Shown: positions 1 through 64,000 of the stretch, piece by piece
Layout of the letters: each line of letters opens with the position of its first letter
Position numbering within the stretch: position 1 is the first letter of the stretch
NCBI RefSeq assembly: GCF_900215605.1
Contig: NZ_OBEL01000001.1
Span: 1,922,001-1,986,000, forward strand
Origin: Cohaesibacter gelatinilyticus
GTDB lineage: Bacteria; Pseudomonadota; Alphaproteobacteria; Rhizobiales; Cohaesibacteraceae
Direction of reading: 5' to 3'
Length of the DNA: 64,000 nt
Notes under the pieces: generated by a model
What the model saw: only the letters and a program-made list of their open reading frames with translations
Databases searched by the model: none
What the model was told of the DNA's origin: nothing
Made by a program: the position numbers and the translations under genes

Positions 1-489
1 GTACGCAATGTTGCAGCAGGCTCCATTGCAAAGCGTCTTGGACTGGACGAAGGCACTCAGTTGCCACGTTCCATCATCGAGTTCTGCTACAAGAATGACG
101 CACTCGACGATCCAATGGTGTCCGAAGAACATATCACCGCCTTTGGTTGGGCCTCTCCGCAGGAAATCGACGACATCATGGCTCTGGCCATCCGTATTAA
201 TGATTTCCTCACTGGCATGTTCCGCGCTGTCGGTATTCGCCTTGTAGACTTCAAGATCGAATGTGGCCGTTATTTCGAAGGCGACACCATGCGTGTCATC
301 CTCGCCGATGAAATTTCGCCAGACAGCTGTCGCTTATGGGATATTGATTCCAACGACAAGCTCGACAAAGATCGCTTCAGACAGGAAATGGGCGGCATGC
401 TCGAGGCCTATCAGGAAGTGGCCACTCGTCTGGGCATCCACAATATCAATACCGAACACAAGGGCACTGGCCCGGTTCTGGTAAAATAA
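1..489 (+). CDS. purC: SAICAR synthetase, C-terminal part (gene starts before the window)
   Basis: Phosphoribosylaminoimidazole-succinocarboxamide synthase, which joins aspartate to CAIR in cytoplasmic purine synthesis. The reading frame is open from base 1, so the N-terminal ATP-binding part lies outside the window. The visible 162 residues carry family signatures: VRNVAAGS near the left edge, LVDFKIECG around base 241-265, and the [14 protein letters not shown] block around bases 301-342, which contributes to the active site. The gene ends with a stop at 487-489 and is followed by purS, purQ and purL in the same direction, the usual rhizobial arrangement. A terminator-like hairpin (498-518) separates it from purS, so the two may be transcribed only partly together. 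The identification is secure. Confidence 0.97.
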
Positions 490-497
490 CACCGACC

Positions 498-518
498 AGG
501 CAGGAGCTTCTCCTGCCT
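498..518 (+). terminator. Terminator-like hairpin between purC and purS
   Basis: A 9-bp perfect stem (498-506 with 510-518) closes a 3-base loop and is followed by a pyrimidine-rich tail including TTTCCCTTTTG. It sits 9 bases after the purC stop. It could end purC transcripts or attenuate read-through into purS. Confidence 0.6.
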
Positions 519-596
519 TTCCCTTTTGTCCTCTTGGATGTGTTTTAGGCAGGCCCACATCATCCTGCCATGACAAGAGAAACAGGATAGCGACCA

Positions 597-836
597 ATGA
601 AAGCTCGTATCACCGTCACTTTGAAAAACGGCGTTCTGGATCCGCAAGGAAAAGCAATTGAAGGCGCTCTCGGCGCTCTGGGTTTTGACGGCGTCAACGA
701 TGTGCGTCAGGGCAAGGTCATCGATATCGAGCTGGCTGAAAGCGACAAAGCTAGCGCAGAAGGCAAACTGAACGACATGTGCGAGAAGCTGCTGGCCAAC
801 ACCGTGATTGAGAATTACCACATCGATATTCTCTAA
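597..836 (+). CDS. purS: Phosphoribosylformylglycinamidine synthase subunit PurS
   Basis: Small structural subunit of the three-part FGAM synthase (PurS, PurQ, PurL), which converts FGAR to FGAM in purine synthesis. PurS forms a dimer that bridges PurL and PurQ and helps pass ammonia from one to the other. The product is 79 residues, the normal length, and begins MKARITVTLKNGVLDPQGKA, the typical PurS start with the first strand and the 'LDPQGKA' turn. An AGGA motif lies about 10 bases before the ATG at 597. It is the first gene of a run purS, small membrane protein, purQ, purL. The neighbouring short-type PurL confirms the assignment. Confidence 0.95.
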   Translation: MKARITVTLKNGVLDPQGKAIEGALGALGFDGVNDVRQGKVIDIELAESDKASAEGKLNDMCEKLLANTVIENYHIDIL

Positions 837-861
837 AGCTGCGAACAAGCAGGACCGACCA

Positions 862-1026
862 ATGAGCGATCAAACCTCAGGGGCAACTCCGGAAAGATCC
901 CCGGAAAAACCTTATGATCAACAAGAAGAGACCGCCAAAGCCATCCGCTTCATGCTGATCAAGGCGGCCATCTTCATTCTGATTCCGGTGATCGCATCCA
1001 TTCTGGCCATTGTCTTCCTTCTTTAA
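862..1026 (+). CDS. Small single-span membrane protein between purS and purQ
   Basis: A 54-residue protein beginning MSDQTSGATPERSPEKPYDQ. The first half is polar and charged. The second half, from about residue 31, is one hydrophobic helix (FMLIKAAIFILIPVIASILA and following residues), so it should be a single-span inner-membrane protein with its N terminus probably in the cytoplasm. I chose the ATG at 862 rather than the upstream in-frame start at 808, because 808 lies inside purS. From memory, small membrane proteins of this kind are annotated at the same place in other Hyphomicrobiales purine operons. Its role is unknown. It could tether the FGAM synthase complex or be an unrelated passenger. 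The position between purS (stop 836) and purQ (start 1080) is the main evidence that it is a gene. Confidence 0.75.
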   Translation: MSDQTSGATPERSPEKPYDQQEETAKAIRFMLIKAAIFILIPVIASILAIVFLL

Positions 1027-1079
1027 CCCCGCATTGCTGACCGGCGCTTGCCGCTCCCCTTTCTCTGGATGAGGCTGAT

Positions 1080-1769
1080 ATGAAAACGTCAATCCTAGTA
1101 TTCCCCGGCACCAACCGTGAGCATGACATGGCCGCTGCCGTGCGCTCCGTTTCAGGTGACGAGCCAGCAATGGTCTGGCATACAGAAACCGAAATTCCAA
1201 AATCCGATCTGATCATCGTTCCTGGCGGTTTCTCTTACGGCGACTATCTTCGTTCCGGTGCCATTGCTGCCCGCTCGCCAGTGGTCAAGGATTTGCTGGC
1301 CAAGGCTGCGGCTGGTGCCAAGATTCTTGGCGTTTGCAACGGCTTCCAGATCCTGACGGAAACCGGCATCCTGCCCGGCGCCTTGATGCGCAATGCTGGC
1401 CTCAATTTCATCTGCAAGAAAACCCATCTGCGCGTCGAAAATAACGAGACCGACTTCACTTGGGCATATGAGGAAGGCCAGACCATCCTCTGCCCTGTTG
1501 CGCATCATGACGGCAACTATTTCGCCGATGATGAGACCCTGAAAATGCTGGAAGGCGATGGCCGTGTTCTCTTCCGCTATTCCGACGAGAATGGTGAAGT
1601 GACCCCGCAAGCCAATATCAACGGCTCTCGCAACAACATTGCAGGCATCATGAATGCCCGCGGCACCATTTTGGGTATGATGCCTCATCCCGAAAACCTG
1701 ATTGAAGATTTGCATGGTGGCCTTGACGGCCGTGGCCTGTTTGAAAGCCTGTTGGAGAAGGTGGCATGA
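1080..1769 (+). CDS. purQ: FGAM synthase glutamine amidotransferase subunit PurQ
   Basis: Class I glutamine amidotransferase that releases ammonia from glutamine for PurL. The 229-residue length is typical. The nucleophile elbow GVCNGFQIL (about residues 87-95) holds the catalytic Cys. The C-terminal MMPHPEN motif (around bases 1678-1698) supplies the His and Glu of the triad. The oxyanion-region motif [13 protein letters not shown] is also present. The stop overlaps the purL start by four bases (ATGA, 1766-1769), a sign of translational coupling. Confidence 0.97.
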
Positions 1770-3970
1770 TCCCGAACGAAATCCAGATCACCCCGGAACT
1801 GATCGCAGAACATGGCCTCAGCCCTGATGAATATGAGCGAATTCTTGAGCTGATTGGTCGTGAGCCAACCATCACCGAACTCGGCATTTTCTCCGCCATG
1901 TGGAACGAGCATTGTTCTTACAAATCTTCCAAGAAATGGCTCCGCACCCTGCCGACCAAAGGTCCTCGCGTTCTGCAAGGCCCTGGTGAGAATGCCGGTG
2001 TTGTCGATATTGATGATGGTCAGGCAATTGTCTTCAAGATGGAAAGCCACAACCATCCGTCTTACATCGAGCCTTATCAAGGGGCTGCCACAGGTGTTGG
2101 CGGCATTCTGCGTGACGTTTTCACCATGGGTGCCCGTCCGGTTGCTGCCATGAATGCCCTGCGCTTTGGCCAGCCAGAACATGAGCGTACCCGTCACATA
2201 GTATCCGGCGTTGTCGCAGGTGTAGGCGGCTATGGAAACTGCTTCGGCGTCCCTACCGTTGGCGGTGAAGTCAACTTCCACCCATCATACAACGGTAACT
2301 GCCTGGTCAACGCATTCGCTGCTGGTCTTGCCGATTCCGACAAAATCTTCCTGTCTGAAGCCAAAGGTGTCGGCATGCCGGTTGTCTATCTTGGCGCAAA
2401 AACCGGTCGTGACGGTGTTGGTGGAGCCACCATGGCCTCTGCCGAATTCGATGACGACTCCGAGGAAAAGCGTCCTACCGTTCAGGTTGGCGACCCATTC
2501 TCTGAAAAGCGTCTGATGGAAGCCACCCTGGAGCTAATGAAGACCGGTGCGGTAATTGCCATTCAGGATATGGGGGCAGCTGGCCTCACCTGTTCTGCGG
2601 TTGAAATGGGCGCAAAAGGCAATCTCGGCGTCGATCTGGACCTGAACAAAGTTCCATGCCGCGAAGAGAACATGTCGCCTTACGAGATGATGCTATCCGA
2701 GTCTCAAGAGCGTATGCTGATGGTTTTGCATCCTGAAAAGCGTGAAGCTGCTGAAGCAGTCTTCCGCAAATGGGAGCTGGACTTTGCAGAAGTCGGAACA
2801 ACAACCGACAATCTGCGTTTCCGCATCTATCACAATGGCCAGGAAGTCGCGAACCTGCCGATCAAGGAACTGGGCGACGAAGCACCAGAATATGATCGTC
2901 CATGGGTCGAGACGCCAAAGCTGGCCCAAATCGACAATGCATCCGTTGAAGCGCCGGCCAACCTGCTGGATAGCCTTCATCAGATGGTTGCCATGCCTGA
3001 TCTTGCTTCCCGCCGCTGGGTGTGGGAGCAATATGACACCATGATTCAGGGCAACACCAAACAACGTCCGGGTGGCGATGCTGGTGTGATCCGCGTGGAT
3101 GGCAGCGAAACCAAAGGCCTTGCCTTCTCCGTGGATGTAACTCCACGCTATTGTAAGGCAGAGCCTATTGAAGGCGGCAAGCAGGCAGTAGCCGAATGCT
3201 GGCGTAACCTCAATGCAGTTGGCGCCGAACCTCTGGCAACCACCGATAACCTGAACTTCGGTAATCCTGAAAAGCCGGAAATCATGGGCCAGTTCGTTGG
3301 CTGTATCAAAGGCATCGGCGAAGCCTGCGAAGCACTGGATATGCCAATCGTCTCCGGTAACGTCTCTCTCTATAACGAGACCTCTGGCGAAGCCATTCTG
3401 CCAACTCCTGCGATCGGCGCAGTTGGCCTCTTGCCAGACGTCATGGTCTCTGTAGGAAATGGTTTTGTTGAAGAAGGCAATGTGGTCCTTCTGATCGGCG
3501 AGCAAGGTTCCGAGATGGGCCAGAGCCTTTACTTGCGTGACATTCTTGGTCGTGAAGAAGGTGCACCTCCCCCGGTTGATCTAAGCTTGGAGAAGCGTCA
3601 CGGCGACTTTGTGCGCAATCAGATCCGTGCTGGTGCGATCAATGCAGCTCACGATCTCTCAGACGGTGGTCTGGGTGTTTCAGTTGCCGAGATGGCCATG
3701 AAATCCGGTCTGGGCGCGGATATTGAACTCCCTGCTGAGAATGCCCATATTGCATTCTATGCGGAGGATCAGGCCCGCTATCTCGTGACATGCGCTGCTG
3801 ACAAGGCTGAAGCCCTGCTCGGTGAAGCTGAAAAAGCCGGTGTTCCAGCGTCAAAACTCGGCTTTGTTACTGGCAAGGATCTAAAAGTCGTGGGTCATGG
3901 CAGCATTTCCGTTGCAAAATTGCGCTCCGCACATGAAGATTGGTTCCCGAACTATATGAGCCAATCTTAA
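1766..3970 (+). CDS. purL: FGAM synthase catalytic subunit PurL
   Basis: ATP-dependent synthetase subunit of FGAM synthase, in purine synthesis. At 734 residues it is the short PurL class, which needs separate PurS and PurQ; both are encoded just upstream. Recognisable blocks are [17 protein letters not shown] near the N terminus, [20 protein letters not shown] (nucleotide and metal binding), [17 protein letters not shown] and the second-half repeat [15 protein letters not shown]. The start overlaps the purQ stop. The gene looks complete, with no frameshift. Confidence 0.97.
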
Positions 3971-4019
3971 GGGCCAGCCCTCTCCTAAAGGGGCGCTTGC
4001 CCTGAAAGATTGACAATTT

Positions 4020-4042
4020 CGGCCAGCCTCGGTTGCTGGCCG
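4020..4042 (+). repeat. Inverted repeat between purL and bolA
   Basis: An 8-bp perfect inverted repeat (4020-4027 with 4035-4042, core GGCCAGC and GCTGGCC) encloses a 7-base loop, about 50 bases after purL and 65 before bolA. No T-run follows, so it is not a standard terminator. It may stabilise the purL mRNA end. Confidence 0.4.
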
Positions 4043-4107
4043 ATTGCCAAGCTGCTAAGAGGCAAGGACCAGCTTGCCAAAGCAAAGACAATCTTGAGGA
4101 GTCCGCC

Positions 4108-4341
4108 ATGCCAATGGATGCGCGCGAAATTGAAACATTGATCAAAGAAGCCTTACCGGATGCTGACATCACCATCCGTGATCTTGCAGGCGACGGCGAT
4201 CATTTTGCGGCAGAAGTGGTATCAGAAAGCTTCCGTGGCAAATCTCGTGTTCAGCAACATCAGATGATCTATGAAGCCCTCAAGGGCAATATGGGGGGCG
4301 AGCTGCACGCTCTGGCACTCCAGACTTCTGTACCCGAATAA
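4108..4341 (+). CDS. bolA: BolA family protein
   Basis: A 77-residue BolA-like protein (MPMDAREIETLIKEALPDAD at the start). BolA proteins partner CGFS-type monothiol glutaredoxins to hold or deliver [2Fe-2S] clusters in the cytoplasm, and the next gene is exactly such a glutaredoxin. The conserved helix-turn segment FRGKSRVQQHQMIYEAL and the histidine in the C-terminal GELHALAL block fit the short BolA/IbaG class. I chose the ATG at 4108 because it has a GAGGA ribosome-binding motif just upstream. The longer frame from 4033 has no matching family sequence in its first 25 codons. The symbol is used in the family sense. Confidence 0.9.
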   Translation: MPMDAREIETLIKEALPDADITIRDLAGDGDHFAAEVVSESFRGKSRVQQHQMIYEALKGNMGGELHALALQTSVPE

Positions 4342-4487
4342 AAGACAGTCCAGCAATGACGAAAGACCCCGAGGGGCGAACCTGCCCTCTTTCGTAGAAA
4401 ACCTGTGACAGATTGACCAAAGGCAAGACTCCCCCGGTTTGCCTGATGAATGGTCCATCAAAGCCAATAAACTCAAAGGACGGCAAC

Positions 4488-4808
4488 ATGAGCGATATCC
4501 AAACCTGGATCGACAATGAAGTGAAATCCAACGACATCGTGGTTTTCATGAAAGGCACCCCAAGCTTCCCGCAATGCGGTTTCTCAGGTCAGGTCGTGCA
4601 GATCATGGATTATCTGCAAGTACCATACAAAGGCATCAATGTTCTGGAAAATGATGACCTGCGTCAAGGCATCAAGGATTTTTCCAACTGGCCAACCATT
4701 CCTCAGCTCTATGTCAAAGGCGAATTCATCGGCGGCTGTGACATCGTGCGCGAAATGTTCCAGAGCCAGGAATTGCAAGAGCTGATCAACACCAAGGTCA
4801 ATGCCTGA
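4488..4808 (+). CDS. grxD: Monothiol glutaredoxin, CGFS type (Grx4/GrxD)
   Basis: A 106-residue monothiol glutaredoxin. The CGFS active site lies at residues 30-33, followed by the glutathione-binding WPTIPQLYVKGEFIGGCDI segment. Proteins of this class bind a [2Fe-2S] cluster with glutathione and pass it on together with BolA. The ATG at 4488 has an AAAGGA motif 8-12 bases upstream. An in-frame TTG at 4413 would add 25 residues that do not look like the family. A strong terminator follows at 4849-4878. Confidence 0.96.
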   Translation: MSDIQTWIDNEVKSNDIVVFMKGTPSFPQCGFSGQVVQIMDYLQVPYKGINVLENDDLRQGIKDFSNWPTIPQLYVKGEFIGGCDIVREMFQSQELQELINTKVNA

Positions 4809-4848
4809 TCAACCTTCCAAGCCAGGTTGATGGAATTTCAAAATCAAG

Positions 4849-4878
4849 AATGCCTCTGGCACCGATAGCAGAGGCATT
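4849..4878 (+). terminator. Intrinsic terminator after grxD
   Basis: A 10-bp perfect stem (4849-4858 with 4869-4878, AATGCCTCTG arms) around a 10-base loop is followed by TTTTCTT. It closes the pur-bolA-grxD block. The arms begin AA on the other strand, so it may also weakly stop transcripts from the convergent lrp-like gene. Confidence 0.85.
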
Positions 4879-4939
4879 TTTCTTATGTGCGGTTGCACAT
4901 CCAATCACATCATTGGACGACACAATTCCAGTCTGATCG

Positions 4940-5398
4940 CTATTCATCGCTCAGAACATCAAGGCTGACTTTTACCCTATCCATCACGACAGATGTCTTG
5001 AATTTCGAAACATTCGATTCCTGAAAAAAATATTCTCGCGTAAATTCTTCATATTCCTGCATATCCTGCAATTGAAGAATAAGAATAAAATCAGCCTCAC
5101 CAGTGATATAATAACATTGTTGAACCTGGGGACTTTTATTCATTTTTTGCTTGAAAGCATTCAAGACCGCCAGATTCTCTCTCTCCAGCGACACTTCTAC
5201 AATGACGATCTGCTTCCTATCGAGCGCATTGCCATCCAGAACAGCAATTTCTTTCTGAATGACCCCGGATTCTTTCAGCTTTTTCAGGCGCTTTTGAACG
5301 GCAGGTCCGGATAATCCAACTTTTTGTCCAATGATATCAGCCGTCAAGCGTGTATCTCTTTGGACGAGGACTAGTATCCGTCGATCGAATTGGTCCAT
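4940..5398 (-). CDS. Lrp/AsnC family transcriptional regulator
   Basis: A 152-residue regulator. An N-terminal helix-turn-helix (DRRILVLVQRDTRLTADIIG, then KVGLSGPAVQKRLKKLKESG) is followed by an RAM ligand-sensing domain that ends in the usual TSVVMDRVK strand. I chose the ATG at 5398 (MDQFDRRIL), which matches the family start. The upstream frame to 5473 adds residues that do not fit. It is divergent from the M20 amidohydrolase at 5527 and probably controls that catabolic cluster in response to an amino-acid-like compound. Ectoine degradation clusters also commonly carry an AsnC-type regulator (AsnC/DoeX), which fits the resemblance of the neighbouring genes. The ligand is not known. Confidence 0.9.
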   Translation of the reverse strand: MDQFDRRILVLVQRDTRLTADIIGQKVGLSGPAVQKRLKKLKESGVIQKEIAVLDGNALDRKQIVIVEVSLERENLAVLNAFKQKMNKSPQVQQCYYITGEADFILILQLQDMQEYEEFTREYFFQESNVSKFKTSVVMDRVKVSLDVLSDE

Positions 5399-5526
5399 TT
5401 CCGTTCTCCATATCAATCGAGACAGATAAATACGCCCTCCGGAAAAAATCAAGCCAATTACGATCAAATCCATCGCAATACACCTGATAACCTGCTTGAA
5501 ATCTCAAATCAGGGAGGCGATGAGAT

Positions 5527-6684
5527 TTGTTTCTTACCGAAAAAACCATAGATTTCATGCGAACCCATAGACAGGATTTTCATCAAAATCCCGAACTTGG
5601 TTTTCAGGAAATACGCACGAAACAGAAGATTGTCAAAGCCCTGACTGAAATGGGAATTGAAGTATCGGAAGGTGTTGGCGTTACAGGGATCCTGTCCAAT
5701 GGATCAGGGTCAGGAATGATTGGTTTGAGAGCAGATATGGATGCCTTGCCGATCTCTGAAACCACCAGTCTTCCATATGCTTCTCAAAAGGATGAGATCA
5801 TGCATGCCTGTGGCCACGATGGTCATATGGCCATGCTTTTAGGCGCGGCCAGACACCTTTCCTCTGAACGGAACTTCGACGGAACAGTGGTTTTTATTTT
5901 TCAACCCAACGAGGAAAACGGATTGGGGTCCCAAGCAATGCTTGATGAAGGATTTCTCTCAAGATTTCCGCTGGATGAAGTCTACGCTCTTCACAACCTG
6001 CCCGGTGCACCATTAGGGCAGCTCTCTACCCGTGTGGGGGAGATCTGTGCCAGCGAAAGCCTCTTCGAACTGAAAATTACTGCACGAGGCGGCCACTCTG
6101 CAATGCCACACAAAGGGGTAGATGCCATAATCGTGGGTTCAGAACTTGCCTTGTCCCTGCAGACCATCATTTCCAGAAAATTGCCTCCAGAGGCCGGAGC
6201 CGTCCTCTCCATAACCGAGTTCATGACAAATGGTCAGCGAAACATATTACCTGGCAGTGGTTTGCTGAAAGGTGACACAAGAGCATTCTCAAAAGCAGAT
6301 CGGAAAGCGATTGAGTTCTATATCCGTCAAATTGCATCCGGAATATCACAAGCGCACGATGTCGACATTCAGGTCACATTCGAGACCGAGTTTATCGAAA
6401 CCATCAATGCTCCAACCCCAACAGAAGCGGCATGCCGGACAGCATCAAAGTTGGGATACGATCTCATACCGGATCGCCAACCGATGAGTTTTTCCGAAGA
6501 CTTCGCCAATTTCTCCAAACTGGTTCCCGGCAGCTTTCTTTTGCTGGGTAATGGCACCGTCGGTGCCGCAAGCAAACCCTTGCATTCCAGTGAATATGAC
6601 TTCAACGACGACGCCCTGCCAATAGGTGCAAACTTTTGGGTCAACCTTGTTTCTGACCGACTACCTCTCAAGGATTGTGCATGA
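5527..6684 (+). CDS. M20 family amidohydrolase (N-acyl amino acid deacylase type)
   Basis: A 385-residue zinc-dependent M20 peptidase/aminoacylase of the hippurate-hydrolase group. Metal-site motifs are present: HACGHDGH (about residues 93-100, with Cys95 and His97), the Glu pair in NEENG (129-130) and the His of ALHNLPG (156). A lid/dimerisation domain follows from about residue 180. The start is a TTG at 5527, chosen because AGGGAGG lies about 9 bases upstream. The next ATG (5557) has no such site. The final codons overlap the next gene (ATGA at 6681-6684). It probably removes an acyl group from a diamino acid derivative that the downstream lyase then breaks down. It replaces the M14-type deacetylase (DoeB/EutE) of ectoine clusters. 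The substrate is inferred. Confidence 0.9.
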   Translation: MFLTEKTIDFMRTHRQDFHQNPELGFQEIRTKQKIVKALTEMGIEVSEGVGVTGILSNGSGSGMIGLRADMDALPISETTSLPYASQKDEIMHACGHDGHMAMLLGAARHLSSERNFDGTVVFIFQPNEENGLGSQAMLDEGFLSRFPLDEVYALHNLPGAPLGQLSTRVGEICASESLFELKITARGGHSAMPHKGVDAIIVGSELALSLQTIISRKLPPEAGAVLSITEFMTNGQRNILPGSGLLKGDTRAFSKADRKAIEFYIRQIASGISQAHDVDIQVTFETEFIETINAPTPTEAACRTASKLGYDLIPDRQPMSFSEDFANFSKLVPGSFLLLGNGTVGAASKPLHSSEYDFNDDALPIGANFWVNLVSDRLPLKDCA

Positions 6685-7877
6685 TGCTCCAAATATCTAA
6701 CCCTGAAACTCTGTCTCATGTCGCTGCGAAAATGGATAAGGGTAATGCCGCAGACAAGATGATACCCAAAGAGAGATTTCAAGATGCCATCAGCGAAATT
6801 CAATCTTGGGATGGTTACGAGGCCACACCACTTTTCAAACTGAAACATCTCGCAACCTTATTGAACATCAACAGCATTCATTACAAACATGAAGGACCTA
6901 GATTCAACCTTGGTAGTTTCAAAGCTTTGGGCGGATCTTATGCAGCATTGCAAGTGCTTGTCCGTGAACTGTCAGATCGTCTGGGCAAACAGGTACAACC
7001 CGAAGATATCCGCAAAGGCAAATATGCAGCCGAAGTCAGCAATATCACACTGGTAAGTGCCACAGATGGCAATCACGGCCGATCCCTTGCTTGGGGGTGC
7101 CAACAATTCCAGGCTCCATGCCGCATATATATACATGCCGAAGTAAGCGAGAACCGAGCCAAAGCAATGTCCGATCTGGGCGCAACAGTCATCCGCATCC
7201 AGGGCGATTATGATGAATCTGTCCGACTGGCACGCCAGGAAGCAGAGGAAAACGGCTGGTTTGTCGTCTCGGATACATCTTGGGAAGGCTACACGGAACC
7301 GCCAAAGGATGTAATGGCCGGATATGGTGTCATGACCCATGAAATTTGTGCGGAATTGTCATCTCCTCCCACACACGTATTCCTTCAAGGAGGCGTGGGT
7401 GGTCTGGCCGCATCTGTGGCTGCATATTTCCGTCAACACTGGCAGGACCAGAGCCCAAAAGTGGTTATTGTCGAACCTGAATTGTCAGCTTGCCTCTTCG
7501 AAAGTGCAAAATCAGGTCACGTTAAAAAGGTCGACATTGAGAAGGAAACCTTGATGGCGGGCTTGTCCTGCGGGGAACCCTCCCCGATTGCGTGGGCAAT
7601 CCTGCACGAAGAGGCAAGTGATTTCCTCACATTACCAGAAAGCGCAGTTGGCCCTGCAGTACGTCTTCTTGCAAGACCATTGGGCGGCGATCCCTCGATT
7701 GAAGCAGGCGAAAGCGCGGTCGCAGGTCTTGCCGCTCTCATAATGGCATCCAATCACAACGAGTTGCGTTCCAAACTGGGATTAAATGAGCAATCAAGCG
7801 TTCTTCTGATTGGTTCAGAAGGAATAACCGATCCATTGGTCTACCAGCAACTGGTCTCAGAGGTAGTAAATGCTTGA
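6681..7877 (+). CDS. dpaL: Diaminopropionate ammonia-lyase family, PLP enzyme
   Basis: A 398-residue fold-type II PLP enzyme matching diaminopropionate ammonia-lyase (YgeX/DpaL), which turns 2,3-diaminopropionate into pyruvate and two ammonia. The PLP lysine lies in NLGSFKALGG (Lys81). The two aspartates I recall as catalytic in the E. coli enzyme have counterparts at Asp129 (SATDGNHGR) and Asp198 (VSDTSWEGY), which argues for true lyase activity rather than threonine dehydratase. The ATG at 6681 overlaps the previous stop. The TTG at 6675 is an alternative start. Its own stop overlaps the next start by eight bases. Ectoine clusters have the threonine-dehydratase-like EutB at this place, so this is the distinctive gene of the cluster. 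Confidence 0.9.
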   Translation: MMLQISNPETLSHVAAKMDKGNAADKMIPKERFQDAISEIQSWDGYEATPLFKLKHLATLLNINSIHYKHEGPRFNLGSFKALGGSYAALQVLVRELSDRLGKQVQPEDIRKGKYAAEVSNITLVSATDGNHGRSLAWGCQQFQAPCRIYIHAEVSENRAKAMSDLGATVIRIQGDYDESVRLARQEAEENGWFVVSDTSWEGYTEPPKDVMAGYGVMTHEICAELSSPPTHVFLQGGVGGLAASVAAYFRQHWQDQSPKVVIVEPELSACLFESAKSGHVKKVDIEKETLMAGLSCGEPSPIAWAILHEEASDFLTLPESAVGPAVRLLARPLGGDPSIEAGESAVAGLAALIMASNHNELRSKLGLNEQSSVLLIGSEGITDPLVYQQLVSEVVNA

Positions 7878-9042
7878 TATCTCTGCACCTCGTGGCTTCC
7901 CAACAAGAGAATTCGAACATCGCTTGGAAAAAGCCCAGTATCTCATGAGATCACATGGACTGGACGGCATATTGCTAACCAGTGAGGCAGAACTGCGCTA
8001 TTTCTCGGGATTTATGACCCAGTTCTGGCAGAGCCCTACCCGTCCATGGTTCATGTTTTTGCCGCTCGAAGGAAAACCTGTCGCCGTAATACCCGAGATC
8101 GGCCGCGACCTGATGAGTCGAACCTGGCTTGACGACATCAGAACCTGGAGTTCCCCGGAACCGGAAGATGACGGTATCAGTCTGCTGCATGAACTATTGT
8201 CTCTCTATGCACAACAGCGATGCACAATCGGCATCATGAAGGGAGCTGAAACAAGTCTACGCATGCCATTGGCTGATTATGAGCACCTCATGACCAGACT
8301 ACCAGGTTTGAATTTGGTAGACGCCACACCAATCATCAAGACCTTGCGCATGACAAAATCCGAAGCAGAGATTGAGAAGATTGGCCATATCTGTGCAATT
8401 GCATCATTAAGTTTTGCTCAGGCCCATAATCTTTTCAGCGAAGGGCAATCCCTTCAGGAAGCATTCCGGGCTTTCAAAGTCGAAATTCTCAAACAAGGGG
8501 CAGATGACATCCCTTATCTCGTTGGCGGAGCTGGCAAGGGAGGATACCGAGACGTAATTTCCCCTCCAACAGAACAGCCTTTGCAATCTGGCGACATTCT
8601 GATGTTGGATACCGGGTCCGTTTTCGATGGATATTACTGCGATTTTGATCGCAATTTCGCAATCAACTCAGCTGATGATGATGCTCGGGCAACCTACGAA
8701 ACACTCTATCGGGCAACCGAAGCAGGTCTGAATGCGGCAAGACCAGGTACAAGCTGCAAAGACTTGTTTTGCGCCATGCAAAGCATCATCGACACCCAAG
8801 AATCCGAGCGCGGAAATGTTGGCCGCCTTGGCCACGGTCTTGGAATGCAACTGACCGAATGGCCTTCGCACGCCATGTTCGATGACACGATATTACAGGA
8901 AAACATGGTCATCACTTTGGAACCTTCCATGTCTTACGGCGAAGGAAAGGTCATGGTTCATGAGGAAAATCTGGTTGTAAGAGATGGCCCTCCTCTTCTT
9001 CTTTCCACGCGTGCTCCGGCCGAGTTACCGGTAATTGGATAG
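7870..9042 (+). CDS. M24 family hydrolase, ectoine-hydrolase/Xaa-Pro aminopeptidase like
   Basis: A 390-residue creatinase-fold (M24) protein. The N-terminal creatinase domain spans roughly residues 15-155 and the pita-bread catalytic domain about 165-385. All five metal ligands of the M24 site are visible: Asp247, Asp258, His322, Glu351 and Glu365. In ectoine catabolism the homologous position is held by EutD/DoeA, which opens the ectoine ring. Here it lies between a diaminopropionate lyase and a EutA-like protein, so a ring-opening or amidase role on a related compound is likely. An ordinary dipeptidase cannot be ruled out from sequence alone. It is translationally coupled to the upstream lyase. 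Confidence 0.87.
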   Translation: MLDISAPRGFPTREFEHRLEKAQYLMRSHGLDGILLTSEAELRYFSGFMTQFWQSPTRPWFMFLPLEGKPVAVIPEIGRDLMSRTWLDDIRTWSSPEPEDDGISLLHELLSLYAQQRCTIGIMKGAETSLRMPLADYEHLMTRLPGLNLVDATPIIKTLRMTKSEAEIEKIGHICAIASLSFAQAHNLFSEGQSLQEAFRAFKVEILKQGADDIPYLVGGAGKGGYRDVISPPTEQPLQSGDILMLDTGSVFDGYYCDFDRNFAINSADDDARATYETLYRATEAGLNAARPGTSCKDLFCAMQSIIDTQESERGNVGRLGHGLGMQLTEWPSHAMFDDTILQENMVITLEPSMSYGEGKVMVHEENLVVRDGPPLLLSTRAPAELPVIG

Positions 9043-9046
9043 ACCA

Positions 9047-9814
9047 ATGAAGTTACCTTTTACGACAGATGATGGCATAGGAAGCACGGCCACCTTGGGG
9101 GTTGTCGTTCTTCAGACAGATCAAACAATCGAGCATGAGTTTGCAAGAATTTGTACGGATGACGGAATAAGCCTGCATCATACCCGTATTCCAATGTGCC
9201 CGGAAATCACGCCGACAACATTGATGAATATGCTGGCGGACCTACCCAGTTCAGTGTCGCTGTTATCCAATTCAAACAATTACGACGTCATTGGATATGC
9301 CTGCACCTCTGCAGCAACCGTCATCGGTTCGGAAAAGATTCAAACAGCAATACAGCAAATACACCCAAACACTTTGGTCACAGATCCGCTGGACAGCCTG
9401 ATTGCAGCTTGCAAGGCTCTGGAAATAGAAAAAATCGCATTCATAAGTCCTTACATCGCCTCGGTTTCCGAGCAACTAAGAGAAAAACTGACTAAGGCGG
9501 GATTGCAAATCACTTCCTTCGCATCCTTTGAAGAAGGAGACGACGATGTTGTCGCCCGTATTTCTCCCAGCTCGGTTCTTGAGGCTATCAAAACAATTTC
9601 TCAAACAGAGGATTGCGACGCAATCATCGTTTCCTGCACCAATCTTCGAATTTTGGAAATTCTGAACAACGCTGAGTACTGTTCTGGAAAACCGGTGATT
9701 TCAAGCAATCTGGCCTTGGCTTGGAACATGTTGCGCCTGGCACAGGCTCTGCCCTGTCGGAACGATCTAGGCCAGCTTTTCAGGCAATGCGGCTCCAAAT
9801 CACCGCCCCTTTGA
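9047..9814 (+). CDS. EutA-like Asp/Glu racemase / arylmalonate decarboxylase family protein
   Basis: A 255-residue protein of the Asp/Glu racemase superfamily, in the maleate isomerase/AMDase/EutA branch. The two cysteines that face each other in this fold are present at Cys86 (GYACTSAATVIG) and Cys197 (IIVSCTNLRI). The HHTRIPMCPEITPTTL segment also matches what I remember of EutA from ectoine/hydroxyectoine clusters. It probably inverts or isomerises a chiral carbon of the substrate. I chose the ATG at 9047, just after the previous stop; a TTG at 9035 would overlap that gene. It is the last enzyme gene before the TRAP transporter. Confidence 0.85.
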   Translation: MKLPFTTDDGIGSTATLGVVVLQTDQTIEHEFARICTDDGISLHHTRIPMCPEITPTTLMNMLADLPSSVSLLSNSNNYDVIGYACTSAATVIGSEKIQTAIQQIHPNTLVTDPLDSLIAACKALEIEKIAFISPYIASVSEQLREKLTKAGLQITSFASFEEGDDDVVARISPSSVLEAIKTISQTEDCDAIIVSCTNLRILEILNNAEYCSGKPVISSNLALAWNMLRLAQALPCRNDLGQLFRQCGSKSPPL

Positions 9815-9853
9815 AAAGCCAAAGCAGTCACATGAATTCAGGGAGGAGTTCAC

Positions 9854-9925
9854 ATGAAGGCTCGAAACAGAAGCCATAACCTCATCGTTCATCAGCTTGA
9901 ACGGGTAGCAACGACAACAATCTGA
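9854..9925 (+). CDS. Candidate 23-residue leader ORF upstream of the TRAP genes
   Basis: A short frame (MKARNRSHNLIVHQLERVAT and three more residues) begins 5 bases after a very strong ribosome-binding site, AGGGAGGAG at 9840-9848. This is a better site than that of any real gene nearby. It ends 71 bases before the binding-protein gene. The 9-base word TCACATGAA occurs just before the site (9828-9836) and again across the ATG (9850-9858). It may be a regulatory leader peptide, a translation enhancer, or the decayed start of a lost gene. No homology is recognisable. Confidence 0.3.
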   Translation: MKARNRSHNLIVHQLERVATTTI

Positions 9926-9996
9926 ATATCACCATCTCAACCATCTGCAATCACCAGACAATAGTCTCCAAAATGAGACGAAACGGGAGAAAACCA

Positions 9997-11046
9997 ATGA
10001 TACCATCAATTCGCAAGCTCTTTTTGACAGCGGCAATGACACTCGCCATCGGTTCCGCTGCAAGTGCAGAAACATGGAAGTTTGCAACTGAAGAGGACAA
10101 AAATGATGTCCAAGACATCTTTGCCAAAACCTTTGCGGAAACAATAAAAGAAGAATCCGGCGGTGATATCAAAGTTCGTATTTTCTACTACGGACAATTG
10201 GGAACAGAAAACGACATCGTCGAGTTGACCGCAAAAGGCACATTGCAATTCGTATCCGTTGGTACGGGCCATCTTGGATCCTATATACCCGAAGTACAGG
10301 CCCTTAGTCTTCCTTACGTTCTGGGAACCGATGTTGATGTCGTACGTAAAATTCTGACCGGCAGCAAAACCATCTATAGCCAGCTAAGTGATCGTTTTGA
10401 GAAAGCAAATCTGAAACTTCTAACCATGATCTCTGAAGGAGAGATGGCATGGGGTGCCAACAAGGCCATTCGTACACCAGAAGACTTTTCTGGACAAAAA
10501 ATTCGGACATTCACATCCACGATTCCGGTCGAAACATACAAGGCATTCGGAGCGACACCTACTCCCCTGTCGTGGGGCGAAGTATATGGTGCGCTACAGC
10601 TTAAAACCGTCGATGGAATGGTCAATCCGGTCTACTTCATTTACAACGCCAAATGGCACGAAGTCCAAGATTACCTGATGTTCCCCGGCCAACAGCCTTA
10701 TGTTGGCACTGTTTCAACAAACAGCAAATGGTTCAATGCTCTGTCAGAAGAAAAGCAGGCAATGGTGCACAAGGCAATTACCGTGGCTGAACAGGCTGCT
10801 CATGATTATCAGCTGGAAATAAACCGCGAAAACATGGCCAAAATTCAGACCGAGCGGCCTGACCTTGAGGTTGTAATCCTGAATGACGATGAGCGCAGCC
10901 GCTTCAAAGATCTTTCCGCAGCACTTCATGAAACATTCTACAACGTTGTCGAAAACGCATATGCAGAATCGGAAAAAAGTGATGCCCGCGAGAACGCCAA
11001 AGGCATTCTGGAAAGCCTGATCCAGGAAGTCAAAGACGCCTCATAA
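9997..11046 (+). CDS. TRAP transporter substrate-binding protein, TeaA/UehA-like
   Basis: A 349-residue periplasmic solute-binding protein (DctP family) with a Sec signal peptide cleaved near ASAETW. From memory of the ectoine-binding protein TeaA, the resemblance is close: ETWKFATEE at the mature N terminus, EGEMAWGAN, KIRTFTS and ETYKAFGATPTPLSWGEVYG all have direct counterparts. The TeaA pocket residues Glu9 and Trp167 appear kept, whereas Phe66 and Trp188 are changed (to His and Phe by my alignment). This suggests a related but not identical ligand. The ATG at 9997 has GGGAG 8-12 bases upstream. A hairpin at 11064-11102 follows the gene. Confidence 0.92.
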   Translation: MIPSIRKLFLTAAMTLAIGSAASAETWKFATEEDKNDVQDIFAKTFAETIKEESGGDIKVRIFYYGQLGTENDIVELTAKGTLQFVSVGTGHLGSYIPEVQALSLPYVLGTDVDVVRKILTGSKTIYSQLSDRFEKANLKLLTMISEGEMAWGANKAIRTPEDFSGQKIRTFTSTIPVETYKAFGATPTPLSWGEVYGALQLKTVDGMVNPVYFIYNAKWHEVQDYLMFPGQQPYVGTVSTNSKWFNALSEEKQAMVHKAITVAEQAAHDYQLEINRENMAKIQTERPDLEVVILNDDERSRFKDLSAALHETFYNVVENAYAESEKSDARENAKGILESLIQEVKDAS

Positions 11047-11063
11047 GTCAAACTGATGATCGG

Positions 11064-11102
11064 AAAACGTGGCAAGGACCAATCATCCAATTGTCACGTT
11101 TT
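11064..11102 (+). terminator. Hairpin between TRAP binding protein and dctQ-like gene
   Basis: A 12-bp stem with one G-U pair (11064-11075 with 11091-11102) around a 15-base loop, ending in TTTT. It probably ends or slows most transcripts after the binding-protein gene, giving more binding protein than membrane subunits. Confidence 0.65.
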
Positions 11103-11162
11103 CTGGTTCCCCGCACGGTTTAGGAGCCGTAATCATAAACTAAGCAGATATGGACAGACCCC

Positions 11163-11699
11163 ATGAAAAAGATACTCCTCTGGCTTAGCAACGGCAGCGA
11201 ATTAATTGAAAAATTTGTAATTACCTTCTCGATTTTGCTGATAATGCTGAACTCTACTGCAAATGCAATTGGTCGATATGCTTTTGATAAAAGCCTTTTC
11301 TTTTCGGAAGAGCTCAATCAATTCTTGATTGTAGGAGTAACTTTTGTCGGATTTGCCTATGCGGTCCGCAAGGGGCGGAATATCCGCATGACTGCGCTGT
11401 ATGACACATTTGGATATACGGCAAAAAAAACTATTCTGACAATGATTTCAATCATCACAGGGGCCATCCTGATCTACCTGGCATATAAATCTGTCTTCTA
11501 TGTCATTGAAATCAAGGATATCAATCGCCTAAGCCCGGCCATGCAATTCCCCGTCTATATTATCTATTCCATCATTCCGCTTGGCCTTGGAATCGCAGGT
11601 TTACAATACCTGATCACGTTCCTCATGAATATCACTCACAAAGAAATCTATCTGTCACATGAAGTGATCGAATTCAGATCAGAAAACATAGGTGTATAG
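11163..11699 (+). CDS. TRAP transporter small membrane subunit (DctQ family)
   Basis: A 178-residue small permease of a tripartite ATP-independent (TRAP) transporter. Four hydrophobic segments are visible: about residues 17-37, 50-68, 88-112 and 125-150. The RKGRNIRMTALYD loop after the second segment is typical of the family. It works with the binding protein upstream and the large subunit downstream to import the substrate on a sodium or proton gradient. Its stop lies one base before the next ATG. Codon use is AT-rich, like the whole cluster. Confidence 0.9.
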   Translation: MKKILLWLSNGSELIEKFVITFSILLIMLNSTANAIGRYAFDKSLFFSEELNQFLIVGVTFVGFAYAVRKGRNIRMTALYDTFGYTAKKTILTMISIITGAILIYLAYKSVFYVIEIKDINRLSPAMQFPVYIIYSIIPLGLGIAGLQYLITFLMNITHKEIYLSHEVIEFRSENIGV

Positions 11700-11700
11700 C

Positions 11701-13044
11701 ATGGATATGTTTTTTGACTTTCTGAAAGACATCATAGATGGCGAGCTGGATATCTATGTAATAACCTTCACACTTCTTTTTACCATGATTATCCTGCTGT
11801 TTCTAAGCTTTCCAATGGTGGTACCTTTGGCCGCAGGGGCATTGATCGGGCTTGTACATTTTTCTGATATAGATACCGGTGTTATGATTCAGCAGATGGT
11901 AACCGGCATTTCGCCCAATGCCCTCATCGCCGTACCTATGTTCATTCTGGCAGCAGACATCATGGCAAGAGGGCATACCGCCCATAATTTGTTGGGATTG
12001 GTAGAAGCATTCGTCGGTCATCTTCGAGGTGGTCTACCGATCACTGCTTGCATAAGTTGCACCTTGTTTGGCTCGGTGTCCGGTTCCACTCAGGCAACCG
12101 TCGTCTCTGTTGGACAGATCATGCGCCCAAAGCTGTTGCAGGCGGGCTATAAAGATAGCTTTGTGATGGCGCTCATTATCAATGCCAGCGACATAGCTTT
12201 CCTCATTCCGCCCAGCATCGGCCTGATCCTCTATGGCACACTCGCAAATACCAGCGTTGCAGAATTGTTCATTGCAGGCATTGGTCCGGGAATTGTGCTG
12301 GCAATCCTTTTCTCCATTTATTGCTATGGATATAGCAGACTCCAGGGAGACCGCATCACTCTTGTTCCTCAAAAATCCAGAACCGAGAGAATTGCCGCTT
12401 TCAAAAAAGCACTATTACCGCTGGGCTTTCCCATACTGATTGTCGGAGGTATCTATTCCGGAGCCGTCACCCCTACCGAAGCCGCCTCATTTTCAGTTCT
12501 CTATGCCCTCATCGTGGAATGCTTGATTTACCGAGAATTGAAGCTTAAGGATATCCTTGATGCAGCATTGGGAACGGGCTTGATCACAGCAGTGGTATTC
12601 ATACTCGTCGGCATGGGTCAGGCATTTTCCTGGTATATTTCCTTCGAACAGATACCACAGGGTCTCCTTGCCCCACTCGAACTGGAAGGCGCATCAAAAG
12701 AATATATCCTGTTCATTATCGCATTGAGCTTCTTTATCGGCTGCATGTTTGTGGATTCATTGGTGGTTTTGGTCATCCTGACCCCAATCTTCGTACCCAT
12801 TGTTGCTGCTTCCGGTCTTGACCCGGTATTGGTTGGGGTAATGATCACTTTGCAAATGGCAATCGGATCGGCAACGCCACCCTTTGGGTGTGATATTTTC
12901 ACTGCGATAGCAATCTTCAACAAACCCTACATGGATGTCATAAGAGGCACACCGCCATTTATTATAATACTGGCCATCATGTCGGCTTTGTTGATCTTTG
13001 TTCCTGAAATTGCTCTGATTTTACGCGATTTGGCATTTACATAG
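11701..13044 (+). CDS. TRAP transporter large membrane subunit (DctM family)
   Basis: The 447-residue ion-coupled permease of the TRAP system, with about a dozen hydrophobic segments and the DctM signature stretches FGSVSGSTQATV, IPPSIGLILYG and TPTEAASFSVLYA. I chose the ATG at 11701, directly after the dctQ-like stop. A GTG at 11692 would overlap dctQ. It is the last gene of the cluster and is followed by a perfect bidirectional terminator (13186-13212). With the TeaA-like binding protein it should import the compound broken down by the upstream enzymes. Confidence 0.92.
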   Translation: MDMFFDFLKDIIDGELDIYVITFTLLFTMIILLFLSFPMVVPLAAGALIGLVHFSDIDTGVMIQQMVTGISPNALIAVPMFILAADIMARGHTAHNLLGLVEAFVGHLRGGLPITACISCTLFGSVSGSTQATVVSVGQIMRPKLLQAGYKDSFVMALIINASDIAFLIPPSIGLILYGTLANTSVAELFIAGIGPGIVLAILFSIYCYGYSRLQGDRITLVPQKSRTERIAAFKKALLPLGFPILIVGGIYSGAVTPTEAASFSVLYALIVECLIYRELKLKDILDAALGTGLITAVVFILVGMGQAFSWYISFEQIPQGLLAPLELEGASKEYILFIIALSFFIGCMFVDSLVVLVILTPIFVPIVAASGLDPVLVGVMITLQMAIGSATPPFGCDIFTAIAIFNKPYMDVIRGTPPFIIILAIMSALLIFVPEIALILRDLAFT

Positions 13045-13389
13045 TCACCGACGACGGATCTTTCATTCCAGCATGTTCCCGAAAAGCTGAAGTGCTTTAA
13101 ACCGAGTTGCAGCAGTATGACTTCCTGAAAAGCAACTCAACTGATTAAAACGGCAAGATCTCTCAGGGTATAACATTGAATAATCAAAACCCGGATCAAC
13201 GATCCGGGTTTTCCATCTGCTCTCTGAAAGCTTCCTGATGATCAACATACACAATGGGCATTGCTACGCATGTAGCAGTGATCATGAATTCAATTGCAGC
13301 TTCGCAACCAGCTTCTTAAGCTAGATGTCATTATTGAGCATTCCCCAAAAGCTCAACAAACCCTCAGTCAGGCAAGGAGGGGAAAATCA
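13045..13389 (+). other. Gene-free stretch after the ectoine-like cluster
   Basis: About 345 bases with no convincing gene. It holds the terminator at 13186-13212 and, near its right end, the ribosome-binding site AAGGAGG (13374-13380) of the next small gene. Nothing else stands out. Confidence 0.6.
13186..13212. terminator. Bidirectional terminator after the TRAP genes
   Basis: A perfect 12-bp stem (13186-13197 with 13201-13212, arms AAAACCCGGATC and its complement) with a 3-base loop. The A-run before and T-run after make it work on either strand. It closes the cluster beginning at 5527. Confidence 0.9.
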
Positions 13390-13629
13390 ATGGAGAAGCT
13401 TTTCTGTATATTGCTAAATTTCATACTGCCGGGAGTAGGCACACTGGTACTCAAACGCACTTTGAACGGGAGCCTGCAGCTGGCTTTGAGCCTATTCAGC
13501 ATCTTGCTGATCCTAACCGTCTGGCTTACCTTTTATGGTTTGGTTCTATATGCCTTTGTCTGGCTCTGGGCTTTGATTGAGGCCATCCTGATCAAGGATG
13601 CCGAAAGCTCCAACCCCACCCCACAATAA
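13390..13629 (+). CDS. Small two-span membrane protein
   Basis: A 79-residue protein (MEKLFCILLNFILPGVGTLV at its start). It has a hydrophobic, glycine-containing N-terminal segment, a short basic turn (LKRTLNG) and a longer hydrophobic stretch to about residue 66, so it should cross the inner membrane two or three times. The pattern 'LNFILPGVGTLVLKRTLNGSLQLAL' resembles small TM2-like or DUF-type proteins, but I do not recognise a family with certainty. A strong AAGGAGG site lies 9 bases before the ATG. It stands alone between the TRAP terminator and the convergent ttcA. Function unknown. Confidence 0.7.
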   Translation: MEKLFCILLNFILPGVGTLVLKRTLNGSLQLALSLFSILLILTVWLTFYGLVLYAFVWLWALIEAILIKDAESSNPTPQ

Positions 13630-13694
13630 GAAAGCCCCCGCCAGAAACTGACGAGAGCAACATATTCGAATTCGCAATAGATCACGGTCAGATT

Positions 13695-14675
13695 TTACTC
13701 TTCATGCATACGCAAGAAGCCCTCTGAGAGCGCCGTCACAGCTCCGCAGCCTTCACCGTCATCATGATCATCCCCTGCCTTGTCATCATCGACAGAGAGG
13801 CCCTGGAAGTCGAACAAATCCCTATCCAGCATGTGAGACGGGCGGATATTCTTCAGCGCACGGAACATCACCTGGGTCCGGCCTTTATGCTGCGCTTCAA
13901 ACTCTTGTAACATGGCTTTGACCTGCTGACGCTGCAATCCATCCTGCGATCCGCAAAGATCACAAGGAATGATCGGAAATTGCATGGCCTCGGCAAACTT
14001 CTCCAGATCACTTTCCGCACAATAGGCAAGCGGTCGGAACACCATCAGATCCCCCTCTTCGTTCTTCAACTTGGGAGGCATGGATGCCAAACGCCCACCA
14101 TGCATCAGATTGAGGAAGAAAGTCTCCAGAATATCATCGCGGTGATGCCCTAGAATGATGGCATCACAACCATGTTCCCGCGCTACACGATAGAGGTTGG
14201 CGCGACGCAAGCGAGAACAGAGCGAGCAATAGGTATTGCCCTCAGGAATCTTCTCCTTGACGATGGAGTAGGTATCCTGTCGCTCAATATGATAGGGAAT
14301 GGAATTCGCTTCAAAATAAGCCGGCAAGACGTCAGACGGGAAGCCCGGCTGAGCCTGATCAAGATTGGCAGCGAGCAACTCGACATTCAAATGTCCGCGC
14401 CATTTCAAATCCAGCAAAAGAGCCAGAAGACCGTAGGAATCCTTACCACCGGACATACAAACCAGCCATTTCTGCTTTTTGGTCTGCATCCCGTAATCAT
14501 CGATGGCTTCACGCATATTGCGCAACAAGCGCTTGCGCAGCTTCTTGAAAGAGACGGAGCTCGGCGCATGGCGGAACATCGGATGGCATAGACCATCCTC
14601 TACTTCGCCTTGCAAGCTGACAGGTTCAATCGCCTCGTCTACATTGGAAATGTCTGACTGAATGCCTTCGCTCAT
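13695..14675 (-). CDS. ttcA: tRNA 2-thiocytidine(32) synthetase TtcA
   Basis: A 326-residue enzyme that thiolates cytidine 32 of certain tRNAs using ATP and an iron-sulfur cluster. The PP-loop SGGKDS lies at residues 75-80. The cluster-binding cysteines lie in YCSLCSR (Cys150, Cys153) and CDLCGSQ (Cys238, Cys241). The family's HHRDD motif (about 177-181) is also present. The C terminus is an acidic tail of about 30 residues beyond the usual end. The gene lies upstream of nothing in its own direction until the small-gene region and is close behind rpsD on the same strand (gap 106 bases holding the rpsD terminator). Confidence 0.93.
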
Positions 14676-14721
14676 CTCAGCGGTCCTCTCGTCTCAACAG
14701 CCTGATCAACCATTCAAAAGA

Positions 14722-14749
14722 AAAGGCCGCCAAAAACAAGGCGGCCTTT
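14722..14749 (-). terminator. rpsD terminator
   Basis: A 10-bp perfect stem (14722-14731 with 14740-14749, GC-rich GGCCGCC core) and an 8-base loop. Read on the minus strand it is followed by TTTTCTTTTG. It lies 33 bases after the rpsD stop and before ttcA. Confidence 0.9.
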
Positions 14750-14781
14750 CCAAATTCCAAAAATTCGATACGTCCCGCAAA

Positions 14782-15399
14782 TTAGCGAGAGTAGAATTCG
14801 ACCACCAGGTTTGGTTCCATGATCACTGGGTATGGAACGTCAGCCAGCTGTGGCATGGACTGATAAGTAGCAGTCATTTTGTTATGGTCCGCTACGAGAT
14901 AATCAGGCACATCACGCTCTGCCAGCTGAGTGGCTTCGATCAGGATTGCAAGCTGCTTGGAACGCTCACGAACTTCGATCACATCACCAACTTTACAGCG
15001 GTAAGAAGGAATGTTCACACGCTTGCCGTTCACCAGAACGTGGCCGTGGTTGATGAACTGACGGGAAGCAAAAACAGTCGCAGCAAATTTTGCGCGATAG
15101 ATGATTGCATCCAGACGAGACTCGAGCAGGCCAATCAGGTTCTCGGAGGTATCGCCCTTGATCCGGCTAGCTTCTTTGTAGATGCTCAGGAACTGCTTCT
15201 CGGAGATGTTACCGTAGTAACCTTTCAGCTTCTGCTTGGCGCGGAGCTGGATACCGAAATCAGACAGCTTGCCTTTACGGCGCTGACCATGCTGGCCAGG
15301 ACCATATTCGCGGCGGTTTACTGGAGACTTGGGACGGCCCCAGATATTCTCGCCCATGCGACGGTCAATTTTATACTTTTGCGAATGGCGCTTAGACAT
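14782..15399 (-). CDS. rpsD: 30S ribosomal protein S4
   Basis: Primary 16S rRNA-binding protein of the small ribosomal subunit, 205 residues, the usual alphaproteobacterial length. It begins [20 protein letters not shown], and the S4 RNA-binding domain is clear at [40 protein letters not shown]. It is a single-gene unit with its own terminator. The 357-base leader upstream carries a terminator-like hairpin (15532-15554). In many bacteria S4 represses its own mRNA, but I cannot confirm this here. Confidence 0.98.
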
Positions 15400-15756
15400 A
15401 ACGTGTTTTCCTGTTATTTGTCTTTTTCAGAAAACGCGCCCCTCCTAGAACATCACGACAATTGCCGCTCTATTCGACAGAAACCCAAGGAATTGCGCCC
15501 CTTGGCTCTCACGGGTGCGTTAAACAACAAAGGGGGCCTGCTGAACAAGCCCCTCATTGCTGGGCCGTATTTAGACGCAAACAGATTGGGAGTCAAACGC
15601 AATTGGCGGAAAATCAGCACTTTTTGCGCAAATTCTCGGTCCAAATACCGAACAGGACCTTGGATAAGAGAGCATCACACATTTTCTCTCAATCCTTCAC
15701 ATGACTTTAACCCACGACACCCCATTTAAAGTAGAGAATTATCTAGAGCTATTTTC
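15400..15756 (-). other. Leader region between rpsD and the small membrane gene
   Basis: 357 bases with no convincing gene. The rpsD promoter must lie here. A hairpin at 15532-15554 is the main structure. Short frames on both strands (15453-15644 minus, 15462-15704 plus) show no family features. Confidence 0.5.
15532..15554 (-). terminator. Terminator-like hairpin upstream of rpsD
   Basis: GGGGC (15533-15537) pairs with GCCCC (15549-15553), extended by a wobble pair. On the minus strand it is followed by CTTTGTTGTTT. It could end murI-side transcripts or act in the rpsD leader. Confidence 0.4.
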
Positions 15757-16074
15757 ATGTTACTCAATTGGTTTACCGTTTTCTTTTTGCTTTTGCTGAA
15801 CAAACTGAAGGGCCTTGCCGGAATTGGTGGCTTTTTGTCCGGCTTGTTCATCAAGAACAAAGCACTTGCTCTGATAGGTGCCCTTGTTGTGGCAGCTTTG
15901 GATATCCTCATTCTGGAAATCATTCTGGATAATGGAAAGCTGATATCGCCTCTGCTATTCGCAACTTTCACAGCCAGCCTCGTAGCATTTCGCTTTGGTG
16001 GTCTGGAGCTGCGGACTTTCATTCAAAACAGACGAAAAAGCAAATCAGAGCAACACATTGCTCAGGATGATTAA
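15757..16074 (+). CDS. Uncharacterised membrane protein
   Basis: A 105-residue protein with three likely membrane segments (about 4-17, 22-55 containing KNKALALIGALVVAALDILI, and 63-80) and a basic, polar C-terminal tail (QNRRKSKSEQHIAQDD). I do not recognise a family. The start ATG at 15757 has no strong ribosome-binding site, so the exact start is uncertain. It converges with murI, the two stops being 6 bases apart. A reverse-strand frame over the same bases (15726-16022) is Arg/Lys-rich and looks like a shadow. Confidence 0.6.
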   Translation: MLLNWFTVFFLLLLNKLKGLAGIGGFLSGLFIKNKALALIGALVVAALDILILEIILDNGKLISPLLFATFTASLVAFRFGGLELRTFIQNRRKSKSEQHIAQDD

Positions 16075-16080
16075 CCCACC

Positions 16081-16914
16081 TTAACCCAACCCCGGACGCA
16101 AGCGAGCCCAAGCCATTTTCAAACGCCCTACTCCATCTCCGGTAGAATGGAACTGAATGGAACCACCAAACCGCGCCGACAGATCACCATAGGCTGCCTG
16201 GCGGTTGGCAACACTATCCTGCCATTCCTGCCCCAATAGAAGCATCACGCGACGAGCGACAGCAGGAGCTGGATCAATCCAAAGAACAGGCCAAGGAGCA
16301 ACCTTGTTGAGCGCAGCCAGCATCAGTGGATAATGCGTACACCCCAGAACAACAATATCGGTCTTGCGACCATCATCCCCGGCCTCAAATGCCGCGCCAA
16401 TCTCGTTCGCTAGCGTCTGACTATCCCACACCCCTTCAAGTACAAACTGCTCTGCCATCTCAGCCAGCGAGGGACAAGGCACCAGATTGACATCGCATTC
16501 TCGAGCAAAATCTTCGATCAATTCATGGGTCAGTGAGCGTTTCATGGTGCCGGGAGTTGCCAGAACGGAAATCTTGCCACTCTGACTTCCCGCCGCTGCG
16601 GGTTTGACGCCAGGTACGATACCAACCACCGGCAAGCCAAGAGCAGCACGCAGGGGCGTCAATGCGATTGTGGAAGCAGTATTGCAAGCAACCACCACCA
16701 GATCAGGTTGATGGAGGGAACATTGGTCTTTCAGTAGCGCTACCAAACCATCCGTCAGATCTTCTTCTTCCAAGTCGCCATAGGGAAAGCGTGCATCATC
16801 TGCCAGATAGACATAATCCGCCGCAGGCATGGTGCGGAACAACGCCAGCAAGAGCGACAGACCACCAAAACCGGAATCAAACACCAATATCTTTGCAGCA
16901 CGCTTACCGATCAT
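16081..16914 (-). CDS. murI: Glutamate racemase
   Basis: Makes D-glutamate for peptidoglycan in the cytoplasm. The 277-residue protein has the two catalytic cysteines in VACNTAS (Cys77) and LGCTHYPL (Cys192), the N-terminal DSGFGGLS loop (residues 13-20) and the PYG motif near residue 44. It is directly followed upstream by the RNA methyltransferase gene on the same strand (9-base gap), so the two are probably co-transcribed. Confidence 0.95.
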   Translation of the reverse strand: MIGKRAAKILVFDSGFGGLSLLLALFRTMPAADYVYLADDARFPYGDLEEEDLTDGLVALLKDQCSLHQPDLVVVACNTASTIALTPLRAALGLPVVGIVPGVKPAAAGSQSGKISVLATPGTMKRSLTHELIEDFARECDVNLVPCPSLAEMAEQFVLEGVWDSQTLANEIGAAFEAGDDGRKTDIVVLGCTHYPLMLAALNKVAPWPVLWIDPAPAVARRVMLLLGQEWQDSVANRQAAYGDLSARFGGSIQFHSTGDGVGRLKMAWARLRPGLG

Positions 16915-16923
16915 TCCCGCCCC

Positions 16924-17661
16924 CTAGCGATGATGACGCTCATGGCGACGTTGCAGGGCAGCAATCACACCACGAAGAGTGCGCACTTCCTGCTCCGCCC
17001 AATCACCCTTTTGCAAGATATTACGCAAATTGCGCACCATATGCTCGCGCTTTTCCGGAGGGCGGAAAAACCCCACCTCGTCCAGAGCCTCTTCCAGATG
17101 ACCGAACAGTCGCACCATATCTTCTTTGTTGGCCCGTGGAACATCTGGGGTCTCGAATGGCAAGGATTCCTTACGGTCTTGTCCGCTCATCCGCCATTCA
17201 TAGCAAATGATCAACACGGCCTGTGCAATATTGAGAGAGGCAAAATCAGGATCAACCGGTAGGGTCAGGATTTCATTGGCCAAAGCCACTTCATCATTAT
17301 TCAGCCCCCAACGTTCACGACCGAACATGATGCCGACCTTACCGCCCTTCTCAGTGGTCTGACGCATGATCTGCGCTGCTTCCACCGGATGGCGCACGGT
17401 CTTAAGCATATCGCGCTGACGAGCAGTCGTGGCATAAACCATGTCCAGATCGGCAACGGCTTCCTCTACGGTTTCAAAAATCCGGGTTTTGCTGATCACG
17501 TGATCCGCACGACTGGCTGCATTGCGAGCCTTTTCGCTCGGCCAGCCATCTCTTGGTCGCACAAGACGTAAATCCGTCACGCCGAAATTGGCCATTGCAC
17601 GCGCGGCTGTACCAATATTCTCGCCCAATTGCGGCTCCACCAGAATGATGACCGGATCCAT
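16924..17661 (-). CDS. trmJ: TrmH/TrmJ-type RNA 2'-O-methyltransferase (SPOUT)
   Basis: A 245-residue SpoU/SPOUT methyltransferase. It has the three motifs of the family: ENIGTAARAMANFG (motif 1, near residue 14), GIMFGRERWGLNNDE (motif 2, about 110-124) and ASLNIAQAVLIICYE (motif 3). It most resembles the TrmJ group, which methylates position 32 of tRNA, but the exact target is not certain. I start at the ATG at 17661 (MDPVIILVEPQ), which has AGGGAAG 6-12 bases upstream. The longer frame to 17748 adds 29 residues that are not conserved. Followed by murI after 9 bases. Confidence 0.88.
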   Translation of the reverse strand: MDPVIILVEPQLGENIGTAARAMANFGVTDLRLVRPRDGWPSEKARNAASRADHVISKTRIFETVEEAVADLDMVYATTARQRDMLKTVRHPVEAAQIMRQTTEKGGKVGIMFGRERWGLNNDEVALANEILTLPVDPDFASLNIAQAVLIICYEWRMSGQDRKESLPFETPDVPRANKEDMVRLFGHLEEALDEVGFFRPPEKREHMVRNLRNILQKGDWAEQEVRTLRGVIAALQRRHERHHR

Positions 17662-17881
17662 TTCGTCTTCCCTGCTTTTCTTACCTTCAAATGGTGTGAC
17701 CAGATTTTGAAAGATGGAAACATCTAGAAGGCGATAATCCATTGGCATATCCGGTCAATTGGAGCCAGTTCATGGCCCAGTCATCCTGCCAATGCAAGCA
17801 TTTCAAACAAGGAAAGCTGTACGACCGGCACAAAACACTCAGATTTTTTTGAAAATAGCTACAAATTGCCGCCCACCGCCT

Positions 17882-17909
17882 TTGACGCACTGCAACACAA
17901 TGCTATACG
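17882..17909 (+). promoter_or_regulatory. Candidate sigma-70 type promoter of icd
   Basis: TTGACG at 17882-17887 and TATACG at 17904-17909, separated by 16 bases. This is the best promoter-like pair in the divergent region and would give a 5' leader of roughly 90 bases before icd. Confidence 0.5.
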
Positions 17910-18003
17910 AGCGCTACACCACACCCGCCAGATCCTCCCTCCATTGGCTTTCCCGGCCGGGGTATCGCCAAGGTCTGGCACCAGTTTATGAGGACGCTCT
18001 GCA

Positions 18004-19215
18004 ATGTCAAAGATCAAGGTTGCAAACCCTGTCGTCGAGCTCGACGGCGATGAAATGACCCGCATCATTTGGGACTTTATCAAGCAAAAGCTCATCCTGC
18101 CCTATCTGGATATTGATCTTAAATACTACGATCTTGGCATCGAGGAACGCGACCGCACTGACGATCAAATCACTGTAGACGCAGCAGAAGCCATCAAGAA
18201 ATATGGCGTTGGTGTGAAATGCGCCACCATCACCCCCGATGAGCAACGCGTGGAGGAGTTTGGTCTGAAGCGTATGTATCGCTCTCCCAATGGCACGATC
18301 CGCAACATTCTGGGTGGTGTTGTCTTCCGCCAGCCAATCATCTGTAAGAATGTTCCTCGCCTTGTCCCAGGCTGGACTCAGCCAATCGTCATCGGTCGTC
18401 ATGCATTTGGTGACCAATACAAAGCGACCGACTTCCTCTTCCCCGGCAAGGGAAAACTGTCCATGAAGTTCGTCGGCGAAGATGGCTCTGTGATCGAGAA
18501 GGAAGTATACGACGCTCCTGCTGCTGGCGTTGCCATGGGTATGTATAACCTTGACGAGTCCATCAGGGACTTCGCACGTGCTTCTCTGAACTACGGCTTG
18601 AACCTCGGTTGGCCCGTCTTCCTGTCTACCAAGAACACCATCCTCAAAGCCTATGACGGTCGCTTCAAGGATCTGTTCCAGGAAGTCTACGAGCAGGAGT
18701 TCGAAGCCGAGTACAAGAAAAAAGGCATTCACTACGAACATCGCCTGATTGATGACATGGTTGCTTGCGCCATGAAATGGAACGGCGGCTTCGTCTGGGC
18801 TTGTAAGAACTATGATGGCGATGTGCAGTCCGATACTGTTGCACAGGGCTTTGGCTCCCTTGGCCTCATGACCTCACAGCTGATGACCCCGGACGGAAAG
18901 ATTGTCGAGGCAGAAGCTGCCCACGGCACAGTGACCCGCCACTATCGCCAGCATCAGAAAGGTGAAGAGACTTCGACCAACTCCATCGCTTCCATCTACG
19001 CATGGACTGGCGGTCTGAAGCATCGCGCCAAACTTGATGACAATGTCGAGCTTATGCAATTTGCAAATACCCTTGAGCAAGTCATCGTCAACACCGTTGA
19101 AGGCGGCCAGATGACCAAAGATCTGGCCCTTCTGGTTGGTCCAGATCAGCGCTGGTTGTCCACTACCGGCTTCTTGGACGCTGTTGATCAGAACCTGCAA
19201 AAAGCAATGGCATAA
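18004..19215 (+). CDS. icd: NADP-dependent isocitrate dehydrogenase
   Basis: A 403-residue homodimeric enzyme of the eukaryote-like class (type II), as is usual in alphaproteobacteria. It oxidises isocitrate to 2-oxoglutarate in the citric acid cycle and makes NADPH. Signatures include [13 protein letters not shown] at the N terminus, [20 protein letters not shown] (substrate serine and arginines) and the metal-binding [24 protein letters not shown] block, split here by about one residue in my reading. The C-terminal [10 protein letters not shown] motif also fits. It has its own promoter-like pair upstream and a terminator downstream (19235-19262). Confidence 0.97.
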
Positions 19216-19234
19216 CAAACACTAGGAATTACGT

Positions 19235-19262
19235 AGGGAGAACTGATCATTCAGCTCTCCCT
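19235..19262 (+). terminator. icd terminator-like hairpin
   Basis: Stem of 7 + 4 bp with one internal mismatch (AGGGAGA...CTGA with TCAG...TCTCCCT), 19 bases after the icd stop. The T-run is weak (ATCCTTTC). Confidence 0.65.
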
Positions 19263-19508
19263 ATCCTTTCAATTGCAACTATTCTTAACAGGTATTTTTG
19301 ACAAGGCTCTCTAAAAACCCTTTTGATGGCAATAATTTAATTATACAGCAGTTTCAAATGTTTAAATTAAAACAGACAAACATTAGGTGAAAAATAGCGC
19401 ACAAACGACTTCCAATTACGCATTTGCGACTAGTTTTCTTGCGATTGAGCTATTTACGATCAGGCCAATTTGAGTTACGTACATCATGTGACTATTTCGA
19501 TAGTCCGG

Positions 19509-19558
19509 TGGCTGCCTGATCACCCGCTTGCCCACCACCTCGATTGGTCAGGCAGCCA
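19509..19558 (+). terminator. Orphan terminator-like hairpin
   Basis: An 11-bp perfect inverted repeat (19509-19519 TGGCTGCCTGA, 19548-19558 its complement) with a 28-base loop, then TTTCTTCCC. It belongs to no visible gene and could close an unannotated small RNA or act as a second barrier after icd. Confidence 0.5.
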
Positions 19559-19700
19559 TTTCTTCCCTAAAAGATTATCCAATATTTAATATGCATGGCG
19601 CCCCATCGGCATGCATAGGGAAGACTGCGGACTCAAAAAAGTATCTCTCATTACAAATAGTTTGGCGTATTTTTCGAACTCGATGATCCCTCCAAACAAA

Positions 19701-19724
19701 AAAGCACCGCCAAAGCAGTGCTTT
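19701..19724 (-). terminator. alaS terminator
   Basis: 7-bp stem (AAAGCAC with GTGCTTT) and 10-base loop, about 50 bases after the alaS stop. On the minus strand it runs into TTTTTTGTTTGG. Confidence 0.8.
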
Positions 19725-19772
19725 CTATTCTCTTAAATCGTCGATCGAATGGACATGTTAGAGCGGTTGCAA

Positions 19773-22433
19773 TTACAGCGCTGCGATATGACCTTTGATA
19801 GCTGCAATTGCAGCATCAGCTTGGGCTGCATCCTTACCACCAGCCTGAGCCATATCAGGGCGACCACCACCACCGCGACCGCCAAGCACCTCAGCTGCCA
19901 GTTTCACCAGTTCAACGGCATTGACACGCTCGGTCAAATCTTTGGTTACACCAGCAACAATACCGACTTTGCCATCATCAGAGACACCAATCAGAACAAC
20001 CACGCCAGAACCAAGACTTTCCTTGCCCTGATCAACAAGACCTTTCAGATCTTTAGGAGAAATGCCTTCTGCGACCTTGGCCATGAATTTCAGACCATTG
20101 ACTTCTTCATGGCTATCACCGCCAGCCTGTCCACCGCCCATAGCAAGTTTGCGACGAACATCAGCCAATTCTTTCTCCAGCTTACGGCGATCAGCAACCA
20201 AAGCTTCCAAGCGATCCAGAAGATCGTTCGGAGAGACTTTCAAGAGGCCTGCGGCCGCACGAACGCGAGCATCTTGCTGTTGCAAATAGGCACGCGCTTC
20301 ATCACCTGTCAAAGCTTCAAGACGGCGCACGCCAGCGGCAACAGCACTCTCTGAGACCACAGTCATCAAACCGATATCGCCGGTGCGTTTAACGTGAGTA
20401 CCGCCACAAAGCTCAACTGAGTAGGTCTTGCCAGCTTTTTCGCCACGCACAGCCTCACCCATGGAGACCACACGAACCTCTTCGCCATATTTCTCACCAA
20501 ACAGAGCCATCGCACCAGCTTCGATAGCATCATCAACAGCCATCACACGAGTTTCCACGGCACTATTTTGCAAGATCATCTCATTGACCATGGCTTCGAC
20601 ATTGGCAAGCTCATCGTCACCCATTGGCTTCTGGTGCGAGAAGTCAAAACGCAGACGCTCAGGAGATACCAACGAGCCTTTCTGGGCCACATGCTCACCA
20701 AGTGTCTCGCGCAATGCCTCATGCAACAAGTGAGTTGCCGAGTGGTTGGAACGGATTGCCCCACGGCGCTGGCCGGAAACTTTCAGCTCCAGCGCCTCAC
20801 CAGCCTTCAAGCTGCCTTCAACAAGCGTGCCGAGATGCACAAACATACCATCAGCTTTCTTGACGGTGTCGCGCACTTCAAAGCGAATGCCATCCGCCAG
20901 CATCAAACCTTTATCGCCGACCTGACCACCGGATTCACCATAGAATGGGGTCTGGTTCAAAATGACCGCACCCTCGTCACCGGCATTCAGAACATCGACC
21001 TCGGCACCATCTTTAACCAAAGCCATGACAGCACCTTCCGCTTTCTCGGTCTCATAACCAAGAAACTCTGTGCTACCGGCTTTTTCTTTCAGATCGAACC
21101 AGACTGCATCGGTAGCAGCTTCACCCGAACCAGACCAATTGGCGCGCGCTTCGGCCTTCTGACGTTCCATTGCGACATCAAAGCCATCAGTATCAACATT
21201 GATGCTGCGCGCACGCAGAGCATCTTGTGTCAGATCCAGCGGGAAACCGTAGGTGTCATAGAGTTTGAATGCGGTCTCACCATCCAGGCTATCACCATCT
21301 CCCATACCATCAGTCGCATCATCCAGTAACTGCAAGCCACGGCTCAGGGTTTTACCGAAACGTGCTTCTTCCAGTTTCAAGGTCTCAGTGATCAAAGCTT
21401 CTGCTCGGCCCAGTTCAGGGAACGCTTGCCCCATTTCACGCACGAGTGTTGGAACCATTTTATAGATCACCGGATCCTGCGCCCCCAACAGGCGGGCATG
21501 GCGCATGGCACGGCGCATGATACGACGCAGCACATAGCCACGGCCCTCGGAAGATGGCAACACACCATCAGCAATCAGGAAGCTGGTCGAACGAAGATGA
21601 TCGGCAATCACACGATGGGAAGCAGCAGCATCGCCTTCTTCTTCGCGACCAGTAAGATCAACGCTATTCTGGATAAGCGCACGGAACAAGTCTGTTTGAT
21701 AGTTGTCATGAGTGCCCTGCAGAACGGCAGCAATACGCTCCAAGCCCATACCTGTGTCGATGGATGGTTTTGGCAGATCGATGCGCTCATCCTTGGAGAG
21801 CTGTTCATATTGCATGAAAACCAGATTCCAGATCTCGATGAAGCGATCACCATCTTCTTCTGGAGAACCTGGAGGGCCTCCCCAGATGTGATCGCCATGA
21901 TCATAGAAAATCTCGGAACAAGGGCCACAAGGACCAGTCTCGCCCATGGACCAGAAATTGTCACTGGTCGGAATGCGAATGATCTTGTCGTCGGACAAAC
22001 CTGCAATTTTCTTCCAAAGATCAAATGCCTCATCATCCTCATGATAGACAGTAACCAGAAGCTTGTCTTGTGGCAGGCCAAATTCTTTGGTGATCAGGTT
22101 CCAGGACAGCTCAATCGCATCTTCCTTGAAATAATCACCAAAAGAGAAGTTACCGAGCATTTCAAAGAATGTATGGTGTCGTGCGGTATAACCGACATTA
22201 TCCAGATCGTTATGCTTGCCACCAGCTCGAACGCATTTTTGCGAAGTCACAGCACGGCTATAGTCGCGTGGTTCCAACCCGGTGAATACATTCTTGAACT
22301 GAACCATACCCGCGTTGGTGAACATCAATGTTGGGTCGTTGCGCGGAACCAGTGGACCTGAATCAACAATCTGATGATTGTTATTGCCAAAATAATTCAG
22401 GAACGTGGATCGGATCTCGTTTACACCACTCAT
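19773..22433 (-). CDS. alaS: Alanyl-tRNA synthetase
   Basis: An 886-residue class II synthetase that charges tRNA-Ala. It starts [20 protein letters not shown] (ATG at 22433; an in-frame upstream start at 22481 is not supported by the family). Domain order is aminoacylation core (residues 1-260; [20 protein letters not shown]), tRNA recognition, editing domain ([17 protein letters not shown], then the [17 protein letters not shown] zinc/editing motif) and the C-terminal glycine-rich DHHA1 oligomerisation domain ([16 protein letters not shown]). Its place next to recA is common in this order. Several long frames on the opposite strand are shadows. Confidence 0.98.
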
Positions 22434-22865
22434 GAATTCACCATGTAATCTGTTATCGGTTGCAGGTATGTCCTCTTCCACTATCCAATGCTCTGACCAG
22501 CAGTAGCATCAAGATCAGTGAAAAGAGTTGCACCATTTCTAGTGGGCAATGTGATGTATAAAAAATCCAAGACTTTTCAGCACAAGAGCCCCTCGTCTTG
22601 GCGGTTTTAACGGGCGTTTTGGGTGCTGTCCATAAATTTGCAGATCCCAGCCCAAGAATTCCGCGCTCTCCCCCCATCAAAATGGATTTAGGAGGTGATT
22701 TTCACGGCCGATAGTGGACAAACATGGAAAATTCACATGCCATCACTCCATCCCCCGAAATAAAGCCACGCGCGCACAGAAAACGAAGTCAAAGAAAAAT
22801 ACCCAAAAGAAAAGGGCTACCAATGCAGCCCTTTCAAATCACTTCAAGCTTGATAGGAAAACGAT
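22434..22865 (-). other. Gene-free stretch between recA and alaS
   Basis: 432 bases. It holds the recA terminator (22811-22834) and must hold the alaS promoter. A plausible pair on the minus strand is TTGTGC (22580-22585) and TTATAC (22556-22561), 18 bases apart. A 75-codon minus-strand frame (22453-22680) shows no family features. Confidence 0.5.
22811..22834 (-). terminator. recA terminator
   Basis: 8-bp stem (AAAGGGCT with AGCCCTTT), 8-base loop, 32 bases after the recA stop. On the minus strand it is followed by TTCTTTTGGG. Confidence 0.85.
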
Positions 22866-23933
22866 TTATTCGTCATCTTCCTCCGGTCCCGTATTCTCAA
22901 TCAGATCATCACCGTTCAATCCGGCATTTTGGCGAATGGCCATCTCAATCCGGTCTGCAATCTCAGGATTTTCACGCAGGAAATTCTTGGAATTTTCACG
23001 CCCCTGCCCCAAGCGCTGGCTATCGTAGGAGAACCAGGCACCAGATTTATCGACGATATTGGCTTTCACTCCAAGGTCAAGCAATTCACCCAGCTTGGAG
23101 ATACCCTCACCATACATGATGTCAAATTCAACCTGCTTGAATGGTGCAGCAACCTTGTTCTTGACCACTTTCACGCGGGTCTGGTTACCTACCACTTCAT
23201 CGCGATCCTTGATGGCACCGGTACGGCGAATATCAAGACGGACGGACGCATAGAATTTCAGTGCGTTACCACCGGTCGTGGTTTCAGGGCTACCGAACAT
23301 CACACCAATTTTCATACGGATCTGGTTGATGAAGATCACCATGCAATTGGTTCTGGAGATGGAACCCGCCAGCTTCCGCATGGCCTGGCTCATGAGACGC
23401 GCTTGCAAACCAGGCAGAGAATCCCCCATCTCACCTTCCAGCTCGGCACGAGGCGTAAGAGCGGCAACAGAATCGACCACCAGCACATCAACAGCACCAG
23501 ACCGGACAAGGGTATCCGCAATCTCAAGCGCCTGCTCACCAGCATCCGGCTGTGAGATCAACAAATTATCAATATCAACGCCAAGTTTACGGGCATAAAT
23601 CGGGTCCAACGCATGCTCGGCATCCACAAAGGCGCAAATGCCACCGCGCTTCTGGCTCTCAGCCACACAATGCAAAGCAAGTGTCGTTTTACCGGAACTC
23701 TCCGGTCCATAAACCTCGATGATGCGCCCTTTTGGCAAACCACCAATTCCAAGCGCAATATCCAGTCCCAGAGACCCGGTAGGAATAGCATCAATCTCGA
23801 CCACATCCCGCTGGCCAAGTTTCATGACGGAACCCTTGCCAAACGCCCGATCAATCTGTGACAGGGCGGCTTCCAGTGCCTTTGTTTTATCCATGCTGCT
23901 TCCTTCAACAAGTCGGAGACTATTCTGAACCAT
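22866..23933 (-). CDS. recA: Recombinase RecA
   Basis: A 355-residue RecA: DNA strand exchange, recombinational repair and LexA co-protease. It starts [20 protein letters not shown] at 23933, which matches rhizobial RecA. The frame to 23945 adds four residues that do not fit. Walker A is [11 protein letters not shown], the Walker B region ends in [12 protein letters not shown], and loop L2 ([13 protein letters not shown]) is intact. The C terminus is acidic (TGPEEDDE), as usual. Two near-matches to the alphaproteobacterial SOS box lie upstream (23983-23997 and 24050-24064). Confidence 0.98.
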
Positions 23934-23982
23934 TTTGAGCCCCATTTTTCACAGCCACTTCATCAGCGCAACCATGATTAAT

Positions 23983-23997
23983 GTACTCATTTTGTTC
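23983..23997 (-). promoter_or_regulatory. Candidate LexA (SOS) box upstream of recA
   Basis: GTAC-N7-GTTC, one mismatch from the alphaproteobacterial SOS consensus GTTC-N7-GTTC, about 50 bases upstream of the recA start. A second near-match, GTTT-N7-GTTC, lies at 24050-24064. Either or both could be LexA sites. Confidence 0.4.
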
Positions 23998-24190
23998 TCA
24001 TTTTCAAACAAAATTGTAAATAATGGATAAATATAATATTTTAGCTTTTGTTTTCAGTATGTTCTCACGGGAAAACTAGTAGACTCTACAACAGGCAAAC
24101 TCGCATCCGAAACAACCGATTCGAGGTGAGGTGTTCAAAACATGCCTTCCTCTGGCCAGAGACTGTAGCACAATTCTCGCCCGACAGTTC

Positions 24191-24218
24191 GCCACTCGGC
24201 AGTGGAGTGCCGAGTGGC
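24191..24218 (-). repeat. Perfect 11-bp hairpin downstream of the TRAP-2 operon
   Basis: GCCACTCGGCA (24191-24201) pairs perfectly with 24208-24218 around a 6-base loop. It lies 86 bases after the last gene of the minus-strand operon. There is no T-run, so it is either a T-poor terminator or a 3'-end stabilising hairpin. Confidence 0.5.
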
Positions 24219-24303
24219 AGGATCCTCACAACCGAGGCTCCTTGGGGGCACTGGCCCGCCCTGATGATTGTATGAAGCAGTCAGAGCAAGCCAGAACATC
24301 GGA

Positions 24304-25167
24304 TCAACCGTAAATGTCCTTGAACAACCCGATACATTGACGGAAACCGTCTTCGAAATTGTTGTTACCGGGATGATAGACACTCTCAAACGAAATCACA
24401 CCGTCATAATTGTCAGCACGTAAGGCATCGGCCATTGGCTTGAACTGATCAGCCAATTGACCCTCACCCATTTTCTTCACGGTCAAAGTCGCACGCGGCG
24501 TATCTACCAGCACGTCCTTGATGTGAATATGGCCAAGATAGCCATCTTTGACCTCTTCATAACCATCCGGAAAAGCAGTCTCATGACACCAGCAATTATT
24601 GGCCGGATCCCATAGAACCTGCAGCGTACCCTTGGCACCCAGATCATCAATCAGCTTGCGACCGGTATAGTTGGAATTGACCATGGTTCCGTTGCCGGTC
24701 TCAACCACCAGCTTGACGCCAGCATCCTTGGCCACATCGATGGCCGGTGCAATCAAAGGCAACATGGCGTCCCATGCCCCTTTGGCAACATTCCACTTCT
24801 CGGCACCATTATTGCCCCAGAGAATCTGCTCCTTTTTCGGGGTCATGATGCGCACCAACGGACTGCCTACCACGTGGGCCATATCGATCACGCGCTTCAA
24901 GGCATCCATATGTTTGACATGCAACTCATCGCCCGGCTTGTTCGCACCGGTCATTCCCGCAAAGATATGGCGGGAGAGACAGGAAACAGGCTTGCCACGG
25001 TCACGCAGCAAAGTGTCGATTTCCTTGATCTCTTCTGCCGAATGGTCCCCAACTTCGGTATCGCCGACAAACTGCAGTTCGGCATATTCCAGGCCGAACT
25101 CATCCATCACATCAACAGTATGTTTCAGATCACGGCTGATACCGTCACAAATTACACCAAGTTTCAT
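24304..25167 (-). CDS. TIM-barrel sugar isomerase/epimerase family protein
   Basis: A 287-residue xylose-isomerase-like TIM barrel protein. The metal ligands expected in this fold are visible: Glu156 (VVETGNG), Asp187 (LWDPANN), His213 or His215 (GHIHIKD) and Glu261 (ISFESVYH). I start at the ATG at 25167 (MKLGVICDG), with AAGGA about 10 bases upstream. The frame to 25230 has no family sequence in its first 21 codons. It follows a dehydrogenase gene and a TRAP transporter on the same strand, so it probably isomerises or epimerises an intermediate of a sugar-acid pathway. It is not a clear hydroxypyruvate isomerase or OtnI, and the substrate is unknown. Confidence 0.8.
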   Translation of the reverse strand: MKLGVICDGISRDLKHTVDVMDEFGLEYAELQFVGDTEVGDHSAEEIKEIDTLLRDRGKPVSCLSRHIFAGMTGANKPGDELHVKHMDALKRVIDMAHVVGSPLVRIMTPKKEQILWGNNGAEKWNVAKGAWDAMLPLIAPAIDVAKDAGVKLVVETGNGTMVNSNYTGRKLIDDLGAKGTLQVLWDPANNCWCHETAFPDGYEEVKDGYLGHIHIKDVLVDTPRATLTVKKMGEGQLADQFKPMADALRADNYDGVISFESVYHPGNNNFEDGFRQCIGLFKDIYG

Positions 25168-25195
25168 TGATCTTGTTCCTTCTTGTCTCAGCCGA

Positions 25196-26086
25196 TTAGC
25201 GATGCAATTCTGCACCGATGATTTCTTCAATCACCCGGGTGCAAACCCAGTTGTCGCCATTTGGATATTTGGTTTTGCCGGCATGGAAAATCTGCATGGC
25301 TGTCGATGCAGTATGCATCGGTACGCCCAGATCTCGGGCCATATCCAGACAGATGGTCAGATCCTTATGCATGGTCGCAATATGGGACCCGGTGCCCTCA
25401 AATTGACGATCAATGATGTTTTCCAATGCGGTGTTGGAAACACCACATCCTGCGCCGGAAGTAGAGAACACCTTGAAGAGAACCTCACCGGACACACCAG
25501 CTTTGGCCGCCAAGGCAGCTGCTTCAAAGGTGGCCGAGAAAATGGAACCGATCAGAGACTGCAAACAGGATTTGACCGTTTGGCCGTCTCCTGCATTGGC
25601 ACCCACCCGGTGAATGGTCTTGGAAACAGCTTCCATGACGCCTTTATAGTCATCAAGCTGTGCATCTGTTCCTGCAGCCATCATGGTCAGGGTGCCACCT
25701 TGTGCGCCTGGAAAACCACCAGATACAGGGCTATCGATCAAGCCGATACCAGACCCGGCCATACCTTCTGCAATGTCACGGGCTTCTGATGGTTTGATCG
25801 TGGCGGTCAGGATAACAACGCCACCTTCCGGCATATTGGCAGCCAAACCATCTTCCCCCAGAATAACGGCCTTGGCCTGATCACCATTCATCACCATCAC
25901 ATAGACAGCATCAGCATTCTGCGCGACTTCCTTGATAGAAGATGCTGCCTTGCCGCCCATCTCGACAAAAGCCGCCATACGATCCGCGGACAGATCCAGT
26001 CCTGTCGTCTCGAACCCGTTCTTGATCAGGTTCTTGGCCAGACCACTGCCCATATCCCCCAATCCAATTACACCTGTACGCTTCAT
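25196..26086 (-). CDS. Beta-hydroxyacid dehydrogenase, L-threonate dehydrogenase (LtnD) like
   Basis: A 296-residue NAD(P)-dependent oxidoreductase of the 3-hydroxyisobutyrate dehydrogenase family. The Rossmann motif GLGDMGSGLAKNL lies at residues 8-20, the substrate-binding DSPVSGG at 118-124 and the catalytic lysine at 172. The residue four after that lysine is Gln rather than Asn, which I recall as a mark of the L-threonate dehydrogenase branch. It probably oxidises C2 or C3 of a sugar acid brought in by the TRAP system. No OtnK-type kinase or OtnC-type aldolase, the usual partners of LtnD, lies nearby. Confidence 0.8.
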   Translation of the reverse strand: MKRTGVIGLGDMGSGLAKNLIKNGFETTGLDLSADRMAAFVEMGGKAASSIKEVAQNADAVYVMVMNGDQAKAVILGEDGLAANMPEGGVVILTATIKPSEARDIAEGMAGSGIGLIDSPVSGGFPGAQGGTLTMMAAGTDAQLDDYKGVMEAVSKTIHRVGANAGDGQTVKSCLQSLIGSIFSATFEAAALAAKAGVSGEVLFKVFSTSGAGCGVSNTALENIIDRQFEGTGSHIATMHKDLTICLDMARDLGVPMHTASTAMQIFHAGKTKYPNGDNWVCTRVIEEIIGAELHR

Positions 26087-26280
26087 GGTACTTTCCTAAA
26101 TCTTCCGGCCGCACCGGCGAGTTGATGACTGGTATGCGTAGCCCTGCCCTGACGCTCGTCGAGAACAACACCTGCACTACCGGCTGTGTGAGGATTTCAA
26201 ACGCTCAATGAGCGTCGGGCGGGTCCGGAAGACACCTCACTGCCCTTGTTCTGAAAGCCTCTCCCGATCAGGGCGAAGCT

Positions 26281-27555
26281 TTAGAAAAACAAGCTTGGCA
26301 CCCAGAGCACCAACTCCGGGAACAGACAAAGCAGAAACATCACCATGACATTGGCGAGCAGGAAGGGAGCTGCCCCCACAAAGATGGAACCAATTCCCAT
26401 CCGCGCAATGGCAGCACAGACATTCAGACAATTACCAACCGGTGGAGTACAAGCACCAACAGCAAGACCACTCACCAACACCACGCCAAAATGCACGCCG
26501 GACACTCCAACTGCTGTAGCCGCTGGAAGCAGAACCGGGGTCAGCAACAAGATAGCCGGGCTCACATCAATGAAGGTACCAGCAATCAGAATGATCACCG
26601 CGATCACTAGCATCAGCGCAGTCGGGCCAAGATCAAGACTGACTACATAAGCGGCCAACATGTCCGGCACGCGCTCCAGAGCCAACACCCAGATATAAAG
26701 CTGAGAAAATGCAATGATCATCATGATCTTGGCCGATGTCAAAATGGCCACTTTCATGGAATGCGGCAGGGTTTTCAGAGTACTGACACCCGTCAGGAAC
26801 AGCCCCAGAATAAGACCATAAAGAACACCGAGTCCTGCAGATTCTGTAGGTGTTGCAATCCCGAAGACAACAGAGCCGACAATCAGGATCGGCATGATCA
26901 CCACAAGCCCCGCCCCTTTCACCTGAGCCATGGCATTCTCAAATGTGAACGCGATTGGTTGGGTGGGATAGTTATTCTTCTTGGAGATGTAATAGACGAT
27001 GAAAAGTTGGAAGAAGCCGATCATCACCCCGGGGATCAGGCCGCCAAGAAAGAGCTGACCAACGGATTCTTGAGCCACAATGGCATAGATAACCATGGGA
27101 ACTGAGGGTGGAATGACCATCCCCATGGTCGAAGACGCAACAGTGATACCAGCCGCAAAACTGGCTGGATAGCCGCGCTTTTTCATCTCCGGGATCAAAA
27201 CCGAACCGATGGACGCAGTATCAGAAGCTGATGAGCCGGAAATGCCACCGAAAATCATTGACGCCACGACATTCACGAGCCCCAAACCACCTTTGAAGCG
27301 CCCGACAAAAAAGAGAGATAGATTTAGCAGACGCGTGGTGATACCGCCGGTATTCATCACGAAACCCATCAGGATGAAAAGCGGCAGGGAGATAAGCGCG
27401 TAATTATTGATCCCAGCAAACAGGCGTTGCGGCAAAATTCCGATTAGGGCCGGTTGCTCGATCAGAAAGTAGCTAAGAGCCGACAATCCGAGAGCATAGG
27501 CTATGGGCACGCCGATGATCAGCAAAACAAACAGGCTGAGAAGAAGCAAAAGCAT
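26281..27555 (-). CDS. TRAP transporter large membrane subunit (DctM family), TRAP-2
   Basis: A 424-residue, many-spanning ion-coupled permease of a TRAP transporter. Family stretches include FGGISGSSASDTASIGSVLIP, IPPSVPMVIYAIV and FGIATPTESAGLGVLYG. It lies after the small subunit and binding protein in the usual dctP-dctQ-dctM order and before the dehydrogenase and isomerase, so the whole set is probably one operon for a sugar-acid-like compound. Confidence 0.93.
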   Translation of the reverse strand: MLLLLLSLFVLLIIGVPIAYALGLSALSYFLIEQPALIGILPQRLFAGINNYALISLPLFILMGFVMNTGGITTRLLNLSLFFVGRFKGGLGLVNVVASMIFGGISGSSASDTASIGSVLIPEMKKRGYPASFAAGITVASSTMGMVIPPSVPMVIYAIVAQESVGQLFLGGLIPGVMIGFFQLFIVYYISKKNNYPTQPIAFTFENAMAQVKGAGLVVIMPILIVGSVVFGIATPTESAGLGVLYGLILGLFLTGVSTLKTLPHSMKVAILTSAKIMMIIAFSQLYIWVLALERVPDMLAAYVVSLDLGPTALMLVIAVIILIAGTFIDVSPAILLLTPVLLPAATAVGVSGVHFGVVLVSGLAVGACTPPVGNCLNVCAAIARMGIGSIFVGAAPFLLANVMVMFLLCLFPELVLWVPSLFF

Positions 27556-27691
27556 GCGGGAAGACCCTCCGGCAGATTATTGATCTTGTTGCGACTTCGC
27601 TGGCAAAGCCGAATTGATTGATTTTGATGTGATGAGGCTGGAAAGCCTAGATATTGCTGTTATCAAGCGAACGCAGTCACTGATGGAACCG

Positions 27692-28207
27692 TCAATCTTC
27701 CGGCACCCAAAGCAACTCCACACTCTCTTCTTTTGCGAGGGTCAGAACGATCTTGATCACGCAAAAAAGCACGGCCAGGCCACATCCCAAAGGAACCGCC
27801 CCCTGCACAAAACCCTGAGGCCAATCGAACGGCTGCCAAGGCGTTTTGCCAGTCAGTTTTATCCAATTGAGAGAGTAATAGACCATGGCTCCATTGATCA
27901 GCGCGACGAGGGCAAGCTGCATGCAAAAAGCGATGCGCTTTGGTCCTTCAGTCAGCATATCGACGAACACCATGATGGCAATATGTTCACGGCGGGTGAT
28001 ACCAACGGCAGCCCCAATTGCACTGGTAAAAAGAAAAGCGATGGTCACAAATTCATTGCCACCATAAATGGTGTCACCAAAGCCATAACGCAGAACAACC
28101 AAAATGCAGACCAGCGAGAAAAAGACTGCGAAAAGCGCAACAAGCATCCATTCCAATACTGTCGCCAATCCATTATCAATCTTCTTTAAAAGTCCAATCA
28201 TTGCCAA
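27692..28207 (-). CDS. TRAP transporter small membrane subunit (DctQ family), TRAP-2
   Basis: A 171-residue four-span subunit. The stretch YGGNEFVTIAFLFTSAIGAAV, then GITRREHIAIMVFVD, is typical of DctQ. It sits between the binding protein gene (start side) and the large subunit (136-base gap). Its ATG at 28207 has only a weak ribosome-binding site. The hairpin at 28264-28296 lies between it and the binding-protein gene. Confidence 0.9.
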   Translation of the reverse strand: MAMIGLLKKIDNGLATVLEWMLVALFAVFFSLVCILVVLRYGFGDTIYGGNEFVTIAFLFTSAIGAAVGITRREHIAIMVFVDMLTEGPKRIAFCMQLALVALINGAMVYYSLNWIKLTGKTPWQPFDWPQGFVQGAVPLGCGLAVLFCVIKIVLTLAKEESVELLWVPED

Positions 28208-28263
28208 TTGCCTTGTCTGTTTTAAGCCTGCCCGTCACGCAACATAGCATCCAGGGACAAAAA

Positions 28264-28296
28264 TCCGGCAAGACCTCTACTTGAAGACCTGCCGGA
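28264..28296 (-). terminator. Hairpin between TRAP-2 binding protein and small subunit
   Basis: 7-bp GC-rich stem (TCCGGCA at 28264-28270, TGCCGGA at 28290-28296), followed on the minus strand by TTTTTG. It resembles the hairpin at the same place in the TRAP-1 genes and probably lets the binding protein be made in excess. Confidence 0.6.
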
Positions 28297-28364
28297 CCCT
28301 TCAGAAGCAAGAGAAAGAAGAGATATGAAGCGCCCATCTCTTCTCTCATCTCACTCTTTGCTTA

Positions 28365-29360
28365 TTATTTGCATGAACGAGCAGCAGTTTTTGCAGCTTC
28401 CACGTCGGCCATGCTGAAGGCACCTTTGGCAACGAAGGTGTCATAGACCGGCTTCACCGCAGCTTGGAACTCAGCCAGAGCATCACCCTCGACATAGTTG
28501 ATTTCCATAGACTTGCCGAGTTCCTTGATCAGATCGCCTTCTGCCTTGCGATACAGCTCGTCAGACTTGGCCATTGCCTCGACAGCAACGTCATCAAAGA
28601 TCTTTTTCAGATCATCCGGCAGGCCTTTATACCATTCCTCATTCACGATCAGCGGATCTGGACCGGTGGAATAGTTCGTGATGGTCATGAATTTCTGCAC
28701 TTCCTGGATCTTGAAGTCCCAGATATTGGCAGGTGGATTATCCTGGCCATCAATCACACCGGTCTTGAAGGCCTGATAAGCTTCGGAGAATGGCATGGCC
28801 TGAGGGCTGGCCCCCAGCGCCTTGGAGGTCTCGATATAGACTTCCTGTTGCGGCACGCGCATTTTCAAGCCCTTCAAATCCGCCACTTTGGTCAGAGGGC
28901 GCACATTATTGGTGTGAGCGCGGAATCCCTGGGAAATGCCGGTTGCCGGAATGTGATAGCCCTGATTGGCGGCATCGGCCTGCACTTTCTTGGTAAAATC
29001 ACTTCCAACCAGGCATTCCATCTGATCCCAGTTCTCGACAAGAAATGGCAACAGGAAGATAGAATATTTCGGATTGGCTTCGGCAAACATACCGCCGCGC
29101 GTTCCCTGCAACAGACCGGTGGTAACCTGATCCATCATTTCACGCTCGTTCCCCAGAACACCAGAGAAGAAATTCTCAACTTCAATGCGACCACCTGAAC
29201 GCTTTTCCAGCTCTTCTTCAAAGAACTTCATGGACTGGGAGCGGATAGCGCTTTCCGGCTGGGCATTGCCATATTTGAAGGTGAAATCAGCAGCAGAAGC
29301 ACCGCCTGCAGTTACAACAAGACAGGCCATTCCTGCCAAAAGTGTTTTCTTTAAAGTCAT
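28365..29360 (-). CDS. TRAP transporter substrate-binding protein, TRAP-2
   Basis: A 331-residue periplasmic DctP-family protein with a Sec signal peptide (MTLKKTLLAGMACLVVTAGG) cleaved near GASAADF. The ligand-carboxylate arginine is expected in GLKMRVPQQEVY, and PQAMPFSEAYQAFKTGVIDGQDNP is the family's dimer/pocket segment. Sequence type resembles binding proteins for sugar acids (uronates, threonate-like acids). It is the first gene of the TRAP-2 operon and is divergent from the LacI regulator at 29506. Confidence 0.92.
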   Translation of the reverse strand: MTLKKTLLAGMACLVVTAGGASAADFTFKYGNAQPESAIRSQSMKFFEEELEKRSGGRIEVENFFSGVLGNEREMMDQVTTGLLQGTRGGMFAEANPKYSIFLLPFLVENWDQMECLVGSDFTKKVQADAANQGYHIPATGISQGFRAHTNNVRPLTKVADLKGLKMRVPQQEVYIETSKALGASPQAMPFSEAYQAFKTGVIDGQDNPPANIWDFKIQEVQKFMTITNYSTGPDPLIVNEEWYKGLPDDLKKIFDDVAVEAMAKSDELYRKAEGDLIKELGKSMEINYVEGDALAEFQAAVKPVYDTFVAKGAFSMADVEAAKTAARSCK

Positions 29361-29442
29361 ATTTTTCCTCCCGAAGATGAACTCTGTCGTTCATCACGAT
29401 GCAACTGTCATAACCAGACTCCGAAAGATTGTGAAACCAAAA

Positions 29443-29466
29443 ACATCATTTGACTTAAATTGATGT
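29443..29466. promoter_or_regulatory. Candidate operator between TRAP-2 and its LacI regulator
   Basis: ACATCA (29443-29448) and TGATGT (29461-29466) form an inverted repeat, and a further TTGATGT follows at 29470-29476. The position in the divergent region suits a LacI-family site, but the half-sites are far apart. Confidence 0.25.
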
Positions 29467-29505
29467 CTTTTGATGTAATGAAGATATTGTTTGAAGGTGT
29501 ATTTG

Positions 29506-30564
29506 ATGCTAAATGATGGAATTATGACTGATAATTTCAATATACCGCTACAGAATATTGCCAAAATTGCCGACATTGCAAAATTGGCTGGTGTCAGCAC
29601 AGCCACCGTTGATCGTGTTCTCAACGAACGAAAAAATGTGTCCGAAGCCACCCGTCAGCGTGTCAGGCAGGCAAAAAAGGCCATTGAGAATGGCGAACAG
29701 CCCATTACTCGCGCCCGTCCATGGCGCTTGAAAGTATTTCTGCCCGAGGATGCCGGCCCTTCAACCGACTATCTTGCGGCCTGTTTTCAGGAGATGGGAG
29801 CAAGGGGCAACGCCACCATCGAATGCATTTTCACCCGCAAGATGGAACCTGCTGTTCTGACTAGAAAACTGAAAGCCTGTATCGGACAGGGCATTGATGC
29901 CGTCGCTTTTCAGGCACTCGATGACCCTCGTGTGCGTGATGCCATAGAAGAACTGGCCAGCTACAAAATCCATTGCCTGGCACTTGTCTCCGGTATCGAG
30001 AGCAATTCGCTGATCGGCTATATTGGCATGAATAATCGCGCAGCCGGGCGCACCGCAGGCTATCTCATGGGGCGCATGGCCAAGGGCCCCGGCCCTGTAG
30101 CACTTCTTTCCGGCGGGCAACTCTATAGAAGCCATGAAGAACGTGAAATGGGATGTAGAGCTATCTTACGGAGGGAATTCCCCCACAACCCTATCGTCGC
30201 AACCTATGATGGACAAGATGATATTGAGGGCAATTACGAAGAGACACTGGCCCTGTTGAATCATCACCCGGATCTTGTGGGCATATACAATGTTGGTGGC
30301 GGCAATGAAGGGGTTGTCCGCGCCATGAAGGAAGCAGGTGTCACAGGAGAAATCATGTTCATCGGACACAATCTCACTCCCAAGACCCATAGCTATCTGC
30401 TGGAAGGCTCCATGGATGCTGTGATTCACCAGAATATGCGACTGGCGGCAGAGCTGAGCGTTGAGGCCTTGATCAATTTTCTCAACAAACGCCCACTTCA
30501 GTTTGCCAGCTTGCCGGTAGAAATCATCACCAAGGAAAACACACTTGGTGCCTCTTATGGATAG
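29506..30564 (+). CDS. LacI family transcriptional regulator (TRAP-2 operon)
   Basis: A 352-residue regulator. The N-terminal LacI helix-turn-helix reads ADIAKLAGVSTATVDRVLNE, then a linker and a periplasmic-binding-protein-like sensor domain follow (GYIGMNNRAAGRTAGYLMGR is a typical segment). I favour the ATG at 29506, which has AAGGTG about 7 bases upstream. A TTG at 29491 and an ATG at 29524 are alternatives. It is divergent from the TRAP-2 operon and so is its likely regulator. It closely resembles the other LacI protein ending at 30571, and both carry the 'ATVDRVLN' recognition helix rather than the common 'TVSRVLN'. Confidence 0.9.
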   Translation: MLNDGIMTDNFNIPLQNIAKIADIAKLAGVSTATVDRVLNERKNVSEATRQRVRQAKKAIENGEQPITRARPWRLKVFLPEDAGPSTDYLAACFQEMGARGNATIECIFTRKMEPAVLTRKLKACIGQGIDAVAFQALDDPRVRDAIEELASYKIHCLALVSGIESNSLIGYIGMNNRAAGRTAGYLMGRMAKGPGPVALLSGGQLYRSHEEREMGCRAILRREFPHNPIVATYDGQDDIEGNYEETLALLNHHPDLVGIYNVGGGNEGVVRAMKEAGVTGEIMFIGHNLTPKTHSYLLEGSMDAVIHQNMRLAAELSVEALINFLNKRPLQFASLPVEIITKENTLGASYG

Positions 30565-30570
30565 ATCTCT

Positions 30571-31599
30571 CTAGATATTTTCTGGCGTAACAATCCGAAA
30601 AGGCACATCAATGCGTGTCGGAACATCCTGCGGTTTAATCAATCGCTCCGCCATAGCCTGACATAACTGCTGAGCAATCGCTCGAACCGGACTGGCAAGA
30701 ATCAAATTCACGCTTCCTTGGGCCATACCCTGCACGCCAACCGGGCTTTCTTCGTGACAAATGTAAAAGACATCCTGTGCCCGTTCACTCTCATTCAACG
30801 CCCGAATAACGCCCTCCACCCCACCACCACAATGATAAAGGCCTTTCAAATCTGGACTGGCTCGCAGCAGCTCACTCGCGGCCTCATAGGCGACGCTGGC
30901 ATCATCCAGATAAACGATGCTGTCTTTAAGCCGCATCATGGGAGCATTCTCACGAATATAGGAGCGGAACCCGCTCTCCCGGTCCTCCTGCCCCAAATAA
31001 CGATGGGACCCAATCAGAATACCCAACTCGCACTCTGGCTGAAGACAATGGGTTATGGCCCACCCCGCAGTTCGTCCCGCCTTGCGCCCATTAACCCCTA
31101 CATATCCCGATAGTCTGGAGCTACTGAGATCGGATAACAATGCAAAGACTGGAAAGCCTGCCACTTCCAATCTATCCACCTCGGCCACGATGAGAGGGTG
31201 ATCAATCGCTACCATAGCAAGACAGTCAACCCGTTGAGACAGATCCTTCATTGCCTCAACCAGATCGGTCGGCGACAAGCTTTCGACAAATGTGATTTCA
31301 ACTACAGCTCTTACCGATCGCAGATCTTTCGCTGCCCGCTCTATCTCAACAGCAAGGCTTTGATAAAACCACTTGCCTTTCTTCTGTAAAATGAAGCCCA
31401 GCTTTCGCGCCGGAGCCATTTCCTCAATGCGCCGTCGCATCAAACCATGGGCATGATAATCCAATTCTTCTGCCGCAGCCAAAACCCGCTCGGCCGTCTT
31501 CCCTCGCACGGGCGCACGGCCGTTCAGCACCCGATCAACCGTTGCAACGCCGACACCAGCAAGGCGAGCGATATCAGAAATCGTAGTGCGCTTTGACAT
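30571..31599 (-). CDS. LacI family transcriptional regulator (desaturase operon)
   Basis: A 342-residue regulator whose recognition region is ISDIARLAGVGVATVDRVLN, followed by a hinge and a sugar-binding-type sensor domain (LSGYVGVNGRKAGRTAGWAI). It converges with the previous LacI gene (6-base gap) and is divergent from the desaturase operon at 31761. The intergenic region holds two near-identical 15-bp palindromes (31627-31641 and 31669-31683) that are likely its operators. It probably represses both the desaturase genes and itself. The effector is unknown. Confidence 0.9.
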   Translation of the reverse strand: MSKRTTISDIARLAGVGVATVDRVLNGRAPVRGKTAERVLAAAEELDYHAHGLMRRRIEEMAPARKLGFILQKKGKWFYQSLAVEIERAAKDLRSVRAVVEITFVESLSPTDLVEAMKDLSQRVDCLAMVAIDHPLIVAEVDRLEVAGFPVFALLSDLSSSRLSGYVGVNGRKAGRTAGWAITHCLQPECELGILIGSHRYLGQEDRESGFRSYIRENAPMMRLKDSIVYLDDASVAYEAASELLRASPDLKGLYHCGGGVEGVIRALNESERAQDVFYICHEESPVGVQGMAQGSVNLILASPVRAIAQQLCQAMAERLIKPQDVPTRIDVPFRIVTPENI

Positions 31600-31626
31600 A
31601 TAGAAAATCCAGATAGAGTTACTATT

Positions 31627-31641
31627 TGATAATTTCTATCA
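31627..31641. promoter_or_regulatory. Operator-like palindrome 1, LacI/desaturase region
   Basis: TGATAATTTCTATCA: TGATA and TATCA arms around 5 bases. It shares its right half with palindrome 2, whose centre is 42 bp away. Confidence 0.6.
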
Positions 31642-31668
31642 CATCAATAGCGCTATTTCTGCAAGAAA

Positions 31669-31683
31669 AGATAGAATCTATCA
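31669..31683. promoter_or_regulatory. Operator-like palindrome 2, LacI/desaturase region
   Basis: AGATAGAATCTATCA, with a perfect GATAGA/TCTATC core around one base. It agrees with palindrome 1 in GATA on the left and TCTATCA on the right. It lies 77 bases before the desaturase ATG. Confidence 0.65.
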
Positions 31684-31760
31684 CCACCCAATTGATCTCC
31701 TCCCTCCCTGCGACATTATGACCGCAACAAGAAATTCGGAAAAATCCATAAGGAGGAGAT

Positions 31761-32840
31761 ATGACCAAATCCGCCCAACCCGTGCAATGGCGCGACTACA
31801 GTCTGACCGGAGCAGATTCCGGGCCGGGTTTCACCCCCAAGGAATGGTATTCAACTCCAATCCCTCGCAAGCGCATGAAGGAATTGATGCGTCGATCCGA
31901 TAAACCCGGTCTGATCAATTATGGCCTTTGGGTCAGTCTGGTGTTCGCCAGTGGTATCTGGGTTATCATGAGTTGGGGCAGCTGGTGGGGTGCTCCAGCC
32001 TTGATCACATACGGGATTTTTTATGGCTCTTGTGCTGACAGCCGCTGGCACGAATGCTCCCACGGGACAGTTTTCAAAACGCAGTGGCTGAATAATTTCT
32101 TCTATCAGCTCTCGTCCTTCATGGCACTGAAGAACCCCTATCTCTGGCGTTGGAGCCATACCCGGCACCATACAGATACAGTCATTGTGGGACGCGATCC
32201 CGAGATTGCCTTCCCACGCCCACCGAGCATTTTCAAGATCATACTCAATCTGCTGCATCTTCAATCCGGTTTCTCCGAGCTGAAAAAGATGCTGATGTTA
32301 AGCGCAGGCTATCTGAGCGACGATCAGCGTGACTATCTTATTGGCTCCGAGCGCCCAAAAGCCTTCATGGCGTCTCGTATTCATCTCATCATTATTATGT
32401 CAGTTGTAACCTTTTCGCTCATCCTCGAAAGCTGGCTTCCACTGATTTTGGTTCCACTGCCAACATTCTATGGATCCTGGCTGCATCACCTGCTTGCCTC
32501 CACTCAGCATGCAGGCCTTGCGGAAGACATGCCTGATCATCGTATGAATAGCCGAACAGTCTATATGAACCCCTTCTTCCGCTTCGTCTATTCCAACATG
32601 AACTATCATGTTGAGCATCACATGTTCCCCATGGTGCCCTTCTATTCCCTGCCTGCCTTGCATGATGAAATCAAAGCAGATTGCCCAGATGCCTATCCCA
32701 GCACATGGGCGGCCTTCGCAGAGATGATCCCAGCCATGCAAAAGCAGAAAACTGATCCGGGCTTTTACATTCAACGCCCATTACCTGAAGGGGCCAATCC
32801 CAGCCCGGACTATCAGCGACCTCTCCCCGCGGCTGCCTAA
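31761..32840 (+). CDS. Membrane desaturase/hydroxylase, MocD-like
   Basis: A 359-residue membrane di-iron oxygenase of the fatty acid desaturase superfamily. The three histidine boxes are intact: HECSH (97-101), HTRHH (133-137) and HVEHH (283-287). Hydrophobic segments lie around 52-90 and 204-245. Together with the Rieske ferredoxin in the next gene it recalls MocD/MocE, the pair from rhizopine catabolism, more than lipid desaturases. Such a pair could oxidise or demethylate a small polar molecule. AGGAGGAG lies 5-12 bases before the ATG, so it should be well translated. Under likely control of the divergent LacI protein. Substrate unknown. Confidence 0.85.
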   Translation: MTKSAQPVQWRDYSLTGADSGPGFTPKEWYSTPIPRKRMKELMRRSDKPGLINYGLWVSLVFASGIWVIMSWGSWWGAPALITYGIFYGSCADSRWHECSHGTVFKTQWLNNFFYQLSSFMALKNPYLWRWSHTRHHTDTVIVGRDPEIAFPRPPSIFKIILNLLHLQSGFSELKKMLMLSAGYLSDDQRDYLIGSERPKAFMASRIHLIIIMSVVTFSLILESWLPLILVPLPTFYGSWLHHLLASTQHAGLAEDMPDHRMNSRTVYMNPFFRFVYSNMNYHVEHHMFPMVPFYSLPALHDEIKADCPDAYPSTWAAFAEMIPAMQKQKTDPGFYIQRPLPEGANPSPDYQRPLPAAA

Positions 32841-32885
32841 TAAGCATCAAATCCAATCAAACATGTATAAAGGACCAGCCAGACC

Positions 32886-33203
32886 ATGAACAACTGGATC
32901 AAAGCCTGCAGCAAAGACGACATCGATCAGGAAGATCTGATCCGGTTTGATCATCAAGATCAGACCTATGCCATCTATCGCAGCCCTGATGACGAATATT
33001 TCTGCACTGATGGCAATTGCACCCATGAGGAGGTACATCTGGAGGAAGGTCTGGTGATGGATTACATTATCGAATGCCCTATGCATAACGGCCAGTTCGA
33101 CTATCGCACCGGCGAAGCTGTTCGCCTTCCCGCCTGCGAAAACCTCACCACCTATCCAGTCCGGCTGGATGGCGATCATGTCTATATCCAACTCAAGGGT
33201 TAG
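32886..33203 (+). CDS. Rieske-type [2Fe-2S] ferredoxin, MocE-like
   Basis: A 105-residue soluble Rieske ferredoxin. The cluster ligands are Cys45 and His47 (CTHEE) and Cys64 and His67 (CPMHNG). It probably carries electrons to the membrane oxygenase encoded just upstream. MocE-type proteins from rhizopine clusters have the same size and context. No ferredoxin reductase is encoded nearby, so a reductase from elsewhere must serve. It lies 45 bases after the desaturase and 6 bases before the PanB-like gene. Confidence 0.92.
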   Translation: MNNWIKACSKDDIDQEDLIRFDHQDQTYAIYRSPDDEYFCTDGNCTHEEVHLEEGLVMDYIIECPMHNGQFDYRTGEAVRLPACENLTTYPVRLDGDHVYIQLKG

Positions 33204-33209
33204 CCCATC

Positions 33210-34040
33210 ATGAAGTCGATCTATACATGGGATGCCCAGCCGGCCAAACGCAACTTGACTGCAGCGGATATCCTGGCCGCCAAAGGACAGCGAAAACTGG
33301 TGCAGACCACCGCCAATAACGAGGAAGAAGCTGCTTCAGCTGCAGACGCTGGCCTTGATATGATCATGGGCAATGCCCACAACACAGAAGCAATACGAAA
33401 AGGTGCTCCTCACCTGTTTTTCACCGCAGCCCTCGGCCTTCCCGACTTTCCAACAGAAAGCGATATCCTCAAAGCTGCTTTCGCTGCTTTGAAAGCAGGA
33501 GCAGATTCCATTTATACCGCACGCGGTCCAAATATCGTTGAATTGCTCGCAAGGGAAGACATCCCTGTTATGGGACATCTTGGCCTTGTGCCCCGTAAAA
33601 GCACATGGCGTGGTGGATTGAGAGCCGTCGGCAAAACTGCTGATGAAGCGCTAGCCCTATACCAAGATTTCAAAAGACTGGAAACAGCAGGAGCTTTTTC
33701 CGTTGAGGCCGAAATCATTCCTGCATTGGTTATGAAGGAAATCACACAACGAACAAGTCTGATCACTTGCTCATTAGGCTCTGGCCCCGATGGCGATGTC
33801 ATCTATTTGTTCCAGGATGACATTTGCGGAAAAGAAACCAGTCGCCCACGCCATGCCCGCGCTTTTGGCAATCTCTATAAACTCAATCAGCAAATCAAGG
33901 CTGAACGTCGCAAAGCACTTCGCGCCTTCAAAGACGCTACGATTAGCCAAAGCTATCCTTCCGACAAAGAAAGCGCACAGATTGAAGCGTCAGAGTGGGA
34001 ACAATTCCTCGAAGGACTGGATCGCCTTCCCACCACATAA
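33210..34040 (+). CDS. PanB-fold protein lacking the PanB metal site
   Basis: A 276-residue protein of the ketopantoate hydroxymethyltransferase (PanB) fold; GHLGLVPRKSTWRGGLRAVG and the GSGPDGDVIYLFQDD segment are clear. Against E. coli PanB, aligned by eye from memory, the metal aspartates 45 and 84 are replaced (Asn55 and Ala74 here), Lys112 and Glu114 are replaced (Tyr102 and Ala104), and about 25 residues after the first aspartate are missing. His123 and Glu168 match His136 and Glu181. So it is not a working pantothenate enzyme of the known type, and the relaxed annotation 'PanB' would mislead. It is the third gene of the desaturase-Rieske operon. Function unknown. Confidence 0.8.
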   Translation: MKSIYTWDAQPAKRNLTAADILAAKGQRKLVQTTANNEEEAASAADAGLDMIMGNAHNTEAIRKGAPHLFFTAALGLPDFPTESDILKAAFAALKAGADSIYTARGPNIVELLAREDIPVMGHLGLVPRKSTWRGGLRAVGKTADEALALYQDFKRLETAGAFSVEAEIIPALVMKEITQRTSLITCSLGSGPDGDVIYLFQDDICGKETSRPRHARAFGNLYKLNQQIKAERRKALRAFKDATISQSYPSDKESAQIEASEWEQFLEGLDRLPTT

Positions 34041-34060
34041 CGATAAGAGAGGCAGAGAGA

Positions 34061-35317
34061 TTAATTCCCTGTCTCAGCCTTTGCCTTCGAGCTTTTCTTA
34101 TCCTTGCGGTCTTTACGCTCCATGAATTTCAGAACAAGCGGCGAGGTACGTGGAAAGAAACCAAAACGGGTAATATTGCCTGAAGGCTTGGCACGATTGG
34201 TGGAAAGCCGCACAAATCCAAGTATCAGAAAGGCAAGATGAGCTGACGTGGTGAAGTAGAAAAAGCCTGTAGGCCCAAAGAAATCCATTGTCCAGGCCCC
34301 TACCACCGGGCCAATGGTTGCCCCGATACCATAGAGCAGCAACATGCTGGCAGAAAGGCGAACGAACTCTTCCTTCTTGGCAAAGTCACTGGCATGTACC
34401 ATCGCCAGCGAATAAATCGGCATGGCAAAACAACCAAAGACAAAAACACCAATCAGCGCCCAATAAAAACCTTGGTGACTGAACTCGGACACCAGAACGC
34501 CACCGAGGGCAGCTCCAATAGCTGTCGCGATTAGCATCAGTCGGCGATTGATACGATCAGACATCCAGCCAAATGGAATTTGCATCAATGCCCCACCAAT
34601 CAGCATGGCATTCATGAAGGCTGCAATCTCATTCAGCGACATATTCATGGATTGAGCGAATGTCGGCCCCATTGCCCGAAAGGAGGCATTGGTCAATCCT
34701 GCTGTAAATACCCCGAAAAAGGCCAAGGGCGACAGCTTGAAAGCAAGATTAAGGCTTACTCCATAATTGGGCGGCACGGGCGGCGTTGGTTGCCGTGAGA
34801 TGGCAATAGGGATCAGGCTCCACGTATAGACAATACTGATCCCGGCAAAGACCACAAAACTCAGCGGGTCCGCCAGCCCCAATAAACTCTGCCCCACAAT
34901 GACCGAGGTCATATCTGTGATCCGATAAGCCCCCATGGTCTGGCCGCGTTTTTTGGAATCGGCCATGGCGTTCAACCAGCTCTCCAGCACCACAAACTGG
35001 CCAGCAAAACTGAAACCTGCAATCATTCGAATGATCGCCCAGGCAATTGGCTCCTGAATAATGGCCTGCGCCAAAGCTCCTGTCGCACCAAGGGCTGCAA
35101 ACACCGCAAAGGTACGAATATGCCCGACTTGCGCAACAATGCGGGAGGAATAGGCACTGCCACTCATGAAGCCCAGATAATAGGCAGCACCGATCCAGCC
35201 GATCAAAGCCGTAGAGAAGCCTTCCAACTCTGCACGAACTGGCACATAGGTCCCGAGTAAGCCGTTGGAACTGAGAAGCAAGGCAGCAGAGAGAAAGAGC
35301 GGCAGAAACATCGCCAT
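34061..35317 (-). CDS. Major facilitator superfamily transporter
   Basis: A 418-residue MFS protein with twelve likely membrane helices and a long basic C-terminal tail (KFMERKDRKDKKSSKAKAE). It resembles the YcaD-like group: GWIGAAYYLGFMSGSAYSSR near the start and a second-half loop GWMSDRINRRLM. It converges with the PanB-like gene (20-base gap) and is followed upstream by a DctP terminator, so it seems to stand alone. Substrate unknown; export and uptake are both possible. Confidence 0.88.
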   Translation of the reverse strand: MAMFLPLFLSAALLLSSNGLLGTYVPVRAELEGFSTALIGWIGAAYYLGFMSGSAYSSRIVAQVGHIRTFAVFAALGATGALAQAIIQEPIAWAIIRMIAGFSFAGQFVVLESWLNAMADSKKRGQTMGAYRITDMTSVIVGQSLLGLADPLSFVVFAGISIVYTWSLIPIAISRQPTPPVPPNYGVSLNLAFKLSPLAFFGVFTAGLTNASFRAMGPTFAQSMNMSLNEIAAFMNAMLIGGALMQIPFGWMSDRINRRLMLIATAIGAALGGVLVSEFSHQGFYWALIGVFVFGCFAMPIYSLAMVHASDFAKKEEFVRLSASMLLLYGIGATIGPVVGAWTMDFFGPTGFFYFTTSAHLAFLILGFVRLSTNRAKPSGNITRFGFFPRTSPLVLKFMERKDRKDKKSSKAKAETGN

Positions 35318-35519
35318 GGCGGGTCCATCCCATCAATAGGCATGAAGCAAGTGATCCTGACAAATATTTGCCAGAGCAGCCATGCTAGTCTGATCTCCAC
35401 GTATCCCAAAGGCAAAAATGGCGCTGATCACAATTGATGCTGATTGAGGCCCATTCATACTATTCAGTCAAATATAAGAGAATTCAGAACTTACTCATCC
35501 AGATCATGCCAAAAAATAA

Positions 35520-35544
35520 CCCACCTACACAAAGCATAGGTGGG
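35520..35544 (-). terminator. Terminator of the DeoR-TRAP-3 operon
   Basis: 8-bp perfect stem (CCCACCTA with TAGGTGGG) and 9-base loop, 25 bases after the binding-protein stop. On the minus strand it is followed by TTATTTTTTGG. Confidence 0.9.
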
Positions 35545-35569
35545 CCAAGTTTGTCACGAAGGTATCAGG

Positions 35570-36610
35570 TTAGGAATAGCGATATGGAACACCGACTTGC
35601 TCCATGACCTTGTTATACTTTTTGAAAATATCGACGACCTTCTTGGTACGTGGGCTCTTGGCCGCCAGCTCTTCCCAGAAGCCTTCAGCATCAGCAACGA
35701 CCTGGTCCCATTCTTCCGCCGGAATGGTGGTCAGTTCCAGTTTGTCACCATTCACACGCAGATCAGCCTCGCCGCCCCAGTACCAGACCTGACGGTAATA
35801 ATGGGACTGATCCATGGTGATCTTGAACAGCTCTTGTAGATGTGGCGGCACCTTCGCCCAGCTGTCGGAGTTGGCAAAGTAGGAACCACACCAGGCACCA
35901 GTGACGTTGTTCAGCAAGGCATAGTTACAAACATCAGCCCAGCCAACTTCATAGGCTTCAGTAAAGCCACACCAGGCGACACCATCCAGCTCACCGGTCT
36001 GCAGAGCAACTTCTACGTCTTCCCAAGGCACAGTCACAGGAATGAGGCCATAGCGAGCCAGGAAGCGACCGGCGGTTGGCACGCCAAAAACGCGCTTGCC
36101 TTTCATGTCAGCCAATGAGCGGATCGGATCTTTGGTAAAGATATGCAGAGGATCCCAGGCACCAGCGCCCAACCATTCAACACCCTCAATTTCACCATAT
36201 GCTTCTGCCCAGATCTCATTCAAGCCATAGCGCTCGAACAGAACAGGCAGATCAAGGCTATATCGGGTAGAGAATGGGAAATAGCCACCGAAGTCGGAAA
36301 TATCAACCGGAGATGCCATGGTCGCATCATCGGACTGTACCGCATCCAGTGTACCATTTTGCAATGAACGGAACAGCTCACCGGTTGGGACCAACTGATC
36401 GGCATAGAAAAGCTCGATTTCCATCTCACCGTTGGCTGCCTTGTTGAAGGCATCAATCTGCGGCTTGATCACATGAGCGCCAAGCGGTGCTCCGGAATAA
36501 GTCTGCATGCGCCACTTGATTGGTGCCTGCGCCTTCACGATAGCCGGGGCAGCAAGCGTAGCAGCCCCTCCAAGCCCGGCAGTCTTTAGAAAATTACGTC
36601 TTGAAGTCAT
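35570..36610 (-). CDS. TRAP transporter substrate-binding protein with Tat signal, TRAP-3
   Basis: A 346-residue DctP-family protein, of the subgroup that includes TakP and the mannitol/chloroaromatic-type proteins. The N terminus SRRNFLKTAGLGGAATLAAP is a twin-arginine (Tat) signal, so it is folded before export. I start at the ATG at 36610 because GAGGAG lies 7 bases before it. The ATG at 36616 is only one base from that site. Unlike the other two TRAP systems it is the last gene of its operon (deoR, small subunit, large subunit, binding protein). The terminator follows at once. Confidence 0.9.
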   Translation of the reverse strand: MTSRRNFLKTAGLGGAATLAAPAIVKAQAPIKWRMQTYSGAPLGAHVIKPQIDAFNKAANGEMEIELFYADQLVPTGELFRSLQNGTLDAVQSDDATMASPVDISDFGGYFPFSTRYSLDLPVLFERYGLNEIWAEAYGEIEGVEWLGAGAWDPLHIFTKDPIRSLADMKGKRVFGVPTAGRFLARYGLIPVTVPWEDVEVALQTGELDGVAWCGFTEAYEVGWADVCNYALLNNVTGAWCGSYFANSDSWAKVPPHLQELFKITMDQSHYYRQVWYWGGEADLRVNGDKLELTTIPAEEWDQVVADAEGFWEELAAKSPRTKKVVDIFKKYNKVMEQVGVPYRYS

Positions 36611-36674
36611 TGTCATTCTCCTCAGGAGTTTGGTGAATGGCAGGCTTGAGCCTGCTCTTTTAGTTCAAATTCAA

Positions 36675-37997
36675 TCACTTGCCATAGACATAGTTTGGCA
36701 ACCACATGGCAATTTGGGGGAAGATCATCAGAAGAGCGAGCGCCAGAACCATGATGCCAACAAAGGGAATGATGGAGGCATAAATATCCTTCAGTCCGAT
36801 TTGAGGCGGCGCCATGGCTCGCATCAGGAAGAGGTTGTAACCAAAAGGTGGGGTCATGTAGGCAATCTGTGTCGTGATGGTATAGAGCACCCCATACCAG
36901 ATCAGATCGAAGCCAAGGATCTTGACCAATGGCACATAAAGCGGCGCAACAATCACCAGCATCGCAGTATCATCAAGGAAGGTGCCCATCAGCAGGAAGG
37001 AAAGCTGCATCAGGATCAGGATGGTCCAGGGATCTAGACCCAATTGCTCGGTAAAGAGATGCTCGATTGCTTTCACGGCACCCAATCCATCAAAGACAGC
37101 ACCAAAACCGAGCGCTGCCAAGATGATCCACATGAACATGCAAGAAATGGCGAGTGTCTGACGAACGGAAGTCTCAAACACTTTCCAGTTCATCCGGCGT
37201 TTGACGACCGCTGCCATAAAGGCTGTCATGGCTCCAATGGCAGAACTCTCCACCAGCGAGGTCCAGCCCTTGATGAAAGGGAACATCATGGCAAAGAAGA
37301 TACCCAATGGCAGCAACCCTGCGCTCAACAAGCCCAGCTTCTCGGACATGGTGATATCACGATTGTCATCCGCCAGCGCTGGCCCCAATTGCGGCTGTAT
37401 CTTGCATCGAATGGCAATATAGAGGATGAAAAGCAGAGCCATCATCAGGCCCGGCATCACTCCAGCCAGCCAAAGCTGCCCCACTGGCTGACGCGCAATC
37501 ATGGCATAGAGCACCAACACCACCGAAGGCGGCACCAGAATCCCAAGCGATGATCCAGCCTGAATGACCCCGGTCACCATCCGCTTGTCATAGCCACGCT
37601 TCAAGAGTTCTGGCAAGGCAATAGTCGCCCCGATAGCCATACCAGCCACCGACAAACCATTCATTGCGGAGATCAACACCATCAAGCCGATGGTACCGAT
37701 CGCCAGTCCCCCATTCACCGGTCCCATCCAGACATGAAACATTTTGTAGAGATCGTCGGCAATCTTACTTTCAGAAAGCACATAACCCATGAAAATGAAC
37801 ATCGGCAAGGTGAGCATGGGATACCATTTCATCACCTTCATGGCCGCAGAGAACGGGATATTCGAGCCACCAGTTCCCCAAAGAGCCAGCGCCGCAATAG
37901 CGGCGATTCCGCCAATGGCACCAAAGACCCGCTGACCTGTCATCAACATCAGCATCAGGGAAGAGAACATCAAAAGGGCGATTAACTCTTGCGACAT
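36675..37997 (-). CDS. TRAP transporter large membrane subunit, TRAP-3
   Basis: A 440-residue permease of the larger DctM type that pairs with a Tat-exported binding protein. Family stretches are SAMNGLSVAGMAIGATIALPELL, ILVPPSVVLVLYAMIARQP and MGTFLDDTAMLVIVAPLYVP. I start at the ATG at 37997 (MSQELIALLM), which overlaps the small-subunit stop (TGATG). The longer frame to 38117 is inside that gene. Confidence 0.92.
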   Translation of the reverse strand: MSQELIALLMFSSLMLMLMTGQRVFGAIGGIAAIAALALWGTGGSNIPFSAAMKVMKWYPMLTLPMFIFMGYVLSESKIADDLYKMFHVWMGPVNGGLAIGTIGLMVLISAMNGLSVAGMAIGATIALPELLKRGYDKRMVTGVIQAGSSLGILVPPSVVLVLYAMIARQPVGQLWLAGVMPGLMMALLFILYIAIRCKIQPQLGPALADDNRDITMSEKLGLLSAGLLPLGIFFAMMFPFIKGWTSLVESSAIGAMTAFMAAVVKRRMNWKVFETSVRQTLAISCMFMWIILAALGFGAVFDGLGAVKAIEHLFTEQLGLDPWTILILMQLSFLLMGTFLDDTAMLVIVAPLYVPLVKILGFDLIWYGVLYTITTQIAYMTPPFGYNLFLMRAMAPPQIGLKDIYASIIPFVGIMVLALALLMIFPQIAMWLPNYVYGK

Positions 37998-38542
37998 CAG
38001 GCTGTAGCTCCCCGCAATCTTGCAATGTCTTTGATCAGTTCGGAGAAGGCCTGCAACAACATCAGGAAGATGCCCAGACACATGATGGATTTGACCGGCC
38101 AGAGATAGGGGCGCCACAAGCTCGGGCTGCGCTCTCCATATTCAACGGCATAGACCGTGGAATCGATCCCACCATAAAGCAGAACGGACAAATAGAGGAT
38201 GAGAATGAGAATAGTGAAGCTGTCGAACCAGGCCTTTCGGCGCACAGTCCAGCTGCCATAAAAAAGATCCATGCGCACGCTGGAACCCAATTGCAAGGAA
38301 TATGGCCCACCCAACAGATAGTAGGCCACCAAAGCAAATTGAGCGACCTCAAGGGTCCAAAAGGCTGGAACCACGAACATGGCTTTTGAAATGGAGGACC
38401 ATAGAAGGATCCCGACCATAACAAAGATGCCATACATCATGATCCGGCCAATCCAGTAATTCACCTTGTCAACCACCTTGACGTAAGTGACAGCCCAGCG
38501 TGGCATGGATGCAGTTGCAAATAGCTCTTGATAGTTGATCAT
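37997..38542 (-). CDS. TRAP transporter small membrane subunit, TRAP-3
   Basis: A 181-residue four-span subunit (YLLGGPYSLQLGSSVRMDLF is the typical loop after the second span). The ATG at 38542 overlaps the deoR stop, TGATG again. The TTG at 38545 is less likely. These overlaps at both ends show that deoR and the transporter genes are translated together. Confidence 0.9.
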   Translation of the reverse strand: MINYQELFATASMPRWAVTYVKVVDKVNYWIGRIMMYGIFVMVGILLWSSISKAMFVVPAFWTLEVAQFALVAYYLLGGPYSLQLGSSVRMDLFYGSWTVRRKAWFDSFTILILILYLSVLLYGGIDSTVYAVEYGERSPSLWRPYLWPVKSIMCLGIFLMLLQAFSELIKDIARLRGATA

Positions 38543-39315
38543 CAAATCACCTCCACCTGACTGGAGGCCAGAGCCTGATCCAATGAATCATCCGGCTCCA
38601 CATCCACCACCAATTGATCGATCTGATCCAGACCGCAAACGCGAAATGGTGCGGTTTTACCGAATTTGGAATGATCTACCACCACACTGACTTGTGAGGC
38701 AGATCCAATCATGGCACGGGCAACCTGTGCTTCATCATGGGAGTAATCCATGACGCCCGTAGAATCGATGGCACCGACGGTCAGAATTGCATGATCCACC
38801 TGATAGCCATTGATCTCATTGACTGTGGCTGGCCCTACTGTCTGGCTATTATCCAGAGCGAATTGCCCACCCAACAAGAAAACCCGTGAGCCCCCGGTGC
38901 CCTGCGCAAAGGTCCGAGCAATCCGCACCGAGTTGGTAATCACCGTCAAATCCTTGACCCGAGCCAGAACATCAGCACAGACAAGTGTGGTAGACCCTGT
39001 ATCGATAAAGAGAGTTTGTCGTGGCGCGACCAGTCTGAAGGCTTTTTCGGCAATGATGCGCTTGGCCGCAGCATTGAGTTTCATACGCTCATCAAACGGC
39101 CCTTCTTCGCGCACATCTATCGCACGCGCGCCACCGTGGATCTTGCGCACCTGCCCCATATCAGCCAACACGCCAAGATCTCGCCGGATGGTTTCCGCCG
39201 ATGTATCAAACCGTACTGCCAGCTCCTCTACGCTGGCTTTTCCATGCTTGGCGATCAGCTCAGCAATCTCTGCCTGCCGCACACCTGGCCTGACAGAGGA
39301 TTTTCGTCCTGTCAT
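38542..39315 (-). CDS. DeoR/GlpR family transcriptional regulator
   Basis: A 257-residue regulator. The N-terminal DeoR helix-turn-helix (ELIAKHGKASVEELAVRFDT, then SAETIRRDLGVL) is followed by the sugar-phosphate-sensing domain (FIDTGSTTLVCADVL and VVDHSKFG). It is the first gene of the TRAP-3 operon and is divergent from the FAD oxidoreductase/kinase operon. GlpR-like regulators sense glycerol 3-phosphate, and the divergent operon holds a GlpA-like and a glycerol-kinase-like gene, so a polyol phosphate is the likely signal. Confidence 0.92.
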   Translation of the reverse strand: MTGRKSSVRPGVRQAEIAELIAKHGKASVEELAVRFDTSAETIRRDLGVLADMGQVRKIHGGARAIDVREEGPFDERMKLNAAAKRIIAEKAFRLVAPRQTLFIDTGSTTLVCADVLARVKDLTVITNSVRIARTFAQGTGGSRVFLLGGQFALDNSQTVGPATVNEINGYQVDHAILTVGAIDSTGVMDYSHDEAQVARAMIGSASQVSVVVDHSKFGKTAPFRVCGLDQIDQLVVDVEPDDSLDQALASSQVEVI

Positions 39316-39585
39316 TCCATTGCCTCCCTTTGATGCACAAAGAGTTGCAGAAATCAGCTATAAAAACAAATAAAATTTGCCCATTCGGTCATTTTGAATA
39401 TTAAATAATTGATTTTATTATATTTTAAATTTAACAAAATTCACAATATTTTGCCCAAATCAACAAAAACTCCAATCCAAACTTGCCAAAAGACCGACCT
39501 GTCGATAGATTGTTTGCGACAACAAACGGCGTTTGAAACGATTCCGCCCTCACAAATATCCGTGACAAGCAACCAGAAGGCGCAC

Positions 39586-40986
39586 ATGCAGCTCCAATCC
39601 AACAATTCCAAAATGTTCGACTTCGCCATCATTGGCGGCGGCGTGGTGGGTTGCGCCATGGCTCGACAATTGGTTCTTGATGGCGCGAAAGTCATTTTGC
39701 TGGAAAAAGCGGCAGACATTCTGGATGGAGCATCCAAGGGTAACAGCGCCATCTTGCATACCGGCTTTGATGCCCCGGTCGGATCACTGGAGCAAAAGTG
39801 CATCACAAAAGGCTATGAAGACTATCTGGCTCTGCATGAGCAGATGGAGCTGCCTATCCTGAAATCCGGCGCCATGGTTCTGGCATGGAATACTCAGCAG
39901 GAAGCCAAACTGGATGAGTTGATCGATCAGGCACATCAAAATGGTGTGGCCGACGTCATCCGCCTTACTCGACAGCAGATTTTAGATCGGGAGCCTAATC
40001 TATCACCTAATGTCAAGGGTGGTTTTCTGGTGCCCGGGGAGTGCCTGATCGACCCTTGGTCCAGCCCTCACGCCTACCTGACACAGGCCTTACTCAACGG
40101 TGGTGAAGTTAGAAGAAATGCCGAACTATTATCCGGTTCATTTGAAGGTGATCACTGGCATCTGAACACGCAAGCGGGCTCCATCACCGCCAGAACCGTC
40201 ATTTCCTGCGCAGGTCTCTATGGTGATGTGGTCAATCAACGATTGATTGGCAAGAAGCTCTTTTCGATCAGGCCACGCAAAGGCCAGTTTGTTGTTTTCG
40301 ACAAGGCAGCTTCGAAAGTCAGCTCCACCATCATCTTGCCGGTTCCAACTGCCACGACAAAAGGCATTGTTGTCTGTCGCACGATCTTCGGCAATCTCCT
40401 GATCGGCCCAACGGCAGAAGAGCAGGAATCGCGAACAGATGCCTCCACCGAGCGAGAGACCCTGCGGGACTTGAGGCAAAAGGGCATCGACATGTTCCCT
40501 ACCCTTGCCAATTATGACATCGCCGCGACCTATGCTGGCCTGCGCCCTGCCAGTGAGGAAAAGGACTATCGCCTCACCTACCTTGCCGAGCAAAATTATC
40601 TCAGCGTTGGCGGCATTCGCTCCACAGGTCTGAGTTCCGCCCTAGGACTGGCCCGCTATTGCGCCGAGGAACTGCTTAAAAGCTCAAAAAATTTCTCAGC
40701 AATCAAAGGCCCAATCATTCCCAAAGCCAACCGCCTGTCTGACTATCACCCGCGAGATTGGCAAGGATCCGATCATGGAGAGATTGTCTGCCATTGCGAA
40801 ATGGTGACAAAACGCGAAATTGAACAAGCCCTGCAAGATCCATTGCCCGCAAAAAGCCTGCAAGGCCTGAAGCGTAGAACCCGCGCTGCTATGGGCAGAT
40901 GTCAAGGTTTCAACTGCATGGGAACGCTCGCCTCGCTAACTGAGGGGCATTTTGACCGCCCCATTGGGGAGGCTGACCATGACTAG
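39586..40986 (+). CDS. GlpA-like FAD-dependent dehydrogenase with C-terminal BFD [2Fe-2S] domain
   Basis: A 466-residue flavoprotein like the large subunit of anaerobic glycerol-3-phosphate dehydrogenase. The FAD-binding motif IIGGGVVGCAMARQL lies near residue 15. The C-terminal BFD-like [2Fe-2S] domain has four cysteines (CHC at 402-404, CQGFNC at 439-444). I start at the ATG at 39586 because AGAAGG lies just upstream; the upstream frame from 39409 is AT-rich promoter DNA, and the ATG at 39613 is possible. It probably oxidises the phosphate made by the kinase two genes downstream. No GlpC-type membrane subunit is encoded, so the electron route differs from the E. coli enzyme. Confidence 0.85.
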   Translation: MQLQSNNSKMFDFAIIGGGVVGCAMARQLVLDGAKVILLEKAADILDGASKGNSAILHTGFDAPVGSLEQKCITKGYEDYLALHEQMELPILKSGAMVLAWNTQQEAKLDELIDQAHQNGVADVIRLTRQQILDREPNLSPNVKGGFLVPGECLIDPWSSPHAYLTQALLNGGEVRRNAELLSGSFEGDHWHLNTQAGSITARTVISCAGLYGDVVNQRLIGKKLFSIRPRKGQFVVFDKAASKVSSTIILPVPTATTKGIVVCRTIFGNLLIGPTAEEQESRTDASTERETLRDLRQKGIDMFPTLANYDIAATYAGLRPASEEKDYRLTYLAEQNYLSVGGIRSTGLSSALGLARYCAEELLKSSKNFSAIKGPIIPKANRLSDYHPRDWQGSDHGEIVCHCEMVTKREIEQALQDPLPAKSLQGLKRRTRAAMGRCQGFNCMGTLASLTEGHFDRPIGEADHD

Positions 40987-42238
40987 CCTCAAACATATCC
41001 CACCATCCTGTCAGGTCGCGATTGTCGGCGGTGGCCCCTCCGGTCTTGCTCTTGCAACAGAGCTCAAAAATCTTGGCATTGATGATGTTGTGATCTTGGA
41101 GCGCCAAGTGCAAGCTGGAGGCATCCCTCAGCATTGCGGCCATTATCCATTTGGTTTTTGGGAATATAAACGCCTGCTCAAAGGCCCAGACTATGCCCAC
41201 CTTCTCCGCAACAAAGCAGAGGATGCCGGTGTTGCAATTCTTACCAATTGCCATGTAACAAACTTGGCACCCGGAGGACATCTATCCCTGACGACACCCA
41301 ACGGCTCATGCAAAATGCTGGCTGATCGGGTGGTCTTGGCTACAGGCGTGCGCGAGAGCAGCCGCTCGCAACGCCTGATCGGTGGGCAGCGCCCGCAAGG
41401 CGTGCTGTCCACCGGCGCTTTACAGTCCATGATCTATCAGCATGGAAAACGCCCCTTCAAACACCCCGTCATTCTGGGCAGCGAATTGGTCTCCTTTTCA
41501 GCCATTCTGACTTGCCGTCACATGGGCATCAAACCAATAGCCATGATTGAAGAGAAGGAGAGGGTCATTGCTCGTTCCTTCAATGCTCTATTCCCCAAAT
41601 TGCTCGGCATCCCGCTTATAATGGGGACACACAATCTTACCATTCACGGACGAGATCAAGTCGAAGCCCTTTCCTATCGGGATAGAGAGGGTAAAATCCA
41701 TCAGATTGAGACAGATGGTGTAATTGTCTCAGGCCATTTCCGACCCGAATCCGCTTTGTTGCTCAACAGCCATCTGGAAATGGATCCTGCAACAGGCGGC
41801 CCAAAGGTGGATCAATATGGCCGCACCAATGATGAGCATGTCTTCTCGACCGGCAATTTGTTACGATCAGCAGAAACATCCGCATGGTGCTGGAATGAAG
41901 GGCACAAGATGGCCCACATCCTCGCAGATAATTTGCACTCAGAACAAACCCCGCCACCGATAACCCATTCCATTGAGCTGGAGCATGAAGCGCTACGCTT
42001 CGTCATGCCACAATGTCTTAGCCTGCCTCCTGCAAAGAATCATCAGAGAATGGAGCATTTGCAGATCAGGCTAAATCGGGCGGTAAAGGGATTACTTGTT
42101 CTGAAATCCGGTGACAAAATTCTCTGGTCCGGAGCCATTAACTCACGGCCCGAGCGACGCATTCTGATACCGCTTGATCCGTGGATTGATCAGCCAATCC
42201 CCGGGCCTCTCAGCCTCACGATTGAGGAGAAACGCTAA
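40979..42238 (+). CDS. FAD/NAD(P)-dependent oxidoreductase partner subunit
   Basis: A 419-residue pyridine-nucleotide-disulfide-type oxidoreductase. It has the Rossmann motif AIVGGGPSGLALATEL near residue 16 and a second nucleotide-binding region (ADRVVLATGVRESS). It overlaps the GlpA-like gene by eight bases, and GGGGAGG lies 7-13 bases before its ATG. In several Gram-positive glycerol operons a GlpA-like protein, an FAD oxidoreductase and a small DUF1667 protein occur together. This protein has an extra C-terminal stretch of about 90 residues, which may play the small protein's part. Probable role: passing electrons from the GlpA-like subunit to NAD(P) or oxygen. Confidence 0.8.
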   Translation: MTSLKHIPPSCQVAIVGGGPSGLALATELKNLGIDDVVILERQVQAGGIPQHCGHYPFGFWEYKRLLKGPDYAHLLRNKAEDAGVAILTNCHVTNLAPGGHLSLTTPNGSCKMLADRVVLATGVRESSRSQRLIGGQRPQGVLSTGALQSMIYQHGKRPFKHPVILGSELVSFSAILTCRHMGIKPIAMIEEKERVIARSFNALFPKLLGIPLIMGTHNLTIHGRDQVEALSYRDREGKIHQIETDGVIVSGHFRPESALLLNSHLEMDPATGGPKVDQYGRTNDEHVFSTGNLLRSAETSAWCWNEGHKMAHILADNLHSEQTPPPITHSIELEHEALRFVMPQCLSLPPAKNHQRMEHLQIRLNRAVKGLLVLKSGDKILWSGAINSRPERRILIPLDPWIDQPIPGPLSLTIEEKR

Positions 42239-42241
42239 ACC

Positions 42242-43660
42242 ATGTCTGTTATCGCGATTGATCAGGGCACAACCAGCACCCGAAGCCTGAAACTGAATGA
42301 GGATGGCCAATATAGCATCACCCATTCAATTGCGCATGAACAGCATTATCCGCAACCGGGCTGGGTAGAGCATGATCCGGAAGAGTTGATCCGAAATATC
42401 CAAGCTTGCATCAATGCCAGCGGGAAGGTGGATGCAATCGGCATCGACAATCAGGGGGAAAGCTGCCTTGCCTGGGATGCAGAAACCAAAGAAGCACTGA
42501 CATCAGTCATTGTGTGGCAGGACAAGCGCACCAGCAATGTCATTGAAAAACTCAAGCAAGAAGACCATGAGGAAACAACATTAGCGAAAGCTGGCCTGCC
42601 TCTCGACCCATATTTTTCCGCCAGCAAACTGGGATGGATTATCAAGAACAGTCCGGAAGCAAAGGAAGCTCAATCTAGAGGTAAGCTCAGATTGGGCACG
42701 ACGGACGCTTTCTTTCTGGATCGCCTGACAGGCAAATGCGTTACCGATATCACCACTGCTTCGCGCACATCCCTGATGAATTTACGCACCCACCAATGGG
42801 ATGAAGAGCTATGCGCCCTGTTCGGGGTACCAATGAATAGCCTGCCTGACATTGTTCCAACCACCGGCAACTTTGGCACCATCCAGACCGATAATGGCCC
42901 GGTGCCGGTTACAGCCAGCATTGTCGATCAACAAGCCGCTCTCTATGGATTTGGATGCCGCAAGGAAGGCGATGGCAAGATCACATTCGGCACCGGAGCT
43001 TTTGCTCTCATGGTCACAGGATCAGAGCTTCATCATCGGCCCGATCTTGGTCTACTGCCGACTGTTGCTTGGCAGAAACATGGGGAAGCCCCTGTCTATG
43101 CTCTGGATGGCGGCGTCTATACCGCAAGTGCTGCCCTCAATTGGGCAAAGGGTTTGGGGCTTTTTGAGAAGTTCGAAGATATAAATCAGTTTACATCCCA
43201 CGCTGCGATAGATCAGGGCCTTGTTTTCGTCCCCGCCCTTTCAGGTCTTGGTTGCCCCCATTGGGACGACAAGGCAAGAGGAAGCTGGATGGGCTTATCG
43301 CTGGATCACGAGCCGCAACAATTGATTCAAGCCATATTGGAGGGCATCGCCTTTCGGGCCGCCGAGATCTGGAATGCCATGCAACAATGCGTGGCCAGCA
43401 CTGGTCCTGTTCCCGTCGACGGCGGCATGAGCCAGAATGCTTACTTTATACAATTCCTCTCCGACTGCCTTGGCCGCACAGTTCAGCCTGCCAATATTCC
43501 AGAGCTAACAGCAATAGGCACAGCCCTACTGGCAGCAGAAGGCGTTGGTCACCCCATTGCCTTCACGCCAGAATTTGGCAAGCATGTCCCGATGGTAGAT
43601 CGCTCCGCCGGATATCAGAAATTCCAGAAAGCTGTAGGCATGAGCCGGAACTGGTCCTGA
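42242..43660 (+). CDS. FGGY-family carbohydrate kinase, glycerol kinase like
   Basis: A 472-residue ATP-dependent kinase. The N-terminal phosphate loop is DQGTTSTRSLKL, and the glycerol-kinase-like segments GWVEHDPEEL, VWQDKRTSNVIEKL and the C-terminal GGMSQNAYFIQFLSDCLGR are present. Glycerol is the likely substrate, but other small polyols are possible: the sequence is about 25 residues shorter than usual glycerol kinases and the neighbours include a TRAP system, which is not a standard glycerol uptake route. It starts 3 bases after the previous stop. It converges with phnN, 2 bases apart. Confidence 0.85.
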   Translation: MSVIAIDQGTTSTRSLKLNEDGQYSITHSIAHEQHYPQPGWVEHDPEELIRNIQACINASGKVDAIGIDNQGESCLAWDAETKEALTSVIVWQDKRTSNVIEKLKQEDHEETTLAKAGLPLDPYFSASKLGWIIKNSPEAKEAQSRGKLRLGTTDAFFLDRLTGKCVTDITTASRTSLMNLRTHQWDEELCALFGVPMNSLPDIVPTTGNFGTIQTDNGPVPVTASIVDQQAALYGFGCRKEGDGKITFGTGAFALMVTGSELHHRPDLGLLPTVAWQKHGEAPVYALDGGVYTASAALNWAKGLGLFEKFEDINQFTSHAAIDQGLVFVPALSGLGCPHWDDKARGSWMGLSLDHEPQQLIQAILEGIAFRAAEIWNAMQQCVASTGPVPVDGGMSQNAYFIQFLSDCLGRTVQPANIPELTAIGTALLAAEGVGHPIAFTPEFGKHVPMVDRSAGYQKFQKAVGMSRNWS

Positions 43661-43662
43661 GC

Positions 43663-44268
43663 CTAACCTGCACGAAGGCGGCTGATAATTTCGACAAAGC
43701 GCTCACCTGCGATCTTGATCGGACCGCTATTATCGAGATGATGCAAAGAAGTATCTGCTCCCAGCTCCGCCTCGATCTCGGCATTGCGTTCCAGGCGTGC
43801 TTGAATCTGCTTGGTATTCTCTCGTCCCCGCAGGGAAAGACGCCGCGCCAACTCCTCAGATTTCACGCTTAAGCAAACGATATCAACCCTTGGTAAAAGC
43901 GCGCGAAATTCATCGAGTTTCTTTCTGGAACCATTGACAACAGCTACCCTTGAAGGGTGATCTTTCAGATCATCAATAAAGCTTCTTGGCACACCATATT
44001 GCAGCTCATGGGCACCCCAGCTCAGGGCAAACTGCCTCTCTTTTTTCATCGCAACGAATTCATCCAGAGACAAGGCTTGATGATCTTCGCAATGATCCTT
44101 TGGACGCGTAATCGCACGACGAATGAAAGCCACATCCGGGCAATCAGCAAAGTGTGCTCGCGCATAATCAAGCACACTATCCTTGCCAGAGCCAGACGGC
44201 CCGACCAAAACGATCAGAGCGCCATCTGCCTCAGCCTGACTATCAAATTGTTCCAATTGCTCGGCCAT
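43663..44268 (-). CDS. phnN: Ribose 1,5-bisphosphate phosphokinase PhnN
   Basis: A 201-residue kinase with a P-loop (GPSGSGKDSVLDYA near residue 21) and guanylate-kinase-like fold. PhnN phosphorylates ribose 1,5-bisphosphate to PRPP, the last step of phosphonate breakdown by carbon-phosphorus lyase. The ATG at 44268 lies one base after the phnM stop (44270). It is the last gene of the phn operon. Confidence 0.92.
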   Translation of the reverse strand: MAEQLEQFDSQAEADGALIVLVGPSGSGKDSVLDYARAHFADCPDVAFIRRAITRPKDHCEDHQALSLDEFVAMKKERQFALSWGAHELQYGVPRSFIDDLKDHPSRVAVVNGSRKKLDEFRALLPRVDIVCLSVKSEELARRLSLRGRENTKQIQARLERNAEIEAELGADTSLHHLDNSGPIKIAGERFVEIISRLRAG

Positions 44269-44269
44269 A

Positions 44270-45430
44270 TCACACAATACGCTGCCCTTCGCGCCATACT
44301 TTATGGACTACTGGTATTCCATTGGAACGCTTCACGCGACTGAAATCAGCTCGCTTGCCTATCGCGATCTCTCCGCGATCTGTCAACCCGGTTGCCTTGG
44401 CAGGATTGGAGGAGACCATTTTCACCGCATGCGGCAGAGAAATAGCGTCGACCTTGTCCGCCAGATAAAATACAGCCTGCACCAGCGAGAAGGGAATATA
44501 ATCTGACGACAGGATATCGAGAACACCGGCTTCCGCCAAATCCTGAGCGGCAATATTACCTGAGTGAGACCCACCTCGCACAACGTTCGGTGCGCCCATC
44601 AACACGGCCATACCTGCATCATGAGAGGCTTTAGCCGCAACAAAGGTGGTTGGGAATTCTGCCACGTGAATATCTTGTTCAATGGCTTCCTGCACATGCT
44701 CCAATGTTGCATCATCATGGCTGGCAAGAATGAAACCACGCTCCTGACAAATCTGCGCGATCGCAGAGCGATGCTTGTCAGAATTATTCTGGGACAGGGC
44801 AATTCGGCGGTCACAAAATGCCCTGAACTCATCATCATTCATGTTGAGCTTGTTTTTGTAATAAACCGCATATTGATCGATATTGGTGAATTGCCGCTGC
44901 CCTGGCGAATGATCCATGACAGAAATCAACTTGACCAGATCATGGTTTTCGAACTGCGAAAAGGCGCTCAAACAATCATCAGCCGAGACTTCACACCGCA
45001 AATGCAGGAAGTGATCGGCTCGCAAGCTCTGATCATCAATGCCAATTTGAAACGCTTCAGCCAATGCCCACATGTCGTCATATTGTAGATCTGCATCTGT
45101 ATCCAGGCCAACCCGCAAGGCGTCAAACACCGTGGTGATGCCAGAGGCCGCGATCTGCGCATCATGCGCCAGCACTGCCGCCATCGGGTTCCAACGAACG
45201 GAGGGACGAGGTGCATAGTGGCCTTCGACATGATCGGTATGCAGCTCAACGAAGCCGGGAAGCAGATAATCACCATCAAAATCCTCGGCTTGTGCAGCTG
45301 CGCCATTGGTTAGCACCCCTTCACCGATATCCCAGATTTTGCCGTCCCGGATCTGGATATGGCCCGAAAGAACCTGATCCTCCAGAACGATCCGGGCATT
45401 ATTGATAAGAACTTCATTGGAGTTGGTCAT
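44270..45430 (-). CDS. phnM: Alpha-D-ribose 1-methylphosphonate 5-triphosphate diphosphatase PhnM
   Basis: A 386-residue amidohydrolase-fold enzyme that removes pyrophosphate from the triphosphate intermediate of the C-P lyase pathway. Metal-site motifs are visible: LPGFVELHTDHVEGHY near residue 58 and the HDDAT segment around residue 235. I start at the ATG at 45430 (MTNSNEVLINNARIV). It overlaps the upstream DUF1045 stop by four bases (ATGA). Confidence 0.95.
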   Translation of the reverse strand: MTNSNEVLINNARIVLEDQVLSGHIQIRDGKIWDIGEGVLTNGAAAQAEDFDGDYLLPGFVELHTDHVEGHYAPRPSVRWNPMAAVLAHDAQIAASGITTVFDALRVGLDTDADLQYDDMWALAEAFQIGIDDQSLRADHFLHLRCEVSADDCLSAFSQFENHDLVKLISVMDHSPGQRQFTNIDQYAVYYKNKLNMNDDEFRAFCDRRIALSQNNSDKHRSAIAQICQERGFILASHDDATLEHVQEAIEQDIHVAEFPTTFVAAKASHDAGMAVLMGAPNVVRGGSHSGNIAAQDLAEAGVLDILSSDYIPFSLVQAVFYLADKVDAISLPHAVKMVSSNPAKATGLTDRGEIAIGKRADFSRVKRSNGIPVVHKVWREGQRIV

Positions 45431-46167
45431 AACCCTAGTTCCTGACAAGAGGCAGCAACGGCCCCATTCTTGGAAGAACCAGTCAATTCAAACTGGCGAT
45501 GACATGTAAAAGGAGCTCCGCGCTCTGGTTCAACGAACAAAGCGATGGACGATAATTGAGGGGTTGTTGTTAAAGCTGGCCCGAATAAGTCACTAAGTGC
45601 GGGCAGCAACACATCACGCTGTTGATCTGAGAGCCGATCGGTCAAAGTCATGTGGAAGCGAAAATCTTCAAATATATGAGGATAGCCCCATTGCAAAAGG
45701 TTGTTTCGCTGGCGATCATTAAGACTATCGGGGTGGCGGCGAACTATATCAGCTTCTGATATGGGCGCTCGAAAAGTATCAAACTCCCGAACAAGCTTGG
45801 CTGCAAACTCCATTAATTCTGAACTGTCAGCAATGGGGCACAATGCAAGAAACCGACCAAGCTCCTCAACTTGCAATGAGGGTAAGGATATGGCTGACTG
45901 ATGCGCTCCAAATACTTCCAGTGCCTTTTCCAGATCTGCCATAGATTTGCCATCAGCGAGTTCGAAAGGTGCTTTCAACGTCGCGTGAAACCCATAGCGT
46001 CGCGCATTCAAGGTCAGATCGTTCAGATCCTCATCAGATAATCCTGGAATGGTGATGGAACGAGAAATATCCCGACCGACGACTGGATCTCTCCCCAGCC
46101 ATGAGCAAGCCACCTGATAGAGTGGATCACTCACCTTAGGAACATAATAAAGGGCATACCGAGGCAT
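45427..46167 (-). CDS. DUF1045 phosphonate metabolism protein (2H phosphoesterase fold)
   Basis: A 246-residue protein of the DUF1045 family found in phn operons. The two HxT motifs of the 2H phosphoesterase fold are present: FHATLKAPF (about residue 60) and FHMTLTDR (about 171). This fold acts on cyclic or 2',3'-type phosphodiesters. PhnP, the enzyme that opens the cyclic phosphate after C-P lyase, is not encoded here, so this protein may do that job. This is inference. Confidence 0.9.
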   Translation of the reverse strand: MPRYALYYVPKVSDPLYQVACSWLGRDPVVGRDISRSITIPGLSDEDLNDLTLNARRYGFHATLKAPFELADGKSMADLEKALEVFGAHQSAISLPSLQVEELGRFLALCPIADSSELMEFAAKLVREFDTFRAPISEADIVRRHPDSLNDRQRNNLLQWGYPHIFEDFRFHMTLTDRLSDQQRDVLLPALSDLFGPALTTTPQLSSIALFVEPERGAPFTCHRQFELTGSSKNGAVAASCQELGL

Positions 46168-46248
46168 GAATTCTTCTCAAAACTGTTGATCGCAGGATCG
46201 AAAGCAAATTTCGACCCTATCCTTTTTATATGACGCCAAAGTGTCGGT

Positions 46249-46968
46249 TCAGCCTGTTGTTGCCAACGTCTTGCGCTCAGTAGAAAACTGACTGACATTG
46301 ATGATTTGATCGGCAATGGCATCGCGAACATCTGCATCATGAAAGATGCCCAGCATCGCAACATCCTGCTGTTTCTTTTCATTGATCAGATCAATCACAA
46401 CAGCTCTGTTTGCTGCATCCAGTGACGCTGTTGGTTCATCCAACAACAGGATCGGATGGTTGGTCAGAAAGCCTCTGGCAATATTGACGCGCTGTTGCTC
46501 ACCACCAGAAAAGGTAGCCGGTGGCAATTGCCAAAGATCTTCTGGCAAATTCAAACGGGCAAGAAGTTCCCCTGCTTTTTGCCGAGCCACTTCTTGGCTT
46601 TCCCCCTGCTCCAGCAGCCCCTCTGCCGCCACATCCAGTGCAGATACACGCGGCATGGCCCTCAGGAATTGGGAAACATATCCAATGACATCTCGGCGCA
46701 GGCGCAGCATCTCACGCGGGGATGCCTGCACCAAATCAAGAATAGCATCCTCTCGCGGAACCAAAATCTGACCATTGTTGCAACCATAATTGCCGTAGAT
46801 CATTTTCAGGATCGAACTTTTACCAACCCCGGATGGACCACCAAGAACGGTACATTGCCCAGCTTGCAATGAGAAAGAGACATTGCGAACAACTGGAATG
46901 GTAATTGAGCCACGCAAATGCATGACAAAGATTTTGGAGACATCTGAGACAACCAAAGGAACAGTCAT
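46249..46968 (-). CDS. phnL: Phosphonate C-P lyase system protein PhnL
   Basis: A 239-residue ABC-type ATPase of the C-P lyase complex. Walker A is GGPSGVGKSS (near residue 40), the signature is FSGGEQQRVNIARGF, and Walker B ends in LLLDEPTASLD. I start at the ATG at 46968; the frame to 47034 overlaps phnK and is not conserved. An 80-base gap to the DUF1045 gene follows. Confidence 0.94.
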   Translation of the reverse strand: MTVPLVVSDVSKIFVMHLRGSITIPVVRNVSFSLQAGQCTVLGGPSGVGKSSILKMIYGNYGCNNGQILVPREDAILDLVQASPREMLRLRRDVIGYVSQFLRAMPRVSALDVAAEGLLEQGESQEVARQKAGELLARLNLPEDLWQLPPATFSGGEQQRVNIARGFLTNHPILLLDEPTASLDAANRAVVIDLINEKKQQDVAMLGIFHDADVRDAIADQIINVSQFSTERKTLATTG

Positions 46969-46978
46969 AGCATTCGCC

Positions 46979-47803
46979 CTAAACCTGCAAGATGGAAGAA
47001 ATAAGAAGTTGGGTATAAGGCGCTTGCGGATCATCCAGCACGCGATCCGTCAGCCCTTCTTCAATCACATGACCATCTTTCATCACGATCATCCGGTGAG
47101 AAAGAAGCCTGGCAACCGCCAAATCATGCGTTACCACGATGGCTGCAAGCCCAAGATTGCTCACGAGATTGCGCAACAGATCAAGTAAACGCGCCTGAAC
47201 CGAAACATCGAGCCCACCAGTCGGCTCATCCATGAACACCAGCCGTGGCCCCGTCACCAGATTGCGAGCAATCTGCAAACGCTGCCGCATACCACCGGAA
47301 AAATCCCGTGGCTGGTCGTCAATACGATCCTCCGAGATCTCAACCTGCTCCAACCAATCGGTTGCAGTTGATCGAATGGAACCATAATGACGATGACCAA
47401 CTGCCATCAAACGCTCTCCCACATTGGCCCCGGCGGAGACTGTCATCCGTAATCCATCAGCTGAATTTTGATGCACGAAGCCCCAGTCAGTCCGCATCAA
47501 GAAACGCTTGTCCGCTTCCTGCATATGGCAGACATCCTGAACGGAACCATCGCGCATCCGGTAATTGACCAAGCCAGAGGTTGGCAACATGCGGGTGGAT
47601 ATGCAATTCAGAAGCGTGGATTTCCCCGAACCGGATTCCCCAACAATCGCGAGTACTTCTCCCGGATACAGATCAAATGAAACATTCTCGCAACCACGTC
47701 TCGCCCCATAAAACTTGGAGATGGAACGCACTTCCAACAAAGGCAAATCTTGCAATGCGGTGCTTGGGGTATTTTGCAAATCATTAGGTTGAACGATGGT
47801 CAT
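46979..47803 (-). CDS. phnK: Phosphonate C-P lyase system protein PhnK
   Basis: A 274-residue ABC-type ATPase that binds the PhnGHIJ core complex. Walker A GESGSGKST, signature DFSGGMRQRLQIARNL and Walker B LVFMDEPTGGLD are all present, as is the usual N-terminal YGARRGCENVSFDLYPGE. The start overlaps the phnJ stop (ATGA at 47800-47803). About 20 extra residues precede the family's usual start. Confidence 0.95.
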   Translation of the reverse strand: MTIVQPNDLQNTPSTALQDLPLLEVRSISKFYGARRGCENVSFDLYPGEVLAIVGESGSGKSTLLNCISTRMLPTSGLVNYRMRDGSVQDVCHMQEADKRFLMRTDWGFVHQNSADGLRMTVSAGANVGERLMAVGHRHYGSIRSTATDWLEQVEISEDRIDDQPRDFSGGMRQRLQIARNLVTGPRLVFMDEPTGGLDVSVQARLLDLLRNLVSNLGLAAIVVTHDLAVARLLSHRMIVMKDGHVIEEGLTDRVLDDPQAPYTQLLISSILQV

Positions 47804-48726
47804 TGCATAGCCTCCATCGACGCGACTGTTTCATCTTCATTATTCACGACACCAGTATGACCATTGGCCCTGCGCTCTTCGCAATAATCGCTATCAGAGC
47901 AGACAAACATGCGTGATCCTTGATCATCCAGAATGATCTCATCCAGAAACACATCAGTCCCACCACAAAGGGCACATGGTTCGTCGAATTTTTGAATTTC
48001 AAACGGATGATCTTCAAAATCGAGACTGACCACTTCTGTATGAGGTGGGATTGCGTAGATACGCATTTCTCGTCCCGCACCAAACAATTGCAGAGCTTTG
48101 GAACGATGCATTTTGGGGTTATCAAATTTCGGGATAGGAGATGGATCAGTCACATAGCGACCACTCACCTTAACCGGATAAGCGTAATTGGTAGAGATAT
48201 GCCCTTTCTGGGCAATATCCTCATATAGCTTCACATGTATGAGCCCATAATCCTCGACCGCGTGCATCTTGCGCGTCTCGGTTTCTCGCGGCTCCAAAAA
48301 GCGCAAAGGTTCCGGGATCGGCACTTGATACACCAGAATCTGCCCCTCTTGCAGAGGTTCTTCGGGAATACGATGGCGGGTCTGAATGATGCTGGCATCC
48401 TTGGTATGTGTTGTGATGTCTACTCGCGCCATCTTGGCAAAAAATGCACGGATCGAGACCGCATTAGTGGTATCATCCGATCCCTGATCGATGACCTTGA
48501 ACACGTCATCTTCACCAATAATGGCCGCGCTTACCTGCACCCCACCAGTCCCCCAACCATAGGGCATTGGCATCTCACGCGAAGCAAACGGCACCTGATA
48601 GCCGGGGATGGCAATGGCTTTCAAAATGGCCCGACGGATCATGCGTTTGGTCTGCTCATCCAGATAGGCAAAATTATAGTCGGCAAAACTACCATCATCT
48701 CTTGTTTGTGCGGACAGAGCTTTCAT
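47800..48726 (-). CDS. phnJ: Carbon-phosphorus lyase core subunit PhnJ
   Basis: A 308-residue radical S-adenosylmethionine enzyme that breaks the C-P bond. The four conserved cysteines are present near the C terminus in CALCGG and CSDSDYCEERR, binding the [4Fe-4S] cluster and providing the radical-carrying Cys. The N-terminal FAYLDEQTKRMIRRAILKAI and YGWGTGGVQV segments match the family. The start overlaps phnI by four bases. Confidence 0.97.
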   Translation of the reverse strand: MKALSAQTRDDGSFADYNFAYLDEQTKRMIRRAILKAIAIPGYQVPFASREMPMPYGWGTGGVQVSAAIIGEDDVFKVIDQGSDDTTNAVSIRAFFAKMARVDITTHTKDASIIQTRHRIPEEPLQEGQILVYQVPIPEPLRFLEPRETETRKMHAVEDYGLIHVKLYEDIAQKGHISTNYAYPVKVSGRYVTDPSPIPKFDNPKMHRSKALQLFGAGREMRIYAIPPHTEVVSLDFEDHPFEIQKFDEPCALCGGTDVFLDEIILDDQGSRMFVCSDSDYCEERRANGHTGVVNNEDETVASMEAMQ

Positions 48727-49865
48727 TGCGCCGCCTCCCCATCAAAAGCGGGCTCGACTGCTTCGACCCCTTCCCCATTTCGCTGAAAATATTCCGCCTG
48801 CATCTGGCGAACCTGTTTCAGTTCCGCCTGAAAATCCACATAATGCGGCAGTTTCAAGTGCTCCACGAAGCCAGTGGACTGCACATTATCGGAATGAGAA
48901 ATCACAAATTCCTCATCCTGAGCCGGGGCAATAATATCTTCACCTAATTCTTCAGCCCGCAACGCCCGATCACACAGTGCCATGGACATAGCCTTGCGTT
49001 CGGACTGGCCGAAAACCAGACCATAGCCACGAGTAAAACGCGGTGGTATTTTCAAGGAGCCAATAAACTGGTTAACCATCTGGCATTCAGATATCTGTAT
49101 CCGGCCAACGGAGACACTGAAGCCAAGTTCAGGAATTTCCATCTCCACATCCACCTCACCAATGCGGATTTCGCCAGCAAATGGATGATTGCGCGCATAA
49201 CCACGTTGCGTGGAATAGCCAAGAGCCAGCAGGAAGCCTTCATCTCCGCGCGAAAGTGCCTGCAAGCGCAAATCACGACCCATTGGATATTCCAAAGGCT
49301 CGCGGGTCAAATCACCCGGCTCGTCCATTTCCTCCCCTTCACACGGCAGCTCACTATCAGGCTCCATCAAATCTTCATCAGCAATCAGATCTGAAACACG
49401 AGGCATGGTCCGCGCACTATCAGCAATCTCTTGTTGCTCCCCTTTTGGCACCTCACCATCTGTCGCCAGATCTGGGTCCAGCAAACGATGGGTGTAGTCA
49501 AAGGTAGGCCCCAGGATCTGACCGCCCGGCAAATCCTTGAAAGTCGCCGAAATACGGCGCTGGATTTGCATCTTGCTGGTATCAATCGGATTGCTATATC
49601 CAAACCGTGGCAACGTGGTACGATAAGCACGCATCAGGAAGATCGCTTCAATCAGATCACCACGAGCCTGTTTGACTGCCAGCGCTCCCAACTCACGATC
49701 ATAGAGTGCCCCTTCGCTCATCACCCTATCAACCGCCAGTGAGAGCTGCTGATCGATCTGATCCAATTCCAATACTGGCACATCACGGTCACCACGGCGG
49801 CGATCAGCCAGCAAGCGATGAGCATTATTGATGGCAGTTTCGCCACCTTTCACAGCAACATACAT
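48723..49865 (-). CDS. phnI: Carbon-phosphorus lyase core subunit PhnI
   Basis: A 380-residue subunit that, with PhnG, PhnH and PhnL, replaces the adenine of ATP by the phosphonate. It begins MYVAVKGGETAINNAHRLLA and has the conserved LPRFGYSNPIDTSKMQIQRRISATFKD region split over bases 49530-49640. The C-terminal part holds SHSDNVQSTGFVEHLKLPHY. It lies 12 bases after phnH in the operon. Confidence 0.96.
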   Translation of the reverse strand: MYVAVKGGETAINNAHRLLADRRRGDRDVPVLELDQIDQQLSLAVDRVMSEGALYDRELGALAVKQARGDLIEAIFLMRAYRTTLPRFGYSNPIDTSKMQIQRRISATFKDLPGGQILGPTFDYTHRLLDPDLATDGEVPKGEQQEIADSARTMPRVSDLIADEDLMEPDSELPCEGEEMDEPGDLTREPLEYPMGRDLRLQALSRGDEGFLLALGYSTQRGYARNHPFAGEIRIGEVDVEMEIPELGFSVSVGRIQISECQMVNQFIGSLKIPPRFTRGYGLVFGQSERKAMSMALCDRALRAEELGEDIIAPAQDEEFVISHSDNVQSTGFVEHLKLPHYVDFQAELKQVRQMQAEYFQRNGEGVEAVEPAFDGEAAQ

Positions 49866-49877
49866 ATCGCTCTCCTG

Positions 49878-50516
49878 TTATTCAGCTCGCTCAAGGACAA
49901 GACGTGTGCTGCGTGGCAGGCAGGCAACTTCATGCTCACCAACCAGCATCAGATCAACACCTCTGGGGAAGAAACTCTGATTGACCTGCCATTGCTGCTC
50001 AAAACGCATCGGTTGGGGCGTAAAATCAAACTTCGCCGTTCCATCAATGCCAGGGCCTTGCAAGACAAGGTCTCCAGCGTCGGCCAACATATGTTTCACA
50101 TTGAGAAGCAGTGTCGTGGAGCGATCTGGATAAGCCTGATCTCCACGATTGAAATGATCGAGATCCGGCATCCCGGCAATATCATTGATCAGTGCGAAAC
50201 TGGCCTGATCGGGGTCATCAACGATGGGTGCCCCAATGTGAAAGGTGATCCAATCCTGTATGGATTTTTCCGATCTCAAAATATCATCCAGCCAGACAGG
50301 CGTCTCAGGATCGGCCAACATAGTCAATAGACCAGCCATCAATGGTTGAAGAGGCGCAGGTGGCAACGCATCACAAGAAGCAGGATAGATTTGACCCGGC
50401 TGTGCCATGGCGTTCATTGCAGCGCGAAACAAACTCTGTGTCTGTGTTGCTGCATCACCAATGCCACCGGCAAGAGCCTCGGATTCTGCACCCAAAATAT
50501 CAGATGACAGGGCCAT
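49878..50516 (-). CDS. phnH: Carbon-phosphorus lyase core subunit PhnH
   Basis: A 212-residue subunit of the PhnGHIJ core. The family segments SLFRAAMNAMAQPGQIYPAS near the N terminus and GIDGTAKFDFTP toward the middle (with FPRGVDLMLV) support the call. The ATG at 50516 overlaps the phnG stop (TGATG). Confidence 0.94.
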   Translation of the reverse strand: MALSSDILGAESEALAGGIGDAATQTQSLFRAAMNAMAQPGQIYPASCDALPPAPLQPLMAGLLTMLADPETPVWLDDILRSEKSIQDWITFHIGAPIVDDPDQASFALINDIAGMPDLDHFNRGDQAYPDRSTTLLLNVKHMLADAGDLVLQGPGIDGTAKFDFTPQPMRFEQQWQVNQSFFPRGVDLMLVGEHEVACLPRSTRLVLERAE

Positions 50517-50968
50517 CAATCATCTCCTCGCACCATTGTGAAAAATGAAACCTTGGTCGCTTCCGCTTCAGCCTGAGCCACATCATCTTGTTGGCTCAGC
50601 TGTTCTTGCAGAGGTAATACAATTTTCTCCTCCACCAGATTGGAAAATTCAGGTTGTTCTGCCAGTGCATCGATAACCGCAGCCAGCTGGGCTTTTGCAG
50701 CGTTACGACCCAACATGACTGAGTGGCCCAGGGTGCCATCTTCCAGCCGCACGGTAGCACGTGTCACGGTCGCCTCACCAAAATTGAACGGCGCGCCACC
50801 GCCGCCCATGCGCCCACGCAGAGCCAAAAGGCCTGTCTCAGGCCCTCTTACCATTTCGCAACATGGATCGAGCCCTAGAGGCTTCCAAAGCGCCAGCATT
50901 TGTTTGGCCCCTGCTCGAGCTAGAATTGCCAGACGCGCTTGCCGTTTTTCCTGATTGGTTTGCACCAT
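50516..50968 (-). CDS. phnG: Carbon-phosphorus lyase core subunit PhnG
   Basis: A 150-residue subunit of the C-P lyase core. The RGPETGLLALRGRMGGGGAPF segment and the GHSVMLGRNAAKAQLAAVID segment fit the family. I start at the ATG at 50968; a TTG at 50992 would add eight residues. It is the first gene of the operon and is divergent from phnF, with a palindrome between them. The C-terminal tail is acidic. Confidence 0.94.
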   Translation of the reverse strand: MVQTNQEKRQARLAILARAGAKQMLALWKPLGLDPCCEMVRGPETGLLALRGRMGGGGAPFNFGEATVTRATVRLEDGTLGHSVMLGRNAAKAQLAAVIDALAEQPEFSNLVEEKIVLPLQEQLSQQDDVAQAEAEATKVSFFTMVRGDD

Positions 50969-51027
50969 CACACCATCATCTTTCCCGTTCAAACCTGCTA
51001 ACCAGATTATTTGATCAGCAAATTTTA

Positions 51028-51047
51028 TTGTCTAATTAAATAGACAA
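51028..51047. promoter_or_regulatory. Likely PhnF operator
   Basis: Perfect 7-bp inverted repeat TTGTCTA-N6-TAGACAA between phnG and phnF. The GTCTA/TAGAC half-sites resemble GntR/HutC-type operators. A second palindrome, CACATG-N5-CATGTG, lies at 51075-51091. Confidence 0.65.
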
Positions 51048-51142
51048 ATCATGATGGGCGACTTTTACGCATCCCACATGTCACCCATGTGACAAACAAT
51101 GAGATTAATGCTAGGCCTCGAATACAAGACTTAGGGGCAAAT

Positions 51143-51898
51143 ATGGCAGAAGCACACCTCAAATCCGGACTTGAACGCCGTTCAGGTATTGCCTTATGGC
51201 GTCAAATTGCTGATGCTATTCGCGCAGGCATCGGCTCCGGCTTGGGAGATGAAGATGGCCGCCTACCACCAGAAGTGCAGTTGGCAGAAGAGTTTGGCGT
51301 CAATCGCCACACGGTTAGGGCAGCCATATCAGCTCTTGTAAACGATGGCGTCCTTCAAGCACATCAGGGTCGTGGCACTTTCATTGTAGAGCCCGAGCGT
51401 CTGACCTACCCAATCTCCAAACGCACCCGATTCTCAACAGGCTTGGAAAGTCAGACACAGGCAATCACTGGCCATTTCATTTCATCCGAGCATGTGGCCG
51501 CAAAACCGGAAGTTGCCAAGGCGTTGAAGCTGGAAATTGGCGCTGAGGTGATTTGCATGCAAACCCTTCGCAAAGGCGACGGCATACCTCTGGTTCGATC
51601 CACCGCATGGTTCGATGCCAAACGCTTTCCAGATCTGGCAGAGCGTTATCAGGAAAACCTGTCCATCACCAGATCCTTTAAAGCATGCGGCCTGGATGAT
51701 TATGTCCGCCAATCGACAGTCATTGAAGCCCATCACGCCAGTATCCGCGATAGTGACATGCTCAATCTATCTCCTGGTGCCTTGATCCTCGTTCTCAAGG
51801 CCATCAACACGGATCTCGATGGGGTTCCGGTGGAGTATTCCAAAGGCCGCTATTCGGCAGATCGAGTTAAATTGCAGATAGAAAGTTCGGATTTCTAG
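51143..51898 (+). CDS. phnF: GntR/HutC family regulator PhnF
   Basis: A 251-residue regulator. The winged-helix GntR domain (LPPEVQLAEEFGVNRHTVRA at about residues 56-75) is followed by a UTRA sensor domain with the ending VEYSKGRYSADRVKL. The ATG at 51143 has AGGGG about 9 bases upstream. The GTG at 51089 is rejected because it overlaps a palindrome in the control region. It is divergent from phnG and so probably controls the phn operon. Confidence 0.92.
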   Translation: MAEAHLKSGLERRSGIALWRQIADAIRAGIGSGLGDEDGRLPPEVQLAEEFGVNRHTVRAAISALVNDGVLQAHQGRGTFIVEPERLTYPISKRTRFSTGLESQTQAITGHFISSEHVAAKPEVAKALKLEIGAEVICMQTLRKGDGIPLVRSTAWFDAKRFPDLAERYQENLSITRSFKACGLDDYVRQSTVIEAHHASIRDSDMLNLSPGALILVLKAINTDLDGVPVEYSKGRYSADRVKLQIESSDF

Positions 51899-51947
51899 GC
51901 TTGACGAACATTTTCGTCAAGCCCGCATATGGTCCAGCAAATTTCAT

Positions 51948-53648
51948 TCACTTCGCAGCCTTGTCCGCTTTTGCCTCATCGACGGCCATCGTGCGCAATT
52001 GCCCGCGAATGATCTTGCCGGTCGTCGTCATTGGCATTTCATCAATGAAGCGAACCACCCGGGGATATTCGTGGGCTGCAAGGCGAGATTTAACAAAAAG
52101 AGCGATCTCTTTTTCCAGATCATCACTTGGCTCATAGCCATCAGCCAATTTGATATAGGCAGCCACCACGGCATTGCGAAGCTCGTCAGGTTTGCCAACC
52201 ACCCCCGCAAACTGAACAGCAGGGTGACGCAGCAGGCAATCTTCCACCTCACCCGGTCCGATACGATAACCAGCAGAACCAATCACATCATCATCCCGTC
52301 CGACAAAGCGAATATAGCCGTCGTCATCACAGACACCCTGATCTCCAGTCAGCAACCAATGCCCCTCAGGGCCTTTGACAAACTTGTCATCCGTTGCCTT
52401 CGGATTATTCCAATAACGAAGAAACATCACCGGGTCGGGGGACAGGACGCCAATCGCTCCTTCCTGCCCCACAGGCATGCGCTCACCACTATCAGCATCA
52501 AGCACAGCAAGTTCATGCCCCGGCACAGGCTTGCCCATGGTTCCTGGCCGCGTCAACTCGAGATCCGCACAGGATGAGACAATCATGTTGCATTCCGTCT
52601 GACCATAAAACTCATTGATCGTGGTACCAAGAACCTGTTGGCCCCATTCGATCAGCTCTGTTCCAAGGCTCTCCCCGCCAGATGCCACCGAGCGCATCTC
52701 AATGCCCCAACAGGCACATTTTGAAACCTGACGCATCATTTTCAACGCTGTTGGCGGCAGAAAAGTATTCTGAATGCCGTGTACCTTGATCAGATCGAGT
52801 GCCGCTTCTCCGGTAAATTTGGAGAAACGTCGCGCCACAACTGGCACACCATGATGAAGCGCAGGCATCAAGACATCCAGCAAGCCACCGATCCAGGCCC
52901 AATCTGCAGGTGTCCATATCTTGTCACCAGTTTGAGGGAAGAAATTATGACTGATCTCTACTCCCGGCAAATGTCCAAGCAACACGCGGTGCCCATGCAA
53001 AGCGCCTTTGGGGTTACCAGTCGTGCCAGAAGTGTAAATCAGAATGGCGGGGTCATCTGATCGGCTATCAAACGGTGTGAAATCCTCACTCTGTCCTTTG
53101 CATGCACTTGAGAAATCTTCAACACCATCATCAGCACCATCAACCGATAGGATAACTTGCAACTCGGGCAGTCGATCCCGTAAAGCCGTAAGCTTGGCAA
53201 CGCCTTCCTTATTGGTGATGATTGCTCGCGCACCCGAATCATTGAGCCGGTGTTCCAGTGCTTCCTCACCAAACAGAGTGAAAAGCGGAATGGACACACA
53301 GCCCATTTTCAACGCAGCAATATGGGCGATGGCGGTTTCAATGCTCTGCGGCAACAACACACCAACCCGATCTCCAATCGCCTCTTCACCATCGCCAGAT
53401 GGCTTCGTTCCCTTACCCTTTACACCACGCTCAGCCAAAGCATTGGCCAATTGGTTGGAGAGCGCCTTGAGATCAGCAAAACTCACCTCATGGCTGCTCA
53501 AATCCTCTTCAACATCAATGATGGCGGTACGATTAGGATCTTCAGCAGCCCATTTATCGCAAATATCCCAGCCAATATTATAACGCTCCGGCACCTGCCA
53601 GTGAAAATCAGCACAGGTCTGCTCGTAAGTCTCTTTTTTTATCAGCAT
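51948..53648 (-). CDS. Acyl-CoA synthetase (AMP-forming)
   Basis: A 566-residue ANL-superfamily ligase, most like medium-chain or acetyl-CoA-synthetase-type enzymes. The nucleotide-binding loop is YTSGTTGNPKGALHG, the NEFYGQTECNM motif is A5-like, and the C-terminal hinge GDQGVCDDDGYIRFVGRDDD and catalytic-lysine stretch TTTGKIIRGQLR are intact. An insertion of unusual residues (KGKGTKPSGDGEEAIG) lies near residue 80. Substrate chain length cannot be told from the sequence. It converges with phnF and has no close partner. Confidence 0.9.
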   Translation of the reverse strand: MLIKKETYEQTCADFHWQVPERYNIGWDICDKWAAEDPNRTAIIDVEEDLSSHEVSFADLKALSNQLANALAERGVKGKGTKPSGDGEEAIGDRVGVLLPQSIETAIAHIAALKMGCVSIPLFTLFGEEALEHRLNDSGARAIITNKEGVAKLTALRDRLPELQVILSVDGADDGVEDFSSACKGQSEDFTPFDSRSDDPAILIYTSGTTGNPKGALHGHRVLLGHLPGVEISHNFFPQTGDKIWTPADWAWIGGLLDVLMPALHHGVPVVARRFSKFTGEAALDLIKVHGIQNTFLPPTALKMMRQVSKCACWGIEMRSVASGGESLGTELIEWGQQVLGTTINEFYGQTECNMIVSSCADLELTRPGTMGKPVPGHELAVLDADSGERMPVGQEGAIGVLSPDPVMFLRYWNNPKATDDKFVKGPEGHWLLTGDQGVCDDDGYIRFVGRDDDVIGSAGYRIGPGEVEDCLLRHPAVQFAGVVGKPDELRNAVVAAYIKLADGYEPSDDLEKEIALFVKSRLAAHEYPRVVRFIDEMPMTTTGKIIRGQLRTMAVDEAKADKAAK

Positions 53649-53758
53649 GATGTCCTCCCGCGCTCTTTATGACAGGTCCCCCATCTGCCCCATAGCGCAA
53701 AAATACGGCAAGCTTTCCGCGTTCCTACCGTACAGAAATACACTCGATGAAACTGAAA

Positions 53759-53778
53759 AAGGCTCCAAAAGGAGCCTT
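53759..53778 (-). terminator. Terminator of the CBS-domain gene
   Basis: 8-bp stem (AAGGCTCC with GGAGCCTT) and 4-base loop, followed on the minus strand by TTTCAG. It lies 27 bases after the stop at 53805. Confidence 0.85.
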
Positions 53779-53804
53779 ATCTCTTTGGAAGATGCTGATC
53801 GGAA

Positions 53805-54347
53805 TTAGCCCACCATCAATTGCTTGATCTTCAGGGTCTCCAGTTCCAGTTCAATCAAACGGCTGTTCACCAGATCGGTAATCGACACCAGACCGCACAA
53901 CATTCCGCCTTGAAGCACCGGCATATGGCGGAATCGCTTCTCGGTCATGATTTCCATGATGGTGCTGACTTTGTCATCTGGCGTGCAGGTAATCGGTGCA
54001 GGGGTCATGATATTTTGCACCTGATCCGCCATCAGCGCCTGAACACCTTCTTCCCCATCACAATTGGACATGGACCGAATGATGTCGCGCTCAGACAGAA
54101 CGCCAACCAGGTTACCCTGCCCATCAATCACAGGCAAAACACCGATTCTCTTGATGGAAAGATCTGCACAAGCCGCCGCAATGGAAGTTGTCTCGGTAAT
54201 GGTATAAACCGTTACACCCTTATCATCGAGAATATGAGCAACCGTGGTCTGAGATTTGGCTTTCTCAAAGGCAAGTGTCGGATCCTGGGAATGACTTTCC
54301 TGTTCTTTTTCGTGTGCTCTTGGCCCTTGATAGGAAATTGGCGCCAT
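53805..54347 (-). CDS. CBS-domain protein
   Basis: A 180-residue protein with two CBS domains (about 40-95 and 110-165); 'GVLSERDIIRSM' and 'GLVSITDLVNSRL' are the typical ends. A polar N-terminal stretch of about 30 residues precedes them. CBS pairs bind adenosyl nucleotides such as AMP, ATP or SAM and usually act as energy sensors. I start at the ATG at 54347, which has GGGAGGA 6-12 bases upstream, the best site here; the frame to 54449 runs into a hairpin. No partner protein is evident. Confidence 0.85.
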   Translation of the reverse strand: MAPISYQGPRAHEKEQESHSQDPTLAFEKAKSQTTVAHILDDKGVTVYTITETTSIAAACADLSIKRIGVLPVIDGQGNLVGVLSERDIIRSMSNCDGEEGVQALMADQVQNIMTPAPITCTPDDKVSTIMEIMTEKRFRHMPVLQGGMLCGLVSITDLVNSRLIELELETLKIKQLMVG

Positions 54348-54448
54348 GGAAAATCCTCCCGCGGGCAATCCTCCCAGAATTTCGCCAATGCCCGCAGCCC
54401 GACGGAATTCCAAAGCGTCAATCCAGATTTTCGAGAAATAGACCCTCA

Positions 54449-54501
54449 CCTATCCGGCGTTGCTTTGTTTTTGAATCCTAGCAACAAACCCACCGGATAG
54501 G
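54449..54501 (-). repeat. Two-stage stem-loop upstream of the CBS-domain gene
   Basis: An outer 9-bp perfect stem (54449-54457 with 54493-54501, CCTATCCGG) and an inner 6-bp stem (54459-54464 GTTGCT with 54480-54485 AGCAAC). It lies between the psuG stop and the CBS-domain gene and is not followed by a T-run. It could be an RNA element in the 5' region of the CBS gene. Confidence 0.45.
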
Positions 54502-54521
54502 CAATAGATCAGCTTCAATGC

Positions 54522-55445
54522 TTACACACACAACGCCTTGGCAATTTTTGCAGAAAGACGCGCATTATTCTTCACCAATGCAATATTGGTCTGCAAGCTA
54601 CGGCCATGGGTGAGTTCAGCAATGCGAGACAGAACAAACGGTGTCACATCCTTGGCTGTCACATTGCGACGATTGGCTTCATCAATGGCTTCCAGAATAT
54701 CCGTTTCCATCTCATTACGCGGGATTTCATTAGTTTCCGGCACAGGATTGGCAACCATCATGCCTCCGTCCAGACCGAGCGTCTGACGCATTTGATGGAA
54801 TTTGGCAATCTTGGCTGGATCATCCAGACGCAAGGGACAAGGAAGTCCACTTTGGCGAGACCAGAATGCCGGAAACTCGTCGGTCTCAAAGCCAACGACA
54901 GGCACACCAAGTGTCTCCAATACTTCCAAGGTCTTGGGGATATCCAGCAGCGCCTTCACACCAGCCGACACAACCATCACTGGTGTTTGACCCAATTCCT
55001 GCAAATCAGCTGAAATATCAAAAGTCTCTTCAGCACCACGATGCACCCCACCGACACCACCAGTCGCGAAAACGGAAATGCCTGCACGATGAGCGCAGAT
55101 CATGGTCGCAGCAACGGTAGTAGACCCCGTCCGTCCAGTCGCCAAGGCAAAGGCCAGATCAGCACGAGAGAGCTTCATCACATCAGTTCGCTGTGCCAGA
55201 GCTTCCAACTGCTCCTTTTCCAGACCGACATGGATCACACCATCAAGTATGGCGATCGTGGCAGGCGTTGCTCCTTCCGCCCGGATGATGTCTTCCACCG
55301 CTACTGCCGTTTCAACATTGGCCGGATAAGGCATACCATGGGTGATGATAGTGGATTCCAGGGCCACTACAGGCTTGCCAGCATCTAGTGCCTGCTTCAC
55401 ATCAGCACTAAAGGTCATTGGGAGAGAAGAGTTGGTATCAGTCAT
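54522..55445 (-). CDS. psuG: Pseudouridine-5'-phosphate glycosidase
   Basis: A 307-residue enzyme that splits pseudouridine 5'-phosphate into uracil and ribose 5-phosphate. Signatures include ALESTIITHGMPYPANVETA near residue 25, the GRTGSTTVAATM segment, and the FATGGVGGVHRGAEETFDIS segment. It lies 35 bases after the psuK-like kinase on the same strand, the standard pair for pseudouridine breakdown. Confidence 0.95.
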   Translation of the reverse strand: MTDTNSSLPMTFSADVKQALDAGKPVVALESTIITHGMPYPANVETAVAVEDIIRAEGATPATIAILDGVIHVGLEKEQLEALAQRTDVMKLSRADLAFALATGRTGSTTVAATMICAHRAGISVFATGGVGGVHRGAEETFDISADLQELGQTPVMVVSAGVKALLDIPKTLEVLETLGVPVVGFETDEFPAFWSRQSGLPCPLRLDDPAKIAKFHQMRQTLGLDGGMMVANPVPETNEIPRNEMETDILEAIDEANRRNVTAKDVTPFVLSRIAELTHGRSLQTNIALVKNNARLSAKIAKALCV

Positions 55446-55480
55446 AGATCAGATCTTTTTCTTGTTCTTGAAAGTTTTCA

Positions 55481-56410
55481 TCAGGATTGCGGGATATCAG
55501 TCAGACAATTATCCAGCATCATTCGATTGAGCATATCAGGGATGGCTTGCTCACTCATCAGCGCAAGGCTGGCACCGGCCAGACCATAGGGCAAAGCCTT
55601 ACTCAAGGTCTTATGCAAGGTCAGGCCATGCAAAATACAAGCAGCCAGACAATCCCCTGCCCCATTGGTGGAGCGAACCCGAACAGGAGGAGCGGGAAGA
55701 AACCAGGTCTCCTCACCTTTCCAGGCAGTGATGCCTTTGCCACCTTTGGTAATGACGCCATGCTGCACGCCCAATTCCAAAAGGATGGCAGGCAAGGCAT
55801 CAAGTTCGGCATATTCTTCCGCCAGGATTGCAGCTTCAGCCTCATTGCAAAAAAGCAGATCCACCTTATCGAGGCATCCAGCCACCCGATTGGCCTTGGG
55901 GCCAGAGACTGCACAAACCGCCAGATTGCGCCCGCCCTTGTTATTGGCCAACTCTTCGAGCACTTCTTCCGGCAGATTGGTGTCAGCCACCAGATCGCAA
56001 TCCTCCGGCAAATCTGCCAAACAAGCTTCAACATGAGACAACGGATAATGATCATAGATCTGCATGGCAGCCAGCCCGGCCACCAAGGCACCATTTGGCT
56101 CTTCAATAGCGGTATAGGTCGCCGTCTGACGATCACCATCGGTAATGACGAGGCTGGTATCAATGCCCTTGGCCTCGAGTTGAGAGGTCACGAAACGACC
56201 ATCGCTATCATCACCAACGATGGTGGATAGCATGACTGGCCATTCAAGCATGGCAAGGCCACGCGCGATATTGCCTGCTACTCCGCCAGGGCTTCGGACC
56301 AGAGATCCGGGATTAGACTGACCAGGTTCATAGCGTTTGGACGCCCGTCCGATCTGGTCCATATGGGCACCACCCAGCACGAAAAACTGGGGGGACTTTT
56401 CTTGCGACAT
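55481..56410 (-). CDS. psuK: PfkB-family kinase, likely pseudouridine kinase
   Basis: A 309-residue ribokinase-family enzyme. The N-terminal GG motif is in RSPGGVAGNIARGLAML, and the C-terminal catalytic motif RSTNGAGDCLAACIL holds the aspartate. Standing directly before psuG, it most likely phosphorylates pseudouridine. The symbol rests on context as much as on sequence. No nucleoside transporter is next to it. Confidence 0.88.
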   Translation of the reverse strand: MSQEKSPQFFVLGGAHMDQIGRASKRYEPGQSNPGSLVRSPGGVAGNIARGLAMLEWPVMLSTIVGDDSDGRFVTSQLEAKGIDTSLVITDGDRQTATYTAIEEPNGALVAGLAAMQIYDHYPLSHVEACLADLPEDCDLVADTNLPEEVLEELANNKGGRNLAVCAVSGPKANRVAGCLDKVDLLFCNEAEAAILAEEYAELDALPAILLELGVQHGVITKGGKGITAWKGEETWFLPAPPVRVRSTNGAGDCLAACILHGLTLHKTLSKALPYGLAGASLALMSEQAIPDMLNRMMLDNCLTDIPQS

Positions 56411-56552
56411 GGAAAGCCTGCCTGCCTGTAAAAATCTAAAACTTGATTGTCAGTGACAATAAAGCTCTCCTACACCAATTGCTAGCCGAAAGGACCAGAT
56501 ACGAACCGCAAATCCATAGCAGATGCCATGATGGGAAAGACGAGTAAAAAAA

Positions 56553-56581
56553 GAGCCGCTGCTCGGTTGAGACAGCGGCTC
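56553..56581 (-). terminator. mmsA terminator
   Basis: 9-bp stem (GAGCCGCTG with CAGCGGCTC) and 11-base loop. On the minus strand it is followed by TTTTTTTAC, 77 bases after the mmsA stop. Confidence 0.9.
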
Positions 56582-56657
56582 GAAGTCCATCCATTAGGGA
56601 GGAGATGGATGATCAGATAAGGATCGGGGCAAACAAGATCGTCCCAATCCGAAAGGC

Positions 56658-58160
56658 TTATTCCATCACAGGGATAGAGAACTCGCCGCCTTCCTTGATG
56701 CCTGATGGCCAACGGGAAGTCACAGTCTTGGTGCGGGTGTAGAATTTGAACGCATCTGGACCATGCTGGTTCAAATCACCAAAGCCGGATTTCTTCCAGC
56801 CACCGAAAGTGTGGTAAGCCAGCGGCACAGGAATTGGCACATTGATGCCAACCATGCCGATATTGATGCGGTTCGCAAAGTCACGCGCGGTATCACCATC
56901 ACGGGTGAAGATCGCGGTACCGTTACCATATTCATGATCCATCGCATGACCAATGGCTTCTTCATAGGTTTTGGCACGAACACAAGACAGAACTGGGCCG
57001 AAGATTTCGGTCTTGTAGATGTCCATGTCGGTGGTGACTTTATCGAACAGGTGAGGACCAACGAAGAAGCCGTTCTCATAACCTTGCAGAGAGAAATCAC
57101 GACCATCAACAACCAGTTCAGCACCCTGTTCAACACCGGTTTCTACCAGACGCAGAATGTTTTCTTTGGCAGCGGCGGTAACAACCGGACCATAATCCAC
57201 ATCATCACCAGCGGTGTATGGGCCAACTTTCAGCTTCTCGATGCGAGGAACCAGCTTCTCGATCAGCTTGTCAGCGGTTTCTTCTCCAACAGGCACAGCA
57301 ACAGAAATCGCCATGCAGCGTTCGCCAGCAGCGCCAAAGCCAGCACCAACCAGAGCATCTGCAGCCTGATCCAGATCAGCATCCGGCATGATGATCATGT
57401 GGTTTTTCGCGCCACCGAAGCACTGAGCACGTTTGCCGTTTTCAGCTGCACGATGATAGATGTAATGAGCGATCGGGGTAGAACCCACGAAACCAACAGC
57501 CTGAATGGTGTCGTTGTCGAGGATCGCATCAACGCTTTCCTTGTCACCATTGACAACCTGCAAAATGCCATCTGGAAGACCTGCTTCTTTCAGCAGTTCA
57601 GCCAGCATCATGGGAACGGATGGGTCACGCTCGGAAGGCTTCATGATCATCGCATTGCCGCAAACAAGCGCAGGGCCAAGTTTCCAAAGCGGGATCATGG
57701 CAGGAAAGTTGAACGGAGTAATACCGGCAACAACGCCCAGAGCCTGACGCATGGAATACATGTCGATGCCAGGACCAGCACTGTCAGTGAACTCACCTTT
57801 GAGCATGTGAGGAGCACCACAGCAAACTTCGATCACTTCCAGACCACGCTGAACGTCACCTTTGGCGTCGACGAAAGTTTTGCCATGCTCGGAAGACAGT
57901 TTCTCGGCCAACTTGTCCATGTCACGGTTCAGCAGACTCACAAACTTCATCATCACGCGAGCGCGCTTCTGAGGGTTCTGAGCAGCCCATGCAGGTTGAG
58001 CTTTGGCAGCGGCTGCAACAGCTGCGTCCAGCTCGTCTTTGGTTGCCAGAGCAACCTTGGCCTGAACTTCACCGGTTGCAGGGTTATAAACATCAGCGAA
58101 GCGGCCGGACTTACCTTCCACACGCTCGCCATTGATGAAATGACCGATTACTTCCGTCAT
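56658..58160 (-). CDS. mmsA: CoA-acylating methylmalonate-semialdehyde dehydrogenase
   Basis: A 500-residue aldehyde dehydrogenase that makes propionyl-CoA or acetyl-CoA from methylmalonate or malonate semialdehyde, in valine and inositol breakdown. The catalytic Cys lies in GAAGERCMAISVAVPVG (about residue 285), and the cofactor segments FNFPAMIPLW and GSTPIAHYIY are clear. The FGGAKNHMIIMPDADLDQA stretch identifies the MmsA branch, which lacks the usual catalytic Glu. It is divergent from a LysR regulator. Confidence 0.95.
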   Translation of the reverse strand: MTEVIGHFINGERVEGKSGRFADVYNPATGEVQAKVALATKDELDAAVAAAAKAQPAWAAQNPQKRARVMMKFVSLLNRDMDKLAEKLSSEHGKTFVDAKGDVQRGLEVIEVCCGAPHMLKGEFTDSAGPGIDMYSMRQALGVVAGITPFNFPAMIPLWKLGPALVCGNAMIMKPSERDPSVPMMLAELLKEAGLPDGILQVVNGDKESVDAILDNDTIQAVGFVGSTPIAHYIYHRAAENGKRAQCFGGAKNHMIIMPDADLDQAADALVGAGFGAAGERCMAISVAVPVGEETADKLIEKLVPRIEKLKVGPYTAGDDVDYGPVVTAAAKENILRLVETGVEQGAELVVDGRDFSLQGYENGFFVGPHLFDKVTTDMDIYKTEIFGPVLSCVRAKTYEEAIGHAMDHEYGNGTAIFTRDGDTARDFANRINIGMVGINVPIPVPLAYHTFGGWKKSGFGDLNQHGPDAFKFYTRTKTVTSRWPSGIKEGGEFSIPVME

Positions 58161-58314
58161 GCTTTCCTCCTGGGTGACGCCTACTCAAAGACATCGGGTT
58201 TGAGCTATTGGTCGCCATTTTGCCTCAACAAAAATAATAATCAATGGCCGCATTGTCATATCCGTTGTGCATATTTTATAGTACCAACTAAAGTCGGAAT
58301 GGGAGAAACAAGCC

Positions 58315-59196
58315 ATGAACTGGGATGACGTGCGAATTTTCCTTGCAGTTGCAAGGGCTGGACAGATTTTACAAGCGGCAAGGCGCCTGGGCGTCAACCA
58401 TGCCACCGTGGCGCGGCGGATCACCGCACTGGAAGATGCCCTTAAGGCAAAACTCTTAGACAGACGTACCACCGGGTGTATTCTGACACCTGAGGGCGAG
58501 GAATTTCTGCTCGCGGCCGAACGCATGGAAGCAGAAATGACATCGGTCCGCGCCAATATTGGCGAAACCAATATTGATGTTTCCGGCGTAGTGCGCATTG
58601 GCGCGCCCGATGGCTTTGGCGTCGCCTATCTCGCCTCTCGTCTCGATCCATTACTGGATCAATATCCCGATTTGACCATTCAACTGGTCCCAGTCCCGCA
58701 AAGCTTTTCCATTGATCGACGTGAGGCTGACATCGTCATCACCGTGGAACGGCCAACCCACGGACGGCTGGTGGCCAGAAAGCTGGTAGATTATAGCCTT
58801 GGCTTTTATGCTTCGCGCTCCTATGTCAAACAGCACGGCATACCCCAATCTCGCGATGATCTCAGCTCGCACCGACTAATCGGCTATGTGGAAGATCTGA
58901 TCTTCAGCCAATCCCTGAACTATTCTGCCGAAATGATGAAAGGTGAACGCACCCAATTTGAGTGCGCCTCTGCCTTGGGACAGACAGAGGCAGTAAAAGC
59001 GGGCCTTGGCATCGGCATTCTGCACGGTTTCATGGCACGTGAAGATCCAGATCTCGTCGAAATCCTACCACAACGCTCCATACAACGAGCCTACTGGGCT
59101 GTTTATCATGAAAGCACCCGTCGCTTGGGGCGCATCACAGCGGTCTCAGACTATATCTATCGGCTGGTTGAGCAGGAAAAACACATTTTCAAATAA
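58315..59196 (+). CDS. LysR family transcriptional regulator
   Basis: A 293-residue LysR-type regulator. The helix-turn-helix lies at residues 5-60 (ILQAARRLGVNHATVARRIT), and the effector-binding domain follows from about 90. The ATG at 58315 has GGGAGA 9-14 bases upstream. It is divergent from mmsA (154-base gap) and may control it. It has the short, one-domain form of regulators with the 'VNHATVARRI' helix. Confidence 0.9.
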   Translation: MNWDDVRIFLAVARAGQILQAARRLGVNHATVARRITALEDALKAKLLDRRTTGCILTPEGEEFLLAAERMEAEMTSVRANIGETNIDVSGVVRIGAPDGFGVAYLASRLDPLLDQYPDLTIQLVPVPQSFSIDRREADIVITVERPTHGRLVARKLVDYSLGFYASRSYVKQHGIPQSRDDLSSHRLIGYVEDLIFSQSLNYSAEMMKGERTQFECASALGQTEAVKAGLGIGILHGFMAREDPDLVEILPQRSIQRAYWAVYHESTRRLGRITAVSDYIYRLVEQEKHIFK

Positions 59197-59213
59197 GAAA
59201 AACGGCTCATATT

Positions 59214-59945
59214 CTACGCTTCAATTGCGCTTTTAAGCCTCACGAAAGAGCGGCCAGACATCAACAGAAAAACAAGCGTAGCAAGACCGGTAGAAGAAAA
59301 AGACATCACCATGACCACAATCTGATATTTCACTGCAATCAGCGGCGACACTCCAGAAAGGATCTGCCCAGTCATCATTCCCGGCAAGGACACAAGCCCG
59401 ACAGCAAACAAAGAATTGATGGTTGGAATCATGGCGGCATTGGCTGCTGCTTTTCGTGCCTTGAGATAATCCGCCCCACTCTCCAGCTCTGCCACAAGCC
59501 GCTCTGCACTTTGCGAAATCGCCGTCATGCTGACCACATAGATCATTCCGGCCAACGGAATGATAAGACGCGGATTATACCATGGATCAGCCTTCAATAT
59601 GGCAATCACCACAATAGCCAAAATGACAGAACCACCAAGGCCAATTGCAAGCAATGCGGAGCGATAAAGCGACAGACCGGGTCTGCACAGAGGATTAAGG
59701 CTGATCCAGGTCGCAGCTCCCATCATCACGCCCAAAACAAGCACCACCTGAAGGGGTGACTGGTTGGTGAAAATATAGGTCAGCACATAGCCAATAGTCA
59801 GCAGCTGCAAGATCATCCGTGCCATGGCACGAATGGCCTTGTATAAGTCCATTTCCCAGAAATAGAGCATGCCAAACACGGGCAAAGCAGGCAGCAGAAG
59901 CCAGAAGAAACTGGTTAGCGATATATCATGAAGCGAAGGAGACAT
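59214..59945 (-). CDS. FetB/UPF0014 family ABC permease
   Basis: A 243-residue membrane protein of the FetB (YbbM) family, with about six membrane spans. The conserved segments are NPLCRPGLSLYRSALLAIGL, SQSAERLVAELESGADYLKA and LPGMMTGQILSGVSPLIAVKYQ (split in the middle). FetB works with the ATPase FetA in iron export and stress resistance, but no fetA lies beside it here. It could use an ATPase encoded elsewhere. It converges with the LysR gene. Confidence 0.87.
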   Translation of the reverse strand: MSPSLHDISLTSFFWLLLPALPVFGMLYFWEMDLYKAIRAMARMILQLLTIGYVLTYIFTNQSPLQVVLVLGVMMGAATWISLNPLCRPGLSLYRSALLAIGLGGSVILAIVVIAILKADPWYNPRLIIPLAGMIYVVSMTAISQSAERLVAELESGADYLKARKAAANAAMIPTINSLFAVGLVSLPGMMTGQILSGVSPLIAVKYQIVVMVMSFSSTGLATLVFLLMSGRSFVRLKSAIEA

Positions 59946-60050
59946 GCAGAGCGACCTGTGCTTTGCTTACTTGAGCCGACGAGTATGGGCATCATGAAAG
60001 CAAGTCACCGCAAGAGCAAGGCATTCTACCTCTTTTACCCTACACAGATG

Positions 60051-60974
60051 CTACCGAGCCAGAAAGGCTTGCAACCGGCTTTTCCAGTCAGCTTTTGGTT
60101 CATCACGAACCAGGCGGAAACCAAGATTTTCTGGAGGCTCGCCCACAGCACAGCCGCCAGAAAGCGGGTCACGAATGAAGCTTGAAAGATACGAGCGCAG
60201 TTTGCCTTGGGCAATATAAACACCACAATGATTTTGAGACTCTATCAGTGCACCTGATGCATCATGGCGATAACGCATATAGCAGCTAGACGTCCATTCC
60301 CAGATATTGCCGGACAGATCTGCAATGCCGAGAGAATTCACTCCAAAACTCCCAAGTTTTTTGGGGATGGGATCATATTCCTCGTCACGTGGCAACTCGC
60401 CTTTATCCAATCCATAGCGCCGTGCCTTGCTAGGCTGAGAGATAGAAGGATCACGATCGACACTATTGGGCAAGAGAGCATCATCATAATAACGTTCAGC
60501 AGCAAAAGACGCCCATTCCACATCGGTTGGCAAGCGCCAGACAAGGCCTGTTTTCTCAGATAACCAAGTTGCATAGGCATTGGCATCATCGTGGCTAACA
60601 CCAGTAACCGGTATTGGCTCATACAATGGCTCAACTGTTCCATCTGCGCTGATATAAGCCTGCCATTGTGACTTGCAGGCACCGTCAGACACACAAGCTT
60701 CATAATCCTGCGCACTAACTTGATACTTCATCACGTGTAAGCGATTGGGAACATGTTTTTTCTCGATCGGGCCGTTAATAGGACGCCCCTCTCGCACATA
60801 TTCACCAGGAACTCGATAGGTAAAGCTGCGTGGTTCAACCAGCACAGTCGGTACATCTATATCGATTGCAAAGGCGCGCATATGCTGAAGCAACAGGGTA
60901 AACAAAACCAGTGCCAAAAGAGAGAAGCCAACCAAGGCTTGCTTGATGAATGAGATTGTCTCGCCGGAAACCAT
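60051..60974 (-). CDS. Membrane-anchored sulfatase-modifying-factor (FGE-like) domain protein
   Basis: A 307-residue protein with one N-terminal membrane span (FIKQALVGFSLLALVLFTLL) and a periplasmic formylglycine-generating-enzyme/SUMF1 fold (about 70-300). Typical fold segments are PVTGVSHDDANAYATWLSEK, LPTDVEWASFAAER and NIWEWTSSCYMRY. The paired catalytic cysteines of true formylglycine enzymes (C-x4-C) are not present; only one Cys is near that place (GGCAVG). So it is probably not a sulfatase activator, but may bind a peptide or cofactor. I start at the ATG at 60974; the TTG at 61001 is less likely. Confidence 0.8.
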   Translation of the reverse strand: MVSGETISFIKQALVGFSLLALVLFTLLLQHMRAFAIDIDVPTVLVEPRSFTYRVPGEYVREGRPINGPIEKKHVPNRLHVMKYQVSAQDYEACVSDGACKSQWQAYISADGTVEPLYEPIPVTGVSHDDANAYATWLSEKTGLVWRLPTDVEWASFAAERYYDDALLPNSVDRDPSISQPSKARRYGLDKGELPRDEEYDPIPKKLGSFGVNSLGIADLSGNIWEWTSSCYMRYRHDASGALIESQNHCGVYIAQGKLRSYLSSFIRDPLSGGCAVGEPPENLGFRLVRDEPKADWKSRLQAFLAR

Positions 60975-61171
60975 CAGTGCATCTATTCTTACTCTACACA
61001 AAACCGATGGTGGCTTAACAGCTTAAATTGAGTTTGAAAATCACCTTAGAGCTGGAAAATCCATATACACACGAATAACAGGACAAATCACTGAAAAGAA
61101 AAAGCTTTTCGCATCTCCCATCATGCGCGCAAATTGTCGCACCCATTTAAAATCTGTGATTATACGTAAAA

Positions 61172-61198
61172 ACCCTCGCAGATCAGATCTACGAGGGT
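61172..61198 (-). terminator. cckA terminator
   Basis: 7-bp stem (ACCCTCG with CGAGGGT), extended by an inner GATC pairing. On the minus strand it is followed by TTTTACG. It lies 23 bases after the cckA stop. Confidence 0.85.
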
Positions 61199-61221
61199 CA
61201 AAACTCGGCAATGTCTGCCAA

Positions 61222-63885
61222 TCACTCCTCAAGCATTTCCTTAATCTTGACTGCAAGCTGCTTGAGCGAAAATGGCTTGGGCAAGAAGCCGAATTCTTCA
61301 TTCTCCGGCAGGTTCTTGCGGAAAGCTTCCTCCGCATAACCGGACATGAAGATCACACGGATATCCGGGCGTTTCTTGCGCAGCTCACCCAACATGGTCG
61401 GACCATCCATTTCCGGCATCACCACATCGGAGACAACAAGATCAACGCCTTCTTCGATCTCCTCGATCAATTCAAGCGCTTCCACTCCGGATCCAGCTTC
61501 ATGAACCGTATAGCCACGTGAAGCCAAAGCCCGAGCAGCAAAGGCCCTGACCGCTTCTTCGTCTTCCACCAACAAGATCGTAGCACTACCAGTTAGATCC
61601 TCGACAGTTTCAGGTGCCGGAGGAGGCATATCCGCCTCGACCTCAATTTCCAGAACATCATCCTTGGCTTCTTCAACGAACCGCGGAAGGAAAATCCGGA
61701 AGGTCGTGCCCTGCCCCATTTCACTTTCGAGGAAAATGAAACCACCAGTCTGTTTAACGATGCCATAGACAGTAGACAGGCCAAGCCCGGTTCCTTTGCC
61801 AACATCTTTGGTCGAGAAAAATGGCTCGAAAATCTTTTCCCGAATTTCAGGAGGAATCCCGGTACCGCTGTCCAAAACTTCGAGTAGAACATAATCAGAC
61901 GGCTGCAGAACCTTGTAAGGCATCTGACTGGCTTCTTCTTCGTTCAGATTCCGTGTCTGAATGGTGAGCTGGCCACCCTCTGGCATTGCGTCGCGAGCAT
62001 TCACCGCCAGATTGACAATAACCTGCTCCAACTGGTTCAAGTCCGCCTTGACAGGCCAGAGATCACGTCCATGCACCACATCAAGCTCAACCTTTTCACC
62101 CAATAGACGGTCCAGCAAGATAGACAGGTTTGCCAGAACTTCGCTCAAAGACAGCGTCTGCGGGCGCAAGGTCTGGCGACGTGAGAAGGCTAGCAATTGC
62201 CGTACGAGCGAAGCTGCACGATTGGCATTTTGCTTGATATTCATGATGTCCTGGAAAGCCGGATCACTTGGACGATGACTTGCCAGCAACAGATCAGAGA
62301 ATCCGATGATCGCGGTCAGAACATTGTTGAAATCGTGCGCAACACCACCGGCCAGCTGGCCGACAGCCTGCATCTTCTGGCTTTGAGTGAACTGGACTTC
62401 AAGAGCGCGTTGTTCGGTGGTCTCCAACGCATACACAATGACCTGCTCGTCATCCCCTTCGCTATCCTCAACACCAGATAGGAAGAAGCGAACAGTGCGC
62501 TCGGAATCATGGAATAACTCACTTTCCACCGGGGCAATGTGGCTTTTTCCACCAAGCGCTTCTTCGATGGCAGCTGCAAGCTCATCACGGTTTTTCTCCG
62601 CAACCATTTTCATCAGGGTAATACCCTGGCTAACTTCCACATCCGCAACTGCATCTGAGACAATTTCAGCGTCCTCAGCATCTTCAACGGTCACGTCATC
62701 AGCAGGAAAATCATCTGGTGGTACGTCATGGAACATACGTACAAATGGTGCATTGGTTCGCACCACCTTACCATCCCCGGTCAGAGCAGCAATCGCAATT
62801 GGTGTGTTGTTGAAGAAACGGGCGAAGCGAACCTCGGCCACACGTAGTTCCTCGGAAATTTCCTCTCCCGGACTACGATTAAGCACCAGAGTGCGAGAGG
62901 CACCAGATGTGCCATCAGAGGCAGTTGGCACACGATGCATCAGACGCACAGGCAAGCTCTGACCATTGCGTTTGACCAGATCAAGATCGATCATCTCGGT
63001 CTTGGCCATACCAGGATTGGCAACAGCCCCAGCAAGCAACGCAGTCCCATCCCCGGAGATCAGATCCTTCAGTACAAGGTCACGTGGCTCGAACTGAGCC
63101 AGATCATAGCCTAGCCAGTCCGCCAATGTGGCATTCATATAGATCACACGACCATCAGGCTCGGCAGAAAAGAAACCGGCAGGCGCATGATCCAGATAGT
63201 TGATGGCCAACTGCAATTCCTGAAAGATATTTTCCTGACGTTCACGATCACGGGTGATATCGCTGATTTGCCAAACGGCCAGCTGATCCTTCTTACCCTT
63301 CTCGTCCAGATCATCCATGACCTGAACCTTGACACGGAACCAGCGACCGGCATTGCCGCGTTCCTCTTCACTCGTTCGACCCGCAAGACCGCGCGAAAGA
63401 CGAAACTCCTCCATCGCCGAACGACCTTCACGGGCGGCTTCGGAGAGACGATAGACAGCTTCAGCGGCATCCGGCTCTCCTGCAAAGGTCCGTTCTATTG
63501 ATCGAACAGCTTCAGCAGCGGGCGCTTCCGTCAATTGCGCATAATACTGATTGGCATAGACAATATGCCCTTTGGAGCTACAAACCAGCACACCATCCTG
63601 CATGCTGTCAACAAACTGGCGCGTAAGGTGATGGGGAGCCTGCTTTTGACCGAGTTGAACCAACCCCACGGCCATACCCAACAGGGATAAGATACCAACT
63701 CCAGCCAGCAATCCCAAAAAAAGCAATTGCAATTTGCCGCCAGCTTCACCTTGATAAAAAGCCAATCCAACAGCTGCCAACACCAATATCAAAGCCAAGA
63801 AAATCAGCCATTTCACACTGCCAGACCGTTCACTTCGATCAATGATGGCCTGTGTTTCCGTATTCTGGCTCACATTTTCCCCCAT
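61222..63885 (-). CDS. cckA: Hybrid sensor histidine kinase CckA
   Basis: An 887-residue hybrid kinase of the CckA-ChpT-CtrA cell-cycle phosphorelay. Order: two membrane spans (about 24-43 and 52-74), PAS-type sensor domains over about 90-490, the HisKA box with the phosphorylated His517 ([20 protein letters not shown]), the HATPase domain ([42 protein letters not shown]), and a C-terminal receiver domain with Asp820 ([11 protein letters not shown]). An acidic linker rich in Glu and Val lies between the kinase and receiver domains. It stands alone with its own terminator. This gene supports an alphaproteobacterial origin. Confidence 0.95.
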
Positions 63886-64000
63886 TCAGGTCTTTCTGGC
63901 AGGCTTTCATCCGGCCAAATGTCAAAAGCAGCTAGCCACCCGAATCTAAAATTCGTCACATCGATCAGCGAGCACCGAACGAACTTTAGATTCAAAAGGG

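Follow-up and report, generated by a model that had tools for sequence, protein, structure and literature searches.

A widespread bacterial gene module with a diaminopropionate ammonia-lyase-type enzyme, allied to the eut/doe clusters of ectoine catabolism yet distinct from them

Hydantoin utilisation combines a racemase, a ring hydrolase and an M20 carbamoylase, a logic that resembles the racemase-fold protein, putative ring hydrolase and M20 amidohydrolase of the module described here. Clusters of the eut type, which serve ectoine catabolism, have in common with this module an AsnC/Lrp regulator, an M24 hydrolase, a deacylase, a EutA-family protein, a fold-type-II PLP enzyme and a Ueh-type TRAP transporter. 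In the degradation of uric acid by E. coli, the M20 enzyme YgeY and the diaminopropionate ammonia-lyase (DAPAL) YgeX lead to pyruvate, and DAPAL accepts both stereoisomers of its substrate (PMC12507026). Our search of the open-access literature returned no relevant paper linking DAPAL with ectoine catabolism, and the module is a widespread but undescribed bacterial gene set. It is examined here in a window of 64,000 nt from Cohaesibacter gelatinilyticus.

Gene layout, enzymes and transporter

The ORF list and profile searches recovered all eight genes where the initial annotation had placed them, at 4940-13044 of the window (Table 1). That annotation described the genes as all coupled, which holds for the four enzyme genes, with overlaps of 10 bases (M20/DAPAL), 8 (DAPAL/M24) and 8 (M24/EutA-like), and for the Q and M permease genes, which overlap by 8, but not for the divergent Lrp gene, for the binding-protein gene P, which lies 158 bases past the EutA-like gene, or for Q, 116 bases past P. 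The true start of the Lrp regulator is probably an internal ATG near 5401. As had also been stated, EutB, EutC and a diaminobutyrate (DABA) aminotransferase or dehydrogenase are absent from the ORFs of the cluster.

Table 1. Genes of the cluster, with positions in the 64,000-nt Cohaesibacter gelatinilyticus window.
Feature	Positions	Strand	Assignment
Lrp/AsnC-family regulator	4940..5473	-	divergent; PF01037/PF13404
M20D amidohydrolase (deacylase)	5527..6684	+	TIGR01891 301 bits, above cut-off
DAPAL-type PLP lyase	6675..7877	+	NF006058 484 bits
M24 (pita-bread) hydrolase, marker gene of the module	7870..9042	+	PF00557/PF01321
EutA-like Asp/Glu-racemase-fold protein	9035..9814	+	TIGR02990 168 bits
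TRAP substrate-binding protein (P), UehA/TeaA group	9973..11046	+	PDB comparison: UehA 221 bits
TRAP small permease (Q)	11163..11699	+	PF04290
TRAP large permease (M)	11692..13044	+	PF06808, TIGR00786

The Lrp regulator is a conserved divergent neighbour of the M20-DAPAL-M24-EutA genes, with 48 clustered homologues. Orthologues of the M20D protein, 45-64% identical, occupy the equivalent position in other loci; at 299 bits it lies under the cut-off of 550 for the DoeB2 model and is not assigned as a DoeB2/EutE-type N-alpha-acetyl-DABA deacetylase. The M20D family includes aminoacylases. Another region of the same genome encodes a EutE-like protein (297 bits, under the cut-off of 403).

The lyase scores above the cut-off of NF006058 (276 bits), and the residues singled out in the initial annotation, the PLP lysine Lys81 with Asp129 and Asp198, align with K77, D120 and D189 of E. 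coli YgeX (81/129/198 are counted from an internal ATG and correspond to 83/131/200 from the listed TTG). A short lyase type at other loci (DAPALs) has no Asp aligning with YgeX D120; orthology with the long DAPAL was rejected, and it is classed as a divergent type.

All five metal ligands of the M24 hydrolase are present, as had been noted (D247, D258, H322, E351 and E365/E366), and these ligands, together with an FW.SP.RPW motif, are invariant in 19 homologues. Its score with the EutD model TIGR02993 is 38 bits against a cut-off of 613, while an archaeal prolidase model gives 105 bits. As EutD does not have the five ligands, this score and the retained metal site rule out the M24 as a EutD/DoeA orthologue, and the earlier suggestion of an ectoine-hydrolase-type ring opener is not supported. 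The predicted structure (pLDDT 89) is about equally similar to Xaa-Pro dipeptidase (Z 40.0), EutD (39.6) and creatinase (37.5). A second large M24 at some module loci proved to be a creatinase and lies outside the core.

The label EutA-like is right at the family level; the protein falls under the EutA equivalog cut-off of TIGR02990 (168 against 318 bits). Its catalytic-type cysteines C90 and C201 are invariant in 91 sequences, two canonical EutAs among them, and no EutA relatives were found in viral contigs. In this respect the module touches on the unsettled biochemistry of EutA.

The best solved relatives of the binding protein are UehA (3fxb) and TeaA (3gyy/2vpn), in agreement with its earlier description as TeaA-like; TeaA follows UehA with 220/211 bits, 4pfi with 191 and the next best structure with 121. 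All five module binding proteins compared share changes in the pocket region relative to UehA/TeaA, namely SPGF to G[TA]GH, ENP to VNP and HGWF/HNNF to a Q.PY type, and keep other positions of the putative pocket region. Copies of the Q permease (62-71% identical) adjoin the module in other genomes, as do copies of the M permease (82-87%) in Roseibium/Labrenzia/Ruegeria.

Distribution and link to ectoine catabolism

The Lrp-M20-DAPAL-M24-EutA set recurs in many Rhodobacterales, a Photobacterium plasmid carries the full set of eight genes, and the marker M24 occurs in 41 of 289 sampled alphaproteobacterial genomes, or about one in seven. The reading of a DAPAL-type lyase as the recurring final enzyme is supported, with one lying within 9 kb of the M24 in 78 of 118 loci. 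M20 is missing at many module loci, and 25 of the 118 have no other core gene inside 9 kb, a count to which short contigs and distant homologues contribute. In a Vibrio version, the DAPAL exceeds the equivalog cut-off (TIGR03528, 565 against 532 bits), a RidA gene adjoins and the carrier is of the BCCT solute type; in another version, a cystathionine-beta-lyase-type enzyme adjoins EutA-M24-M20. The carriers across versions, UehA/TeaA-type TRAP, Ehu-type ABC and BCCT, belong to the transporter families of compatible solutes.

The initial annotation proposed a genome search for the same gene set to see whether it is separate from eut/doe clusters, and the answer is divided. Physically the two are mostly apart, with EutD within 9 kb of the M24 in only 6 of 118 loci and EutE in 5, but the same genomes usually carry EutD. 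The M24 was found in 28 of 34 EutD-bearing alphaproteobacteria (OR 87, p 2.6e-23, against OR 9.6 for the unrelated control gene xsc), an association in which the genomes are phylogenetically non-independent and the lifestyle of ectoine consumers accounts for part. In five genomes EutD lies within about 13 kb of the module M24. The module is linked to ectoine catabolism both at the genome level and physically, and the description of an ectoine-type catabolic cluster stands in the sense that it is allied to eut/doe, with an ectoine-type transporter, yet distinct from them. Elsewhere in the Cohaesibacter gelatinilyticus genome lies a cluster of EutB-like, EutC-like and AstE-like genes without EutD. 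In this genome no EctC was found at E<=1e-8.

Candidate substrates and routes

On balance, we lean towards a self-contained module for the uptake and degradation of a small ectoine-like zwitterion distinct from ectoine itself, by way of 2,3-diaminopropionate to pyruvate and ammonia. The TRAP transporter would import this zwitterion and Lrp would sense it or a breakdown product. The dimetal M24 would break the first C-N bond, of a cyclic amidine or an amide, the EutA-like protein would act as an epimerase at the alpha carbon, either of the substrate or of an intermediate, and M20D would take off the remaining acyl group; the PLP lyase would then eliminate the beta-amino group from 2,3-diaminopropionate or from an N-beta-substituted derivative of it. 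The diaminopropionate reading is supported by the intact DAPAL catalytic residues and by the equivalog-grade DAPAL with RidA in Vibrio; against it count the score of the window lyase below the strict DAPAL cut-off (TIGR03528, 332 against 532 bits) and the loss of the D120-equivalent Asp in the short lyase type. We know of no natural ectoine-like zwitterion that ends as diaminopropionate. The five-membered-ring substrate put forward initially is a guess and is not supported, as DHMICA is described as a synthetic compound (PMC6890836) and a limited look at EctC neighbourhoods gave no alternative diamino-acid pathway: the 17 EctC loci read (27 of 289 genomes have EctC) held no ornithine-cyclodeaminase- or PALP-type partner at the BLAST threshold, a weak negative. 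The marker gene is present in about one in seven of the sampled alphaproteobacterial genomes and on plasmids, and the substrate is therefore presumably common in nature. It is a long shot that this substrate is a natural, unrecognised compatible solute based on 2,3-diaminopropionate (an ectoine homologue with a five-membered ring, for instance), so common in the sea and in soils that a dedicated pathway for it is maintained in many ectoine consumers.

The main rival reading is a side branch of ectoine/5-hydroxyectoine breakdown, in which M24 or EutD would open hydroxyectoine, M20 or EutE would deacetylate it and the lyase would remove the 3-hydroxyl of 3-hydroxy-2,4-diaminobutyrate, as proposed for EutABC. 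We regard it as possible, though rather unlikely. In loci L046/L047, DAPALs-M24-EutA immediately precedes eutD-eutE, and genome G168 has it in a single stretch with eutBCDE-lrp-ssd; EutD occurs in 25 of 28 named module genomes and EutB in only 9 (E<=1e-100); EutA is shared between the module and eut clusters, and the module EutAs of Photobacterium and locus L066 group with a canonical one. These links to eut genes are countered by the coexistence of module, EutB and EutD in 14 of 289 sampled genomes. The module is probably not merely an ectoine route, because five genomes (of Leisingera, Labrenzia, Pelagibius and Stappia) also hold canonical EutB and EutD, both above curated cut-offs. A simple swap for EutABC was rejected, the module being about equally common in EutD genomes with EutB (14 of 18) and without it (14 of 16). 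The rival also sits poorly with the Cohaesibacter gelatinilyticus genome, which holds the module and no EutD at E<=1e-100, with a TRAP pocket region that differs at several positions from that of UehA/TeaA, and with the retention of both DAPAL aspartates in the window lyase.

A linear substrate, that is, an N-acyl-diaminopropionate, a diaminopropionate-containing (pseudo)dipeptide or a beta-N-substituted form (e.g. BMAA conjugates), with M24 as a prolidase-like dipeptidase and M20 as an aminoacylase, appears doubtful. It would fit the intact dimetal site, the prolidases as nearest M24 profiles, the aminoacylases among M20D enzymes and the tolerance of DAPAL for both stereoisomers (PMC12507026), but the binding protein groups with the ectoine TRAP proteins, Ehu and BCCT carriers transport solutes rather than peptides, a EutA-like partner and co-occurrence with EutD are unexpected for peptides, and the modelled M24 resembles EutD as closely as prolidase, with creatinase only slightly behind. 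It is highly improbable that diaminopropionate arises by a purine-type route such as that of E. coli ygeWXY-hyuA; such a route shares the M20 and DAPAL ending of the module, but offers no role for the M24, the EutA-like protein or the ectoine-type TRAP transporter, and the cluster has no homologues of xanthine dehydrogenase, YgfK, SsnA, HyuA or YgeW. Returning to the favoured ectoine-like zwitterion, the module may point to a nutrient so far overlooked, identification of its substrate could add to the known solutes of sea and soil, and the M24 family that databases name only 'Xaa-Pro peptidase family protein' gains a testable function.

Comparison with known systems

Compared with eut-type ectoine clusters, the module has an M24 that is not EutD and keeps the metal ligands that EutD lost, M20D in place of the AstE-type EutE, DAPAL in place of EutB and several changed positions in the transporter pocket region, and it is without EutC, Ssd and Atf. 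The reductive uric-acid cluster of E. coli (ygeW-ygeX-ygeY-hyuA) is like the route proposed for the module in that an M20 deacylase feeds diaminopropionate to DAPAL and the route ends in pyruvate and ammonia, whereas the module has no purine or hydantoin enzymes, its M20D is not YgeY, and it has M24, EutA and TRAP genes instead. Relative to hydantoin utilisation, the ring hydrolase of the module would be an M24 enzyme rather than a hydantoinase of the amidohydrolase superfamily, and the lyase and transporter are extra. With the creatinase/prolidase branch, the module M24 has the fold in common and, with prolidase, the dimetal ligand set as well, but it is just 19-24% identical to solved members of that branch and has its own conserved N-terminal motif.

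Layout and distribution of the module

The module is a real, conserved and mobile gene set whose catabolic function is predicted from its genes. One divergent Lrp/AsnC gene accompanies seven plus-strand genes; neighbouring enzyme genes, four in all, share 10, 8 and 8 bases, and TRAP P begins 158 bases downstream of the last of them. A window-type M24 is present in 41 of the 289 alphaproteobacterial genomes searched, and a scan of genome contigs yields 80 further M24 loci for which organism names are given. Pelagimonas, Aliiroseovarius, Falsiruegeria and Shimia, among others, share the window's arrangement of Lrp divergent from M20-DAPAL-M24-EutA (DAPAL, diaminopropionate ammonia-lyase). Within 9 kb of M24, 118 loci carry EutA in 84 cases, a long DAPAL in 53, a short DAPAL relative in 25 (either type in 78), Lrp in 43 and M20 in 41. 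All eight genes occur together on a Photobacterium plasmid, while a Vibrio plasmid combines an equivalog-grade DAPAL (TIGR03528, 565 bits) with RidA, M24, a BCCT carrier and M20, and in Aminobacter EutA-M24-M20 is accompanied by a cystathionine-beta-lyase-type enzyme.

Coordinates of the module and related loci
Feature	Location	Genes
Module	window 4940-13044	plus strand, in order: M20D amidohydrolase, DAPAL-type PLP lyase, M24 hydrolase, EutA-like protein, TRAP P, Q, M
Module variant	L138:4950-9960; also L140, L145, L128, L131	DMGDH-like 810-aa oxidoreductase, second EutA-like gene
EutB-like cluster, own genome	G000:C5:108700-116150 (L173:8208-15646)	EutB-like, EutC-like, amino-acid ABC transporter, aminotransferase, AstE/EutE-like
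Expansion in genomes G114, G217	L198:7869-8654; also L199, L203

In Roseibium, Labrenzia and Ruegeria the adjoining TRAP transporter is 62-87% identical to that of the window; elsewhere it is Ehu-type or polyamine-type, the latter often with an adjoining creatinase. A PotABCD-like ABC transporter repeatedly lies beside creatinase and the M24 module (L119, L125, L134, L143, L155, L054, L065, L068; L125 creatinase against 1chm, 522 bits) and is possibly a creatine importer. The tabulated variant also has an ABC transporter of EhuB-like type (170 bits against a cut-off of 191) together with a GntR-UTRA regulator, and some of its loci add a PhyH-type dioxygenase. This gene content suggests that the variant handles an N-methylated form of the substrate.

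Enzymes and binding protein

The lysine and two aspartates named for the lyase in the initial annotation are present and align with K77, D120 and D189 of E. coli YgeX. The lyase scores 484 bits against NF006058 (cut-off 276) and 332 bits against the stricter TIGR03528 (cut-off 532). M20D is a general amidohydrolase, its equally high DoeB2 score falling below the DoeB2 cut-off.

M24 likewise has its metal ligands, D247, D258, H322, E351 and E365/E366. It reaches 38 bits against the EutD model (cut-off 613), prolidase models being nearer, and its predicted structure (pLDDT 89) gives Z 40.0 with Xaa-Pro dipeptidase, 39.6 with EutD and 37.5 with creatinase, such that the modelled fold cannot discriminate among them, whereas the active site does. 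The metal ligands are gone from the aligned EutD sequences and all retained in the aligned window-type M24 homologues, which argues that any ring or amide hydrolysis by M24 would use a dimetal site, in contrast to EutD, and weakens the proposed analogy with ectoine hydrolase.

The EutA-like protein scores 168 bits against TIGR02990 (cut-off 318); module and canonical EutA-type proteins share two invariant cysteines, as would be expected for racemases or epimerases. The best PDB matches of the TRAP binding protein are UehA and TeaA (221, 220 and 211 bits), followed by 4pfi (191 bits) and others far lower at 121. Changes common to module binding proteins relative to the UehA/TeaA type include SPGF to G[TA]GH, ENP to VNP and an aromatic F to Y; we take some of these positions to line the pocket in the TeaA structure, and the ligand may therefore differ.

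Relation to ectoine catabolism

By the features tested the module is distinct from eut/doe clusters, yet it is closely tied to ectoine consumers. At L046 genuine eutD (756 bits) and eutE (559 bits) are immediately preceded by a short DAPAL, M24 and EutA, an order repeated by close homologues at L047; genome G168 holds the module and eutBCDE-lrp-ssd in a single stretch, and in G154 and G281 the module is linked to eutD within about 13 kb. M24 occurs in 28 of the 34 EutD genomes among the 289 (odds ratio 87, p 2.6e-23; p-values are indicative only, since the genomes are not phylogenetically independent), against an odds ratio of 9.6 for sulfoacetaldehyde acetyltransferase, an unrelated lifestyle control. 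EutD is present in 25 of the 28 named genomes with the module and EutB in 9, and 5 have both above curated cut-offs; another strain of one of these five species, Leisingera aquaemixtae, carries canonical uehPQM-usp-eutABCDE on a plasmid. Because a second complete route for one solute seems wasteful, the module substrate is likelier to differ from that of the eut route in the same genome.

Other arrangements of ectoine-related genes were also seen. Rhodobacterales loci L183-L186 and L189 pair EutD (56-59% to reference EutDs) with a class-III aminotransferase (75-77% to that of L065), EutB/EutC not being nearby, and at L177 EutD is accompanied by an ArgE-type deacetylase; these would constitute a dispersed ectoine route. 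G114 and G217 show an unusual expansion of ectoine-related families, with >30 M24 candidates and three to four EutD per genome and several proteins of about 275 aa with two fused EctC-type domains. The own-genome EutB-like cluster lacks EutD, its EutB-like and EutE-like proteins fall under curated ectoine cut-offs, and it probably serves another N-acyl amino acid.

Candidate substrates

The transporter relatives favour an ectoine-like substrate shape. Every module step would accommodate DHMICA, an ectoine with a five-membered ring; N-acyl-diaminopropionates and hydroxyectoine breakdown products would fit nearly as well. DHMICA is presented in the literature as synthetic (PMC6890836). The genes around EctC, surveyed to a limited extent, revealed no biosynthetic counterpart for such a solute. 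The outline first proposed, an ectoine-like compound yielding diaminopropionate, stays plausible, its ring size unproven. Diaminopropionate itself is favoured by the lyase residues, the Vibrio equivalog, RidA, which handles 2-aminoacrylate, and a precedent in E. coli. There, uric-acid degradation ends with an M20 enzyme and DAPAL (PMC12507026).
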